From the IMG/VR virus record IMGVR_UViG_3300050821_008163, positions 1 to 44,431 of that record: a stretch of 44,431 bases of DNA; one strand, given 5' to 3'. A program made the position numbers and the translations under genes. The stretch comes from a virus. Of this stretch, positions 1 to 44,431 are shown piece by piece (within the stretch, counting starts at the first letter, position 1; every line of letters begins with the position of its first letter). A model generated the notes under the pieces. It made no database searches, was not told the origin of the DNA, and saw nothing but the letters and a program-made list of their open reading frames with translations.

Positions 1-143
1 TTCTCGGTGTAGACGTTGCCGACCGTAACGCCGTTCGGGTGCGATACCGGCGCAGCGTTGGCAGCGATTGCCGGAGCAGCCATGCTGATGACTGCAGCGG
101 CCCCTCCAATGGCAACGGCGCTGAAGAGCTTGCGTGTAAACAT
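1..143 (-). CDS. Exported small protein, C-terminus beyond window
   Basis: Starts at an ATG (141-143) behind a GAAAGGAA ribosome site and runs off the left edge after 47 codons. The visible part is a signal peptide: a short basic start (FTRK), a hydrophobic core rich in Ala, Val and Ile, and a probable signal peptidase site near AIAANAAP. The mature part begins VSHPNGVTVGN. Secretion through Sec is inferred from the signal alone. The family cannot be named from this fragment. Confidence 0.75.
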   Translation of the reverse strand, partial: MFTRKLFSAVAIGGAAAVISMAAPAIAANAAPVSHPNGVTVGNVYTE

Positions 144-254
144 TCTGTTCCTTTCAGAACGATTGCTTGTACGTGCTAGTGAAGTGCTAACGTCGTACCA
201 GGTCCTACTCAGTCGAGTAAGGCCTCACCCCCCTTCAGGGGCGGGGGAAGTTGT

Positions 255-1088
255 TTAGAACAGCGCCCCGGCTGGGGCATGACCGGGCGCTATCCAGAAG
301 TGAACGAACGTCCCGTACAGCGCTAGCAGCACGAGGATCGTTGCCAGTATCCAGGCCCCAGTGGTGAACAGACGACCGTGCTCGTCAGCAGGTCGCTTGC
401 CCTGTAGCATCCAGGAGAATCGTTCCCGGATGTTTGGCGGTGCAACTGGGTGCTGCACCCATAGTGGAAGCTTCCCAGTCCGCTCCGCCTTGGCGACAGA
501 GCTCTCCAGGAAGAACAGCTGGATCGTGTTACCTGCAGGTGCCCAGATTCGGTGACAGGCCTGAGCGGCGATGAAGCCGATCAGGTATGCCTGGTAGTTG
601 TGCACCGTAGTACCGATATGAACCTTCGTTTGGATGTCGACGATGTAGATTCCCAGCGTGATCACTAGGAACGAGACCACGACTAGTAGGACTACTCGTA
701 CGACGACCTGCAGGTCACTAACTTGCTCGGCCCAGTACTTTCGCTTCGTAATGACCGACTTGGCTAGCAAGGTTCCTAGTGCACCTTCGAAGCAGTTGCG
801 GTAGTCGTGCGCTGCATCAGGGTGCCACCAGGCTCGATTGATGAGGTGATCCCAGCCGTACTTGAGACTGAAGAGTGAATGACCTGGCCAGTAGTACCAG
901 TGCACCTCGATGACCAGGTAGTACAGCGCGGTGATGATGTAGGCGCCCAGTGACGCTGTGATCACGATCCAGGCTATCTGCTGGAGCAGGCGCAGGTGGA
1001 TATGGTGTCCGTCGACCTCAATGTGCTTGGGAGGTTTGACGTGCGCCATATGACCTGCAGTGTTCTGTCCCGGAACGGCGTAACTCAC
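255..1088 (-). CDS. Multi-pass membrane protein
   Basis: A protein of about 277 residues with at least four hydrophobic segments: a pair near the N-terminus (IAWIVITASLGAYIITALYYL), one in the middle (VVLLVVVSFLVITLGIYIV) and one at the C-terminus (WILATILVLLALYGTFV). It therefore sits in the host membrane. The start taken is a GTG whose last bases overlap the stop of the upstream lipoprotein gene (GTGA). An ATG 39 bases further on (1049) with a weak AGG upstream is the alternative. No family is recognised. Its coupling to a lipoprotein gene suggests an envelope role such as altering phage entry or exclusion, which is inference only. Confidence 0.75.
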   Translation of the reverse strand: MSYAVPGQNTAGHMAHVKPPKHIEVDGHHIHLRLLQQIAWIVITASLGAYIITALYYLVIEVHWYYWPGHSLFSLKYGWDHLINRAWWHPDAAHDYRNCFEGALGTLLAKSVITKRKYWAEQVSDLQVVVRVVLLVVVSFLVITLGIYIVDIQTKVHIGTTVHNYQAYLIGFIAAQACHRIWAPAGNTIQLFFLESSVAKAERTGKLPLWVQHPVAPPNIRERFSWMLQGKRPADEHGRLFTTGAWILATILVLLALYGTFVHFWIAPGHAPAGALF

Positions 1089-1429
1089 TTGGCACCGCAC
1101 TTGGTTACGAGCGCGCTGGCTAGCTTTTCGCGGTCGCTCTTGGTGGTGAACCCGAAGGCCTTGACCTCGTTGTTGAAGCAGACCTCGCCAGTCTTTCCAG
1201 GTCCGACCATACACACGCGAACAGCTTCAGCTGTCTTGCTCGGGTGTGCAATGTTCAGGCTCGTCTTGACGCAGGTCTGCAGGCGCGTCTCGACTAGCTT
1301 CTTGTCCTGCTGTACAACAGGGTTGCTGGCATCGGCCTTGAGCTTGTTATCGGCCTTCTTGGGGCCGCAAGCAGCTGTGCCTAGTACAAGTAGCACCCCT
1401 AGGGCTGCTACACTAGACTTGCACCTCAC
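1085..1429 (-). CDS. Small lipoprotein
   Basis: 114 residues. The start is a GTG with AAGGAG six bases upstream. A short basic N-terminus is followed by a hydrophobic stretch ending in the lipobox LGTAACG, so the mature protein should be lipid-anchored at its Cys on the outer face of the membrane. The mature domain holds further cysteines (TCVKT, VCMVG, VCFNN, KCGAK) that could form two disulfides. It overlaps the upstream gene by 17 bases and the downstream membrane protein by 4. Phage lipoproteins often act in superinfection exclusion or lysis control; neither role is shown here. Confidence 0.8.
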   Translation of the reverse strand: MRCKSSVAALGVLLVLGTAACGPKKADNKLKADASNPVVQQDKKLVETRLQTCVKTSLNIAHPSKTAEAVRVCMVGPGKTGEVCFNNEVKAFGFTTKSDREKLASALVTKCGAK

Positions 1430-1895
1430 GTGTTTCTCCTTGACTTGTCTGCGTTTCTTCCGGCGCCTGTGTAGGTGTTTGATCGTTTTCAGAAGTAGCC
1501 ATGTCGGGATCGACATTCTCCTCCTTGGGCTGCCAACTCTCTCGGAGTTCTGGCAGTAGATCGTTATGGCCGTTGAGCATGTTGGTAATGAAGTTCTTCA
1601 CGATATAGGACGTGGGACGTCTACACTTAGCGTGTACCCACCAGCCAAACTTGGCTGTCTTCGTGAAGCCTGCGCCCGTCTTTTTTCCCTGGTGCATGCC
1701 TGTACTGCTGCACTTGCAGGTCAGCGTTGGCCTGGCAACGAGCGCTTCGACCTTACCTGCTGAAGCTGTGATGACGCCTAGTTCGCCCATTAGGGATGAA
1801 CTAACCGGATCCAGGCTCTGGATTCGATCCATGTCCCTAATGAAGGCCTCAGCTGCGTCATTGTCCTTGAATCCCAGCAGGATTATCCTCGCCAC
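1413..1895 (-). CDS. Hypothetical protein, 160 aa
   Basis: GTG start behind GGGGAGG. The first 35 residues look like a small alpha/beta fold (ARIILLGFKDNDAAEAFIRDMDRIQ). A Cys pair (TCKCSS) follows, then a basic middle and an acidic Pro/Thr/Gln-rich tail with no predicted fold (TSENDQTPTQAPEETQTS). I do not recognise the family. It overlaps both neighbours and is part of the same message. Confidence 0.7.
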   Translation of the reverse strand: MARIILLGFKDNDAAEAFIRDMDRIQSLDPVSSSLMGELGVITASAGKVEALVARPTLTCKCSSTGMHQGKKTGAGFTKTAKFGWWVHAKCRRPTSYIVKNFITNMLNGHNDLLPELRESWQPKEENVDPDMATSENDQTPTQAPEETQTSQGETREVQV

Positions 1896-2052
1896 TATAC
1901 ACCTCCCCGTGCTGGTAGAGGACGTGCTTACCGCTACATGGGCTGTTTCTGGAGTGCCAATGGATCTGGACAGGCTCAGTCATTGACTCCTCCCTCGCAG
2001 AGTTACGAACCTTCTGCTCGTCAATGTTGTGAGTAACGTAGTACTCTCTCAC
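1858..2052 (-). CDS. Hypothetical small protein, 64 aa
   Basis: A GTG overlaps the upstream stop (GTGA) and has AGGAAGGG in front. A second in-frame start, ATG at 1983, has an equally strong GGGAGGAG, so a 41-residue form is possible and could be the main product. The sequence is polar (TEPVQIHWHSRN) with no known motif. It overlaps the next gene by 38 bases. Confidence 0.6.
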   Translation of the reverse strand: MREYYVTHNIDEQKVRNSAREESMTEPVQIHWHSRNSPCSGKHVLYQHGEVYSGEDNPAGIQGQ

Positions 2053-2378
2053 GTTTCCCTTCCTATTACCCAGTTCCAGACGCGTCGCCAGAATCCTGGC
2101 TTGACTTCTGGCTCCCACTCGTCGAAGAAGGCGTGCCTGGCCGGTAGTAGGCTGCGGTGCGTATCTGCGAAGGACGTAACTTCCTGGTCCGTAGGAGGAG
2201 TCCACGTCGAGTGAGGATGAAGCAGCTTCGTATCGATCTCCGTAGCCCAGCCGAGCTCGTCAAGGACGAAACTGGAGCTGTAGCGTCCGCCTCGCATAGC
2301 GGTCATGAAGAGTGGAGTCGTCTCGGTAGCCATCATTCTTGGCGGAAGTGCGTAGCAGGTGTTCAGTGGATCATGCAT
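2049..2378 (-). CDS. Hypothetical protein, 109 aa
   Basis: The ATG start overlaps the upstream stop by 8 bases. The product is soluble with an aromatic, basic C-terminus (GFWRRVWNWVIGRET). No known domain is seen. It is one of the run of coupled genes between 1.4 and 8.5 kb. Confidence 0.7.
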   Translation of the reverse strand: MHDPLNTCYALPPRMMATETTPLFMTAMRGGRYSSSFVLDELGWATEIDTKLLHPHSTWTPPTDQEVTSFADTHRSLLPARHAFFDEWEPEVKPGFWRRVWNWVIGRET

Positions 2379-2739
2379 TTGGGTTGGCTCCGTTCATCTG
2401 CGCTGACTTCTGTTCGCGCATGTTGCCTAGTGCCTGCTCTATACCCTTGGATAGAGTCGCTTCATCTGGGAAGGGAACCAGGCTTAGGAAGAACCAGACG
2501 TAGTTCTCCTTGCCTAGTAGGAAGCCTGGTGTACCGAGGATTATTCGGAGCGATGGTGCCGACATCTGAATTGGCGCGCCGTCAGGAGTCATTGCCATGA
2601 CCTTAAGCTCTATGAGAGCTGCGGTCCAGTAAATCTCTGCGCCCATGGCGTACTTTCGAATCGTGCGCTCGACAAGTTCATCATCGAACTCGTCCATGAT
2701 GCGGTGGCATCTTGCTCCGACTTCTGGCACCTCTGACAT
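2371..2739 (-). CDS. Hypothetical protein, 122 aa
   Basis: Starts at an ATG behind GGAGGAAGATCTG, overlapping the upstream stop (TGATG). It begins with an acidic helix (IMDEFDDELVERTIRKYAMG) and ends in a polar tail. The central part is mixed hydrophobic (IILGTPGFLLG, YVWFFLSLVPF) and may be beta-rich. No family is recognised. Confidence 0.75.
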   Translation of the reverse strand: MSEVPEVGARCHRIMDEFDDELVERTIRKYAMGAEIYWTAALIELKVMAMTPDGAPIQMSAPSLRIILGTPGFLLGKENYVWFFLSLVPFPDEATLSKGIEQALGNMREQKSAQMNGANPNA

Positions 2740-2909
2740 CAGATCTTCCTCCACTTGCGTCCGTCGTATTCGTACTCGTTACCTTCGTCGTCCTGAATGT
2801 AGAGGTTCGTCGAGGATGTATCTTCCTCGACAAACTTCTTGGCTACCTCCTCGGTCACGCCATCGAGTACGGGGCTGTAGTCGTCACTCCAGACTTGCCA
2901 GGTGGTCAT
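2739..2909 (-). CDS. Hypothetical small acidic protein, 56 aa
   Basis: Read directly from the sequence: it begins MTTWQVWSDDYSPV and ends EYDGRKWRKI. The ATG overlaps the upstream stop (ATGA) and the TGA overlaps the next start (TGATG). This perfect fit between two genes supports it being real. No known domain. Confidence 0.75.
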   Translation of the reverse strand: MTTWQVWSDDYSPVLDGVTEEVAKKFVEEDTSSTNLYIQDDEGNEYEYDGRKWRKI

Positions 2910-3112
2910 GTTTCGTCCTCATTGTCGAACAGGCTTGCAAACGCTGACAGCAATGCTCTTTCTTGCTGAATCTCCCAATCGGGAATAACTCGTGTAGTGA
3001 CAGCTGTCGCTGGCTTAACCTTTTCCATGTCGATATTGAAGGCCATCCAGCGTGCTAGATCGGCTGCCTGCTGGTCAGGCAGGCCATCTATCTCTAGCCG
3101 TACTGTTGCCAC
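2906..3112 (-). CDS. Hypothetical protein, 68 aa
   Basis: The GTG start overlaps the upstream TAG (TAGTG). A beta strand (ATVRLEIDGL) followed by helical segments gives a small alpha/beta look. It is translationally coupled on both sides. No family is recognised. Confidence 0.7.
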   Translation of the reverse strand: MATVRLEIDGLPDQQAADLARWMAFNIDMEKVKPATAVTTRVIPDWEIQQERALLSAFASLFDNEDET

Positions 3113-3288
3113 TAGTCCTCGCTGCGAATGAAGACGTTTCCAGTAACTGGGTCGACTTTGATCTTTTCGATATTCTTTAGGCGTCCGTCGACGCTGAGCT
3201 TGATCGAGCTCTCGGCGTAGGTCTCTCCATCTAGCTCGTTCAGTACTTCTACGAGGCTCTCGACAAGCTCGCCTATAGTCGCAATCAT
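3112..3288 (-). CDS. Hypothetical small protein, 58 aa
   Basis: Begins MIATIGELVESLVEVL and ends FIRSED. It starts in an ATGA overlap with the helicase stop and ends in a TAGTG overlap with the next gene. It carries an amphipathic helix at the start, then beta strands (SIKLSVDGRL). It lies directly after the SNF2 helicase gene, so it is probably co-produced with it. Function unknown. Confidence 0.75.
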   Translation of the reverse strand: MIATIGELVESLVEVLNELDGETYAESSIKLSVDGRLKNIEKIKVDPVTGNVFIRSED

Positions 3289-4838
3289 TCGATCACTATC
3301 CCTTCTTGGTCAACGGCGTCTCCTAGTAGAAGTTTCAGACTGCTCCACTTGGAAGCGATACGGGTTCTGCGTCCGAGATCGACTGTGTTCCTAGCCATGA
3401 AGTCTAGAACTTGAACCGCATTCTTTTGTCCGTTACGCCAAAGGCGGTCTTCAGCTTGAACGTTCTTCGACGGGTTCCAATCGCGATCGAGGAACGCCAC
3501 TGTCGAGCAGGGAGTGAGTTCGATCGATTCGCCACCAGTGCGAATAGTGGCAGCGAAAACACGTAGGTCACCCCTTCGGAATGCTTCGACCGTAGCATCA
3601 CGAGTCGGTTGGTCCGTGACCGAACCTGTATAGACTCCTGTAGGGATCCCTTTAGCTTGTAGCCGCCTAACAGTGAGATCGACCATTCGGCTGAACTGAC
3701 TGAAGACGACGAACTGCTTGTCGGGGTTGTCATCGAGCTTTTCTTCCAATCTGTCGAGTTTGGCTGACGGGTCTTCTAGAAGGATTACCCTTCTGGTTTC
3801 TGACTTGGGCGGTCTTCCTTCTAGTTTTGCTCTCTCACGTTCTGCCTTGGTTACTACTTCTTTGTAGTCGATAGATGCAGAAGCCAAAGCAAATTGCTGT
3901 AGGCGGGTCAGCTGAGCAATCACTACAGGTGCTGAGAGAACTTGGTCTTCGTGCTCTCCAATCCAGGCGAGCATTTCCTTCTTCATCTGGTTGTACGCTC
4001 GACGCTGTGTCGGCGTTAGATCTACGAAAACATCTTCGTAGTACTTGTCTGGCAAGTCTGGCAGGACTGCTGTCTTGAGCCTGCGTACGTAGAATGGCTC
4101 AATCTCCCTAAGCAGAACTGGTACCATTTCCTTCTTGACACCGACGATCTTCTTGAACGTTGTTCCAGATCTGCTACAGCCTTCGGTATGCATTGGCGGA
4201 CCATCTGGTATGATGGACTTACCTCCGCACTCCTGGCACATTGTCTCCTGTTCGCAATAGGTGTTAACGTGTCTCCAATAGGAACTATACTTCTTGGGGT
4301 ACAACCAGTTCAGAATTGACCAGAAGTCTTCTGGCTTGTTGTCAGCAGGCGTTCCCGATAGGCCAAACTTGTAAGTAGTCTTGAGTTCCTTGACTGCTCG
4401 TGTCTGCTGTGCTTTCCTTGACTTGATTCTATGAACCTCGTCAGCAACAATGTGGAACCAATAAACCTTGCGAAGCGCTGGCAGCATGTCCTTTAGGCGC
4501 ACAGCTTCGTAATGCAAAATGTAGTAGTTGTACGGTTGGTTCAATGCCTTGATGAAGGCAGGTCTATTCTTCTTGTCAATAACGAAAATCTTGGCCCCAG
4601 GCCAAATCATGCGAATGTGCTTTGCCCAGTGTTCATGTACGCCAAGTGGGGCGATGATCAGAGTCTTACGCTTTGGTCCTCCTTTTCGGAAAGTGGCTAC
4701 GCGCAAGTCGTAGTCAATCTGTGCTGCCTCTAGCGTCTTGCCAAGTCCCATGTCATCAGCGCAGATGCGTGAGGCTAGTGTAGGAGGTGCCAACTTTTTG
4801 CGGCACTTCTCCTGGAAGTCGTAAAGCTCAATCGCCAT
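3285..4838 (-). CDS. SNF2-family DEAD/DEAH-like helicase (ATPase)
   Basis: 517 residues with a full set of SNF2/superfamily 2 motifs: motif I DDMGLGKT (about 28-35), motif II DEVH (about 133-136, where most relatives have DEAH), motif III GLSGTP (about 159-164), and motif VI QAEDRLWRNGQ (about 461-471). Between the two RecA lobes is a Cys set (C195, C201, C204, C221) that probably binds zinc. Such enzymes use ATP to move on double-stranded DNA. In actinophages they are placed with replication or recombination genes. The start is an ATG behind TAGGA. The phage role (replication, strand annealing or DNA packaging help) is not set by the sequence. Confidence 0.93.
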   Translation of the reverse strand: MAIELYDFQEKCRKKLAPPTLASRICADDMGLGKTLEAAQIDYDLRVATFRKGGPKRKTLIIAPLGVHEHWAKHIRMIWPGAKIFVIDKKNRPAFIKALNQPYNYYILHYEAVRLKDMLPALRKVYWFHIVADEVHRIKSRKAQQTRAVKELKTTYKFGLSGTPADNKPEDFWSILNWLYPKKYSSYWRHVNTYCEQETMCQECGGKSIIPDGPPMHTEGCSRSGTTFKKIVGVKKEMVPVLLREIEPFYVRRLKTAVLPDLPDKYYEDVFVDLTPTQRRAYNQMKKEMLAWIGEHEDQVLSAPVVIAQLTRLQQFALASASIDYKEVVTKAERERAKLEGRPPKSETRRVILLEDPSAKLDRLEEKLDDNPDKQFVVFSQFSRMVDLTVRRLQAKGIPTGVYTGSVTDQPTRDATVEAFRRGDLRVFAATIRTGGESIELTPCSTVAFLDRDWNPSKNVQAEDRLWRNGQKNAVQVLDFMARNTVDLGRRTRIASKWSSLKLLLGDAVDQEGIVIE

Positions 4839-4845
4839 TTAGTTC

Positions 4846-5082
4846 CTAAGGGTGTCTGACCCAAGTGTTCCGACCCACACACTTCTGAAGACCAGATGTC
4901 ACGTGTTCCCACTGCGAAGGGATGCCATGCTGACATGGCCGAATTGCTCTGTTACATTCTGGACACTTCAGGTACACAATGGGAATAAGGTCGTAGAGGC
5001 AGTGCCTCCAGAGTTGCCAGAACAGGAGAACAGCTAGCGTTGGCACTCCAAGAAGAATTAGTACAAGGTAGAACTTGATCAC
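4846..5082 (-). CDS. Small membrane protein with zinc-ribbon motif
   Basis: 78 residues from a GTG behind GGAGGTGAGTC. One transmembrane helix at residues 3-23 (KFYLVLILLGVPTLAVLLFW) is followed by a cytoplasmic or exterior domain holding CPECNRAIRPC (CxxC and a further Cys and His). The upstream gene also has a CxxC finger, so the pair may work together. Function unknown. Confidence 0.78.
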   Translation of the reverse strand: MIKFYLVLILLGVPTLAVLLFWQLWRHCLYDLIPIVYLKCPECNRAIRPCQHGIPSQWEHVTSGLQKCVGRNTWVRHP

Positions 5083-5363
5083 GACTCACCTCCAAAGTTC
5101 TTGTCGCCCGTGTACAGTTCCCCTACTACGTCACCGCTTACGGGGCAGACCCAGAGTAGAACCCAGGCCTCGCCACGCTTTTCGTACTCTGTCTTGAGCC
5201 GTCCGTGGCCGTTGTAGGGGTGCCTCTTGTGACACCTCCGGCACCAGACTCCCCTGTGAACGTCCTGAAGTGTAGGCGGATCCCCCTGAGCCCAATCCAC
5301 TCCACGGTGCTTCCGCTTCCGTCTGAACTTTTTCTGGTAGTTCCCGATCGGCTGGTCCTGCAT
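5079..5363 (-). CDS. Basic zinc-finger-like protein, 94 aa
   Basis: ATG start behind AAGGAG. The N-terminus is strongly basic (QKKFRRKRKHRG), followed by VWCRRCHKRHPY, a CxxCxxxH knuckle, and a later VCPVSGD. It could bind nucleic acid. It lies almost wholly inside the frame of another open gene (5131-5526) read one base off, an unusual overlap of 233 bases. It ends in a GTGA overlap with the membrane protein gene downstream. Confidence 0.7.
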   Translation of the reverse strand: MQDQPIGNYQKKFRRKRKHRGVDWAQGDPPTLQDVHRGVWCRRCHKRHPYNGHGRLKTEYEKRGEAWVLLWVCPVSGDVVGELYTGDKNFGGES

Positions 5364-5526
5364 CGGCAGACTCCTTGAAGAGGGAGTGACAGTGCCAGGT
5401 CTGCCCATGTTTCTTTACTCTACGGCAAGAGTTGCATAGCAAGTCTTCCTGCGTCATGTCGTTAGGACATGGACGACAAGTACATATTGTCTCTGTGCAC
5501 TGGCATCTACGGGTTGGCGTGTTCAT
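5131..5526 (-). CDS. Cys-rich protein overlapping the next gene
   Basis: Begins at an ATG that overlaps the MerR-like gene stop (ATGA). The first 50 residues are full of cysteines (RRCQCTETICTCRPC, LLCNSCRRVKKHGQTWHC) and look like one or two zinc knuckles. After about residue 55 the same bases are also used by the 5079-5363 gene in another frame. Either the two genes truly overlap, or this frame ends early by a +1 shift and the two make one longer zinc protein. The C-terminal 75 residues are of low predictability, so only the first half is secure. Confidence 0.5.
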   Translation of the reverse strand: MNTPTRRCQCTETICTCRPCPNDMTQEDLLCNSCRRVKKHGQTWHCHSLFKESADAGPADRELPEKVQTEAEAPWSGLGSGGSAYTSGRSQGSLVPEVSQEAPLQRPRTAQDRVRKAWRGLGSTLGLPRKR

Positions 5527-5987
5527 GGCTGGATCCACTCCAGTCTACCGTCCCACTCTTCCTGAATGTCCATTCTTATCTGGAAGTGTCCTCGCAGAGG
5601 TCCGAGCTGGACCCACTTCTGCTCTGGATACTCTCGCATGTCGGCTAGAACGAGCTGTGCTAGTTCATGTGCCTTCTCGGCCATGAAGCCGAAGTTCACA
5701 AGACGCTTCATGAGAATGGCTGTCTTCATTGCGTCTTCGGTCCAATGACGTGGGAAGCCGCTGCCCATCCAGTCCTTGCGCTCACTCAGTTCTAGCCAGC
5801 CATTACGGGTCCAGTGATCAACCTGCTTGATGCTGAGCACCTTGCGCATGTTGTGGTAGCCGTAGAGAACTGGAGTGTTGTCGAACTCCTCAGGACTATC
5901 CAGGTCCTTGTCGTACTCACGTTGCATCTGCGCGTGGAATCCTACGGGGTCCTCTTCAAAGATGCTGTCTTCGAGGTTACTGCTCAA
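5523..5987 (-). CDS. MerR-like helix-turn-helix protein
   Basis: 154 residues. Residues 48-110 read like a MerR-type winged helix: RKVLSIKQVDHWTRNGWLEL (recognition region), a wing at GSGFPRHWTEDAM, then the second helix pair LMKRLVNFGFMAEKAHELAQLV. It probably binds DNA as a phage regulator. The best start is a TTG overlapping the upstream stop; an internal ATG (MQREYDKD) is possible. The downstream genes are coupled to it. Confidence 0.75.
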   Translation of the reverse strand: MSSNLEDSIFEEDPVGFHAQMQREYDKDLDSPEEFDNTPVLYGYHNMRKVLSIKQVDHWTRNGWLELSERKDWMGSGFPRHWTEDAMKTAILMKRLVNFGFMAEKAHELAQLVLADMREYPEQKWVQLGPLRGHFQIRMDIQEEWDGRLEWIQP

Positions 5988-6342
5988 GTGGCATCGACCC
6001 CTCTAGCATTCGCCGCTCCCAGCACGGAAAGGTGAAACCATCGAACTTGCAGTAGATACCATCGGGCTGGTGAAGATTCCAGAGTGCCTTGAGTATCTCG
6101 TGGTCTGCCTGAATGTGCTCCTGTAGCCACTCTGTCTCGTCCCACTTGCTCGCTAGTTCAACCATCTTTCGCATCGCAAGTATTGCGCTCTTTGCCCCCT
6201 CTGTCGGCATCCCACTAATTGCTCGTTCATACTCTATTGTCGGCCCCAAGTTCTGTAGGGGTGGCTGACTCGGCGTTCTGCCCGTCGCGCTCCTTGCCCC
6301 AAGGCCAGGCGACTGAGCCTCGCTTCGCTCTGAAGTAGTCAT
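5977..6342 (-). CDS. Hypothetical protein, 121 aa
   Basis: The ATG has GGAGG six bases upstream, but this lies within the previous gene, giving a 116-base overlap. The first 40 residues are low complexity (Ser, Pro, Gly), and the folded part begins near TIEYERAISGMP. It may therefore start later, although no better ribosome site was seen. The second half is helical (KMVELASKWDETEWLQEHI). No family is recognised. Confidence 0.6.
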   Translation of the reverse strand: MTTSERSEAQSPGLGARSATGRTPSQPPLQNLGPTIEYERAISGMPTEGAKSAILAMRKMVELASKWDETEWLQEHIQADHEILKALWNLHQPDGIYCKFDGFTFPCWERRMLEGSMPLEQ

Positions 6343-6541
6343 CTGCTTCCTCCATGGAGATTCGTCTACCTCCGCAATTGCAAATGTAGACGTTGAGTTT
6401 TTTCGTTCGAATTGCGTAGTAGACTAGTTGTGGCGTTATCGGTCTGACTTTGGCGTAGTTGACTGGACTTATGAGTGGTGCATCCGCTGTCTCGTCAGCT
6501 TCCATTTGAGCCAGAAGCTCGTCCATGTTTTCGAATGCCAT
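6227..6541 (-). CDS. Excisionase/MerR-type small HTH protein candidate
   Basis: 104 residues, ATG behind AAAGG. The segment ITPQLVYYAIRTKKLNVYICNCGGRRISMEEADDYFRAKRG has the look of an excisionase-type winged helix (helix, turn, recognition helix, wing, then MEEADDYF helix). CNCGG could place a metal or simply be part of the wing. The C-terminal 25 residues are shared with the next gene in another frame. No integrase is seen in this window, so a regulatory role is as likely as excision. Confidence 0.65.
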   Translation of the reverse strand: MAFENMDELLAQMEADETADAPLISPVNYAKVRPITPQLVYYAIRTKKLNVYICNCGGRRISMEEADDYFRAKRGSVAWPWGKERDGQNAESATPTELGADNRV

Positions 6542-6614
6542 GAGAGGCCTTTAACTTCGATGAGGTTGTAAGATGCTGGCGTAAACTCCCAGCTTCCCTT
6601 GCGGTAATGGCGTG

Positions 6615-6893
6615 TCATGTATTTTCACTTTTTCTGGTTGGGCAGGATGTCTTTGGAGCCGTCGCTGCTTCTTCGGGCCAGACTTCGATGCATCCTTCGT
6701 TATTGCACTTGCAAGAAAAGTCGATGCTTGATGGCACCCAAATGTGCCTGGAGGTAGGAGTCTTGGTTTCGACTTTCATCTTCTCTGCCCTCTTTCTGTC
6801 CTCTGCTTCCTTGCGCTTCTGGGCGCGATAGTTCCTCATTACTTGTCCGCGTTCATGAGCTGGCTGCGGTCCAGAGAACCTACTCGTCCTCAT
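6615..6893 (-). CDS. Basic coiled protein with Cys cluster, 92 aa
   Basis: The start chosen is the ATG that overlaps the upstream gene by 14 bases; a second ATG 57 bases later (MRNYRAQKRKEAED) is possible. It contains a long charged helix (RNYRAQKRKEAEDRKRAEKM) and then SCKCNNEGC, which could bind zinc. No known family. A gap of about 70 bases without a clear signal follows. Confidence 0.62.
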   Translation of the reverse strand: MRTSRFSGPQPAHERGQVMRNYRAQKRKEAEDRKRAEKMKVETKTPTSRHIWVPSSIDFSCKCNNEGCIEVWPEEAATAPKTSCPTRKSENT

Positions 6894-7095
6894 CACCTGC
6901 TTCACGGACGGTCCACTTGACATCAAGCTCGTTCTGAACGAGCTCCTGCACTTCGTCCTGGACGATATCTCGTTGACCGTCTTCGTCCTGAGGCCAGTCG
7001 TCGATAGGCCAGCCCAGAGTACTGCTGAAGGTAGCACTTCCGATTGTGTACTCAATGTCGATAGTGACGTTACCGTACTCATCGATCTTTGGCAT
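6880..7095 (-). CDS. Acidic hypothetical protein, 71 aa
   Basis: ATG behind GGGAG, overlapping the upstream gene by 17 bases. The N-terminal half is beta-rich (GNVTIDIEYTIGSATF) and the C-terminal half acidic and helical (DIVQDEVQELVQNELDVKW). No family is recognised. Confidence 0.7.
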   Translation of the reverse strand: MPKIDEYGNVTIDIEYTIGSATFSSTLGWPIDDWPQDEDGQRDIVQDEVQELVQNELDVKWTVREAGDEDE

Positions 7096-7375
7096 GACGC
7101 TCCCTACCTGCTGCCTGGTTGGCCTTCTTCAGCCAACGTCTACGCTGTGCTGGTGTGAGATGCATGAGCTGAACTGTTGTGCTACTGGTGTACTGTCCTT
7201 CTGACGAACCAGACTGGTCGAGGTAGTGTCCCATGCGAGCAGTTGCTTGCATTGGCCTGACAGGGCGCGGCTCCCTTTTGACAGGAGATTCCACAGGGGC
7301 TGGGCTGTCAGGCATCGAGTACCCAAACCGCTGGTGCCAGAGGAAGCTCTTCCAGCTGGAGAGTCGCTTGCTCAC
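7079..7375 (-). CDS. Hypothetical basic protein, 98 aa
   Basis: GTG start in a GTGA overlap with the 28-residue membrane protein gene. It is rich in Arg, Pro and Ser, and ends in a basic helix (TPAQRRRWLKKANQAAGRERHAKDR), which would suit nucleic acid binding. No known domain. Confidence 0.65.
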   Translation of the reverse strand: MSKRLSSWKSFLWHQRFGYSMPDSPAPVESPVKREPRPVRPMQATARMGHYLDQSGSSEGQYTSSTTVQLMHLTPAQRRRWLKKANQAAGRERHAKDR

Positions 7376-7458
7376 CTACTCTTGCCGCCCTTCCAAGCCT
7401 TTCTAACAAGGAGGAGATAAACCGCTACGAGAATTACGAACGTGACTGTTACTGCCAT
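7372..7458 (-). CDS. Tiny single-pass membrane protein, 28 aa
   Basis: Sequence MAVTVTFVILVAVYLLLVRK followed by AWKGGKSR: one membrane helix and a basic cytoplasmic tail. ATG behind GAGGAAGG with good spacing. The stop overlaps the next start (GTGA). Function unknown; the size suits a small regulator of a membrane complex. Confidence 0.7.
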   Translation of the reverse strand: MAVTVTFVILVAVYLLLVRKAWKGGKSR

Positions 7459-7469
7459 GGACGCCTTCC

Positions 7470-7886
7470 TCATCTTGGGTACCCCAGATCTCTTGCTATT
7501 TCAGTTGCCTCTTGGCTGTTGCCCCCGCGTTCGTCTGATGCTGCCATGAGCCTGAGCTGATCTCGTGCTTGCTGTGCTACGTTAGTGTGTACGCCTGGTA
7601 GCTCGTAGTTCTTTGGCGAAGAGGCTCCCGTACCCTTCGGCGGTACTGTTCCGTCTGGATTGACCTGAATTGCAAACCTGTAACGAGAGCCAGGAGCAAT
7701 TGTCGACATTCCGACTATCGTCGGCGGCAAGTAATCCGGACATCTATCGTTCCTGCACTCGTACAGCTCGACCATCGTCCCCTGTGGCATATGTGCTGAC
7801 TTAGGGGCCGGGCGCCTGTTCAGGAGGATTCCTGGCTCTTGACAAGCCGGGCAACGCTTAGCCTCTTCTAGGGTTGTGTCTGTCAT
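7470..7886 (-). CDS. Zinc-ribbon protein, 138 aa
   Basis: ATG behind CAGGA. Residues 12-49 carry CPACQ and CRNDRCP, a four-Cys ribbon. The rest is polar, with a helical C-terminus (NVAQQARDQLRLMAAS). The start overlaps the stop of the upstream winged-helix gene. It probably binds nucleic acid or protein; no family is named. Confidence 0.7.
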   Translation of the reverse strand: MTDTTLEEAKRCPACQEPGILLNRRPAPKSAHMPQGTMVELYECRNDRCPDYLPPTIVGMSTIAPGSRYRFAIQVNPDGTVPPKGTGASSPKNYELPGVHTNVAQQARDQLRLMAASDERGGNSQEATEIARDLGYPR

Positions 7887-8299
7887 TACGATCCTGTGTC
7901 CTTCAGCTCTTCTAGTTCCTGGATTCGCTTGGTCAGGTCTTCAACCTGGCCTTCAACCACGCTCAGTCGAGTGGTGCCTCTCTTGGATTCACACTCCTCG
8001 AAGGTACCGTATTCAGGCTCTTCGAGCAGCTCCCATCGTGATGGTGCACTGCCTCCGCCTCGGCTGAGCTGTCTCACACAGCCCATCAACTGGAGGCGGC
8101 GCATCACCGCAGTATACATAGGCGTGGCCAGACCGAGCCTCTGAAACAGCTTGGTCAGAAATCCCTCGTATACTGGTACTTGCCTCTTGTCACCTCCCTC
8201 TGAGAGCTCGACGTAGGTCGCCTCTCGCCGCATCTGCTCAAACACTGTTATGCAGTGTATGAACAGCTTGGGAGGAGCACTTCCGTATTCGGTAGTCAC
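7886..8299 (-). CDS. Winged-helix DNA-binding protein with coiled-coil tail
   Basis: About 137 residues from a GTG six bases after AGGAGG. Residues roughly 45-95 (GFLTKLFQRLGLATPMYTAV, then RRLQLMGCVRQLSRGG) form a helix-turn-helix plus wing like that of MarR/replication-initiator winged helices. The C-terminal 25 residues (VVEGQVEDLTKRIQELEELK) form a coiled coil, so it probably dimerises. A phage transcription regulator is the most likely role. Confidence 0.75.
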   Translation of the reverse strand: MTTEYGSAPPKLFIHCITVFEQMRREATYVELSEGGDKRQVPVYEGFLTKLFQRLGLATPMYTAVMRRLQLMGCVRQLSRGGGSAPSRWELLEEPEYGTFEECESKRGTTRLSVVEGQVEDLTKRIQELEELKDTGS

Positions 8300-8308
8300 A
8301 TTCACCTC

Positions 8309-8533
8309 CTAGACTTCCAACATGTCGAGCCTGGCCCTGACTCGCTTGAGTGTCTTGTATAGCTTGTCCATGTCGCCTGTTAGCTCTAGTAGTTGTTCCA
8401 AGCTGGTCAACGAGGGATCGCCTGCCATTATGTTTCGCTGTCCTTCAGCTTGATCTTCCCACTGTTCTAGGGTGGTATCGAGGACAAATCGGATTACTTC
8501 CTCTTCGAGGTCGCTGAGGACTAGGGTTGCCAT
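8309..8533 (-). CDS. Hypothetical helical protein, 74 aa
   Basis: Starts ATGGCAACC behind AAGGAGTG. Longer in-frame versions have no ribosome site and run into the structured RNA region. The product is acidic and all-helical (DLEEEVIRFVLDTTLEQWEDQAEGQ...LLELTGDMDKLYKTLKRVRA). It is the first protein gene downstream of the non-coding RNA region. No family is recognised. Confidence 0.75.
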   Translation of the reverse strand: MATLVLSDLEEEVIRFVLDTTLEQWEDQAEGQRNIMAGDPSLTSLEQLLELTGDMDKLYKTLKRVRARLDMLEV

Positions 8534-8580
8534 TGTATTACACTCCTTTGTCAAAAAATGAAACTGGTACGACATGGACT

Positions 8581-9245
8581 CCTGGCAGGGAGCCATGCCG
8601 CCCAGCCGCAGGCTGCCACCCACCGGTTTTTCAAGCCGGCCACTGGGTGCCCGACCAGGGCCGGTACTCACTGCTGCGGTGGCTGACAGTTTTCCCTAGG
8701 GGCGTTAAGGCGTGCGCTCCTACGCCGAGTACCCTGGTCGGGCACGCTTAAGTCCTGCTCAAATGTCAACGGTGGGACTTGGGCTAGCACGCCGTTGCCA
8801 CGCTTGCTTGCTCCCGGGAGCTCCACCTGAGCAGGACGCTTGACCGTCAGGCTAGTAGGCGGGACCAATAGCCCTCTGCTGTGAAACCTCTTTGGCTCCG
8901 TAAACACCCTAGGTCGGAAGGATGCTGAGCTACCTACTCTAACACACCTGGGGATGAGCTCAGCGGCCACGGCTTCGACAGCGCGACCTGAAGTGAGCCG
9001 GACCCAGGAGTTGCCCTCGCGCGCAAGGACTAGCGTTAGCGGCTACTCGTAGCCTGACGGTATCTTAACGCCGGGTTCCCATAATGCTTGACAGGGACTT
9101 CGCGAAGGTCACTACTCCCCCACTTCGGTGTCAGTGTAACACCCCGGCCGTTTACGAGGACGCCTGCGTACTTTGACCTTCCGTTAGCCGAACCAACGAC
9201 TGGCGGGTAATAACGGCCTTATCAGCAGGCGCCCAAGCCTCTATT
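8581..9245 (-). ncRNA. Large structured non-coding RNA (novel candidate)
   Basis: About 665 bases without a credible gene but packed with long complementary segments, read on the minus strand. Helices seen: 9225-9234 with 9158-9167 (10 pairs, one G-U) enclosing 9211-9216 with 9181-9186; 9143-9152 with 9067-9075; 9050-9061 with 8843-8854 (12 perfect pairs); 8828-8837 with 8752-8761 (10), extended by 8823-8827 with 8771-8775; 8742-8751 with 8705-8715; 8732-8745 with 8647-8660 (14 perfect, partly a pseudoknot with the previous one); 8617-8626 with 8636-8639/8644-8649; 8603-8615 hairpin. A tRNA-like element lies just upstream. Size, phage location and tRNA neighbour resemble GOLLD/ROOL-type giant RNAs, but the sequence was not compared with them. 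Ends are approximate. Confidence 0.72.
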
Positions 9246-9265
9246 TAGTTGTCAAATGTACTACG

Positions 9266-9342
9266 TGGCGTGCCTGGAGTCGAACCAGGATGCGCAGGAG
9301 TGTGGGCAACTGCGCCGGCTTTGCCATTAAGCTACACGCCCC
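9266..9342 (-). tRNA. tRNA-like element, probably degenerate or atypical
   Basis: Read on the minus strand it has a tRNA-like acceptor (GGCGTG with CACGCC), a D-arm GCTT-AATGGCA-AAGC, and a perfect T-arm CCTGG-TTCGACT-CCAGG. The anticodon arm is abnormal: the only 5-pair stem is GCGCA with TGCGC, leaving a 14-base loop and a 2-base variable region. The first acceptor pair is mismatched and no CCA is encoded. No anticodon can be assigned with safety. It may be a decayed tRNA, or a tRNA-shaped domain of the large RNA that follows. Confidence 0.55.
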
Positions 9343-9346
9343 ATTC

Positions 9347-9453
9347 GCTATGAGAGTGTTCACTCCACGCGTCAGGAGGACTGCGCCATCCGAGGTTCTC
9401 CCTAAAAGGCGCCGCTTGCACTACGACGCCTTCGGCTTGTATTCTCTCACAGC
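9347..9453 (-). ncRNA. Structured segment 5' of the tRNA-like element
   Basis: On the minus strand the ends pair over 10 bases (9444-9453 with 9347-9356, one G-U). Inside is a second hairpin (9427-9432 with 9406-9411). It lies between the stop of the 9469-9984 gene and the tRNA-like element. It may be the 5' domain of one RNA of about 870 bases running to 8581, or a spacer that is cut out during tRNA processing. Confidence 0.5.
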
Positions 9454-9468
9454 AAACTCAGGAGGTCG

Positions 9469-9984
9469 TTACTCGGCCTCGTCTACGTTTTCGTACTCAG
9501 CTGAGTCAGCGGCCATGTCGCCATTGCCCTCTTCCTCAGCCTCAACGGGCTCACTGCCTGCAGCGGCCTTCTCAGCAGCCTGCTTGGCCTTCTCGGCCTT
9601 TTCAGCCAGCTTGGCCTGGGTCCGCTCGCCCTTGCGACCCCACCAGTCCACGACCTCAGAAATCTTGACACCAGGTCGCGTACGCGTGATGCCGTGCTCG
9701 TCGACCTTGGGCGCAGCGTGCTCGTTGCCCTCAGCGTCGTAGTGCTTGACGGGGAAGGGGTCGGTCTTGCCCGGGTTCTTTACAAACCCGTACATCTGCT
9801 GCGGCTTGAAGTCCTGAGGCGCGTGCCCCTTCTGCTTCAGGTGGTTCAGTGCCGTAATAGGTGACACGATCCCCTCAGGCAGCGGTGGCCGCTGTACGCC
9901 TGGGGTGGTTGGCTGCGCCTTCTCTTCAGTCGTTTCGGTCTGCGCCTCAGTGTGCTCGGCCTCGTGGTGCTCGTGCTCCGCCAT
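9469..9984 (-). CDS. Putative DNA-binding protein, P-Q-x-M-Y family, acidic tail
   Basis: 171 residues, ATG behind GGAAAGGAA, about 75 bases below a promoter at 10062. The N-terminus is acidic and disordered. A core follows, SPITALNHLKQKGHAPQDFKPQQMYGFVKNPG, that matches in layout two other proteins here (35045-35488, 36874-37200): a start helix, then P-Q-x-(M/W)-Y/L and a basic turn, then a WWGR segment. The tail is Lys/Ala/Glu-rich. I infer a helix-turn-helix core, with three paralogs in one phage each under its own promoter. Function not known. Confidence 0.72.
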   Translation of the reverse strand: MAEHEHHEAEHTEAQTETTEEKAQPTTPGVQRPPLPEGIVSPITALNHLKQKGHAPQDFKPQQMYGFVKNPGKTDPFPVKHYDAEGNEHAAPKVDEHGITRTRPGVKISEVVDWWGRKGERTQAKLAEKAEKAKQAAEKAAAGSEPVEAEEEGNGDMAADSAEYENVDEAE

Positions 9985-10061
9985 TGGGTTCCTTTCCTGC
10001 TACGTCCGTGTCAGGATTTACCTGCGGACGAGAGGTTGCCCTCTTGCAATCTCTCAATCTA

Positions 10062-10091
10062 ATTATAGCGAGGCTCCCATTGGACCTTCAA
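10062..10091 (-). promoter_or_regulatory. Leftward promoter P1
   Basis: -10 TATAAT (10062-10067), 18-base spacer, -35 TTGAAG (10086-10091). It precedes the 9469-9984 gene and the tRNA-like/structured RNA region. It shares its exact geometry with the other promoters listed here. Confidence 0.65.
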
Positions 10092-10129
10092 GGGAATTTT
10101 GTCAGGTTCCTTTGGATTCTTTTGTAGGC

Positions 10130-10378
10130 CTAAGGGACACTTGGGGGCGGAGAGTCTGGAATTCCTGCATGCTGGAATTCTGCGCGCACGAAGTCTGCTT
10201 GTACGTACTCGCCATAGAAGCACCTGCCCTCCTTGCAGGTGTAACAGTACATCCTGATAGCTAGGTCCTGGCCGACAATGGCTGGCGACCACCTTACGTC
10301 GTGTTCGAAGTCTTCTGGCGCCGTGCCTTGGGCGTACATTCTGCCTGGTCGGTCGGGTATAAAGTCACGTCCCGACAT
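10130..10378 (-). CDS. Hypothetical protein with Cys cluster, 82 aa
   Basis: ATG start within a 14-base overlap with the upstream gene. It contains MYCYTCKEGRCF, a Cys set that may bind metal, and ends in a Pro-rich tail. No family is recognised. It is the last gene of its operon before promoter P1. Confidence 0.68.
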   Translation of the reverse strand: MSGRDFIPDRPGRMYAQGTAPEDFEHDVRWSPAIVGQDLAIRMYCYTCKEGRCFYGEYVQADFVRAEFQHAGIPDSPPPSVP

Positions 10379-10685
10379 CCGCTTCTGCCTGTCGCTCGTC
10401 GTACATGCTGTTCAACTCTACAAGAGCATGGAACAGATCTTCTCCGTGCGCGGTTATTGTCCTACCTGGCTGCCAGGGCCCTGCTTCGAATATGGCTAGG
10501 CCTACTGACTCTCCAGGGTCGACTGCGACTAGAGGCGTTGCCATGAACGTGATTGTGGCAGTGTAGATGCCTAGCTGCCTGTACACGTTAATCTGGTATA
10601 CGTCTGGCTTCTCCATGAGCGAGACTAGCACTCTGTACGCTACCGCCTCGCCTGCTAGAGTTGCCGCAGTGGTGAATTCTGCCAT
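10365..10685 (-). CDS. Hypothetical protein, 106 aa
   Basis: Begins MAEFTTAATLAGEAVAYRVL. The ATG overlaps the upstream stop (TGATG); a GTG one codon earlier is possible. Alternating hydrophobic strands (VYRQLGIYTATITFMATPLV) suggest a beta-rich fold. No known family. Confidence 0.7.
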   Translation of the reverse strand: MAEFTTAATLAGEAVAYRVLVSLMEKPDVYQINVYRQLGIYTATITFMATPLVAVDPGESVGLAIFEAGPWQPGRTITAHGEDLFHALVELNSMYDERQAEADVGT

Positions 10686-11245
10686 CACATGTCCGGCTTG
10701 AGTATGCTGCTAATGTCGCTGTAGTTCGAGGGCCTGAGCGGCTCTAGGCCGACTTCCTTGCGTGCGCTGTTCTTGGCAGCGTGAATCACCGTGCCAGTTC
10801 GTTTGGCCTCTTGAGCTGCACGGTACTTGTTGTAGGCCTCTCGCGTAGCCTTCGACGTGTAGGAGGCTGTTCCGTGCTTGCGGTGCCACTCTGCCATGGA
10901 GAGTATGCCATTGCCGTTACTGCGTGGCTTCCTATCCGGACCGCGTGTGCGCCTGACTGGCGTAGCTGTAGCTAGGGTTGCCTTCTTGGTCGTTCTCGAC
11001 TTGTACGCTCGTGGCGGCGTAGTCTTGGCGACGACGCTCTTAGCCGTTTCGGCTGGCTTGTCCATTCGCTCAGCGAGATCGTGGATGATCTCTGTCGTAG
11101 CCATTGGCGAGATCTGCGACGTAGTAATGTAGTAGTTGAGGCCCTTGGGCTTGTAGACGACGATGACATCGGAGCCGAACTCTTCCTGGATTGCTTTCCA
11201 GGAGTTGACTTTGTCCTCGATGTGCGTTGGGTTCAGGTTTGGCAC
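10685..11245 (-). CDS. Basic protein, 186 aa, possible DNA-binding
   Basis: GTG behind AGGAGG. The N-terminal 50 residues resemble a small ordered domain (KVNSWKAIQEEFGSDVIVVY). The rest is strongly basic and low in order (SRTTKKATLATATPVRRTRGPDRKPRS), similar to histone-like or Lsr2-linked tails. It is immediately followed upstream by the Lsr2-like gene, so a role in DNA compaction is tempting but unproven. Confidence 0.68.
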   Translation of the reverse strand: MPNLNPTHIEDKVNSWKAIQEEFGSDVIVVYKPKGLNYYITTSQISPMATTEIIHDLAERMDKPAETAKSVVAKTTPPRAYKSRTTKKATLATATPVRRTRGPDRKPRSNGNGILSMAEWHRKHGTASYTSKATREAYNKYRAAQEAKRTGTVIHAAKNSARKEVGLEPLRPSNYSDISSILKPDM

Positions 11246-11253
11246 GTTTCCTC

Positions 11254-11589
11254 CTAGTGTGTTTTCTCGTACTCTCTTACGGCTTTGGTTGGAATTCTGC
11301 CGACATCGCCGACATCCATTCCGCTCTCCTTAGCCCAGGCCCGAATATCACGACTGTGTCGTCGTTCGGCTGTCCTTCGAATTCGCGGCTCAGGCCTTGA
11401 ACTATCCAGCTTGACTACTCTAGCGTAGTCGGTGAACTTTCCTACAACGCTGGCGAAGCTCTGGGCATGTTTCGTACATGCATCAAACTCATAGTCTTGC
11501 CCGTTTAGGGTGAAGCTGTGAGTCTCGACGTAGTCGGCATGCCTTCCTGGTAGGTCACAGGCGAGCTCTACCGTGCGTCTGGTTGCCAA
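11254..11589 (-). CDS. Lsr2-like nucleoid-associated protein
   Basis: 111 residues from a TTG directly behind GAGGAGGAAC. Residues 24-60 (HSFTLNGQDYEFDACTKHAQ...) match the beta-hairpin/helix dimerisation domain of Lsr2. Residues 80-111 (RDIRAWAKESGMDVGDVGRI, then PTKAVREYEKTH) match the C-terminal DNA-binding domain. Lsr2 is the H-NS-like silencer of actinobacteria and reads the AT-rich minor groove with an RGR loop. Here the loop is VGR, so the first arginine is lost. A phage copy may silence host genes, protect phage DNA or poison host Lsr2. Confidence 0.85.
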   Translation of the reverse strand: MATRRTVELACDLPGRHADYVETHSFTLNGQDYEFDACTKHAQSFASVVGKFTDYARVVKLDSSRPEPRIRRTAERRHSRDIRAWAKESGMDVGDVGRIPTKAVREYEKTH

Positions 11590-11603
11590 TGTTCCTCCTC
11601 TCG

Positions 11604-11843
11604 TTACTTGTAGTTGGGATTGCATTCCTTGAAGCGACAGAAGATTGGGTCCACGCTTTGCGAGTCAGGAACTGGTACCTGTAGAACAGGAAGACCCCAT
11701 GTCATGGTGTCGATGTCAATGCCACAGGCTGTCCTTCTCCCATTTCGAGGGTCGAGCCTGTGCCAGCGGCCTGAGCGACCGCCAGACCTGATGTACATCT
11801 CCTTGCCTGGCTTTGCCTTAGTCTTCCCCTTGAATAGAGGCAT
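11604..11843 (-). CDS. W-H...CG...C zinc-type protein, 79 aa
   Basis: Starts at an ATG behind GGAAAGGAAGG. It shares with four other genes in this window the pattern W-H-(K/R)-(I/L), then T-x-C-G, then a last Cys: here RWHRLDPRNGRRTACG and IFCRFKEC. Such Cys sets suit a small zinc ribbon. Longer open frames upstream have no ribosome site and cross two other genes. Function unknown. Confidence 0.72.
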   Translation of the reverse strand: MPLFKGKTKAKPGKEMYIRSGGRSGRWHRLDPRNGRRTACGIDIDTMTWGLPVLQVPVPDSQSVDPIFCRFKECNPNYK

Positions 11844-11866
11844 TAATCTCACCTTCCTTTCCGAGC

Positions 11867-11969
11867 CTGGCTGGAGCCGCGTCACCACTAGGCTGACCTG
11901 ACTACGGACTACGCTTGTCAGGTGTCGGCCGACTTCTATGCCATGGGTGCGTTGAGGACATCCAGCCAG
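11867..11969 (-). other. Intergenic stem before ribosome site
   Basis: 11867-11874 pairs with 11962-11969 (8 perfect pairs). It encloses about 87 bases with an inner CCTGAC/GTCAGG stem. It sits directly upstream of the GGAAAGGAAGG site of the 11604-11843 gene. It fills most of the gap between two genes. Confidence 0.5.
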
Positions 11970-11983
11970 ACGCGCAGAGGAGG

Positions 11984-12193
11984 TTAGTGCCCGATGCAGT
12001 TCGCGCAGAACCTCTCGTCCTCTTTCAGAACCGGTCTGTTCCTCTTTGGTAGGGACCAGTGTTCTCCTGGCTTCTTGCCGCACTCGGTAATCATGACTGG
12101 GTCGGTCTGACGTAGCTTGTGCCACACGTGCTGGACTTTGGAGGGTTGCCTTCCTGGCTGTGGTGGCTTTGGCTTGCTCATAATGTACGTCAT
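11984..12193 (-). CDS. W-H...CG...CxxC zinc-type protein, 69 aa
   Basis: Second member of the family: HVWHKLRQTDPVMITECG followed by RFCANCIGH. ATG behind GAGGGAG. Basic, Pro-rich N-terminus. Small soluble zinc-binding protein by motif; role unknown. Confidence 0.72.
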   Translation of the reverse strand: MTYIMSKPKPPQPGRQPSKVQHVWHKLRQTDPVMITECGKKPGEHWSLPKRNRPVLKEDERFCANCIGH

Positions 12194-12195
12194 GA

Positions 12196-12405
12196 CTACT
12201 CCCTCTCTGCGATTGGTTCGTAGCGAGATTCTCCATCGTCCCAGAACTGGTCGTAAATTGTCCCGTACGGGTCTTCCAGAACGTAGTAGTACTCCGGTCT
12301 AGCCTCCATGAACTCTTTGCAGTGCGCTTCTGAGCCTCGCGCGTACTCCTTGGTGTCGTCCTCGTCAATAACTCGCCATTCGTCAGGTCCTAGCGGTTCT
12401 AGCAT
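12196..12405 (-). CDS. Acidic hypothetical protein, 69 aa
   Basis: ATG overlaps the upstream stop (TAATG). Very acidic and aromatic (EYYYVLEDPYGTIYDQFWDDG). It could be a DNA mimic by charge alone, but the pattern is too general to say more. Confidence 0.68.
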   Translation of the reverse strand: MLEPLGPDEWRVIDEDDTKEYARGSEAHCKEFMEARPEYYYVLEDPYGTIYDQFWDDGESRYEPIAERE

Positions 12406-12737
12406 TAGTACATCCCAAAGGGTCGTATGTCGAGAGCTAGGACACCGCTTCTCTTCAGAACAACTGTCGCCCGTAGCTCGTCTGTTACTAGTGGTGGAGT
12501 ACTGGCGGGGTAGTGCGTGGACTTGATAGCCTTGTCGCCGTAGGCGTCCTTCGTACGCTCCCAGCCAAGTTTGCCTAGCGCGTCTAGGATCTTCTTGGGG
12601 TTCGTGTCGGCTACGTCGTCGCTCCAGACGCCCTTCTCACCATACAGGTCTTCCATGCAGCCTGCTAGGAAGTTGAGCAGCTCAGCGTTGAGCCAAACGT
12701 TGACACCCTTCATTGGCTTGTTGTTAGCGTCGTGCAC
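12405..12737 (-). CDS. Hypothetical protein, 110 aa
   Basis: GTG start overlapping the upstream TAG (TAGTG). Helical N-terminal half (WLNAELLNFLAGCMEDLYGE), then a likely helix (NPKKILDALGKLGWERT) and a beta C-terminus. No known family. It is directly downstream of the double winged-helix gene. Confidence 0.7.
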   Translation of the reverse strand: MHDANNKPMKGVNVWLNAELLNFLAGCMEDLYGEKGVWSDDVADTNPKKILDALGKLGWERTKDAYGDKAIKSTHYPASTPPLVTDELRATVVLKRSGVLALDIRPFGMY

Positions 12738-13483
12738 TACAGTTCCTCCAGTGTGTAGAGTCTGCCATCAGGTGCTTGTACAACGATCTTGCCGTCCTTG
12801 GTCTCGCTGATTTCCTTGTACAGGCGCTTCTCTACGCGTGCCTGTACAGATGCTACGCGAGACGCGACGTCTGCAGGCGTCACAGGCTTCTTGGTGTCTT
12901 CTACAGCGTTGTCCACAGTGGCTGCTTGCATGCCAGACAGGTCATCTATGATTACTTGCGGACCACTGGCTGGCACTGCGAACTCGGAGCGTCCTGGTAG
13001 CTGTCGTACTCTGTACGTACCCTTGAAGTTGGTAGTCTCGAGTACCGCTAGTTCAACTAGTTTGAGGAAGACGTTCGATACTGAGCCTGGTCGAGCGTCG
13101 AGTTCCTCTGCTACAAGGTTGGCAGTAATAACTTCACCTGGCCCATACTTTTCGCGCAGGTGTACCACGACTTCGCTCATCAAGTGCGAGCGTGTTGTTG
13201 CCTTTGGCGGGTTGCGTACAAACTTCTTTAGCTCTTCCAATTCACGCGGGTAGTGCTCGGGCGTCTTGTACTCATACACGCCACCCTTAACGCGTCGGAG
13301 GCCACTGTCTTGTATTTGCGACAGGGCTAGCAAAGCTGCAGACATGTTCGACGCCGGACACTCGAGCTTCTCTGCTAGCTCTTGGTAGTTAACCTGTACG
13401 CGCGTACCGTTTGAGCACGTAGAGCGCAAGTACGCGTCGGCTTCGATAACCAACCGTCCGTACTTTGTACTGGGCTTCGTCAA
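12737..13483 (-). CDS. Protein with two winged-helix domains
   Basis: 248 residues from a TTG seven bases after GGAGGAGG, first gene below promoter P2. Two similar domains are visible. One is at about 10-70 (NYQELAEKLECPASNMSAAL, wing VKGGVYEYKT). The other is at about 98-160 (ITANLVAEELDARPGSVSNV, wing NFKGTYRVRQ). The C-terminal 40 residues carry a helix and a small beta motif (KIVVQAPDGRLYTL). It probably binds DNA as a regulator or origin-binding protein; the first place in a long operon fits a regulator. Confidence 0.75.
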   Translation of the reverse strand: MTKPSTKYGRLVIEADAYLRSTCSNGTRVQVNYQELAEKLECPASNMSAALLALSQIQDSGLRRVKGGVYEYKTPEHYPRELEELKKFVRNPPKATTRSHLMSEVVVHLREKYGPGEVITANLVAEELDARPGSVSNVFLKLVELAVLETTNFKGTYRVRQLPGRSEFAVPASGPQVIIDDLSGMQAATVDNAVEDTKKPVTPADVASRVASVQARVEKRLYKEISETKDGKIVVQAPDGRLYTLEEL

Positions 13484-13531
13484 TTTGGCCTCCTCCGAAC
13501 AGGTTTGGAGTAATAATTTTGGCTATGATCA

Positions 13532-13561
13532 ATTATATCATAGGCCTCTATGGTAACACAA
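13532..13561 (-). promoter_or_regulatory. Leftward promoter P2
   Basis: -10 TATAAT (13532-13537), 18-base spacer, -35 TTGTGT (13556-13561). T-rich tracts on the plus strand just beyond (13577-13600) could act as an UP element. It drives the double winged-helix gene and those below it. Confidence 0.7.
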
Positions 13562-13608
13562 GAGGTTTATAGGGGACATTTTTTGGGTAATTTTTTGACT
13601 TGGGATGA

Positions 13609-13869
13609 CTAGCGAGGCAGGTTGGCTTGCTCGCACTCATAGCAGATACGTTCCGCCACAGCGCTTGTGTTCTTGAGAGACGTTGGAGAGCTCTTCCTGA
13701 ACTTAGTCCAGGCTCTAGGACCGCGAGTGGTAATTTGTAGGCCGCACAACGTTCGAGGATACGTCGGAGCGTACTTGTCCTGTACATGCCAGGTACGCAC
13801 TGTCGGACCGAAATTGAGCAGTATGGGTCGTCCTGGATCCTGCACCCAGATTGCGTCTACTAGTTCCAT
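13609..13869 (-). CDS. W-H...CG...CxxC zinc-type protein, 86 aa
   Basis: Third family member: RTWHVQDKYAPTYPRTLCG and later ICYECEQANLPR. ATG in a TAATG overlap behind AGGA. The N-terminal 25 residues form an extra strand-rich part not present in the others. Metal binding is inferred from the Cys pattern. Confidence 0.72.
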   Translation of the reverse strand: MELVDAIWVQDPGRPILLNFGPTVRTWHVQDKYAPTYPRTLCGLQITTRGPRAWTKFRKSSPTSLKNTSAVAERICYECEQANLPR

Positions 13870-14117
13870 TACTGTCCTGCCTTTCCGCCTTCTTCTGTCC
13901 AGTACAGAATACCGTCTATAGGAATTCGGTAGTACCTACCCGAACCGCGTGGAGGGTCTAGCCACATACAAGTAGCTCCCCCATCGTCGTCGACCCATCC
14001 CTCTTGTGACTCCACGACTAGTGTCTCACCGTTCTTGAAGTGAACTGTAACGACCATATCCTCCTGTAAGGTTTCCTCGAAGTAGGGGGTCTGACTTTGG
14101 TTGTCTCTTCCGAACAT
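13869..14117 (-). CDS. Hypothetical beta-rich protein, 82 aa
   Basis: ATG behind AGGAGAAGTC. Strand pattern MVVTVHFKNGETLVVESQEGW and YYRIPIDGILYW suggest a small beta barrel. Acidic patch VDDDGG in a loop. No family is recognised. The 110-base gap upstream holds two copies of CTACACGCG (14144-14152, 14207-14215). Confidence 0.7.
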   Translation of the reverse strand: MFGRDNQSQTPYFEETLQEDMVVTVHFKNGETLVVESQEGWVDDDGGATCMWLDPPRGSGRYYRIPIDGILYWTEEGGKAGQ

Positions 14118-14140
14118 GACTTCTCCTGTTAGAGTTAGTT

Positions 14141-14215
14141 AGACTACACGCGATTTCGCTGTATATAAAGCCATTCAGCGCAGAGCGTTTGTTATTTAGA
14201 CTAAAGCTACACGCG
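14141..14215. repeat. Pair of short direct repeats in an intergenic gap
   Basis: AGACTACACGCG at 14141-14152 and AGACTAAAGCTACACGCG at 14198-14215 lie in the same orientation in the gap between the GNAT gene and the next gene. The shared part is CTACACGCG. They may be an operator pair or chance. Confidence 0.35.
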
Positions 14216-14228
14216 TCTAAGCGCTAGT

Positions 14229-14576
14229 TTAAGCGAGCTTAGCTATTCTACTGAGCTCTTGTGGGTAGCGGATCATTGTTGGGTCGTCATACTCACTGCA
14301 GTAGATGAAGCCGCAACGCTTATACCACAAGTGCAGAGCCGAGTACGGCAAGCCACCTGGGTCAGGTTGAATGCTAAGCATGAGGACTACGTTCTGTCTG
14401 TCAGCGTCTGCTAGGACCTGATTGAACAGCCTCGACGCGTAACCCTTGCCTCGAATATCATGGCGCGTCCAGATGTGCGTCACTAGACTAGGCTGGTCAT
14501 GTCCCGGAGGTGCGTTGAAGAGGTAGACCATACTCGCTACGCCCTTGACGTCCGTGCTGCTGTACATTCCTTTCAC
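14229..14576 (-). CDS. GNAT-family N-acetyltransferase
   Basis: About 115 residues. The start chosen is a GTG overlapping the upstream stop (GTGA) with AGAGGAG nine bases before. The acetyl-CoA motif A is visible: THIWTRHDIRGKGYASRLFN (R-x-x-G-x-G/A), followed by a helix (QVLADADRQNV) and the C-terminal YKRCGFIY typical of the fold. The substrate is not known; phage GNAT proteins may modify host proteins or toxic small molecules. Confidence 0.85.
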   Translation of the reverse strand: MKGMYSSTDVKGVASMVYLFNAPPGHDQPSLVTHIWTRHDIRGKGYASRLFNQVLADADRQNVVLMLSIQPDPGGLPYSALHLWYKRCGFIYCSEYDDPTMIRYPQELSRIAKLA

Positions 14577-14776
14577 AGTCCTGGGCTCCTCTTGAGGCAC
14601 TTTCGACAGACGCGGTAGGACTTAGTCGGGTCTTCAGGCGGGAACTCTATTTCTCGTTGCCAGTCCGGAGCAATGAGACGGCCACAGAGGGTCTCCTGCA
14701 CGTACTCTGGGTTGATCTTGTGCCACTTGCCCTTGGCAGGATGGGAAGGATAGCTGAGCGTCCACTTGAAGATCAT
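14573..14776 (-). CDS. W-H...CG...CxxC zinc-type protein, 67 aa
   Basis: Fourth family member: GKWHKINPEYVQETLCGRLI and VCRKCLKRSPGL. ATGA overlap with the upstream paralog, so these two lie in tandem and are translated together. Closest in sequence to that neighbour (both WHKI-P-x-x-V-x-x-TLC), which suggests a recent duplication. Confidence 0.75.
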   Translation of the reverse strand: MIFKWTLSYPSHPAKGKWHKINPEYVQETLCGRLIAPDWQREIEFPPEDPTKSYRVCRKCLKRSPGL

Positions 14777-15066
14777 GGAGTCCTGTCCTTCCTATAACAC
14801 TGTTCACAGACCTTGTTGGTTACTGAGTCGTCCATGAGTGGGAAGTTTTTCTCCTGCCGCCAGCTTGGCATAATAATGCGAGCACAGAGAGTATGCCCTA
14901 CCCAGTCAGGATGAATCTTGTGCCATACACCTCTACTGGTGGTCTTGTGCGTGTTTATGCAGAGCGCCCATCTGTTTGGTGTCACAGCATCCCGTCCTTG
15001 TGCATTGCCCAGATCCACGGACCTGCGCAGACTACTATTAGGCCGAGAATGTCTAGTAGAGACCAT
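14773..15066 (-). CDS. W-H...CA...CxxC zinc-type protein, 97 aa
   Basis: Fifth family member: GVWHKIHPDWVGHTLCARII and VCEQCYRKDRTP. The usual CG is CA here. It has an extra basic N-terminus (STRHSRPNSSLRRSVDLG). ATG behind CAGGAGTG. In tandem with its nearest relative downstream. Confidence 0.73.
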   Translation of the reverse strand: MVSTRHSRPNSSLRRSVDLGNAQGRDAVTPNRWALCINTHKTTSRGVWHKIHPDWVGHTLCARIIMPSWRQEKNFPLMDDSVTNKVCEQCYRKDRTP

Positions 15067-15067
15067 A

Positions 15068-15454
15068 TCACTCCTGTTCCTCCTCGAACACGGCGAAGTT
15101 GGCTGGCAGCTGCTTGCGGCAGTGCTCGTTGAGGCAGGCCCAAGCTACTAGCTCAGGCTCATCTAGCTCACTTGCGGGCCGGCTGTAGACAGGTTGCACG
15201 TGAAAGTGCCGGCACGGCCCTGGCGCAATTGCTTTATGCTGAGCTTTAGCAGCCTTAGCACGTGCACGCTCCAGCTCCAGCTGACGCTGATGCCTAACCT
15301 CACCCCTGCCAGTAATCGCCGCTGCCATCTTCAGGAGGAACTCTCCTAGGTCCTCGAAGAAGACACCTATAATTCCCCCGAACAGGAATATGGTCCACCA
15401 GTAGTTGGCAGCGAGGTACTCAATGGTGTTCTCGTGCCCAGCTGCGTCGATCAT
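15068..15454 (-). CDS. Membrane protein with Cys/His tail, 128 aa
   Basis: ATG in an ATGA overlap behind GGAGCGG...AAGG. One or two membrane segments at about 13-35 (YWWTIFLFGGIIGVFFEDLG). A charged helix (QRQLELERARAKAAKAQH) follows, then a tail with PCRHFHV and WACLNEHCRK, which may bind zinc. Function unknown. Confidence 0.73.
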   Translation of the reverse strand: MIDAAGHENTIEYLAANYWWTIFLFGGIIGVFFEDLGEFLLKMAAAITGRGEVRHQRQLELERARAKAAKAQHKAIAPGPCRHFHVQPVYSRPASELDEPELVAWACLNEHCRKQLPANFAVFEEEQE

Positions 15455-15684
15455 TCCTTTTTCCGCTCCTTGTCTGCGACTGCCAGGACTTCGATCTTTG
15501 CTATGCACTCCTCAGAGTATTCGACATTGCCTGCTGCGACTGCCCAGATCCAGCGTTCGAGGACGTTATCGAACGTCTCTGGTGCCCTGAAGACGTAACT
15601 ATCCCCGAATCTGGCTACCAGATAGCGATGTGCCTGATCTCGGAATGCAGCTAGGTCGAGATCCGGATGTGATGCAGGTGCCAC
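15451..15684 (-). CDS. Hypothetical helical protein, 77 aa
   Basis: GTG overlapping the upstream TAG (TAGTG). All-helical profile (LAAFRDQAHRYLVARFGDSY, NVLERWIWAVAAG). No family is recognised. Coupled to membrane protein genes on both sides. Confidence 0.7.
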   Translation of the reverse strand: MAPASHPDLDLAAFRDQAHRYLVARFGDSYVFRAPETFDNVLERWIWAVAAGNVEYSEECIAKIEVLAVADKERKKE

Positions 15685-15812
15685 TAGCGTACCTCGTTCT
15701 CGAATGAGCCAGCAGGACCTGAGCCGAAGGCGTCCGAGTTCCTGCAGGCAAAGTAGACGATCGCCCCTATCCAGAATGGGCTAAAGATTGCCGCCATAGC
15801 AATGTAGGCCAT
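15684..15812 (-). CDS. Small membrane protein, 42 aa
   Basis: Starts MAYIAMAAIFSPFWIGAIVY behind AAGGAGAAGAA: one transmembrane helix and a short polar C-terminus. Length and form resemble other tiny phage membrane proteins; role unknown. Confidence 0.72.
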   Translation of the reverse strand: MAYIAMAAIFSPFWIGAIVYFACRNSDAFGSGPAGSFENEVR

Positions 15813-15911
15813 TTCTTCTCCTTTGTCATGTCCACTTGCTTGCGCCCCTGTGGTGTCTGTGTCCAACGCGGTCCCCGGATGACAGGGAATCCACAGGGCT
15901 GTGGTTGTCGA

Positions 15912-16127
15912 TTACTGCTTCCTCCTGACTACAATTTCAAGACCGACTGCGCTGGCTAGTCTTTCAAGGCAGTCAAAGGAGCCGACTACCTTGCCTGCGA
16001 GCACCTTGCTAATATGACTAGGATCTATTCCGGTCGCAATAGCTAGCTGCATTTGCGTAGTCTCGGTAGTTCTCATTTCGGCTAGAATTGCCTCTTTGAC
16101 TCTTGCAGCTACCTGCTTGGTGAGCAC
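15912..16127 (-). CDS. XRE-family helix-turn-helix regulator
   Basis: 71 residues from a GTG just after the upstream stop. The core TTQMQLAIATGIDPSHISKV, LAGKVVGSFDCLERLASAVG is a Cro/cI-type helix-turn-helix: the second and third helices (QLAIATG...SHISKVLAG) contact the operator. No C-terminal effector domain. It may repress phage genes, or pair with the DUF397 proteins, whose host relatives are often encoded beside XRE regulators. Confidence 0.85.
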   Translation of the reverse strand: MLTKQVAARVKEAILAEMRTTETTQMQLAIATGIDPSHISKVLAGKVVGSFDCLERLASAVGLEIVVRRKQ

Positions 16128-16128
16128 T

Positions 16129-16338
16129 TCACTGCACCTTTCTGAAGCCGAGTGCCTTGACTCGGACTTCGTAGATAATTTCGCGATCACCTTCTACTCG
16201 GACGGCAAAGCGAGTAGCGGCATCTCTGGGAGATGCATCGAGGAGTCGCGCACCGTAAATAGGACTAAAGGGCTCGTCGAACTGGCTAACTACAAAGTCT
16301 TTGACTAGCTTACCAATTCGAATAGTAAGGCTAGCCAT
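16129..16338 (-). CDS. Hypothetical protein, 69 aa
   Basis: Starts MASLTIRIGKLVKDFVVSQF in an 8-base overlap with the upstream gene. Alternating strands (ATRFAVRVEGDREIIYEVRV) suggest a small beta sheet. Located just before the XRE regulator. No known family. Confidence 0.7.
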   Translation of the reverse strand: MASLTIRIGKLVKDFVVSQFDEPFSPIYGARLLDASPRDAATRFAVRVEGDREIIYEVRVKALGFRKVQ

Positions 16339-16600
16339 CGTCCCAGTCACTGTCTGGCGGGAACATGTCATCGAAGCACTTGTTGTGCGTGCCTGAAATA
16401 AGGACCTCTCGGTCTCCGCTGGAAAGCGTTGGAAGAGCGTTCTGAATGAACGGACCATTTCGATGACCGTCGAGCCACCAAGCGTCGAACGGCTCCTCCG
16501 GGATGTTTTCGACCATAGACGGCTTCCCACACAAGGGACAGGTAGCTGCTACCGTGACCGTCTTGTCGCCATTGCGGCGTATTACTAGCGGTATTCTCAT
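16331..16600 (-). CDS. Zinc-knuckle small protein, 89 aa
   Basis: ATGA overlap, AGGAAG upstream. Contains TCPLCGKP and later GPFIQNALPTLSSGDREVLI, SGTHNKCFDDMF. The segment F-I-Q-x-A-L-P-x-L-S-x-x-x-R-E-x-L-x-S-G-x-x-x-x-C is, to my memory, common in small proteins of phages and plasmids, without known function. The Cys residues suit one zinc site. Confidence 0.72.
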   Translation of the reverse strand: MRIPLVIRRNGDKTVTVAATCPLCGKPSMVENIPEEPFDAWWLDGHRNGPFIQNALPTLSSGDREVLISGTHNKCFDDMFPPDSDWDDG

Positions 16601-16953
16601 GCGTAGTACTTCCTAAAGGGTGAGTATGCCTCTGCGTAGGCATGGACTTTACGTTCCTCGAGCAGCTCCTCCACGCGCTCCTTGCCGGGCCAGAGGCAAT
16701 TTTGGACCAGCCATGGAGCGGGCATGTGTGGCGATTCGAAGACTGCGGTAATATCTGCACGAATAAGGTCGAGCACGGCCTGTGCCTCTTTGGCTTGCCT
16801 CTCGAAGCTCTCCATGAGCTGCTGCGTCGTGTGAGCGTAGTTGTCGTAGTTTTGCTGAATCATTGCAGCAACAAGGCCGCTAGCGTCGCCTAGCTTGCTT
16901 GCCGCGAACTCTCCTAGTGCTTCAGCGACTAGGTCCTTGCTTTCGTTAGCCAC
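16597..16953 (-). CDS. Hypothetical helical protein, 118 aa
   Basis: GTG in an 8-base overlap behind GGGAGGAGGG. Long helices (LVAEALGEFAASKLG, TTQQLMESFERQAKEAQAVL). No known family; could be a small structural or adaptor protein. Confidence 0.7.
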   Translation of the reverse strand: MANESKDLVAEALGEFAASKLGDASGLVAAMIQQNYDNYAHTTQQLMESFERQAKEAQAVLDLIRADITAVFESPHMPAPWLVQNCLWPGKERVEELLEERKVHAYAEAYSPFRKYYA

Positions 16954-17146
16954 TTGAGGGTCCCTCCTCCCATACTGTAGTAGTGCCCATACGTCGTTTG
17001 CGCTTGTCCTTCTTGATCTTGAGGCGAGCGCCCCAGAAGGTTCCTGTTTCTGTAACGTATGTGCCATTCCGGTAGACCTTGTAAGGCATGTCGTACCAGC
17101 GGACGCCGCGTTCGCGTTCTATTGTGTAGTTGTCTGGAATGTTCAC
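16946..17146 (-). CDS. Hypothetical basic protein, 66 aa
   Basis: GTG in a GTGA overlap. Begins MNIPDNYTIERERGVRWYDM and has a strongly basic centre (RLKIKKDKRKRRMG). No family is recognised. Confidence 0.68.
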   Translation of the reverse strand: MNIPDNYTIERERGVRWYDMPYKVYRNGTYVTETGTFWGARLKIKKDKRKRRMGTTTVWEEGPSSG

Positions 17147-17685
17147 GAGATTACACCGTAGTCTCCGTGCTCTTCCTGGATGTGCGGAGGCAGAATTGGC
17201 CTGAACTTCCTCCGGCCCTTGACAACCTTCATGTTGAAGACAGAGCCGCGCTCCCAGAACGTGATCATACCGTCCCATGACCTAGCGTCTGGCGTCCGCG
17301 GACCGCTGCTGTACCAGCCAGCTTCGCTCTTGAGAATGGCGTACGAGTACACCTTGTCGCGCTGGTTTGGGAATGCTCCCTTACCGAAGGTGTAGTCGAA
17401 GGTAATGACTGTTCCGATCGGCCACTCATCGTAGCCGTACTTCTCGAGCCTAATACGTTCTTCGGCTTCAGCTTCCTGGAGCGCTCTCTCACTACGTGCA
17501 AGTGAGTCCAGGAGATACTGGTGGTTGCTCTTTGCTGTGTTCACAATCTCCTGCTCCCTCATGGTCGGTATGCCATAGGCGACTCTAGGGCCCCCATACG
17601 CTCGGGAGGTTGACCCGAATTTGAGTGTCCTATACGACTCTTCAGCGTCGTCGTACGGGTAGTCTGTTCCGTCTGCGTCGCTCAC
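17143..17685 (-). CDS. Hypothetical protein, 180 aa
   Basis: GTG in a GTGA overlap. Acidic N-terminus, a helical stretch (NHQYLLDSLARSERALQEAEAEERI), then a beta-rich C-terminal domain (WPIGTVITFDYTFGKGAF, VYSYAILKSEAGWYSSG). The second half could be a small beta barrel. No known family. Confidence 0.72.
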   Translation of the reverse strand: MSDADGTDYPYDDAEESYRTLKFGSTSRAYGGPRVAYGIPTMREQEIVNTAKSNHQYLLDSLARSERALQEAEAEERIRLEKYGYDEWPIGTVITFDYTFGKGAFPNQRDKVYSYAILKSEAGWYSSGPRTPDARSWDGMITFWERGSVFNMKVVKGRRKFRPILPPHIQEEHGDYGVIS

Positions 17686-17903
17686 GCTACTACCTTTCTG
17701 GTCTCCGTGACCTCAACAATGCGAGAGTGGTTGTACCTGTTTGCGGCTTCTGGATCGACGACATACATGCCTATCATGTCGTCTCTGTACGCCACGGCCT
17801 CTTCTAGAGTACCGAATCTGCTCATCGAATTGGCGTACCAACCACCATTGTGATGCGGGAACTCAATCTGATGGTAGGTTACGGTCTCTGGTGTCTCGCT
17901 CAC
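17682..17903 (-). CDS. Hypothetical protein, 73 aa
   Basis: GTG in a GTGA overlap. Polar with a central helix (TLEEAVAYRDDMIG) and a C-terminal strand (SRIVEVTETRKVV). No family is recognised. Confidence 0.68.
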   Translation of the reverse strand: MSETPETVTYHQIEFPHHNGGWYANSMSRFGTLEEAVAYRDDMIGMYVVDPEAANRYNHSRIVEVTETRKVVA

Positions 17904-18097
17904 TCCTCCTCCTGGTCCTGCGCGTCGAGTTCGGCCTTGGCCTGCTCCTCCTCCATAATGTCGAGGCCCCTACGGAAAGCCTCGTCTGCGACAAGACGCA
18001 TCGTCTTGTCCTGCTTGGCGGCGAGGACCTTGATCCTACGCTTCGTCGCAGCAGTTCCTCGCGCAGAAATCCACACGAGAGTATCTGGCTCACTCAT
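17900..18097 (-). CDS. Ribbon-helix-helix DNA-binding candidate, 65 aa
   Basis: ATG in an overlap with the upstream stop. DTLVWISARGTAATKRRIKV, LAAKQDKTMRLVADEAFRRG: a strand, then two helices with a basic turn, like CopG/Arc proteins. A Glu/Gln-rich acidic tail follows. A dimeric repressor is likely by shape; no operator can be assigned. Confidence 0.62.
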   Translation of the reverse strand: MSEPDTLVWISARGTAATKRRIKVLAAKQDKTMRLVADEAFRRGLDIMEEEQAKAELDAQDQEEE

Positions 18098-18479
18098 TGT
18101 TCTTCACCTCCTCCAAGGTAACGATCCAGTTCAGGTGGTCCTCTCGAGTACCTTCTATTTCGACTTTGACTTCTTTGATGGCTGCTTGGTAGTGGGGTTC
18201 GAAGTACTCAGGACGAATTCTTGGCTGGTAATCAGCGGGAAACTGCCTTGCCTCTTCTGGATGTCTTTTCGCCCAGTCAGCGTGAGCTAGTCTGCTTCCA
18301 GCAGCTTCGAGTCGCTTAAGCTGCCGGCATAGTTCGTCTCTCTCTATGTTGGCACTCTCACAAGAAAGCTGCATTCTGTCGAGTATCGATTCAGCGTCCT
18401 CGTCAGAAACGAACTCAACAGTCTGGTTGTGCTTGGCGCAGTAGACGGTCAGCTTGGCGTGCTCGTACGGGACTTCCAT
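18090..18479 (-). CDS. Hypothetical coiled-coil protein, 129 aa
   Basis: ATG behind GAAGGAG. The N-terminal part is beta-like with a Cys (KLTVYCAKHNQTVEFV), then a long coiled helix (ESANIERDELCRQLKRLEAAG). No known family. It overlaps the SLOG gene by 31 bases. Confidence 0.7.
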   Translation of the reverse strand: MEVPYEHAKLTVYCAKHNQTVEFVSDEDAESILDRMQLSCESANIERDELCRQLKRLEAAGSRLAHADWAKRHPEEARQFPADYQPRIRPEYFEPHYQAAIKEVKVEIEGTREDHLNWIVTLEEVKNNE

Positions 18480-18943
18480 GTAAGGGCTCCTTCTACCAGT
18501 TGTGCTTCAGCTACCTCGCCTCCAGGAAAGACTAGGTAGGTATCCCTTCCCTGCAAGAGGCCATACTTAGTGGTGTACCAACAACCTGAGCCACGGCTAC
18601 GGAAGTAGTACTCCTTAGGTCCTGAAACTAGTGCCTGCCTGCCGTGCCTAACAATTGCTCTGTCGCGCTCAAGGTACCCGTCAGCAGGCATGATCTCGTC
18701 GCACAGGGAGAAGTTCGACTCGTCTAGGAACGTTGTGACCTTAGGCGGGTGGCCGCATACCCAGACTCGCCTGCCAGCTAGCTTGAGGTACCTGGTAAGT
18801 TCTGTATCAAAGCCCGTGCAGCAGCCTTGACAGACACGAACCGCGTCTCCGTTAGCTAGTTCGAGAACCAGTTTCGCTGCAGCTATAAGTTGCGGCTCAT
18901 CTGGCTGCCATCTGCTACCTGTAATGCCTAGCCGAAATGTCAT
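18449..18943 (-). CDS. SLOG-superfamily nucleotide-binding protein (DUF2493-like)
   Basis: 164 residues. It starts with a strand and GSR turn (RLGITGSRW), then CQGCCTGFDTELTRYLKLAG, a phosphate-binding-like G-x-D loop, a strand plus V-C-G-H-P, the ERDRAIVRHGRQALV helix-strand, and a final strand VFPGGEVAEA. This is the Rossmann-like SLOG/DprA-type order. Such proteins bind nucleotides or their signals, and host relatives occur in anti-phage signalling. The phage protein could be a nucleotide sponge or sensor; the ligand is unknown. Confidence 0.78.
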   Translation of the reverse strand: MTFRLGITGSRWQPDEPQLIAAAKLVLELANGDAVRVCQGCCTGFDTELTRYLKLAGRRVWVCGHPPKVTTFLDESNFSLCDEIMPADGYLERDRAIVRHGRQALVSGPKEYYFRSRGSGCWYTTKYGLLQGRDTYLVFPGGEVAEAQLVEGALTWKSRTSTPS

Positions 18944-19317
18944 TCGGGCCTCACCGTAACCCAGGCTCCGTCTTGTCCTTCTGCAAGGCTCCAGTTCACT
19001 TCGAAGTCGCCAAGGTAGCGTACCTCGTAGTAGACAGAGCTTCCGTCTGCAGCTCCCCAGAAGTAGCCCTCTTGGACTTCGACGAGCTCGTCTGCACCGA
19101 ATGCGAACTCGACAGGTTCTGGCGCCCCTAGTGCAGGGTCCTTCCAGGTACGCGTACGCTGCTGCTTGGAGAGCTCGTTGGCTGCTCTAAATACGTAGCT
19201 GGCTTCTTTGTTCTTGTCGCCACGAATGCTGTTTACCGACAGGACCTTGTGAAACGAGACCGTGTCAAGGCCAGCAGCGTAGTCGCTTGTGTGTTCCTCT
19301 ACTAGGTAGTATCTCAC
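18940..19317 (-). CDS. Hypothetical protein, 125 aa
   Basis: GTG overlapping the upstream TAG. Mixed alpha/beta with an acidic C-terminal half (EVNWSLAEGQDGAWVTVRPE). No family is recognised. Confidence 0.7.
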   Translation of the reverse strand: MRYYLVEEHTSDYAAGLDTVSFHKVLSVNSIRGDKNKEASYVFRAANELSKQQRTRTWKDPALGAPEPVEFAFGADELVEVQEGYFWGAADGSSVYYEVRYLGDFEVNWSLAEGQDGAWVTVRPE

Positions 19318-19508
19318 TACATCATCTCCGAGAACTTGACGCTGAAGTAGCGAGTACCGCTCGGGAGCCTGACACGAATTTGCGTGTTCAGCTTGTCGAC
19401 TGGGTAGATCTCGACAGAGACGACTTCCTCGTTTTGCAGTGTTCGGAAACTCGTCCCAATCATCAAGTCCTGTAGAGCCTTTGCCAGTCTTTCTTTGAGT
19501 ACGTCCAT
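19317..19508 (-). CDS. Hypothetical protein, 63 aa
   Basis: ATG in a TAATG overlap. N-terminal helix (LKERLAKALQDLMIG), then strands (VVSVEIYPVDKLNTQIRVRL). No family is recognised. Confidence 0.7.
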   Translation of the reverse strand: MDVLKERLAKALQDLMIGTSFRTLQNEEVVSVEIYPVDKLNTQIRVRLPSGTRYFSVKFSEMM

Positions 19509-19789
19509 TACATGTAGTCCTCTCGGTTCCAGGTGACTGTTCCGTCTGTGTGGCGATACTCGCTCATGCCGCCTTCGTCGTCGACTTCTGGGCCTAGATC
19601 GTAGTCCTCGTCTGGAGCGTCATACTCCTCGTCGGCAGCGCTTTCTTCGTCTATTTCCGCACAGGTTCTACTGTGTGCGAAGCCGTGTACGTCGCAGTAC
19701 TGGCTCTCTGCAGTTTCTGGCTTGCCCCAACCTGTTGGTTCGCCTGCCTCGTTGTAATAAACCTCGTCACCCGCTGCTGGGAATCCCAT
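19508..19789 (-). CDS. Very acidic hypothetical protein, 93 aa
   Basis: ATG behind AGAGGGGAC. A Cys/His pair (YCDVHGFAHSRTC) is followed by a long acidic stretch (EIDEESAADEEYDAPDEDYD). The charge suits a DNA mimic or a flexible linker; nothing more can be said. Confidence 0.68.
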   Translation of the reverse strand: MGFPAAGDEVYYNEAGEPTGWGKPETAESQYCDVHGFAHSRTCAEIDEESAADEEYDAPDEDYDLGPEVDDEGGMSEYRHTDGTVTWNREDYM

Positions 19790-20114
19790 GTCCCCTCTTT
19801 TCGTTAAGTCTGTCCGCTAGCCAGCGGAGGAAGTAGCTTGAGCCCATGCCGTCGATACCGCCCTGGTAGGCTGCGTGCATGTCATCGTGGTCCCACGGCG
19901 TCTCGTCCGATGCTGGATCCTCTACGTCAACATTGAAAATTCTCATTGAGTAGTTCCAGTAGTTCTCTAGGCCTTCGATCATGGACATGACGTCGGCACG
20001 GACGGCGTCTTCGAACTCCGCAACTTCTGTTTCGGAAATCGCTACTTCTATTTCGTCCGAGTTACGCTCAGAAAAGTTGTGGAACTCGATGTCGAACGAT
20101 ACGTGACGTATCAA
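19767..20114 (-). CDS. Acidic hypothetical protein, 115 aa
   Basis: TTG start in a TTGA overlap behind GGAAAGGAC. Overlaps the next gene by 23 bases. Strand-rich N-terminus (HVSFDIEFHNFSERNSDEIEV) and helical acidic remainder. No family is recognised. Confidence 0.7.
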   Translation of the reverse strand: MIRHVSFDIEFHNFSERNSDEIEVAISETEVAEFEDAVRADVMSMIEGLENYWNYSMRIFNVDVEDPASDETPWDHDDMHAAYQGGIDGMGSSYFLRWLADRLNEKRGHGIPSSG

Positions 20115-20323
20115 TGTAGGTCCTTTCCTTCTGCTCGTGCCTTGCCTACGGCTCCTGCGCCGGTAGCGAGGTTCATGTCTAGCATCTCCTGCTGCTTGCG
20201 TTCGCGCTCATCCTTGTCGGCGTTCCAGTGGAAGTGAAGATCCTGTTCATCTCTAGGTCGCTCGATTCGAACGGCCCAGCGACCCCAAACTTTTTCCCGC
20301 CTCAGTAGCTCTTCCTCTGTCAT
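20111..20323 (-). CDS. Hypothetical charged protein, 70 aa
   Basis: ATGA overlap, GGAGG upstream. Charged helices (TEEELLRREKVWGRWAVRIE, KDERERKQQEMLDMN). No known family. Confidence 0.7.
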   Translation of the reverse strand: MTEEELLRREKVWGRWAVRIERPRDEQDLHFHWNADKDERERKQQEMLDMNLATGAGAVGKARAEGKDLH

Positions 20324-20616
20324 GCAAGCCTCCTAAAGAGATGCCAGATGAGACCGAGCGACGTACGAGGTGCTGTCCCTACGTACTCGTAGGGTGTTGG
20401 GATCGACTCTCCGGTGTAGAAGACTTGAAACTCCCAGTTTTTTGTCTCGTCGAACGAGGCGCCAATGCCCTCTACGTGCATAGTCCAGAAGCGGACGGCC
20501 GATCCGTCCTTCTCCTCCCACGCTATCTCTACGACTGGTAGAACTGTGTCGTGACAAAGGATAATGTGACTCTCGTTGTCGACGGGTACGGTATAGTTCC
20601 AAATCATTGCTGACAC
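20320..20616 (-). CDS. Hypothetical protein, 98 aa
   Basis: GTG behind GAGGAG. Beta-rich (YTVPVDNESHIILCHDTVLP, VVEIAWEEKDGSAVRFWTMH) with a C-terminal helix (LGLIWHLFRRLA). No family is recognised. Confidence 0.7.
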   Translation of the reverse strand: MSAMIWNYTVPVDNESHIILCHDTVLPVVEIAWEEKDGSAVRFWTMHVEGIGASFDETKNWEFQVFYTGESIPTPYEYVGTAPRTSLGLIWHLFRRLA

Positions 20617-20619
20617 TAG

Positions 20620-20841
20620 CTACTCCTCAGGGTCGAATTCCTCGAACACACGAGTCACTACACTGTCGATTTGTGTATCAGTAAGGTCCAGTTCCGCAAG
20701 TGCGTCACCTATACCGACGTGAGCGTATGCGTGCCAAGTGCTCGTGGTGAGCGAGCCTTCAATTTCGGTATCAAAGTGGAACCTAATGCTCCGCTCGACT
20801 CTTATTTTGGCCACTCCAACCATCCTTTCCCTTTTCGCCAT
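20620..20841 (-). CDS. Hypothetical protein, first gene below promoter P3
   Basis: The first ATG (20841) is only 19 bases after the -10 box, so its message would have almost no leader. ATG at 20823 or GTG at 20814 have AAGGGAAAGG in front and are more likely starts. The product is acidic, with strands (AKIRVERSIRFHFDTEIEG) and a helical C-terminus. No family is recognised. Confidence 0.65.
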   Translation of the reverse strand: MAKRERMVGVAKIRVERSIRFHFDTEIEGSLTTSTWHAYAHVGIGDALAELDLTDTQIDSVVTRVFEEFDPEE

Positions 20842-20860
20842 AGTTTTTGTCTATAATTAT

Positions 20861-20890
20861 ATTATAGATGGTCCTCCATGGTAAAAGCTA
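20861..20890 (-). promoter_or_regulatory. Leftward promoter P3 (TAGC type)
   Basis: -10 TATAAT (20861-20866), 18-base spacer, -35-position box TAGCTT (20885-20890) within CTAGCTTTT. The same CTAGCTTTT box precedes P4 and P5. A CCAAAAAATTT tract lies further upstream. Confidence 0.65.
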
Positions 20891-20947
20891 GTGTCTTGAA
20901 ATAGAAATTTTTTGGTTTTGGATGGCCTGGGTAGGCCTCCTCAATGC

Positions 20948-21029
20948 CCGACTCGACAGCGGACTCCCTGGCGGTCTCAGTAGGGCTGCTCAACCCCCAC
21001 CAGTTCGATCAACCGACCTGTCGAGTCGG
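20948..21029 (-). terminator. Long stem at the end of the lipoprotein transcript
   Basis: 20948-20959 pairs with 21018-21029 (12 perfect pairs) around a 58-base loop. It lies between the lipoprotein stop (21043) and promoter P3. It has no U-run, so it may be a factor-dependent terminator, a processing site or an RNA end protector. Confidence 0.45.
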
Positions 21030-21042
21030 ACGTTCAAGAGGG

Positions 21043-21597
21043 CTACTTCCTCGGAAGCTCGAACCAGAACTTGGAACTGACCGAGCCGGTGCCCTTAACT
21101 CCCTTCCACTTACCAGAGCCGGTACCGTTTAGGGCGAAGTCCACGTCAGTGGTTCCGCCGTACTCACACCTGGCTGCGTCGATCACAGCTGGCGTGTTGC
21201 CGCCTCCAGTGTTCACTGGCACTGCTGTAATGACTGCGGTGAACTTGCCTGCCTTGGTTAGGAACGTGTGCTTCTGGCCTACTGCAGGCTGACTCCCTCC
21301 AGTGTTGAACGTGCCAGTTGTGTTAATAGGTCCGCTCCAGAGAAGCCGGAACGTGGCTGGCCCGTTAGACATCAGCTGGGCGTAGGTGAGAGGTTCGCTG
21401 GTGAACTTCTCTGTACCTGCCGCTAGCGTGATCGAGCCGTCGAACGTACTGCCGTAAGTCCCGGGGGTACTTAGCGGCTTGGCGTTCTGGCTAAGGTTGC
21501 ACGCCGCTTCCTTCGCAGGGACCTTCGGCGAACTGGAACATCCAGTTACGACTCCAGCAGCGGCAATTGCCACGATTCCGTACTTGAGGTAACGCAT
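21043..21597 (-). CDS. Lipoprotein, 184 aa
   Basis: ATG behind GAAAGGAAG. Signal sequence MRYLKYGIVAIAAAGVVTGC with the lipobox VTGC, then SSSPKVPAKEAAC. The mature part is a beta-rich domain (GSITLAAGTEKF, ATFRLLWSGPINTTGTF) with one further Cys pair candidate. It would be anchored outside the host membrane. It resembles in style phage surface lipoproteins that block receptor use or DNA entry, but no family is recognised. Confidence 0.82.
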   Translation of the reverse strand: MRYLKYGIVAIAAAGVVTGCSSSPKVPAKEAACNLSQNAKPLSTPGTYGSTFDGSITLAAGTEKFTSEPLTYAQLMSNGPATFRLLWSGPINTTGTFNTGGSQPAVGQKHTFLTKAGKFTAVITAVPVNTGGGNTPAVIDAARCEYGGTTDVDFALNGTGSGKWKGVKGTGSVSSKFWFELPRK

Positions 21598-21617
21598 GAC
21601 TTCCTTTCGTTGGATAA

Positions 21618-21872
21618 CTACCAGGACTTCTTTGCGTAGTCCGCGGTTGGTGGCAGTGCAGCGGTATTCATTGTTGCCATGTCGTGCAGACAATGACTCA
21701 GCTCGAGTAGACGCTCGGCTGGCCACTGCTCCTCGCAGGCCTCAATGGCCCCTGTAACGTCAGTAATCCTGGCGTTCTTCCACCAGGAGGTCTGGAAGTC
21801 CAGAGCTGCCTCCATGTGCAGGTCGACCTTGCGTGCCTCTTCGCCCTCAGGTAGGCTAGTGAGATAACCCAT
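21618..21872 (-). CDS. Hypothetical protein, 84 aa
   Basis: ATG behind GAGGAG. Helical (EEARKVDLHMEAALDFQTSW, AERLLELSHCLHDMATM). No family is recognised. Just upstream of the lipoprotein gene. Confidence 0.7.
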   Translation of the reverse strand: MGYLTSLPEGEEARKVDLHMEAALDFQTSWWKNARITDVTGAIEACEEQWPAERLLELSHCLHDMATMNTAALPPTADYAKKSW

Positions 21873-21874
21873 GT

Positions 21875-22102
21875 CTACTCCTCGTACCCTACTCGGTCGG
21901 ATAGTAGCGTTGCCAGCATGAGCACGTCGTAGTTTGTGTCTGGGCTCTTGCCCTGGAACTGAAGTAGGTCCAGATTCACTGGAACTAGGTCCGCATCGAA
22001 TGTGAGCTTTATCTCACACTCGTGTGGCTCCATAGAGCTGCTGTCAATGCGGAGCTTAATGCCTCCCGCAAGTACGACAGTTTCAGTCCTAGTTACGTTC
22101 AT
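21875..22102 (-). CDS. Hypothetical protein, 75 aa
   Basis: ATG inside a 14-base overlap with the small exported protein gene. Strand-rich first half (TETVVLAGGIKLRIDSSS), helical end. No family is recognised. Confidence 0.7.
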   Translation of the reverse strand: MNVTRTETVVLAGGIKLRIDSSSMEPHECEIKLTFDADLVPVNLDLLQFQGKSPDTNYDVLMLATLLSDRVGYEE

Positions 22103-22208
22103 TTTCCTGCTCGCTCAGAAGCTGAGCGTAGGCAGCTCCTGCAATACCACATGCAAACCCGACGAGCAGGCTTGCAACGACTACGGCTGAAATCTTGATA
22201 ACTTTCAT
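22089..22208 (-). CDS. Small exported or membrane protein, 39 aa
   Basis: MKVIKISAVVVASLLVGFAC then GIAGAAYAQLLSEQENERN, with GAGGGG upstream. It has one hydrophobic segment with a possible lipobox-like VGFAC and an AYAQ cleavage site, so it may be an anchored or cleaved short peptide. Function unknown. Confidence 0.68.
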   Translation of the reverse strand: MKVIKISAVVVASLLVGFACGIAGAAYAQLLSEQENERN

Positions 22209-22210
22209 GG

Positions 22211-22498
22211 TTACCCCTCGAGGTGTAGGTTCTCGTACTTGAACTTTTCGTCTTCGACGAACTTTTGAACGCCATCGCCTGCATCGACGATGTCCTGCAT
22301 CACCGCTTCGGCCTCGGTCCATCCTCGGCCACGGCGGTCGTTATAGTGCCGGGGCAGCCTGTGTGTCCGCCCTAGCGTGTCGGTGACTTCGATCTGGTGA
22401 TCACTTTCCGTACCGATTATTTGGACCGATACGATATACCTCCTCTTAATCGCCTTAGTTTCGCTGACCTTCAGGAAAGTATCGTCATTCGTCAACAT
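22211..22498 (-). CDS. Hypothetical protein, 95 aa
   Basis: ATG in a 14-base overlap. Strands (RYIVSVQIIGTESDHQIEVT) then helices (TEAEAVMQDIVDAGDGVQKF). No family is recognised. Confidence 0.7.
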   Translation of the reverse strand: MLTNDDTFLKVSETKAIKRRYIVSVQIIGTESDHQIEVTDTLGRTHRLPRHYNDRRGRGWTEAEAVMQDIVDAGDGVQKFVEDEKFKYENLHLEG

Positions 22499-22691
22499 AG
22501 TTATACCTGTGCCCGTCTAGGTCCCACGTAACTCCGTCGTCTAGTTCGGCTTCTGCTTGAGTGCGTCCATCGGTCATGACCGCATCTTCGCGTTCGGCGT
22601 AAGCCGAGTCTTCGCTCACGTATTCTTCCGGGTGCGTGGCGTATCTGGCAGCATCGTAACGCTGATCCCACCAGTAGTCGTCGTAGCTCAT
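22485..22691 (-). CDS. Tyr/Asp-rich hypothetical protein, 68 aa
   Basis: ATGA overlap. Unusual composition, rich in Tyr, Asp and Glu (SYDDYWWDQRYDAARYATHP, YVSEDSAYAERED). No family is recognised. Confidence 0.68.
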   Translation of the reverse strand: MSYDDYWWDQRYDAARYATHPEEYVSEDSAYAEREDAVMTDGRTQAEAELDDGVTWDLDGHRYNYVDE

Positions 22692-22891
22692 CGACGCCCT
22701 GCCTTCTCTGCTAGACGGTCGTACTGGTCGTGGTAGGCCTCGTGAGCCTTGGCCGCTGCAGTCTCGAGCTGGAACTTTATGGGGCCAGGTAGGTAGTCCC
22801 AGCCGAACGTAGGGTTGACCATACCCTGCTCCCTGAGTGTCTCGTACATTACGCGAGCCATGTGAACAATTGGCTCTTCGTCGTTTTCCAC
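22688..22891 (-). CDS. Hypothetical helical protein, 67 aa
   Basis: GTG overlapping the upstream TAG. Helical throughout (IVHMARVMYETLREQGM, TAAAKAHEAYHDQYDRL). No family is recognised. Confidence 0.7.
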   Translation of the reverse strand: MENDEEPIVHMARVMYETLREQGMVNPTFGWDYLPGPIKFQLETAAAKAHEAYHDQYDRLAEKAGRR

Positions 22892-23124
22892 TAGTCCTCC
22901 TTGTCCGTGTTACGTTCTAGGTAGAAGCCAAAGTCTCTGAGTAGTTCTGCGACTGGCCCTGTAAGACGTTCTTCCCAGCGCTCGTCGAGCAACCATGACG
23001 TAGCGATGTACTGTTCCAGGGAAGTTCTTACTGCCTTCCGAAACCTTCTGTATGCCCACTTAATCCTGAGATGTTCGATGGGCTTGACCTTCAGTGGATC
23101 TACTTGCCGTTCTGCCGGTCGCAT
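22891..23124 (-). CDS. Hypothetical protein, 77 aa
   Basis: ATG behind GGAAAGGAGAG, following a strong hairpin. Basic and helical (RIKWAYRRFRKAVRTSLEQY). No family is recognised. Open frame before this start crosses the hairpin and has no ribosome site. Confidence 0.72.
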   Translation of the reverse strand: MRPAERQVDPLKVKPIEHLRIKWAYRRFRKAVRTSLEQYIATSWLLDERWEERLTGPVAELLRDFGFYLERNTDKED

Positions 23125-23141
23125 AGCTCTCCTTTCCGCTC

Positions 23142-23196
23142 CTGACAAAAACGGTGCCTGTGGCTTCAGTGCTCCACAGGGGGCCGGTTTTGTCAG
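23142..23196 (-). other. Two-tier hairpin before ribosome site
   Basis: Outer stem 23142-23152 with 23186-23196 (10 of 11 pairs) and inner stem 23157-23163 with 23174-23180 (7 pairs). Downstream on the minus strand comes GGAAAGGAG and the 22891-23124 gene. T-rich on one arm, so it may also end upstream transcription. Confidence 0.6.
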
Positions 23197-23210
23197 AAGC
23201 GCACTGGAAG

Positions 23211-23747
23211 CTATCCTCCTAGGAGTCGCTGAACAACGTTGCCTGGGCGGGTCTTGAAGTTCAGCTCCCGGCCGTAGGAGTGCGGCCATTCGAGCGTCTT
23301 CGGCTCAATGACCAGGCCTCCCTTGGCCTCGCCCTTGCCGCCAGAAATCTTCAGCCGCCACCAGTACCGCGTGCCCTGGCATTCCGTGCGAGCTCCCAGG
23401 TTGAAGATGAAGCCCGTCTTCTTACCTGCCAGGTTGATTGAGTCGCCGGATACGCCTTCCCAGATCTCGCGGCCCTTCAGCTTAACCTTCCGCTGTAGAG
23501 CTAGTGTCACCTCGGCGTGGATAATGTCGCATTCCAGCGTGCCTCGAAACCCGCCAACTGCCTCCCAGTCACGCAGTGGGAGAGGAACCGGTAGCCGCTG
23601 CAGGTGTAGGCGACTGAGATCCAGACAGTATCCCTCTGCCGTTGGACGAGCTGAGGCGTGTGACGTCGGAGCTGCAGATGCACCTGTAGCCATAAGCGCC
23701 GGGACTGCAATAGCAGCAGCTGCTACTGCAAGGAACCTCTTCTTCAC
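23211..23747 (-). CDS. Secreted protein, 178 aa
   Basis: GTG behind AGAAGGAG. Signal peptide MKKRFLAVAAAAIAVPALMA, TGASAAP with a clear ASA cleavage site. The mature domain is beta-rich with three Cys (GYCLDLS, LECDIIH, TECQGTRYW). It is exported by Sec. No family is recognised; a role at the host surface or in the medium is likely. Confidence 0.8.
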   Translation of the reverse strand: MKKRFLAVAAAAIAVPALMATGASAAPTSHASARPTAEGYCLDLSRLHLQRLPVPLPLRDWEAVGGFRGTLECDIIHAEVTLALQRKVKLKGREIWEGVSGDSINLAGKKTGFIFNLGARTECQGTRYWWRLKISGGKGEAKGGLVIEPKTLEWPHSYGRELNFKTRPGNVVQRLLGG

Positions 23748-23941
23748 TTTTCTCCTTCTGGGACTATGCTCCATGGACTGACTTCACGCCGGATAATTTC
23801 TACTTTCGCAATTGACGGATAGAGCTCCTTTCTGTTGCGAATATTCTGGACGCTACTAGTTGCGCTGTCCTGGTCGTCACGGACTTCGTCCTCTACGAAG
23901 CCGTCGGTGTAGGTGTAGCGCACGCCGAACTCTGGGTTCAC
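23744..23941 (-). CDS. Hypothetical protein, 65 aa
   Basis: GTG in a GTGA overlap with the upstream stop; it ends in a GTGA overlap with the secreted protein gene. Polar with strands (AKVEIIRREVSPWSIVPEG). No family is recognised. Confidence 0.7.
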   Translation of the reverse strand: MNPEFGVRYTYTDGFVEDEVRDDQDSATSSVQNIRNRKELYPSIAKVEIIRREVSPWSIVPEGEK

Positions 23942-24183
23942 GGCAGCGGAATCTCCTCGTACCACTCGCAGTCACGTTCGCCATTGATGTAGGCGTCGGG
24001 CGAGCCGTTACACGCTACTCTCAGGACTGCTATTCCCTCACCATCCTCGTTGATGCTAAGGCCCAGAATGGTAGTGACGCTATGACCTGGGAAGTCAATA
24101 GCGTGGTCCTCTGACACGCCTCGCCACTCAGGGCGACTAAGGTCTACTTCCTCTTCGGCAGGTTTGGCTTTTGGTGCAGTCAT
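23938..24183 (-). CDS. Hypothetical protein, 81 aa
   Basis: ATG behind AAGGAGG, after a hairpin. Strands (SVTTILGLSINEDGEGIAVL, RVACNG) and an acidic end (CEWYEEIPLP). No family is recognised. Confidence 0.7.
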   Translation of the reverse strand: MTAPKAKPAEEEVDLSRPEWRGVSEDHAIDFPGHSVTTILGLSINEDGEGIAVLRVACNGSPDAYINGERDCEWYEEIPLP

Positions 24184-24197
24184 GCTTCCTCCTTAAG

Positions 24198-24225
24198 GAC
24201 CTCCCGCCGCTAAGGACGGGAGGTC
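24198..24225 (-). other. Hairpin before ribosome site
   Basis: 24198-24206 with 24217-24225: nine perfect pairs, 10-base loop. It is followed at once by AAGGAGG of the 23938-24183 gene. It lies just after the DUF397 stop. Confidence 0.6.
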
Positions 24226-24234
24226 ACCTCTCAT

Positions 24235-24432
24235 CTAGTCGAACTCGAATTCGCCTGACTTGATGCTGGCTGCGAGAGCCGCGAACTCACTGCGTGTGAG
24301 CTGCTTCACGTTCAGGATCCGTTCTTTGATCGAACTACGAATCAGAATGGATCCGTCTGACTGTTCTGCAACCTCGACGCACTCGCCTGCTGCGCAGTAC
24401 GAGGACTTACGCCAGGCTACTGCTGTCTGCAT
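24235..24432 (-). CDS. DUF397 protein, copy 1
   Basis: 65 residues, ATG behind AAAGGAGG. TAVAWRKSSYCAAGECVEVA, then SDGSILIRSS and the C-terminal TRSEFAALAASIKSGEFEFD are the DUF397 signature (W-x-K-S-S, G-x-C-V-E-V, F-x-x-G-E-F). Host relatives in Streptomyces accompany XRE regulators of the WhiJ type that control development. A phage copy could imitate or block these partners; this is inference. Confidence 0.88.
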   Translation of the reverse strand: MQTAVAWRKSSYCAAGECVEVAEQSDGSILIRSSIKERILNVKQLTRSEFAALAASIKSGEFEFD

Positions 24433-24446
24433 GCTTACCTCCTTTA

Positions 24447-24494
24447 TCAGGTGTGGCAGTAGACGAAGCCAACGCCTGGAATGTAAATCCACAT
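24447..24494 (-). CDS. Possible 15-aa peptide between two DUF397 genes
   Basis: MWIYIPGVGFVYCHT, with GGAGGTGAGACTC just before its ATG. It is hydrophobic and aromatic. The strong ribosome site and exact placement between the DUF397 genes argue that it is translated, either as a signal or toxin-like peptide or only as a leader that couples translation. Confidence 0.5.
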   Translation of the reverse strand: MWIYIPGVGFVYCHT

Positions 24495-24513
24495 GAGTCT
24501 CACCTCCTTCCGT

Positions 24514-24729
24514 CTAGGAGCTGCTCTCATCTCCAATGAGGTCGAACTCACCGGCCTTGGCACCCTTGAGGAATGCGTCCCACTCGGCGTCGGTGAACGT
24601 CAGTACCGGTCCGTTCGGGTTCTTGCTATCACGCATCTCTACGCATGCCGCATTGTGCCCGCACGTCCTTCTGACCTCGACGCAATCGCCCTGGGCGAAG
24701 CTGAACGAGCTCTTGGCCCACTTAGCCAC
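24514..24729 (-). CDS. DUF397 protein, copy 2
   Basis: 71 residues, GTG overlapping the upstream TAG. AKWAKSSFSFAQGDCVEVRR, then MRDSKNPNGPVLTFTDAEWD and FLKGAKAGEFDL: the full DUF397 pattern, including the R-D-S-K motif missing in copies 1 and 3. It is thus the copy closest to host forms. Confidence 0.9.
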   Translation of the reverse strand: MAKWAKSSFSFAQGDCVEVRRTCGHNAACVEMRDSKNPNGPVLTFTDAEWDAFLKGAKAGEFDLIGDESSS

Positions 24730-24968
24730 TATTCTTTCCTCTCGAAGAGTAGATGGGGATTGCGAATGACTCCTGTTTCATGGTCGTACCTGTATAGCAT
24801 ACCCATATCGGCTTCGCACCGGTATACTGCACCCCAGGTTGTCTCGCCTTCTGGGCTCGTGTACTCGACAATGCGTACTACATCGAATCTTTCACCGTCT
24901 TCGGGGTCTGCATCGCCATTACGGGCAATCATCTCGTCGACGATATCCTTGGATGTGAATGATCCCAT
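24729..24968 (-). CDS. Acidic hypothetical protein, 79 aa
   Basis: ATG behind AGGAGGTG. Helix (SKDIVDEMIARNG), then strands (RFDVVRIVEYTSPEGETTWG). No family is recognised. It ends in a TAGTG overlap with DUF397 copy 2. Confidence 0.7.
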   Translation of the reverse strand: MGSFTSKDIVDEMIARNGDADPEDGERFDVVRIVEYTSPEGETTWGAVYRCEADMGMLYRYDHETGVIRNPHLLFERKE

Positions 24969-24976
24969 ATCACCTC

Positions 24977-25192
24977 CTACATGTGTGAGTGGTGGTCTTC
25001 GGCCTTGAAGCGAAGATCGTTCTCCAGACGCGAAACGTCGCTCTGGAGACTGTAAACCTGGTTGTGCAACTCGTCAATTTCTAGTTGCATCTTTCTTACT
25101 CGTTCTTCCAGGTCGAGAAGTCTAGGATCGGTATCGTGGTAGTGTTCTGGTGTTACGTGCGTATGTTCGGGCACGTGGCCCATCATGCTCAC
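24977..25192 (-). CDS. His-rich coiled-coil protein, 71 aa
   Basis: GTG in a GTGA overlap. The centre is a clear heptad coiled coil (LEERVRKMQLEIDELHNQVY, SLQSDVSRLENDL). Both ends are His-rich (HVPEHTHVTPEHYH, EDHHSHM), so metal binding is possible. No family is recognised. Confidence 0.75.
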   Translation of the reverse strand: MSMMGHVPEHTHVTPEHYHDTDPRLLDLEERVRKMQLEIDELHNQVYSLQSDVSRLENDLRFKAEDHHSHM

Positions 25193-25698
25193 TTGAGCTC
25201 CTTCAGCTTCTTGATCAGGCCTGGCGTGAGGGTCTCGCTCGGTCCGTATGGACCGTTCGGGCCAATTAGCCGTAGGGTTAGCGTGCCCCTGTTCGTAAAG
25301 CAGTCAGGGTTGGAAGTGAAGTCGTAATCGATGCAGTAACTGCCTCCGATCATCTTGCCACCATCGCTGAGTTCGTACGCATTGCCATTCTGGATCCAGA
25401 ACTCGTATGCGCGGCCGTAATCGGTCACAGCTAGTGGGATGCCGCCACAGTTCTTAGCGTTACAGGTGCGCGATCCCATGTCCATCTGACCAACGCCGTT
25501 ACCGTAGGCCTGAACAACCTGCGCTGGACTATCTGCGGAGGTAGTAGATGCTGACGGTTGTACCTGCTGGTGCTTTAGCTGCTGCACTTGTTGCTGAAGT
25601 GCAGTAATGCGGCCATCTTGTGTATTCGAGTGGAATGCCAAAAGCCCTATAGCACCTACGACACCTACGGCAAAGATGAGTGCCGGTTTGTTGTCCAT
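25189..25698 (-). CDS. Membrane-anchored extracytoplasmic protein, 169 aa
   Basis: ATG behind AGGAGGAGG. A membrane helix at 5-22 (ALIFAVGVVGAIGLLAFH), then a coiled coil (ITALQQQVQQLKHQQ), a Ser/Thr linker and a domain with four Cys (TCNAKNCGG, YCIDYDF, DCFTN), likely disulfide-bonded outside the cell. No family is recognised. Confidence 0.78.
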   Translation of the reverse strand: MDNKPALIFAVGVVGAIGLLAFHSNTQDGRITALQQQVQQLKHQQVQPSASTTSADSPAQVVQAYGNGVGQMDMGSRTCNAKNCGGIPLAVTDYGRAYEFWIQNGNAYELSDGGKMIGGSYCIDYDFTSNPDCFTNRGTLTLRLIGPNGPYGPSETLTPGLIKKLKELK

Positions 25699-25706
25699 GC
25701 CTCCTC

Positions 25707-25904
25707 CTAGTGCCAGTACAGAATGTTAACCAGCGGGGCTGCCAGCAGTTCTTTCGTTGTGCCAGCATCGGTTCGGACAAAGTGCGCGACGCCGTCGATT
25801 ACTACGACACGTGGACGGTGACCTATAGCGTCCAGTGTGGCATCGACAGCAAGCGTTCTCGTCGAGCCGTTTACGAACATGACCTCTATTTGCAGGGGTT
25901 GCAT
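25707..25904 (-). CDS. Hypothetical protein, 65 aa
   Basis: ATG behind GGAGGAG. Beta-rich (LQIEVMFVNGSTRTLAVDAT, RVVVIDGVAHFVRT). No family is recognised. Confidence 0.72.
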   Translation of the reverse strand: MQPLQIEVMFVNGSTRTLAVDATLDAIGHRPRVVVIDGVAHFVRTDAGTTKELLAAPLVNILYWH

Positions 25905-25905
25905 G

Positions 25906-26130
25906 TCACTCCTCCAGGTTGTTGAGATAGCTAGCGACGTCGTTAACTAGCAAGCTGCCACTCATGACGAACTGAGTCCTACTAGCTACAGTAAGCCAGG
26001 CAGGAGCGAGCTCACTTAGTCTCGTAGCAAATGCGTCGCGTGCTTGTTCGTCTATGAACGGGCCGAACGTTTCGCAGCAGGTCTTGCTCGGATTGAAGCA
26101 GTTCATTCTAATTGCGGTAACAATATACAT
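25906..26130 (-). CDS. Hypothetical protein, 74 aa
   Basis: ATG just after the upstream stop. It contains NCFNPSKTCCETF and a helix (EQARDAFATRLSELAPAW). No family is recognised. Confidence 0.7.
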   Translation of the reverse strand: MYIVTAIRMNCFNPSKTCCETFGPFIDEQARDAFATRLSELAPAWLTVASRTQFVMSGSLLVNDVASYLNNLEE

Positions 26131-26131
26131 G

Positions 26132-26305
26132 TCACTCTCCTCTAGGTACTTCGTGGAACTCGCGATGGAACTGACAGAACCAGAAGCTCATGCCCTCGCT
26201 CTTATGGTCCAAGCAGTCGGCCTCTGGCGCTGTCGGGTTCATGCTGCAACCTAGCGGACCTTGAGGACTCTCAAGGGTTCCTGAGGACTTAGCGTCTTTA
26301 CGCAT
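26132..26305 (-). CDS. Small Cys/His protein, 57 aa
   Basis: Translated from the sequence: begins MRKDAKSSGTLESPQGPLGC and ends HREFHEVPRGE. ATG behind GGAAAGGAGAG, following a hairpin. The Cys/His set (GC, DCLDH, FWFCQFH) may bind zinc. No family is recognised. Confidence 0.7.
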   Translation of the reverse strand: MRKDAKSSGTLESPQGPLGCSMNPTAPEADCLDHKSEGMSFWFCQFHREFHEVPRGE

Positions 26306-26324
26306 GTCACTCTCCTTTCCAGGC

Positions 26325-26371
26325 CGTGCTCAGGTGCCCACTGTTTGACCTCAGCTTCGCATCTGAGCACG
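26325..26371 (-). other. Hairpin before ribosome site
   Basis: 26325-26333 with 26363-26371: nine perfect pairs, 29-base loop. It is directly before GGAAAGGAG of the 26132-26305 gene. Confidence 0.55.
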
Positions 26372-26385
26372 ACGTGCATGGGAGG

Positions 26386-26598
26386 TTACTGCGTACCTAC
26401 GAGCTTGTCGTAGTGCTCCTTCAGGCCCTTCATGACGTCATCGAGGTCGTCCTCGTCAATTTGGACGAGATCGTCGACAATTTCTTGTGGCGTAAGCGCG
26501 CGAACATACTCGTCGCCGTTGTCGTACAGTGGCGTATCGCCCTCATGTGAGTAGACGCTGTCGTCGGCGAGCTGAATGTTGGTAATGACCTTAGCCAT
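26386..26598 (-). CDS. Acidic hypothetical protein, 70 aa
   Basis: ATG behind AGGAGG. Strand start (AKVITNIQLADDSVYSHEGD), acidic helices (PQEIVDDLVQIDEDDLDDVM). No family is recognised. Confidence 0.72.
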   Translation of the reverse strand: MAKVITNIQLADDSVYSHEGDTPLYDNGDEYVRALTPQEIVDDLVQIDEDDLDDVMKGLKEHYDKLVGTQ

Positions 26599-26609
26599 GT
26601 TGCCTCCTG

Positions 26610-26870
26610 TCAGGGAAATTTAGTGGGTAGGAACTCCTTCTTCACGACTGAAGGGCAGTAGTACGTGACGTAGTTGTAGAACAGGTAGCAGTCGTTTATC
26701 GTTGTGCCGTTCTTGTTGTCCTCCTCGGGTAGACCTTCCTCTGCGGCGTGAGTACTTTCCCACCATTGTGCGATCTTCATAACTGCTGACTCGTTAATGG
26801 AGCAGCATCCGCAATCCACAATCTGGCGAATACGCTCCATCAGGAGGTCGTGTGCTGTCTCAGTTACCAT
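26610..26870 (-). CDS. Hypothetical protein, 86 aa
   Basis: ATG in an 11-base overlap. Contains DCGCCSIN and a helix (AVMKIAQWWESTHAAEEG). No family is recognised. Confidence 0.7.
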   Translation of the reverse strand: MVTETAHDLLMERIRQIVDCGCCSINESAVMKIAQWWESTHAAEEGLPEEDNKNGTTINDCYLFYNYVTYYCPSVVKKEFLPTKFP

Positions 26871-27000
26871 CGAACGCCCTCTGCATCTCCAGTTCGAGTT
26901 GCTTGTTTATGTCGTATGCGGTCTGGCACATGTTGAACCTGCAGGGGTTGTCCTTCTTCGGCACGCCGTGGTCCGGACATAGGACTCTGGTAATTGTCAC
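26860..27000 (-). CDS. Small Cys/His protein, 46 aa
   Basis: Translated from the sequence: MTITRVLCPDHGVPKKDNPC then RFNMCQTAYD. GTG behind AAGGAGG. The order C-x2-H...C...C suits one zinc knuckle. No family is recognised. Confidence 0.7.
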   Translation of the reverse strand: MTITRVLCPDHGVPKKDNPCRFNMCQTAYDINKQLELEMQRAFDGN

Positions 27001-27001
27001 T

Positions 27002-27382
27002 TCAGCCTCCTTCCAGTAGTTCGCGTTCCCAGTCCGCCAGCGGCGCCGAATCTATCTCGGCGGGTGGGCCGACTTCGACGAAGTCCTCCAGCACCGTACC
27101 TGGAACGCCTGCGATCACTTCTTTCCAGCCTTCTTCAGGCTGGTTGGTAATTGGGTTGACACTCGTTTGTGTCCAGACCCAGTTGCCGTGCCTGAGACCA
27201 TCATGCAGCGCTCCTGCGAGGTACTCCTGCATCTCGTTTTCGTCAAGGCCTTCGCGCTGCATTTCGCTGTAGAACTCGGCGCACTGTCGCTGTGCTGGAC
27301 CGTCAGGAGCATGGCTCTGCAGGGCGCTGAGTATCCAGTACGACCACGGAGCTCCTAGATGACAGTCCTTTGTATCGGACAT
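27002..27382 (-). CDS. Hypothetical protein, 126 aa
   Basis: ATG behind GAGAGGAAATG. Helical N-terminal half (WSYWILSALQSHAPDGPAQR, MQEYLAGALHDGLRHG), polar acidic C-terminus. No family is recognised. Confidence 0.7.
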   Translation of the reverse strand: MSDTKDCHLGAPWSYWILSALQSHAPDGPAQRQCAEFYSEMQREGLDENEMQEYLAGALHDGLRHGNWVWTQTSVNPITNQPEEGWKEVIAGVPGTVLEDFVEVGPPAEIDSAPLADWERELLEGG

Positions 27383-27396
27383 TACATTTCCTCTCA

Positions 27397-27999
27397 CTAA
27401 ATCAGTCCTAGCTTTTGTGCACGTTCCGTGTACTCGTTAAGGAGCTTGGTAATGCGTGCGATCCCCTCGTACAGGTAGGTCTGATCCTCGAGGTTCATTG
27501 GCGAGTTGTTGACGTAAATCTTCTGCCAGTCCTCGAGTCCGACCTCGTGGTGAATCGAGCCTGGCATTGTCATCTTGAGAATGTCAGTCTCGAGCGTCGA
27601 CTTGTACTCCAGCAACGCAAACCAGATCGTACAGAAGGCTGCGTTCGGCGTGTCAGGGAGAATAAGCTTGCCTGAAATGCTCGACTTGATACGTGGCATC
27701 TCGTTGCTATACGCCTGATCAGCGTACGGCTCCGGGTGCATTGTGTCCTCATACTCTCGGAGAGCTCGTACGAGGTTCTTGTGTACTGCAACTTCTACTG
27801 GCTCCACCTTTTCCTCCGTCGGCCAGGTCGCTACGTGCTTCCATGAAATACCCTCGACAATGTCTCGGAGGGCCTGTACCGAAATGTCGTTGTTGTGAGC
27901 CAGCTTCGCCCTCAAGGCGGTGTCGTCCGCTGGACTGCTATGATCTGCCTTCGCCCACGTCTGCCTGATCGCTCGTACCTTGGTCTCGTTGAGTTTCAT
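27397..27999 (-). CDS. Protein with N-terminal helix-turn-helix, 200 aa
   Basis: ATG behind AGGAGGACC. The first 50 residues (LNETKVRAIRQTWAKAD..., LAHNNDISVQALRDIVEGIS, WKHV) follow the pattern K-L-x-E-x-x-V-x-x-I-R ... L-A-x-x-x-x-x-S-x-x-x-I-x-x-I-x-x-G-x-x-W-x-x-V. This is a small HTH found on phage homing-enzyme and regulator proteins. The rest is helical with no nuclease motif seen. A DNA-binding role is likely. Confidence 0.7.
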   Translation of the reverse strand: MKLNETKVRAIRQTWAKADHSSPADDTALRAKLAHNNDISVQALRDIVEGISWKHVATWPTEEKVEPVEVAVHKNLVRALREYEDTMHPEPYADQAYSNEMPRIKSSISGKLILPDTPNAAFCTIWFALLEYKSTLETDILKMTMPGSIHHEVGLEDWQKIYVNNSPMNLEDQTYLYEGIARITKLLNEYTERAQKLGLI

Positions 28000-28390
28000 T
28001 GGTCCTCCTGTTCCTACGCCGTATGACAATGTTCCGCGGATTGACAATGCCCCAGAGTTCATGCAAGGCGTCTTTGTACTCACGGACACTAATCATGTAC
28101 AGGAGCAGACTCTTCGGTTCCCAGAAGAGACTAATGTAACCTTTCTCCTGCAAAATGTCTGCACCAGTGCCAGTAATGCCTGTTGCTAGTACGAAGCGAT
28201 CAGCTAGTGCTATTGCCTTAGCCTTACTGCTGACAGCAAACTGAATGTCTCGGATGCCGAAGCCTGAACCTCCTGATTCCCAGACGGCACCAAACTCCTG
28301 GGCAATGCCTTCTAGCTCGTTGTCCGTCATGGCGTCAATCCCCAAGGAATTGCTACCGTTCGGATAACCTATGTCTACTACCCAACGCAT
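27938..28390 (-). CDS. Hypothetical protein, 150 aa
   Basis: ATG behind GGAAAGGAGAG, after a 10-pair hairpin. Alpha/beta pattern (FAVSSKAKAIALADRFVLAT, KGYISLFWEPKSLLLYMI) with a basic, disordered C-terminus that overlaps the HTH gene by 62 bases. No family is recognised. Confidence 0.7.
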   Translation of the reverse strand: MRWVVDIGYPNGSNSLGIDAMTDNELEGIAQEFGAVWESGGSGFGIRDIQFAVSSKAKAIALADRFVLATGITGTGADILQEKGYISLFWEPKSLLLYMISVREYKDALHELWGIVNPRNIVIRRRNRRTNETQRDQGTSDQADVGEGRS

Positions 28391-28409
28391 GTAACTCTCC
28401 TTTCCGAGC

Positions 28410-28449
28410 CCTGCTCGAGACTTACAGCATATACGCCGGCTCGAGCAGG
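28410..28449 (-). other. Hairpin before ribosome site
   Basis: 28410-28419 with 28440-28449: ten perfect pairs, 20-base loop. It is directly followed by GGAAAGGAG of the 27938-28390 gene. Confidence 0.62.
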
Positions 28450-28463
28450 ACGCTAAAGGGAGA

Positions 28464-28787
28464 TTAGCTGCGGTACCACATGTGGAACATGGTTGACAGC
28501 GAGCCTCGGCTGCTCAGGCTCACTACGAACCTCAGCTGCCTGGTGTCACTCAGGTTCAGTGACTTGAACCTGTTCTGGAACGTCATGTTGCTCCAGCTTG
28601 TCTCGGATGCTTCCCACTCGAGGTCGCTCAGAATGTCGAGCACCTCCTGCGCGGTCGGCCCTGAGGCGTAAGCCTTCTGCGCTTCGGTCCATGCGTCGCA
28701 CATGAACGCCGCGACCTTGGAGTTCAGCGGGAACTGAAGCTTGTCCTTGGTCGGACGCCACTCGTTTGAGTTCACTACGTCTTGCAT
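28464..28787 (-). CDS. Hypothetical protein, 107 aa
   Basis: ATG behind GGAAACGGAG. Helical (AAFMCDAWTEAQKAYASGPT, AQEVLDILSDLEWEAS) with a strand near the end (QLRFVVSLSSRG). No family is recognised. Confidence 0.7.
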   Translation of the reverse strand: MQDVVNSNEWRPTKDKLQFPLNSKVAAFMCDAWTEAQKAYASGPTAQEVLDILSDLEWEASETSWSNMTFQNRFKSLNLSDTRQLRFVVSLSSRGSLSTMFHMWYRS

Positions 28788-28828
28788 TGTTTTCTCCGTT
28801 TCCTACGCTTTGCTAGTTTCTTATGCTG

Positions 28829-29041
28829 TTAGCAGTTGGTGTTCGTGCCGCCGAGTGACTGGCAGTTCGTCAGCGAGTTGTTCTGGCTCGCCTGGTTGGC
28901 AATTGCCATGCCGGCAATGACGCCAAGTGCGACGCAGGCAACGAACACAATGACGAAAATGCCGACGTAGTTGCGAATGTGTCGAATGTAGCGTTCCTGC
29001 TTGGTCTCTGCGGAAACTATTACCTGTGTAGTTGTAACCAT
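28829..29041 (-). CDS. Small single-pass membrane protein, 70 aa
   Basis: ATG behind AGGAGG. A basic N-terminal part (KQERYIRHIRNY) precedes one membrane helix (VGIFVIVFVACVALGVIAGM), then a short outside tail with two Cys (NCQSLGGTNTNC). The form is type II/holin-like, but one helix and context give no firm lysis call. Confidence 0.75.
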   Translation of the reverse strand: MVTTTQVIVSAETKQERYIRHIRNYVGIFVIVFVACVALGVIAGMAIANQASQNNSLTNCQSLGGTNTNC

Positions 29042-29074
29042 TTCTGTTTCCTCCTGCTTTTGAGTTTTACTAGT

Positions 29075-29269
29075 TCACCAGTCGTTGAACTCTCCTGCTT
29101 GAAATGCCTTTCGCAGGTCCTCGAAGTGCTCGCGCGTCATGGGAGTCACGACGTTCGGGTTTAGGCTGCTACGTAGGTACACCATGTTACCGTCGAAAGC
29201 AACCTCTGCACACTCGCCAGACGCACACTTTGATGGCTTCCGCCATGTTAGAGTGCTAGGCACAGCCAT
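29075..29269 (-). CDS. DUF397 protein, copy 3
   Basis: 64 residues, ATG behind GGAGG, after a hairpin. TLTWRKPSKCASGECAEVAF, DGNMVYLRSS, then TREHFEDLRKAFQAGEFNDW: DUF397 layout, although the usual C-V-E-V is C-A-E-V and W-x-K-S-S is W-R-K-P-S. It differs from the other two copies along its length, so the three were probably acquired or diverged long ago. Confidence 0.86.
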   Translation of the reverse strand: MAVPSTLTWRKPSKCASGECAEVAFDGNMVYLRSSLNPNVVTPMTREHFEDLRKAFQAGEFNDW

Positions 29270-29285
29270 GCTTAACCTCCTTTCC

Positions 29286-29322
29286 CTGCCTACAAGCGGC
29301 TTGCAAGGACGCTTGTAGACAG
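29286..29322 (-). other. Hairpin before ribosome site
   Basis: 29286-29298 with 29310-29322: 13 pairs with one G-U, 11-base loop. It directly precedes GGAAAGGAGG of DUF397 copy 3. Confidence 0.65.
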
Positions 29323-29332
29323 CCAAAGTAGG

Positions 29333-29581
29333 TTACTTGAATGGTGCGTTAATGTCGTCGGTAGGCGTGTCCATCAGGAGTGCTGCGTTCTGCAGTCCCG
29401 CTGGCTCGTCGGACGTGTCGATGAAGTTCAGTGCATCTAGCATGGTTTCGAACTCGAACCTGAACACCTTCGTGTACGCGTGCTCTTTGACGACTTCGAT
29501 GCTGTATTCGTACTCCATCTCAGGAGGTACTGACAGTACGACAATCATGTCAATTGGCCCGTGCGAATCTGAATAACTCAC
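29333..29581 (-). CDS. Hypothetical protein, 82 aa
   Basis: GTG in a GTGA overlap. Strands (IDMIVVLSVPPEMEYEYSIE), then helix and a polar end. No family is recognised. Confidence 0.7.
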   Translation of the reverse strand: MSYSDSHGPIDMIVVLSVPPEMEYEYSIEVVKEHAYTKVFRFEFETMLDALNFIDTSDEPAGLQNAALLMDTPTDDINAPFK

Positions 29582-29805
29582 ACTATCACCTGACAGTTCT
29601 TGCACGGCCGTGTATGCCCCGTGCGGTCTAGTGTCTGATCGTTCTGGTCTTCGTCGTTGCAGTCCGCACAGTGCGGCCAGACTGTACCGTCCCAAATGCC
29701 GCCAATCTGCTTGGCATTCAGTGCATTCAGCACGTTCTTGTACAGCTCTTGCGTGAACTCGTCGACGGCTGTAATGTTGAGGACGACTGTCTCGTCAGTT
29801 GCCAT
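29578..29805 (-). CDS. Zinc-ribbon-like protein, 75 aa
   Basis: ATG in an 11-base overlap. N-terminal strand/helix (TVVLNITAVDEFTQELYKNV) and a C-terminal four-Cys set (HCADC, PCKNC) typical of a zinc ribbon. No family is recognised. Confidence 0.72.
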   Translation of the reverse strand: MATDETVVLNITAVDEFTQELYKNVLNALNAKQIGGIWDGTVWPHCADCNDEDQNDQTLDRTGHTRPCKNCQVIV

Positions 29806-30148
29806 CGTCTGCTCCTGTCGAGCTGTTGTAGCCGTAGCTTCCGTAGAAGATCGTTCGGCCTAGACGCCGAGCCACGCGAACGTGTGTGCGCGGGTGCGGC
29901 ACGTGAATGCCATGAATGCTGCTACCTGAGCCACCTACGTTTGCCGGCACGGTCTTAGGCGCAGGGTCGCCGAACTGCGGGTAGTACACAGGCTTGGTGT
30001 TGAAGCCGTGTACGTTACTCACGTTGTCGGCACCGCACGCTTCTGCGACATATCCTGTCCCTATGAGCGTCAGGAACAAGACTGGTAGGAATACTGTCTT
30101 GCCTGAGTTACTGAGAACTCCCCAGGCAATACGCCTTCCGATGTACAC
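29795..30148 (-). CDS. Exported or membrane-anchored protein, 117 aa
   Basis: GTG behind AAGGAGGTG. Hydrophobic segment at 18-35 (TVFLPVLFLTLIGTGYVAEA) that could be a signal anchor. The outside part is His/Pro/Gly-rich (HGIHVPHPRTHVRV). No family is recognised. Confidence 0.7.
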   Translation of the reverse strand: MYIGRRIAWGVLSNSGKTVFLPVLFLTLIGTGYVAEACGADNVSNVHGFNTKPVYYPQFGDPAPKTVPANVGGSGSSIHGIHVPHPRTHVRVARRLGRTIFYGSYGYNSSTGADDGN

Positions 30149-30175
30149 TGTTCACCTCCTTTTTTCGAGTTCCAT

Positions 30176-30197
30176 TTTGCTCAATTTTTTGAGCAAA
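30176..30197 (-). terminator. AT-rich hairpin after the ATPase gene
   Basis: 30176-30183 with 30190-30197: eight pairs (TTTGCTCA/TGAGCAAA), six-base loop. Between the P-loop ATPase stop and the ribosome site of the next gene. The stem is AT-rich and could end or slow transcription. Confidence 0.5.
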
Positions 30198-30218
30198 AAT
30201 TCATTTGGCCATTCGGGT

Positions 30219-30264
30219 AAATCTTCGGGGAAAATCTTGGGAAATCTTCGGTGAAGGTTTTGGG
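30219..30264. repeat. Tandem 23-base imperfect direct repeat
   Basis: Copies at 30219-30241 and 30242-30264, each starting AAATCTTCGG and ending TTGGG, differing at four sites. It lies just after the ATPase stop codon. It may be a protein-binding site or a slippage product. Confidence 0.6.
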
Positions 30265-30277
30265 AGGGTTCGACATC

Positions 30278-31384
30278 CTACTCTTCGAACTCTTCGCCGT
30301 CATCGTCCATTCCCGCGATCTCTTCCTTGAAGGCTTCCTCCAGTGCATCTCGCTTGTAACCGTGTGCCTGTTCCTTGTTGAACCAAACAGTACCGGCGTG
30401 TAGTCCTACTGCTGCGAGCGCCATGTTGATCGCTCGTGTTGCCTGAGACATGCTCGTGAAGTTATCAATGCTGTCAGCCTTCATCTGTGTCAGCTGACGT
30501 ACGATCTCCTCGATGCTCAGGTTACCTTCCGTTCTGAACACGACGCTTGCGATATCGGTCCGCAGTTGCGTCGCTGGGCTTATCGTCGCTTCCTGACCTG
30601 ACCCTCGGCACGCTTCGCCAATCATGTCTGGCCATTCGCCTCCGGCTAGCTCTGCTATCTGGAATAGCGGCCGCCAAATCTGCCGCATTCGTAGCGTCAG
30701 GCCGCGCATGTTCGGCTTCTGGTCGAGAATCTCGTCCAGCACGCCTTCAATCGCATGACTCAGCTGCTTGCCTACTGCCTTCACCTGGTCGGTGTGGTAG
30801 TATTCGTCGAAGCCGTCCTCGTCACCGAACTTCCTTGGCAGCCTCTGCATGAATACCTTGATCGCTCGCGATCGCAGTGTGTCCATGTTGGGGTTACCTA
30901 GGAATGTCTTCGCCTTGCCAATTACGACAAGTGGTGCGAACGTCCGCTGGAAACCAACAGCGTTCAGGGTCTGCCCTTCGCAGTCGTAACCTGTGTTCAC
31001 AATCTCGAAGATGGCTGCACCTGCGTTGCCGGTTCGGCTAATCAGCTTGTCTAGCTCGTCCCCAATGAGCGTGCAATGCTCCTCGCGAATAGCGTTAATC
31101 AGGCCAGCTGGTGTTGCCGTTCGCATACCGAAGATCTGTCCGTTACGCGACATATGCTTCAGTAGCTTGCCCATCGTCGTCTTGCCTGAGTCCTTTTCGC
31201 CAAGAATTGCTAGTCTCGGCGTCTGGTTGAAAATGAGTTCATCGTTCTCATCTACAGCCCAGGTATGTGCGGCGAAGGCAGCCATTACGCTGCTGTCACG
31301 TTTCGGTAGCGTTGGGCTGAATAGCGTGAACGTGTCACGCGCCTCAGTCAACGCCATGTCCAGTGCAGTTCGTTCTGTCGTCAT
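30278..31384 (-). CDS. P-loop ATPase, DUF3631-like, replication candidate
   Basis: 368 residues, ATG behind GGAGGTG, after a short hairpin. Walker A GEKDSGKTT (62-70), Walker B TLIGDELDKL (about 105-114), then a sensor-like segment (APLVVIGKAKTFLGNPNMDT, LRSRAIKVFMQ) and a helical C-terminal domain. The order matches the DUF3631-type ATPase of actinobacterial elements and phages, often found next to primase or as a helicase-like domain. The strongest replication candidate besides the SNF2 protein. The ligand is ATP; the DNA role is inferred. Confidence 0.82.
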   Translation of the reverse strand: MTTERTALDMALTEARDTFTLFSPTLPKRDSSVMAAFAAHTWAVDENDELIFNQTPRLAILGEKDSGKTTMGKLLKHMSRNGQIFGMRTATPAGLINAIREEHCTLIGDELDKLISRTGNAGAAIFEIVNTGYDCEGQTLNAVGFQRTFAPLVVIGKAKTFLGNPNMDTLRSRAIKVFMQRLPRKFGDEDGFDEYYHTDQVKAVGKQLSHAIEGVLDEILDQKPNMRGLTLRMRQIWRPLFQIAELAGGEWPDMIGEACRGSGQEATISPATQLRTDIASVVFRTEGNLSIEEIVRQLTQMKADSIDNFTSMSQATRAINMALAAVGLHAGTVWFNKEQAHGYKRDALEEAFKEEIAGMDDDGEEFEE

Positions 31385-31407
31385 GTTTCACCTCCTTCTT
31401 TCGAGTT

Positions 31408-31423
31408 CCAGACAATAGTCTGG
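31408..31423 (-). other. Short hairpin before ribosome site
   Basis: CCAGAC/GTCTGG, six pairs with a four-base loop, 31408-31423. It lies just upstream of GGAGGTG of the ATPase gene. Confidence 0.5.
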
Positions 31424-31454
31424 CGACAGCGCCCTTTCAGACGCTCTCGTCAAA

Positions 31455-31673
31455 CTACAGGCTCCGCCACCAATTGTATTCCTGCGTAACGAACTCTTCC
31501 TCGAACGTTTGCGGCATGCTGTGTAGCTTCTCGTACTTGTCTACTTCGTAAACCAGGAACGCTCGATCCTCACGCTCCAGCCTCGCAAGCGGGCCTGTAC
31601 CGCACTTCAACGCTTGCCTTTTCATGGACGTATACTCGCGCGCCGTTACAGGCTCGTCCGGGTTTACCTTCAT
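31455..31673 (-). CDS. Hypothetical protein, 72 aa
   Basis: ATG in an ATGA overlap. Charged and helical (VTAREYTSMKRQALKCGTGP, LARLEREDRAFLVYEVDKYE). No family is recognised. Confidence 0.7.
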   Translation of the reverse strand: MKVNPDEPVTAREYTSMKRQALKCGTGPLARLEREDRAFLVYEVDKYEKLHSMPQTFEEEFVTQEYNWWRSL

Positions 31674-31921
31674 CGGCCCAAGAACTCCTTCATCGCTACA
31701 GCGTCCACGTCCACAAACGCGAGAAAGTCGAACAGTAGCTGAACTGTACTGTTTGGCTTCTCCTCCGAGGTATCGTCGAGGAACTCGATCTCTGTTCCGA
31801 GACCTTTCATGTAGTACGCAATTCTCTCGCATGCTACGTCGTTGAACTTCGCCTCGAACTCCTCGGGCGAAACCGCTACTCGGTAGCTCTGCCGGACTGC
31901 TACTTCGTACGCCGATCTCAC
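31670..31921 (-). CDS. Hypothetical protein, 83 aa
   Basis: GTG in a GTGA overlap. Helical (FEAKFNDVACERIAYYMKGL, VQLLFDFLAFVDVDAVAM). No family is recognised. Confidence 0.7.
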   Translation of the reverse strand: MRSAYEVAVRQSYRVAVSPEEFEAKFNDVACERIAYYMKGLGTEIEFLDDTSEEKPNSTVQLLFDFLAFVDVDAVAMKEFLGR

Positions 31922-32142
31922 TCTGCCTTCAGCCCTTCGAATTCTCCGTCGTAGGCCAACTTGAGCACGTCTAGTACAAGCAGGGCCTTTGCCTCAGCTG
32001 CCATCGCGCGACCACTCAGGTTATAGCCCTGCATAGTCGCGTACTTGGCTGCTGCAGCGTAAACCTTACGCGCAACCTTGTCCGCAGCCTCCCGACCGTT
32101 AAGATCACGGTTAACCTGCCAAACTTCTACTTCCGTTGCCAT
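31918..32142 (-). CDS. Hypothetical helical protein, 74 aa
   Basis: ATG behind GGAAAGGAGG, below promoter P4 and its long leader. Helical (GREAADKVARKVYAAAAKYA, MAAEAKALLVLDVLKLAYDG). No family is recognised. The leader suggests its expression is controlled. Confidence 0.72.
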   Translation of the reverse strand: MATEVEVWQVNRDLNGREAADKVARKVYAAAAKYATMQGYNLSGRAMAAEAKALLVLDVLKLAYDGEFEGLKAE

Positions 32143-32160
32143 TGTTTCCTCCTTTCCCCT

Positions 32161-32201
32161 GAACGTACGAAACGTACGCTCTAGGCAAAGTCAGGAACCT
32201 A
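32161..32201 (-). promoter_or_regulatory. Attenuator-like leader with competing stems
   Basis: Below P4 the RNA can form GAGCGTACG/CGTACGTTC (32161-32169 with 32173-32181, three-base loop) just before the ribosome site. Further up, CTAGG/CCTAG (32197-32201 with 32181-32185) competes with AAAGTC/GACTTT (32207-32212 with 32187-32192). The six-codon reading frame upstream overlaps these stems, so ribosome movement could select between them. Confidence 0.5.
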
Positions 32202-32219
32202 GTTCGACTTTACGATCAT
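32199..32219 (-). CDS. Six-codon leader peptide MIVKSN
   Basis: ATG behind TAGGAGGCCAA, an excellent site. It codes only MIVKSN and stops within the stems described for the leader. Its length suits a translation-sensing leader. It may instead be a chance ATG. Confidence 0.45.
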   Translation of the reverse strand: MIVKSN

Positions 32220-32266
32220 TTGGCCTCCTACGTTCTACTTATCCGGAGTCTTTTTGCTTTCATTTA

Positions 32267-32296
32267 ATTATATCATGGAACATGGGGAAAAAGCTA
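32267..32296 (-). promoter_or_regulatory. Leftward promoter P4 (TAGC type)
   Basis: -10 TATAAT (32267-32272), 18-base spacer, TAGCTT (32291-32296) in CTAGCTTTT. After the -10 it carries GCAAAAAGACTC, shared with P6. Confidence 0.65.
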
Positions 32297-32323
32297 GTCG
32301 CTAAAATGGTTCAATTTTTGGTC

Positions 32324-32593
32324 TCAGGTTCGGTTAGCTGGCTTGCGACGGGCTAGAATTTCATGCAGGTACCATTCAATACCTAGCTCCTTGAAAATCT
32401 GCGGGTTCATGTGTGCAGCTTCGTACTCACGTTCGCCATGTTCGTACTCCATAAGCGAACCTCGCCCTTGTGGAACGCCGTGCAGCCATCTCCCTGTCTG
32501 CCTGCAGGCAACGCCAATGCCCGCAAAGCATCCATCCTTCGGACATCTTACCGACCTCACCGCCCGGTGGCAGCGAAGGTTTACATCAATCAT
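32324..32593 (-). CDS. Zinc-finger protein, 89 aa
   Basis: ATGA overlap with the upstream gene. RCPKDGCFAGIGVACRQTGR then WLHGVPQGR: C-P-x3-C-x-A-x2-G-x2-C-x4-G-x-W/H, a small zinc finger common in actinobacteria and their phages. Helical C-terminus (FKELGIEWYLHEILARRK). Probably nucleic-acid or protein binding. Confidence 0.75.
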   Translation of the reverse strand: MIDVNLRCHRAVRSVRCPKDGCFAGIGVACRQTGRWLHGVPQGRGSLMEYEHGEREYEAAHMNPQIFKELGIEWYLHEILARRKPANRT

Positions 32594-33402
32594 TCGTCCT
32601 CCATCATCTGACTGAACGAGGCGTTCACATCGGGTGGTACACCTTCCTCTTCATAGGAAGCTTCGACGTCGAAGTGCAACGCGTTCAGCCTCTCCTTCGG
32701 GTTCTTCTTAATGAAGTCTTCGTACCAGTCCAGCTGCGACGGAGCAACTTCACGTCCGTCTGAAGCTACGACGGTGTCGTCTTCAGACCTGAACTCCTCA
32801 GGCACTGGAGCACTGTACTCTGCACGGTAGTATGCTGCAAAGTCTGGCTCACCTTCAGTCGTTGGTCCGCCGTACAGCTCAGCACGGTGCTTCTGTCTAA
32901 TGACAGGGTTTGGCAACAGCACGGGCCCGTTTGGCATTGAGTCCACAGGGCGCCGCGTATCGGGCGGGCCAAGAACCCTTATTGCGTAAGGATCCCTGCC
33001 TGTTCGCGATCCGCCGTACGTAATAATAATCTCGTCTTCTTCACGTCTTGTAATTCGTCTGCGCAGGCCAATTGCTAGGCGCATACAGTCGTACTCAAAT
33101 GCTACTGTTGCTGCCTTACCCTTGGAAGCGAGTTTTTTGTAGCAGAGTGCAATGTTCTCTTCGCACTGCTGAATTAGTGCTTCTTGCGCGTCTTCGCTGA
33201 CATCTTCCCAGTGACCGAGAACTACTTCTCGCTTGGCAGTCTGCCTGAGACGATTGACATTTTGTCGAGCGTACATATGTTTCGCACAATAACTTCCGTA
33301 ACGCTTGGGCTGTGCTCCAGTTTCGGGCGTTAGTCCCTCCCTGAAGCAGTCGACGCAAAATGTCGAAATTGGCGGTCGTCCACGCTGGGCAAAATGAGGC
33401 AT
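32590..33402 (-). CDS. Hypothetical protein with Cys-rich N-terminus, 270 aa
   Basis: Starts MPHFAQRGRPPISTFCVDCF below promoter P7 with AGTAGG in front; longer frames cross the promoter. FCVDCFREGLTPETG and YCAKHMYARQNVNRLR give a C-x2-C...C-x2-H set. The centre is basic (LAIGLRRRITRREEDEIIIT) and the C-terminus acidic. One of the longer early genes; it may bind DNA. No family is recognised. Confidence 0.72.
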   Translation of the reverse strand: MPHFAQRGRPPISTFCVDCFREGLTPETGAQPKRYGSYCAKHMYARQNVNRLRQTAKREVVLGHWEDVSEDAQEALIQQCEENIALCYKKLASKGKAATVAFEYDCMRLAIGLRRRITRREEDEIIITYGGSRTGRDPYAIRVLGPPDTRRPVDSMPNGPVLLPNPVIRQKHRAELYGGPTTEGEPDFAAYYRAEYSAPVPEEFRSEDDTVVASDGREVAPSQLDWYEDFIKKNPKERLNALHFDVEASYEEEGVPPDVNASFSQMMEDE

Positions 33403-33444
33403 TGCTTTACCTACTCGTTCTTCTATCGCGTATCTCTCCTTTCT

Positions 33445-33474
33445 ATTATATAGGGACTTCTGAGCGGACATCAA
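33445..33474 (-). promoter_or_regulatory. Leftward promoter P7
   Basis: -10 TATAAT (33445-33450), 18-base spacer, -35 TTGATG (33469-33474). It serves the 32590-33402 gene and the coupled zinc-finger gene. Confidence 0.68.
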
Positions 33475-33805
33475 TGGTTTTTGATCACGTTCCTTTAGGT
33501 AAAACAAAAGTACAACGCGCTAGTCCAGGTAGCGCTTATGACAAAGACTTACGGTAGATGACAACACGTCCCTTTCGGTGCGTCCAAGATCCTAACTTTA
33601 ATTGAACTCGTATACTACAACACCTTTATATATACTAATAGATAATAATGACAATATGAATGAGCCTGTATGTACGTACGTGCTTCTATACGTTATTAAG
33701 ATTTCTTATAGGTATTAGCCCAGGGTGTCAGAGCTTGAAATCACGTAACGCACTAGTTAAACGAAATTATTGAATGCAAAATTGCGTACGAATATGTACG
33801 ACACA
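33475..33805. other. AT-rich non-coding region, origin candidate
   Basis: About 330 bases with no credible gene and a much higher AT content than its surroundings (for example TTTATATATACTAATAGATA at about 33621). Several GTACGTAC-type palindromes are present (about 33673, 33787). It lies between a terminator-like hairpin and promoter P7. It could hold a replication origin or a regulatory RNA; I see no iterons. Confidence 0.4.
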
Positions 33806-33837
33806 GCCCCTGTGGTTTCTCGTGCAAACACAGGGGC
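33806..33837 (-). terminator. GC-rich hairpin after the 33852 gene
   Basis: GCCCCTGTG (33806-33814) pairs with CACAGGGGC (33829-33837), nine pairs, 14-base loop, 15 bases after the stop codon. No U-run follows, as is common for actinobacterial terminators. Confidence 0.6.
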
Positions 33838-33851
33838 CGCGTCGGACAGGG

Positions 33852-34214
33852 TTATGCGTCGATTTTCATGTAAAAACGGCAGGTAAACAGCCACATCATT
33901 TGGTCGATGAATGCGACAACGTCTTCGTGCGACGGAGCTTCTGCCTGGTTGCAGCATTCGAACACGTAGTGGTACGTCAGTGTCCTGACGAGTTCGGTTG
34001 GATTGCCCGGACTGTCTGCGTACGTTCGTGCGACGATTGCACGTGTGACGATCTCGATGACTTTGTCGGCGTCTGCGAAGCCTTCGAAGTCACTGTACGA
34101 GCCGCCGACTTTGGCAGCATCGTCTTCTCGTGTGAGCTCCTGCGCCAGATCGATGTAGCGGTCACCCATCCACTGGACGAACTCTGGGTTCGCGCCGTAA
34201 CCAAATTCGAGCAT
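33852..34214 (-). CDS. Hypothetical protein, 120 aa
   Basis: ATG behind GGAAAGGAG, after an 11-pair hairpin. Helical (RYIDLAQELTREDDAAKVGG, ADKVIEIVTRAIVARTYADS). No family is recognised. It is the last gene before the terminator. Confidence 0.72.
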   Translation of the reverse strand: MLEFGYGANPEFVQWMGDRYIDLAQELTREDDAAKVGGSYSDFEGFADADKVIEIVTRAIVARTYADSPGNPTELVRTLTYHYVFECCNQAEAPSHEDVVAFIDQMMWLFTCRFYMKIDA

Positions 34215-34232
34215 TACTGATCTCCTTTCCGT

Positions 34233-34266
34233 CCAGCATTCAGGAACTTGACGCACTGAATGCTGG
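34233..34266 (-). other. Hairpin before ribosome site
   Basis: 34233-34243 with 34256-34266: 11 perfect pairs, 12-base loop. It is followed by GGAAAGGAG of the 33852-34214 gene. Confidence 0.65.
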
Positions 34267-34277
34267 CGCACTGGAGA

Positions 34278-34436
34278 TTAGTAGTTCAGCGTGCCGTCGG
34301 TGATGCCTGCGTCGATGTCGTCCTTGTCCTTATCGCTCAGCTTGTCCCACTCACCCTTGAACAGAGCGAGCTTGCCGTCGAACGCGCTCTTGAAGAACAT
34401 CCAGATCGCGTTAATGTTACGCTTGCCAGTCGGCAT
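34278..34436 (-). CDS. Small hypothetical protein, 52 aa
   Basis: Translated from the sequence: MPTGKRNINAIWMFFKSAFD then GKLALFKGEWDKLSDKDKDD, ending TDGTLNY. ATG behind AAGGAGGAG. The pattern F-K-G-x-W-x-x-L-S-x-x-D-x-x-D-I recalls small phage proteins and weakly CsbD, but no firm family. Confidence 0.73.
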   Translation of the reverse strand: MPTGKRNINAIWMFFKSAFDGKLALFKGEWDKLSDKDKDDIDAGITDGTLNY

Positions 34437-34486
34437 GACTCCTCCTTGGAGTATTGTTTACCGTAGCTGAAAACCAGCCTACGCAG

Positions 34487-34528
34487 GACGCTTGCTTCCG
34501 GCCGGGAGAAGCAGTAAGCAAGCGTCCG
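34487..34528 (-). other. Hairpin in the leader of the 34278 gene
   Basis: 34487-34498 with 34517-34528: 12 perfect pairs, 18-base loop. It ends about 40 bases before the AAGGAGGAG site. Confidence 0.65.
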
Positions 34529-34535
34529 GTCTAGG

Positions 34536-34652
34536 TTAGTAGTTCAGACAGACGTCAAGTATGCGCTCGATGTCTGCAGGGGAAATCGTGTGATGGTGCT
34601 TCTTCATGCTGAGCAAGCGCTCGACGAAGCGGACTGCGTAGAACGCGATCAT
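34536..34652 (-). CDS. Small hypothetical protein, 38 aa
   Basis: Translated: MIAFYAVRFVERLLSMKKHH then HTISPADIERILDVCLNY. ATGA overlap with the upstream gene. Longer frames here lack a start site and cross that gene. Helical; no family is recognised. Confidence 0.65.
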   Translation of the reverse strand: MIAFYAVRFVERLLSMKKHHHTISPADIERILDVCLNY

Positions 34653-34837
34653 GAACTTGCTCGACTGAGCCACCACGCGATCCAGCGACGGAGCTTGCGA
34701 GTAATCGGGCCGCAATGCTCCCACCGGAAATGGTGGTAAGCGTGGCCCGTATTGCCGCCTCCGTTGTCGAACCAGCGTATGAGCGCGTCGTGACAAGCCC
34801 ACACCGTGTGATGTGCGCCGGATGCAAGCAGGATCAT
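34649..34837 (-). CDS. Hypothetical protein, 62 aa
   Basis: ATGA overlaps at both ends. Trp/His-rich (WACHDALIRWFDNGGGNTGH, WEHCGPITRKLRRWIAWWL) with an amphipathic C-terminal helix. No family is recognised. Confidence 0.65.
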   Translation of the reverse strand: MILLASGAHHTVWACHDALIRWFDNGGGNTGHAYHHFRWEHCGPITRKLRRWIAWWLSRASS

Positions 34838-34947
34838 GAGCGCCAGCCCGGCAACGCGTCGGCGACGATGGCGTCGTCGTGATCGTTAATGTCGACGTGG
34901 TCGATGTCGGACTGACTGGTCCACACCAGTACTGAGTTTTCCGGCAT
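34834..34947 (-). CDS. Small acidic protein, 37 aa
   Basis: Translated: MPENSVLVWTSQSDIDHVDI then NDHDDAIVADALPGWRS. ATG behind AAAGGAGG, after two hairpins. Acidic. No family is recognised. Confidence 0.7.
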   Translation of the reverse strand: MPENSVLVWTSQSDIDHVDINDHDDAIVADALPGWRS

Positions 34948-34971
34948 GGTTCCTCCTTTGGAGTTTGGAGT

Positions 34972-34994
34972 CGGACATCAGAACTGCATGTCCG
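34972..34994 (-). other. Hairpin before ribosome site
   Basis: CGGACAT (34972-34978) with ATGTCCG (34988-34994), seven pairs, just before AAAGGAGG of the 34834-34947 gene. Confidence 0.5.
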
Positions 34995-35000
34995 GTAACA

Positions 35001-35022
35001 CGGGCGCTCTTTCGAGCGCCCG
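35001..35022 (-). terminator. GC-rich tetraloop hairpin after the 35045 gene
   Basis: 35001-35009 with 35014-35022: nine GC-rich pairs with loop GAAA on the minus strand, 20 bases after the stop codon. It is a terminator or a stable 3' end. Confidence 0.65.
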
Positions 35023-35044
35023 CGAAACTGGACGTACGGTCCTA

Positions 35045-35488
35045 CTACTCGGCGAGCTCGTCGAGCTCGTCGCCGTCCGCGTCGCCTTCGACGACTTCGT
35101 CGGCAACTTCGACGCCTTCGTCGTCAGCGCTCGCAGCGTTCGCGTTCGCGGACGCCATCTGCTCGAGGCCTGCGACAACGTCGATGTCGTCGTACTGAGC
35201 GGCGATCCTGTCGAGGTTGAACGACACACGAGCGGTACCAGTACCGCTCTTCGCCGCCTGCAGCCACGCTGCGAACGAAGCGCCGACGAACATGACGCCG
35301 GTTCCGCCCTGTGCCTTCGGCGAACCGTACCGCGTGATGGACTTGTTGGAGTACATCGTCTGCGGCGCGATCTCCTCGTCGGCGGCGAGCTTGCCGGCCT
35401 TGCGGAGCTGCAGCGTGGCGATCTGGGCGGCGCGGTAAGGCGTCAGGTCGGTGTACTGCTTGGTGGTCGTGCTGGTGTTCTCGGACAT
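35045..35488 (-). CDS. Putative DNA-binding protein, P-Q-x-M-Y family, acidic tail
   Basis: 147 residues, ATG behind AAGGAGGAG, own promoter P5 and own terminator. YTDLTPYRAAQIATLQLRKA, EEIAPQTMYSNKSITRYG match the cores of 9469-9984 and 36874-37200. A middle strand (GVMFVGASFAAWLQAAKSG) is shared with the latter (HVMFDGDAFAAWLQRYVAG). The tail is very acidic. I infer a helix-turn-helix protein made in quantity from a stable message; role unknown. Confidence 0.75.
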   Translation of the reverse strand: MSENTSTTTKQYTDLTPYRAAQIATLQLRKAGKLAADEEIAPQTMYSNKSITRYGSPKAQGGTGVMFVGASFAAWLQAAKSGTGTARVSFNLDRIAAQYDDIDVVAGLEQMASANANAASADDEGVEVADEVVEGDADGDELDELAE

Positions 35489-35510
35489 TACTCCTCCTTG
35501 GAGTGTCCTG

Positions 35511-35595
35511 CTACGGATGTTTTCCGTATGCAGGCGGCAGCTCATCGTAGAGCCTACGATGATCTCCCGTCAACATACGGTTCAATTATCCGTAG
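35511..35595 (-). promoter_or_regulatory. Long three-tier leader hairpin below P5
   Basis: On the minus-strand RNA, 35588-35595 pairs with 35511-35518 (8), 35574-35580 with 35524-35530 (7) and 35554-35562 with 35542-35550 (9), giving 24 pairs in one arm. It fills the leader between the promoter and the ribosome site. It may protect the message or form a control site. Confidence 0.65.
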
Positions 35596-35616
35596 TACTT
35601 TTTCCTCTCTAATTCT

Positions 35617-35646
35617 ATTATACATGGGCGCAAGGTGTAAAAGCTA
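35617..35646 (-). promoter_or_regulatory. Leftward promoter P5 (TAGC type)
   Basis: -10 TATAAT (35617-35622), 18-base spacer, TAGCTT (35641-35646) in CTAGCTTTT. It drives the 35045-35488 gene through the leader hairpin. Confidence 0.66.
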
Positions 35647-35701
35647 GGGCAAATGAAAAGGAATATTGGTTTTTCTTTGGTAATAGTATCGGAACTGGAA
35701 T

Positions 35702-35917
35702 CTAGTCGCATTCGATGCATGTACCGTTCTTTGAACGTACAATATGGTGAATTGGACAGACGTTCGTCTTGCTGACGTTGTAGCCGCCGTCTAGTTTCCT
35801 GTCGGCAGCATCGTCTGCACCTGGTGCACGTCCACGCGGATCACACTTGCACGGTTCGTACGCCATGCGTTGCTTAGGCGTGTACATCGGCGCCTTCGGC
35901 TTCTGACGCTTACTCAT
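35702..35917 (-). CDS. Zinc-binding small protein, 71 aa
   Basis: ATG overlapping the upstream stop by 8 bases; an ATG three codons earlier is possible. PCKCDPRGRAPG and NVCPIHHIVRSKNGTCIEC give a Cys/His set for one or two zinc sites. No family is recognised. Confidence 0.7.
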   Translation of the reverse strand: MSKRQKPKAPMYTPKQRMAYEPCKCDPRGRAPGADDAADRKLDGGYNVSKTNVCPIHHIVRSKNGTCIECD

Positions 35918-36302
35918 CGTACTCACTCATGAGTTCGTCTAGGCTCTTACTGGAAACTCGTCCGCCACGCGTTCTCGGCGGAACCTTGTTGTAGCCGACG
36001 GTACTTTCGCCGGTTGCTTTTCCGGTCCTCCACGTTACGTTCGCGTGTCTGTCGTTCGGACCGACGTTCCTCGTTCCTACGAAGCCTTCCGGTGCAAGTG
36101 GCGTCTCGTTCCACTTGCTCTCCGGAACGTACATTGCTCTCGTCAGGTTCGGCGTTTGTGATTCTGCCGTACGCTGCCGTGTGCTCTGATGCCTCGTAAC
36201 CTTCGGCATCCTACGTTTTGGCGTGTCCGGCGGCTTCTTGATGTCTCGTTCGGCTGCTGCTACGTACTCGAGCCAGTCGAATTCGTTCATCTCTTCGTAC
36301 AT
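35910..36302 (-). CDS. Basic hypothetical protein, 130 aa
   Basis: ATG behind GGAGAGGAGAC, first gene below promoter P6. Acidic start (MYEEMNEFDWLEYVAAAERD), then a long basic disordered stretch (TPKRRMPKVTRHQSTRQRTA). No family is recognised. Confidence 0.7.
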   Translation of the reverse strand: MYEEMNEFDWLEYVAAAERDIKKPPDTPKRRMPKVTRHQSTRQRTAESQTPNLTRAMYVPESKWNETPLAPEGFVGTRNVGPNDRHANVTWRTGKATGESTVGYNKVPPRTRGGRVSSKSLDELMSEYDE

Positions 36303-36351
36303 TTCGTCTCCTCTCCGTATCCTTGTATCCGAGTCTTTTTGCTCATAATTA

Positions 36352-36381
36352 ATTGTATCATGGAACAAGGGTGAATTGCTA
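36352..36381 (-). promoter_or_regulatory. Leftward promoter P6 (TAGC type)
   Basis: -10 TACAAT (36352-36357), 18-base spacer, TAGCAA (36376-36381). Like P4 it is followed by GCAAAAAGACTC and has TTCCATGA just before the -10. Confidence 0.6.
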
Positions 36382-36402
36382 GTCGTTTGAATGGTGTACT
36401 TT

Positions 36403-36585
36403 TTAGGATCTGGTTTCGGTGGTAATGGTGCTGGTCTCGAACTGCAGTCCACAGGTGCAACGGTACCTGTTGAGTGCGCGGTGTTCGCGCCAGTACGTGC
36501 GGAGCTGCTCGGTGTACTTCGGCAGCATAGGTGTGTTGTGGAGGGAACCGGGTGCTCTCGCACTCGTTCCGGTGGTGAACTGCAT
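36403..36585 (-). CDS. Hypothetical protein, 60 aa
   Basis: Starts MQFTTGTSARAPGSLHNTPM behind GAAAGGAA; longer frames cross the gene upstream. Basic, with YRCTCG near the end. No family is recognised. Confidence 0.66.
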   Translation of the reverse strand: MQFTTGTSARAPGSLHNTPMLPKYTEQLRTYWREHRALNRYRCTCGLQFETSTITTETRS

Positions 36586-36621
36586 GACGGTTCCTTTCAG
36601 GTGGATGCGCACCTAGGTGCG

Positions 36622-36795
36622 CTAGGGGCGCTCGGTGCGGAAGCGGTACTCTTCGGCGACGTCTTCGAGCGTATCGGCGAAGCGGTTCAGTAGCAGTTCG
36701 AGGCGGTCGAGTGCTGCTGCGCTGCCGGCGATCTCGTGTGTCTGTACGTCGTTGCGCACTGCTGCGAGCAGAGCGTAGTCGTGTTGCTGGTCCAT
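36622..36795 (-). CDS. Hypothetical helical protein, 57 aa
   Basis: Translated from the sequence: MDQQHDYALLAAVRNDVQTH, then helical LDRLELLLNRFADTLEDVAE. ATG behind AGAGAGG. No family is recognised. Confidence 0.7.
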   Translation of the reverse strand: MDQQHDYALLAAVRNDVQTHEIAGSAAALDRLELLLNRFADTLEDVAEEYRFRTERP

Positions 36796-36841
36796 TACCG
36801 TGCCTCTCTGTACCGTGCGTTCGCTGCGAACCGCACTGCTT

Positions 36842-36865
36842 GGCGCCGCGATCTCTCGCGGCGCC
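36842..36865 (-). terminator. GC-rich hairpin after the 36874 gene
   Basis: GGCGCCGCG (36842-36850) pairs with CGCGGCGCC (36857-36865), nine pairs, six-base loop, nine bases after the stop. It is a terminator or 3' stabiliser. Confidence 0.6.
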
Positions 36866-36873
36866 GCGCACTG

Positions 36874-37200
36874 CTACTCCGCCGCTACCGGCTGCTCGTC
36901 GTACTCTGCCGCGAGCGCTGCAAAGTCCGTCTTGCCGCGCACGCTGCTGCCGCTGACTCGCCCTGCGACGTACCGCTGTAGCCACGCCGCGAACGCGTCG
37001 CCGTCGAACATCACGTGCGTGCACTTCGCGTGCGCACGATGGTCGCTGCTGCCCTGGTCACACGTCGCTGCAATCACGCCGCGCTTCGCGTAACCGTACA
37101 GCCACTGCGGCGTCTGCTTCTCGCTGATCTCGTGCTTCGCGAGCACGTGCTCGATCACCTTGCTGGCTGCGTACGGGCTCAGGTCGCTGTGCTGACTCAT
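36874..37200 (-). CDS. Putative DNA-binding protein, P-Q-x-L-Y family
   Basis: 108 residues, ATG behind GGGAGG, first leftward gene below P8. SDLSPYAASKVIEHVLAKHE, KQTPQWLYGYAKRGVIA is the shared core, then HVMFDGDAFAAWLQRYVAGR as in the 35045 protein. No acidic tail. Position beside the divergent control region would suit a regulator of early/late gene use. Confidence 0.74.
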   Translation of the reverse strand: MSQHSDLSPYAASKVIEHVLAKHEISEKQTPQWLYGYAKRGVIAATCDQGSSDHRAHAKCTHVMFDGDAFAAWLQRYVAGRVSGSSVRGKTDFAALAAEYDEQPVAAE

Positions 37201-37269
37201 GCTGTGCCTCCCGGCGCGAGCGCTGCTGGCCTGCTGTGTGCTGGCTCTAACGGCGGCGCTCATAACTAT

Positions 37270-37299
37270 ATTATAGCGGCCGCCCGCACCGGCGCACAA
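37270..37299 (-). promoter_or_regulatory. Leftward promoter P8
   Basis: -10 TATAAT (37270-37275), 18-base GC-rich spacer, -35 TTGTGC (37294-37299). It drives the leftward genes from the divergent region. Confidence 0.7.
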
Positions 37300-37365
37300 G
37301 GCATTCGGGTGTACTGGAAGGGGCGTGCATTTTCATGTGTTACATTAACAAACCGTTACAGTTGC

Positions 37366-37380
37366 GATCACATTGTGATC
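37366..37380. promoter_or_regulatory. Perfect palindrome, operator candidate
   Basis: GATCACA-T-TGTGATC, seven-base arms around one base, between divergent promoters P8 and P9, 17 bases upstream of the rightward -35. The form is that of a dimeric repressor/activator site. I saw no second copy. Confidence 0.6.
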
Positions 37381-37397
37381 TTAAGTATGACTACCTC

Positions 37398-37427
37398 TTG
37401 CGGTTCCATCGTGACATAAGGTAAAAT
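37398..37427 (+). promoter_or_regulatory. Rightward (late) promoter P9
   Basis: -35 TTGCGG (37398-37403), 18-base spacer, -10 TAAAAT (37422-37427), about 40 bases before the first head gene. Same geometry as the leftward set but a weaker -10, so it may need an activator. Confidence 0.6.
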
Positions 37428-37468
37428 AGAAATGATGGCAGTTCTAAGACTTTAGGGGGTGACCTCAC

Positions 37469-37747
37469 GTGCCGGACTTCGAAGCACGAGACCTGGAGAA
37501 CAGCTTCTCGAGCGAAACGCCGGAGCAGGCTGCGTCTCGTATAATCCGAGATGCTGCGCCGTTCGCCGCGCAGGCCATTTCCGAGATGGCAACGGATGAC
37601 ACCGTTGCTGCATCTGTTCGCTTGCGTGCTGCGACGTATATCATCGATCGTAACCTGGGTCCCGTTGGCGGCCAGGGCGATCGGGAGGACGCGCTGGAGC
37701 AGTTCCTGAAGCAGCTGAACGTGGAAGCGAACGAAGGCAGAAGCTAA
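37469..37747 (+). CDS. Small terminase subunit candidate
   Basis: 92 residues, GTG behind AGGGGGTGA. First rightward gene. EQAASRIIRDAAPFAAQAIS, ATDDTVAASVRLRAATYIID then RNLGPVGGQGDRED: helical, with R-L-R-A-A-x-Y-I-I-D-R-x-L-G like small terminase proteins that help the large subunit find the DNA. Short for the family and separated from the large subunit by seven genes, so the call rests on place and pattern. Confidence 0.58.
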   Translation: MPDFEARDLENSFSSETPEQAASRIIRDAAPFAAQAISEMATDDTVAASVRLRAATYIIDRNLGPVGGQGDREDALEQFLKQLNVEANEGRS

Positions 37748-37765
37748 CCTCCTGGGGGTGGCGGC

Positions 37766-37939
37766 ATGCATACGATCGACGTACTCCTCTACATAGTCGC
37801 GGTGGCAGCCTTCGTAATAGGCGCCATTGAGAGCATTCGGGCGAAGCCGCTTACGACGGTCCAGACAATGTTTTGGCTGTACCTCGGGCTGCTTGCCTGG
37901 GTGCTAGTGACAGCGTTGCCCCTGTGGGGTGTTAAGTAA
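37766..37939 (+). CDS. Small two-helix membrane protein, 57 aa
   Basis: Translated: MHTIDVLLYIVAVAAFVIGA then IESIRAKPLTTVQTMFWLYL and GLLAWVLVTALPLWGVK, giving two membrane segments with a short basic turn. ATG behind GGGGGTGG, stop in a TAATG overlap. Holin-like in shape but in the head module; function unknown. Confidence 0.72.
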   Translation: MHTIDVLLYIVAVAAFVIGAIESIRAKPLTTVQTMFWLYLGLLAWVLVTALPLWGVK

Positions 37940-38292
37940 TGAGCTTCGGCGCGGACCTCGTACCGCTTGTACCGGCCGGGACTGTGATAACGCTTCTCGG
38001 TAGCGGGCAGGCATTCGACCTGAGTGGATACTCGGCCGGGGTTATTTGCATAAACGTGACTGCAGCTGGTACGACTTGGACGCCGGTGATTCAGTGGTCG
38101 GATGATTCAGTCAACTACGACGCTATTCCGTCCAGTATTATAGCGGCCCCTGGAGCGATAACCGCAATTAGTCGGAACTACTACCAGTTCTTGCCCGCGA
38201 ACTTGGCGCTAACACGACGCGTTCGAATACAGTGGGCTGCGCCTACGGGGAGTTTTACGTTCGGCGCCAACGCTTACATGAGGAGAGGGTAA
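37939..38292 (+). CDS. Beta-rich structural protein candidate, 117 aa
   Basis: ATG overlapping the upstream stop. Small residues and alternating strands (GTVITLLGSGQAFDLSGYSA, GVICINVTAAGTTWTPVIQW) like head or tail decoration proteins. No family is recognised. Confidence 0.7.
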   Translation: MSFGADLVPLVPAGTVITLLGSGQAFDLSGYSAGVICINVTAAGTTWTPVIQWSDDSVNYDAIPSSIIAAPGAITAISRNYYQFLPANLALTRRVRIQWAAPTGSFTFGANAYMRRG

Positions 38293-38297
38293 AAACA

Positions 38298-38711
38298 ATG
38301 GCTATTCTGGCTCTTGCTGCGCCGACCGCGTTTCTGGGTAGCGCGTATACTGCCGCGAAGGTCGGCGCCAACTCGGGTCTGCTGCTTCCGGCGGTCGAGC
38401 AGAACGCGGTCGGTACTATTACGGGCTTCAGCTTCCCGAATAATGGCGCTATTATGCTGCGCCTTGTCACGGGTACGGTCATTGGGACGCTTACGTTCCA
38501 GCCACAGCTTCTAGTCGAGGGTGCGCTACCCGCAGCAGTCGTGCCTACGTCGGCCGGTAGTGCACTGGCCATTAGCTCGGCGTACATTTTCGGTCCGTTC
38601 GACACGGCCGAGTGGAACGACCCGAACGGCCTGTTCCAGTGTCAGTGGACCGGCTTCACTGGCGGATCTTTCGGACTCTATCTGCTGCCTGCTGGTCGGT
38701 ACGGACAGTAA
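38298..38711 (+). CDS. Beta-rich structural protein candidate, 137 aa
   Basis: ATG behind AGGAGAGGG. Begins MAILALAAPTAFLGSAYTAA; Gly/Ala-rich strands (TITGFSFPNNGAIMLRLVTG, TVIGTLTFQPQLLVEG). Resembles virion surface proteins in composition. No family is recognised. Confidence 0.7.
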   Translation: MAILALAAPTAFLGSAYTAAKVGANSGLLLPAVEQNAVGTITGFSFPNNGAIMLRLVTGTVIGTLTFQPQLLVEGALPAAVVPTSAGSALAISSAYIFGPFDTAEWNDPNGLFQCQWTGFTGGSFGLYLLPAGRYGQ

Positions 38712-38712
38712 G

Positions 38713-38928
38713 ATGGCAAAGGGCATTCCAAGCTCAGCAACGTTCGTTGTGACTGCAGGTTCTGCGGGCTCAGTCACGATGGTAGCGGGCGATCACCCGA
38801 CTGTTATGCCGCCGGGGACATACTCGATAGTACTCGGTCAGGACGAGCAAGGTTACACACTGGTCCTGATTACGCCATTCGGTACGATGGAAGTACCGAA
38901 CTTCATCGGAACAGGATGGCTCTCATGA
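38713..38928 (+). CDS. Small beta protein, tandem array member 1
   Basis: 71 residues. ATFVVTAGSAGSVTMVAGDH, PPGTYSIVLGQDEQGYTLVL, ITPFG. First of five adjacent genes that share F-x-(V/L)-T-x-G, then VT-V-x-G, then G-T-Y-x-I, then T-P-x-G. Probably a one-domain beta sandwich used on the virion. Confidence 0.75.
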   Translation: MAKGIPSSATFVVTAGSAGSVTMVAGDHPTVMPPGTYSIVLGQDEQGYTLVLITPFGTMEVPNFIGTGWLS

Positions 38929-39140
38929 CGCTCAAGGGTAACCCGTGTACGGCTTCTTTCGTCATGACTGCTGGCTCGGCATCCGCAGTCACGCTGGTCA
39001 CCGGTAACGCGCCAGCTGCACTCCCGAACGGTACGTACCTGATGACTGTCAGTCAGGACGAGAACGGAACCACGATAACCTTGTCCACTCCGCTTGGGGC
39101 GATTGGGTCCACAGGCGTACAGCACCTAGGGACTGACTAA
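38925..39140 (+). CDS. Small beta protein, tandem array member 2
   Basis: 71 residues, ATGA overlap. TASFVMTAGSASAVTLVTGN, PNGTYLMTVSQDENGTTITL, STPLGAIG. Closest to member 1 (TAGSA, VT-V-x-G, GTY, Q-D-E-x-G). Confidence 0.75.
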   Translation: MTLKGNPCTASFVMTAGSASAVTLVTGNAPAALPNGTYLMTVSQDENGTTITLSTPLGAIGSTGVQHLGTD

Positions 39141-39337
39141 TGGCCGTCACGCAGGGTGGGTTCTCAATTAGTGTCTCTGGCGGAGTGCCTACGGCCACGG
39201 CAGTCGGACAGGTGCCTCAAGATGGTACGTACGTTATCAACGTCATGATTGACGACACTGGCGTTAGCCTAGGTCTAGTTACGCCCTATGGCGCAATTGG
39301 ACAGGACGACATTCAGAAGGGCGATGCATCTAACTAA
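39140..39337 (+). CDS. Small beta protein, tandem array member 3
   Basis: 65 residues, TAATG overlap. GFSISVSGGVPTATAVGQVP, QDGTYVINVMIDDTGVSLGL, VTPYGAIGQ. The first strand is shorter; the GTY and TPxG motifs are kept. Confidence 0.75.
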   Translation: MAVTQGGFSISVSGGVPTATAVGQVPQDGTYVINVMIDDTGVSLGLVTPYGAIGQDDIQKGDASN

Positions 39338-39543
39338 TGGTCGCGCCTGATAACCCGACGGAGCTGACGTTTACGCTGACGCTTGGCGTGCCGTCGGCGG
39401 TGACCATTATTAACGGACCAGCTCCGAACGGTACGTACTCGATTCATCTTGGAGCAATGGTAGGCTCCAACTCGGAATACATAGCAGTCGTTACTCCAGT
39501 CGGCGTAGCGGAGGAGCAGAACTTCCAGGCAGGAGACCTCTAA
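39337..39543 (+). CDS. Small beta protein, tandem array member 4
   Basis: 68 residues, TAATG overlap. ELTFTLTLGVPSAVTIINGP, APNGTYSIHLGAMVGSNSEY, VVTPVGVAEEQNFQAGDL. Same motif order as the others. Confidence 0.75.
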   Translation: MVAPDNPTELTFTLTLGVPSAVTIINGPAPNGTYSIHLGAMVGSNSEYIAVVTPVGVAEEQNFQAGDL

Positions 39544-39761
39544 TGGCAGGTACTGGAGTAGGTACGATATCTTTCACGCTTACGGCGGGAGTTGCCGGAA
39601 CGGTCACCGTTCAGGGCGGCAATGGGGCGCCGATGAGTGACGGCCTGTACACTATTCAGGTCATTGTCGACTCAGCCGGTGGCATCCAGACGTCCGTAGC
39701 CACTCCACAGGGATGTGCATCGAACCAGTCAGCTCGCAATGCTCCAGGAGTGAATGCCTAG
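39543..39761 (+). CDS. Small beta protein, tandem array member 5
   Basis: 72 residues, TAATG overlap. TISFTLTAGVAGTVTVQGGN, SDGLYTIQVIVDSAGGIQTS, VATPQG. GTY is GLY here. It ends with a polar tail (SNQSARNAPGVNA), 50 bases before the large terminase. Confidence 0.75.
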   Translation: MAGTGVGTISFTLTAGVAGTVTVQGGNGAPMSDGLYTIQVIVDSAGGIQTSVATPQGCASNQSARNAPGVNA

Positions 39762-39810
39762 CCACGGTCGATAACAGCCCTGTGGAAGCCCGTGCAAGAA
39801 AGGGGACCGG

Positions 39811-41328
39811 GTGGACAAGGTCGGAACGGTCCAGGCCTACTTCAACAGTGTAGGCTACGCTCCATTCAAGGAGCAGTGGGCGTTCCACAACTCCAATGCC
39901 CGATTTCGCGTTGCTACTTGCGGCCGACGGTTCGGCAAGAGTACAATGGCTGCGCGAGACGTAGTTCCCAAGCATGTGCTTAAGCCGGACCGGTTTGTTT
40001 GGCTCGTCGGTCCGACCTACCTTCTGGCGGAGAAGGAGTTCAGAGTCGTCTGGAACGACTTGATCATTAAGAAGAAGTTCGGGCGAGACAAGCGTGTCAA
40101 GCGGGGTTACAACGTTCGTACGGGGGATATGCACATATACTTCCCGTGGGGCACGCGCATAGAGTGTCGGTCCGCAGAGCACCCAGACCTCCTAGTTGGT
40201 GAAGGTCTCGATCACGTCATTATGTGTGAGGCGGCGAAGCACAAGAAGGAAACCTGGGACCGCTTCATTCGTCCGTCTTTGGCAGACCGGCACGGGTCAG
40301 CGGACTTCCCTACGACGCCTGAGGGATTTAATTTCCTGTACGATCTTTGGCGCTTGGGTAGAGATCCAGATACGCCTGAGTACGAGTCGTGGCGCTTCCC
40401 CTCTTGGACTAACACGAAGGTGTACCCAGGCGGTGAACAGGACTCCGAAATTCTTCTGCTGAAGAAGACCATGGACAAAGAATGGTTCATGCAGGAGATT
40501 GGAGCGGACTTTGCATCCTTCGTTGGCAAGATCTTCCCAGACTGGGACGAGTTCGTTCACGTCCGCCAGCACGTGTATAACCCAAGATGGAAGAACTACA
40601 TTGCCTTTGACTGGGGTTACACCAATCCCCTTGCCGCTGTCGAGTTTCAAGTCAGCCCTACAGACCAGGTTTTCGTTTGGCGGGTCTACTACAAGTCCTA
40701 TAAGACTATTCCCGACGTCGCTGCTGAGCTAGCAGCGCAAGACCAGCCTGATGGTTACCACATTGATCTGTGTTTTGGCGATCCTGCTGATCCTGAGGCA
40801 GTCGAGATGATGACTCGGGAGCTCGGGAAGCATTACCCGAACAAGGGTATTGCTGTTTGGGCGCCTAAGAACCTCAAAACTGACTACACCTGGCTTGACG
40901 GCATCATGCTTTGGCGTCAGTTTATGAATCAGGATCGCGAAGTTAGTCGAGATGAGTGGGGAACGCCGCAGTACGAGCCGTCGTTCTTTGTCGACCCACG
41001 CTGCTCGCCAATGATTAAGGAAATTAGTAACTACCGAAGCAAGGAAGCAATTGCTGGAAGGAACGTCCCTGAGCTAGGGAACAAGATTGCGGACCACACA
41101 ATCGACGCTATGCGGTACGCACTGCTCTGCATCTTCAAGATTGGTTGCCAGTACCATCTGTCAGACACGATGGGCGGAGGTGCTGTAGAGCTAGTTCCCG
41201 TTCGTGACCGTTCTGGTCCTATTCAGAGCGACAGTGCACTAGTAATGTCAGGTGCTCCCAACGAGGAGATAGGCGGCTACTTCGGCGCAGGCTCGCAGGG
41301 CATTTTTACATTCGACCAGGACTTCTGA
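39811..41328 (+). CDS. terL: Terminase large subunit
   Basis: 505 residues, GTG behind AAGAAAGGGG. Packaging ATPase: Walker A CGRRFGKST (37-45), Walker B HVIMCEAA with the catalytic Glu near 140. Nuclease domain of RNase H fold: first Asp in IAFDWGYTNP (about 267), second region IDLCFGDPADPE (about 318-329), third in DHTIDAMRYALL (near 430). It cuts concatemeric DNA and pumps it into the prohead with the portal coded next. Full length and intact. Confidence 0.95.
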   Translation: MDKVGTVQAYFNSVGYAPFKEQWAFHNSNARFRVATCGRRFGKSTMAARDVVPKHVLKPDRFVWLVGPTYLLAEKEFRVVWNDLIIKKKFGRDKRVKRGYNVRTGDMHIYFPWGTRIECRSAEHPDLLVGEGLDHVIMCEAAKHKKETWDRFIRPSLADRHGSADFPTTPEGFNFLYDLWRLGRDPDTPEYESWRFPSWTNTKVYPGGEQDSEILLLKKTMDKEWFMQEIGADFASFVGKIFPDWDEFVHVRQHVYNPRWKNYIAFDWGYTNPLAAVEFQVSPTDQVFVWRVYYKSYKTIPDVAAELAAQDQPDGYHIDLCFGDPADPEAVEMMTRELGKHYPNKGIAVWAPKNLKTDYTWLDGIMLWRQFMNQDREVSRDEWGTPQYEPSFFVDPRCSPMIKEISNYRSKEAIAGRNVPELGNKIADHTIDAMRYALLCIFKIGCQYHLSDTMGGGAVELVPVRDRSGPIQSDSALVMSGAPNEEIGGYFGAGSQGIFTFDQDF

Positions 41329-41339
41329 GGAGGTGGGAA

Positions 41340-43313
41340 ATGTCTGATGAGCCTGTTGAAGGTAAGACTTGGAACATTAACGAGCTTCCGCGCGTGGATC
41401 TGAACGATGTACTGTCCATTTGTGAGCCTATTTCGGTCAGTACTGAAATGGGGCGTGAATATATTGTTGTCACTCCCAAGAGCGATGCACCTTCTGCACT
41501 AGATGCCGGGCCTACCTTTAGCTCCACTGACGAGGAGCGAGGCTACCAGATGGCGTTGCAGGACTTTGGCCTGCCACCGGAGAAGGGTCCTAAGCGTACT
41601 GGCATTAGCTCGACGTCGGGTGTGCAGCGTCCGCACGATCGTGTCAACATTGCGCGTGGAGTTGGCGTTGCAGGCGAGGGCGATCTCACATCCGAGCTAG
41701 GTACAGCCGTTGCTAGTCCTTGGACTGCGTGGACTAGACGTGAATACAACCAGGAACTGATTGGCTATCGTGGACTTCGTGTCTATGACAAGATGCGGAA
41801 GTCAGATGGATCAGTAAGAGGCACGCTTAGGCTTGCAAAAACACCTGTTCTGGCCGGGCAATGGGGGCTAAAGCCTGCGTCCCAGAACGTTCGTGACATT
41901 AAAATTGCGAACTTTATCTGGAAAAACCTCACAATTTGGATGAGTACGTCACTGTCGCAGTTCATAACAGAGGCGTTGCTCATGTTGGACTTTGGTTACT
42001 ACATGTTTGAGAAGGTCTTCGCGCACGGCGAGGACGTAACGACTGACCCAGACGCTAAGGGTAAGCTCGTCTGGAAGAAGTTCGCTCCTAGGCATCCCAT
42101 GGATGTTAAGGAGTGGTACATGGACCTGAATGGCGGTCCGCTTTCAGTCGACATGTGGGCGCCTCCAGTGTCGGCAGCTGACACTACCGTTGCAGGGGTC
42201 GGCCTTGGCGCACCAATTCCGAAGTCCTTCGAGGGTGGTGTGATTCAGGCCTTCCAGCGTTGGATTAACATTCCGATTGACAAGCTGGTTGTTTTCACGT
42301 ACGACAAGGAAGCAGGCAACATTGAGGGCATTTCGCTGCTCCGGACTGCGTACAAGCACTGGTACTACAAGGATAACCTGTACAAAATTGATGCGATTCA
42401 GAAGGAACGACACGGGATTGGCATTCCGATCATTCAGTTGCCGATCGGATACTCGCAGGAGGACAAGAACGCTGCTGATCAGCTCGGCAGAAACCTGAGG
42501 ACGAACGAACGGGCGCACGTGGTGCTGCCTCCGGCGTGGATCTTGGAGTTCGCCGAGCTCAAGGGACACCCGGTTGACTGCATAAATAGCATTAAGCACC
42601 ACGATGGAATGATCCCGCAGTGCATTCTGGGCCAGTTTATGAGCTCGGAACACACTGACATTGAGGAACAGCATACCATTTTCCTTAAGGCGACGCGGTT
42701 TACTGCTGATATTGTCCTAGACGTCATGAATAAGTACGCAATTCCGCAGCTTGTGCAGCTAAATTGGGGCAGAAATGCGTACCCCACGCTGTATGTGAAG
42801 CGAATTGGCGAGCAGGAAGACTGGAGAACGCAGTCCTTCACGCTTAGGAACTACGTTGGCGCCGGAATTATCGTGCCAGATGACAAGCTGGAGAACCAGA
42901 TTCGCGACGAGATGGGCCTTCCGCCTGTCGATACTGTGAGTGCACGCGTGGTTCGCGGACCGGCGCTGGAAAACCCGCAGAGAGTTCAGCCGGCGCCTAC
43001 GGAGCTGCCAGGTGCAGGCCACCAAATCATTCCTGCGAACGTACCAGGGCAGCCTGCAACGCCAAACCAGCCTCCGCCGCCACAGCCTCAGCAGCCCGAA
43101 CAGGAAAAGGGCCCGATTGGTCTGCCCGCACAGCAGACACAGGGTGCTGGTACTGGCGCTGCACAGAAGTCTGGTACTACGCCAGGGCCAGGCAACACTG
43201 CGGTACCTAAGCCAGGTCTACCAAGGCAGGTACCGACGCCGCATGTCACTCCTCCTGGAGTTGGGAAGCCAGAGCGGTCTGGTAATCCCAAGTCGAAGAG
43301 GCAGGGCCAGTGA
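41340..43313 (+). CDS. Portal protein
   Basis: 657 residues, ATG behind GAGGAGGTGG. It lies immediately after the large terminase. ANFIWKNLTIWMSTSLSQFI, TEALLMLDFGYYMFEKVFAH and a following WKKFAPRHPMDVKEW recall the Mu gp29/DUF935-like and related portals. The region around 410-540 (HHDGMIPQCILGQFMSSEHT) fits the stem and crown. The last 110 residues are Pro/Gln/Gly-rich and probably disordered, an unusual extension. It forms the dodecameric DNA gate. Confidence 0.85.
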   Translation: MSDEPVEGKTWNINELPRVDLNDVLSICEPISVSTEMGREYIVVTPKSDAPSALDAGPTFSSTDEERGYQMALQDFGLPPEKGPKRTGISSTSGVQRPHDRVNIARGVGVAGEGDLTSELGTAVASPWTAWTRREYNQELIGYRGLRVYDKMRKSDGSVRGTLRLAKTPVLAGQWGLKPASQNVRDIKIANFIWKNLTIWMSTSLSQFITEALLMLDFGYYMFEKVFAHGEDVTTDPDAKGKLVWKKFAPRHPMDVKEWYMDLNGGPLSVDMWAPPVSAADTTVAGVGLGAPIPKSFEGGVIQAFQRWINIPIDKLVVFTYDKEAGNIEGISLLRTAYKHWYYKDNLYKIDAIQKERHGIGIPIIQLPIGYSQEDKNAADQLGRNLRTNERAHVVLPPAWILEFAELKGHPVDCINSIKHHDGMIPQCILGQFMSSEHTDIEEQHTIFLKATRFTADIVLDVMNKYAIPQLVQLNWGRNAYPTLYVKRIGEQEDWRTQSFTLRNYVGAGIIVPDDKLENQIRDEMGLPPVDTVSARVVRGPALENPQRVQPAPTELPGAGHQIIPANVPGQPATPNQPPPPQPQQPEQEKGPIGLPAQQTQGAGTGAAQKSGTTPGPGNTAVPKPGLPRQVPTPHVTPPGVGKPERSGNPKSKRQGQ

Positions 43314-43939
43314 CTAGAACGCCTCGTAAGGCACGTACAGCAGCAGAAGTAAAGGGTGCCAAGAAGGCTGTTGCGACAAAAGCTGCGGAAACTGCAGCGA
43401 TGACGCCAAAAGAACGAGCGGCTCAGGCGCTTAAGCGGCATAAGTCGGCTGAAAAGGCTGCGGCGACTAGAAAAAGGGAAGTAACTGCCTTCGAGCTAGC
43501 GCATCATGGCAAAAAGCCTAAGAAGGGGCAGCTAAACCCGCGTGGGGCGACAGGTTCACTAGCACGAACATGGGTTCTTGGCGGAAATGACGAGTACGAC
43601 TCGTGCACTGCGACGGCTTTCGCCAATAGTCTACTGTTGGTGAGTGGTATTAGGCCTTCTGATGAAGAAGTTCTCGTCCTGTATGAGATTGCGGGACTGG
43701 TAAGTATTAAGGAAAGCCTAGAGGTGCTGATGGACGTAGGCTTGGCAGGTGTTAGACCTCTAAGCTGTGACCCTGTAGGCTTCTTGGCGCCTGGTTTTGT
43801 TGTAGGAGTCACGGGAGACCATACGGCCACCTACGACTGGGACAGTCTGATTACGTGGGGCGGCAAGGTCCGTCTGTGTAGGGCCTGGCAAGTAGAAGAA
43901 GCATGGTCGATCGAGTGGCCAGTGAAGGAGAGAACGTGA
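43310..43939 (+). CDS. Papain-like cysteine protease candidate, basic N-terminus
   Basis: 209 residues, GTG in a GTGA overlap. The first 80 residues form a Lys/Ala-rich basic helix and linker. Then NDEYDSCTATAFANSLLLVS places a Cys (99) at the start of a helix, and GDHTATYDWDSLITWGG places a His (171) before a strand, the order of papain-like (C1/C39) peptidases. It is next to the portal, where prohead proteases or head-morphogenesis genes usually lie. A maturation protease or a structural relic is possible; the third catalytic residue is not sure. Confidence 0.6.
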   Translation: MTRTPRKARTAAEVKGAKKAVATKAAETAAMTPKERAAQALKRHKSAEKAAATRKREVTAFELAHHGKKPKKGQLNPRGATGSLARTWVLGGNDEYDSCTATAFANSLLLVSGIRPSDEEVLVLYEIAGLVSIKESLEVLMDVGLAGVRPLSCDPVGFLAPGFVVGVTGDHTATYDWDSLITWGGKVRLCRAWQVEEAWSIEWPVKERT

Positions 43940-44340
43940 AGAGAGCAGTCGTAACAGTCACGGCACAAGCTGGCCAGAACTCTGCAGAGTATGTCGTGGC
44001 CACGCTGCCAGCCATTCCGCTTCCGTCGGAGCCTGGAGGCGTTCTGCTGACCCAGGTCGTTATCGACGGCTTCATTAACTATACGCCAGGTACGTCGACG
44101 ACTATCCTGACGATTCGTGTTCGCCGTGCGACGCTTGTAGGGACGCTAGTTGGAGTTGCACAGGCTGTAACTGCTGTGGCAGGTGCTGCAATGGCAGTTC
44201 CTATTTCGGCTGCGGATCCGATATCGCAGGCGTCTCCACCTGCAGTACCAGGTCAGATCTACGTAATTACGGCGCAGCAGACTGGCGGCGCAGCTGCGGG
44301 CACGACCAACTATGCAGTTGTCACTGCGACGACTAGCTAG
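43936..44340 (+). CDS. Structural protein candidate, 134 aa
   Basis: GTG behind AAGGAGAG in a GTGA overlap. VKRAVVTVTAQAGQNSAEYV, VATLPAIPLPSEPGG and a Gly/Ala/Thr-rich C-terminus with strands suggest a virion surface protein. The next gene starts with a similar segment, so the two are paralogs. Confidence 0.7.
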   Translation: MKRAVVTVTAQAGQNSAEYVVATLPAIPLPSEPGGVLLTQVVIDGFINYTPGTSTTILTIRVRRATLVGTLVGVAQAVTAVAGAAMAVPISAADPISQASPPAVPGQIYVITAQQTGGAAAGTTNYAVVTATTS

Positions 44341-44348
44341 GAGCTGAC

Positions 44349-44431
44349 ATGCTGCTGAAGAGAGCTGTAGGAACGGCGACTAACGTCGCTACTAATGTCA
44401 GTACCGAGGGGGTGATAGCGACCCTGCCAGC
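44349..44431 (+). CDS. Structural protein candidate, start only
   Basis: ATG behind GGAG; 27 codons visible: MLLKRAVGTATNVATNVSTE then GVIATLPA. Compare KRAV-x-T-x-T ... V-x-ATLPA of the gene before. It is cut off by the right edge. Confidence 0.62.
   Translation, partial: MLLKRAVGTATNVATNVSTEGVIATLP

Follow-up and report, generated by a model that had tools for sequence, protein, structure and literature searches.

A putative modular RNA locus with a boxA-like motif in the largest coding gap of an uncultivated soil phage

Among the large structured RNAs of phages, GOLLD assembles into a homo-oligomeric cage, shows raised expression during lysis and has a universally conserved 3' region, and ROOL is a very abundant, stable RNA that forms a cage as well. 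GOLLD is a structured RNA of unknown function that exceeds 800 nt in many members and has a tRNA nearby, and ROOL is phage-encoded, measures ~580-660 nt, contains many helices and pseudoknots and lies near tRNA islands; both RNAs are often found near such islands and form cages (PMC12286853). The window analyzed here, that is, the whole virus record of 44,431 bases, stems from a soil phage whose terminase and portal have their closest counterparts in phages of actinobacteria (38% identity to Arthrobacter phage Wollypog). The RNA predicted in its largest coding gap would, like GOLLD, be large, structured and phage-encoded, with a degenerate tRNA nearby, and it would resemble ROOL in size, in its helices and putative pseudoknots, and in its proximity to a tRNA-like element. 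In contrast to GOLLD, however, the locus carries a boxA-like motif and modules that differ between relatives, and, in contrast to ROOL, no conserved global fold is found among the relatives of the window. It is best called a member of the large structured phage RNAs, set apart by boxA and modularity.

With cmscan, applied to the whole window at the gathering threshold and to positions 8300-9700 at E<=5, no match was obtained to GOLLD (RF02032), its conserved 3' region included, to ROOL (RF03087) under either setting, or to other large Rfam RNAs, and the same held for 16 related loci. As to neighboring phage tRNAs, another feature of GOLLD, one degenerate tRNA (9341-9265) and no intact tRNA were found in the window. 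An earlier sequence-only reading had considered a diverged GOLLD or ROOL; this part of its interpretation is not supported, given the missing model matches and a gap whose length and content vary among relatives, unlike one conserved ornate fold, whereas its view of a structured non-coding RNA region is supported. A group I intron was likewise rejected, as S-like and R-like motifs appeared in the wrong order by eye and no Rfam match was found.

Coding gap and long helices

Genes in the window lie on the minus strand up to ~37.2 kb and on the plus strand beyond, and a purpose-written codon-usage gene caller identified 116 of them. The largest non-coding stretch left by this caller covers 935 nt (8534-9468), followed by one of 464 nt. 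None of its open reading frames of at least 30 aa scored like a called gene, with values from -7.3 to +1.5 as compared to 17 to 70 for the neighboring genes S, A and B; a 100-aa frame (8668-8970) scored -3.5, and the only positive frame comprised 30 aa (+1.5). A coding reading of the region was rejected on these scores, and the long coding gap reported previously is real.

Upstream, the gap is bordered by gene B (9469-9984, minus strand), which encodes an acidic protein of 171 aa with homologues in ~20 related phages, no Pfam or PHROG match, no significant fold match and a predicted model with a pLDDT of 77. Downstream follow the small gene S (8309-8533, minus strand; coding score 17.2), with homologues in the relatives G051 and G011, and gene A (7886-8299, minus strand; 137 aa), with homologues in more than 20 related phages. 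None of the cultured phage records encodes A or B. All flanking genes and the degenerate tRNA share the minus strand. A consensus scan placed a promoter-like site (TTGAAG, 18 nt, TATAAT; 10062-10091, minus strand) upstream of gene B, one site being found and 0.7 expected by chance. Elsewhere in the window, where the leftward operon nears its end (35045-35488 and 36874-37200), further genes belong to families overlapping the gene B paralogues of relatives.

All helices named in the sequence-only reading were recovered within the gap. On the minus strand, a perfect 14-bp helix (8647-8660/8732-8745) closes domain D5 (8647-8745), a perfect 12-bp helix (8843-8854/9050-9061) closes domain D3 (8843-9061), a perfect 10-bp helix (8752-8761/8828-8837) closes domain D4 (8752-8837), and a 10-bp helix with one G-U pair (9158-9167/9225-9234; pairing probability 0.91-0.93) forms the stem of domain D1 (9158-9234), directly downstream of the boxA-like motif. 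Pairing probabilities of these four nested helices ranged from 0.76 to 1.0. Perfect pairs of at least 12 bp arose in 55 out of 2,000 dinucleotide shuffles (2.8%) and pairs of at least 14 bp in eight (0.4%), while no shuffle contained a 14-bp and a 12-bp pair together and none of 137 coding windows of gap size reached 14 bp. By shuffling, the chance rate of a pair of at least 12 bases amounts to 0.028 per sequence rather than the 0.015 stated previously. Complementarily, a perfect 9-bp pair (8701-8709/9064-9072, spanning 8701-9072 on the minus strand) has one arm inside the domain that the 14-bp helix closes, suggesting a possible long-range pseudoknot into D5. At the 5' end of the gap, we read from the sequence a possible further domain (9351-9449, minus strand) with the closing pair TGAGAG/CTCTCA (9449-9444/9356-9351), which encloses a hairpin (GGCGTCG/CGGCGCC, 9430-9424/9414-9408); a 150-nt window at this end had a folding z of -2.0 on the sense strand.

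For the region as a whole, the folding z was -2.5 on the minus and -1.4 on the plus strand. In 150-nt windows, the window's own gap folded no better than coding controls (p=0.54), because its helices are long-range. Across 144 windows from 20 gaps of the family, in turn, the sense strand outdid both the antisense strand (p=6e-6) and the window's coding DNA (p=3e-7) in folding. This strand preference bears on the idea that the gap acts as DNA, for instance as a palindromic site of replication or recombination, which would account for the strong inverted repeats and agree with a helicase gene ~4 kb away. Besides the sense bias over all gaps, the G-U pairs in D1 and in the 3' element T, which are mismatches on the other strand, the lack of direct repeats or iterons and a cumulative GC skew without a turn in this region argue against such an element, making it the least credible of the explanations we weighed.

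No sequence homologues of the central helices D1 and D3-D5 were found among the relatives reached, and blastn with the gap as query found no real match in 50,697 phage records or in 50 records of related viruses. The D1 stem was equaled in 11 out of 100 shuffles of the window alone; several relatives likewise have a long stem, of other sequence, downstream of boxA. A central part without sequence conservation, together with degenerate tRNAs, is what a decayed tRNA array or a neutral spacer with chance hairpins would leave behind. Helices exceeding shuffles, covariation in the elements T, X and Y described below, a conserved boxA and the otherwise gene-packed phage genomes speak against decay, and we regard it as very improbable.

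A degenerate tRNA, a boxA-like motif and a pseudoknotted 3' element

The degenerate tRNA (9265-9341, minus strand) comprises acceptor, D and T arms and scored 30.8 bits against the Rfam tRNA model (RF00005; gathering 29). In place of a decoding anticodon arm with 5 bp and a 7-nt loop, we read a 6-bp stem with a 12-nt loop, which distinguishes the element from tRNAs and from the tRNA-like domain of tmRNA (RF00023), whose acceptor and T arms are kept in the phage elements. ARAGORN found no tRNA in the window, and the tmRNA model had no match there. The tRNA-like element reported in the 5' part of the RNA is thus present, but it occupies the 5' part on the minus strand only, which is the strand of the flanking genes. 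Its T arm is shared with the relative G001 beyond shuffles (p=0.005), and the T-arm heptamer GGTTCGA occurs in nine out of 25 gaps (1.1 expected). The gap of G017 contains an intact tRNA-Met and that of G001 a tRNA-Gly; elements in the G051 gap, in turn, match only as tmRNA-type acceptor and T-arm halves.

Nearby lies the boxA-like antitermination motif TTTGACAACTAAATAGA (9240-9256, minus strand), the top motif-matrix match of the window. In ten genomes, the matrix gave its top rank to the copy in the gap, at the same place and in sense orientation; as the matrix derives from these very copies, this ranking is partly circular, whereas the rRNA-leader result below is independent of it. The window copy matched that of G051 with p=0.01. 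In some relatives with a short gap (351-380 nt), boxA is absent. An exact scan of bacterial genomes with the variant found in phage leaders yielded 80 matches, 43 of which precede a 16S start by 115-236 nt, nearly all in actinobacteria, indicating that the phage motif is the actinobacterial rRNA-leader boxA. Another 31 fall near contig ends, rRNA operons being frequent break points of assemblies, and six elsewhere.

Lambdoid phages, too, make use of boxA, the NusB-NusE site of rRNA operons. In the window, the copy TTTGACAACTAAATAGA has its core in common with the phage leader variant, which is found in rRNA leaders of the likely host phylum; the phage motif has the same core, TTGANAACTNAATAG, as boxA of rRNA operons and likewise precedes a predicted untranslated structured RNA. 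Unlike a boxA in an rRNA leader, it follows a protein gene within an operon of the phage. It probably works as an antiterminator.

Second boxA-like copies were observed in the leaders between the divergent operons of G051 (76997, minus strand), G002, G004, G005, G009, G010, G011 and G014. They are almost identical to actinobacterial 16S leaders, and phages with a leader boxA may therefore antiterminate whole operons using host Nus factors; in the window's own divergent region no such second copy was found. In an Acidimicrobiia metagenome-assembled genome, CTTGACAACTGAATAGTGTG precedes the 16S start by 201 nt (L342:502-521, minus strand), and the ACAACT form that this genome and the phage gaps have in common hints at a host.

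At the 3' end, element T (8551-8624, minus strand) combines a pseudoknotted hairpin with a U-tract (8563-8551), the loop CTGCCA (8588-8583) pairing with an upstream TGGCAG (8618-8613). Covariation, which had been named as a check on the structured RNA, was assessed for T on three sequences, i.e. the window, G001 and G017: 95% of the alignment cells are paired, and seven pairs, including one of the pseudoknot, have both partners changed, so that T holds up with its pseudoknot included. Within gaps, the T model matched only these three phages, and a pattern search over all IMG/VR contigs found G001 only. T is terminator-like and directly precedes gene S.

Changing modules between fixed genes

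Terminase alignment identified 80 related IMG/VR loci. About 20 uncultivated relatives keep B and A as neighbors with 350-1500 nt between them, and these gaps are mostly non-coding except for gene S and a few inserted open reading frames. Among relatives that retain 50-65% protein identity, gap length and content change. G051 (98.8 kb), the nearest relative, agrees with the window in gene order and is 58-67% identical to it in helicase, terminase and portal; at 1493 nt, the gap at its B-A site is also by far the largest that it has. Exact peptides of the window's proteins revealed no close relatives, and a viral scan with the helicase gave no closer relative among the matches listed.

Several relatives showed additional features. 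In G015, a 795-nt open reading frame is inserted in the gap (L140:15932-16726), with hairpin and boxA copies on both sides. The terminase match in G051 (79855-82368) spans just 319 residues of a much longer frame, which may be interrupted or fused. Upstream of gene B in G001, a type II hammerhead ribozyme exceeds the Rfam gathering threshold (L179:2006-2069, plus strand), and another relative has a weaker, sub-threshold match (L177:1738-1782). In G053, gene B is preceded by a long, near-perfect hairpin (L202:484-554), for which several models of miRNA precursors gave sub-threshold matches; it is no more than a strong palindrome.

Two further elements covary in the gaps of relatives, and both have conserved internal loops. 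In element X (GGGACAACGCUGCUGAGUG ... AACCAGGCACUGGUGUCCC), 13 out of 26 pairs are changed on both sides, none of 500 shuffles did as well, and all slid controls were far lower. Its covariance model matched eight places at E<=1e-4 in 1.32 Mb, all of them B-A gaps, and X was later found in the B-A gap of G065 (E=9e-9), a phage not in the model. Element X had no match in cultured phages, and in the window it was rejected, as 1-3 bits are noise. Covariation of element Y was seen in five phages, of which two are mutually close, and a motif search did not find Y in the window. In the gap of G065, four or five hairpin modules are arranged in tandem ahead of X (L226:5883-6269), with the common joint CAGGAYYCAAACGTCCTG and differing inner stems, which suggests that the locus grows by module duplication. 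Homology of D4 to these modules was rejected, the ungapped similarity not being beyond chance; the shared stem GTCCTGCTC/GAGCAGGAC with its linker is kept as a lead.

These relatives weigh on the idea of one giant ornate fold of 700-900 nt that works like GOLLD or ROOL, perhaps as a homo-oligomeric cage, without being homologous to them. Size, perfect long helices, the possible long-range pseudoknot and a tRNA-like neighbor, as GOLLD and ROOL often lie near tRNA islands (PMC12286853), would fit such a molecule. With gaps of 350-1500 nt at the same site, different modules, no common global fold and no Rfam match, however, it appears improbable, and our preferred reading is a possible new class in the form of a modular locus rather than one giant RNA.

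A purely cis-acting region, i.e. a structured 3' UTR of B joined to an S-A leader that sets mRNA decay, termination and the expression of S and A without a free RNA product, deserves somewhat more credit. The position between co-directional genes, the terminator-like T right before S and boxA as a cis signal agree with it; the large, variable content of up to 1.5 kb, however, exceeds the need of cis control, and the tRNA-like elements and the modules X and Y with their internal loops suggest products. On balance, we consider a solely cis-acting role rather unlikely.

A model of the locus and its meaning

The gap very probably contains a structured non-coding RNA locus: it is non-coding and syntenic in ~20 relatives, the family shows a sense-strand folding bias, homologous gaps contain covarying elements, T, which the window has, covaries with two relatives, and boxA and tRNA-like signals are present. 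We favor, at a probability of roughly two in three, an antiterminated, modular non-coding RNA locus on the minus strand, located between B and S-A within their operon. From these features we infer transcription, antitermination, processing and a trans-acting role; that the RNA is processed and acts in trans is a possibility to which we give slightly less than even odds.

Such a locus would join a degenerate tRNA and a boxA of the rRNA type to several helical domains and a terminator-like hairpin with a pseudoknot. RNA polymerase leaving gene B would be exposed to Rho after the translation stop, and boxA would recruit host NusB and S10, allowing transcription to continue through ~700 untranslated bases. 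The tRNA-like element would serve as substrate for RNase P and RNase Z, freeing the 5' end, and element T would form the 3' end. An RNA starting just 3' of the tRNA-like element and ending in the U-tract would measure 714 nt (9264-8551), the 650-870 nt of the sequence-only reading being a guess; the product could be one or more stable folded RNAs of about this length or shorter pieces.

More tentatively, the locus may be a boxA-antiterminated, rRNA-like island with fixed flanking genes, in which folded modules are gained, lost and recombined, yielding RNAs that act in trans, directed against the host or used together with it. The modules of such an island could be X, Y, T, tRNA-like halves and tandem hairpins, the window being, again tentatively, a member with its own set. 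Fast module exchange between fixed genes suggests a changing partner, most simply the host, and any trans-acting RNAs would thus probably be host-facing.

Phages encode large RNAs whose function has yet to be explained, and this putative locus adds an unrelated case, from an uncultivated phage family with actinophage-type terminases and at least three structured RNA elements unmatched in Rfam. The question of how phages transcribe RNA over long untranslated stretches finds a testable answer in the boxA signal. Together, the fixed position and the changing modules point to an exchange of RNA parts, unlike the single families GOLLD and ROOL.
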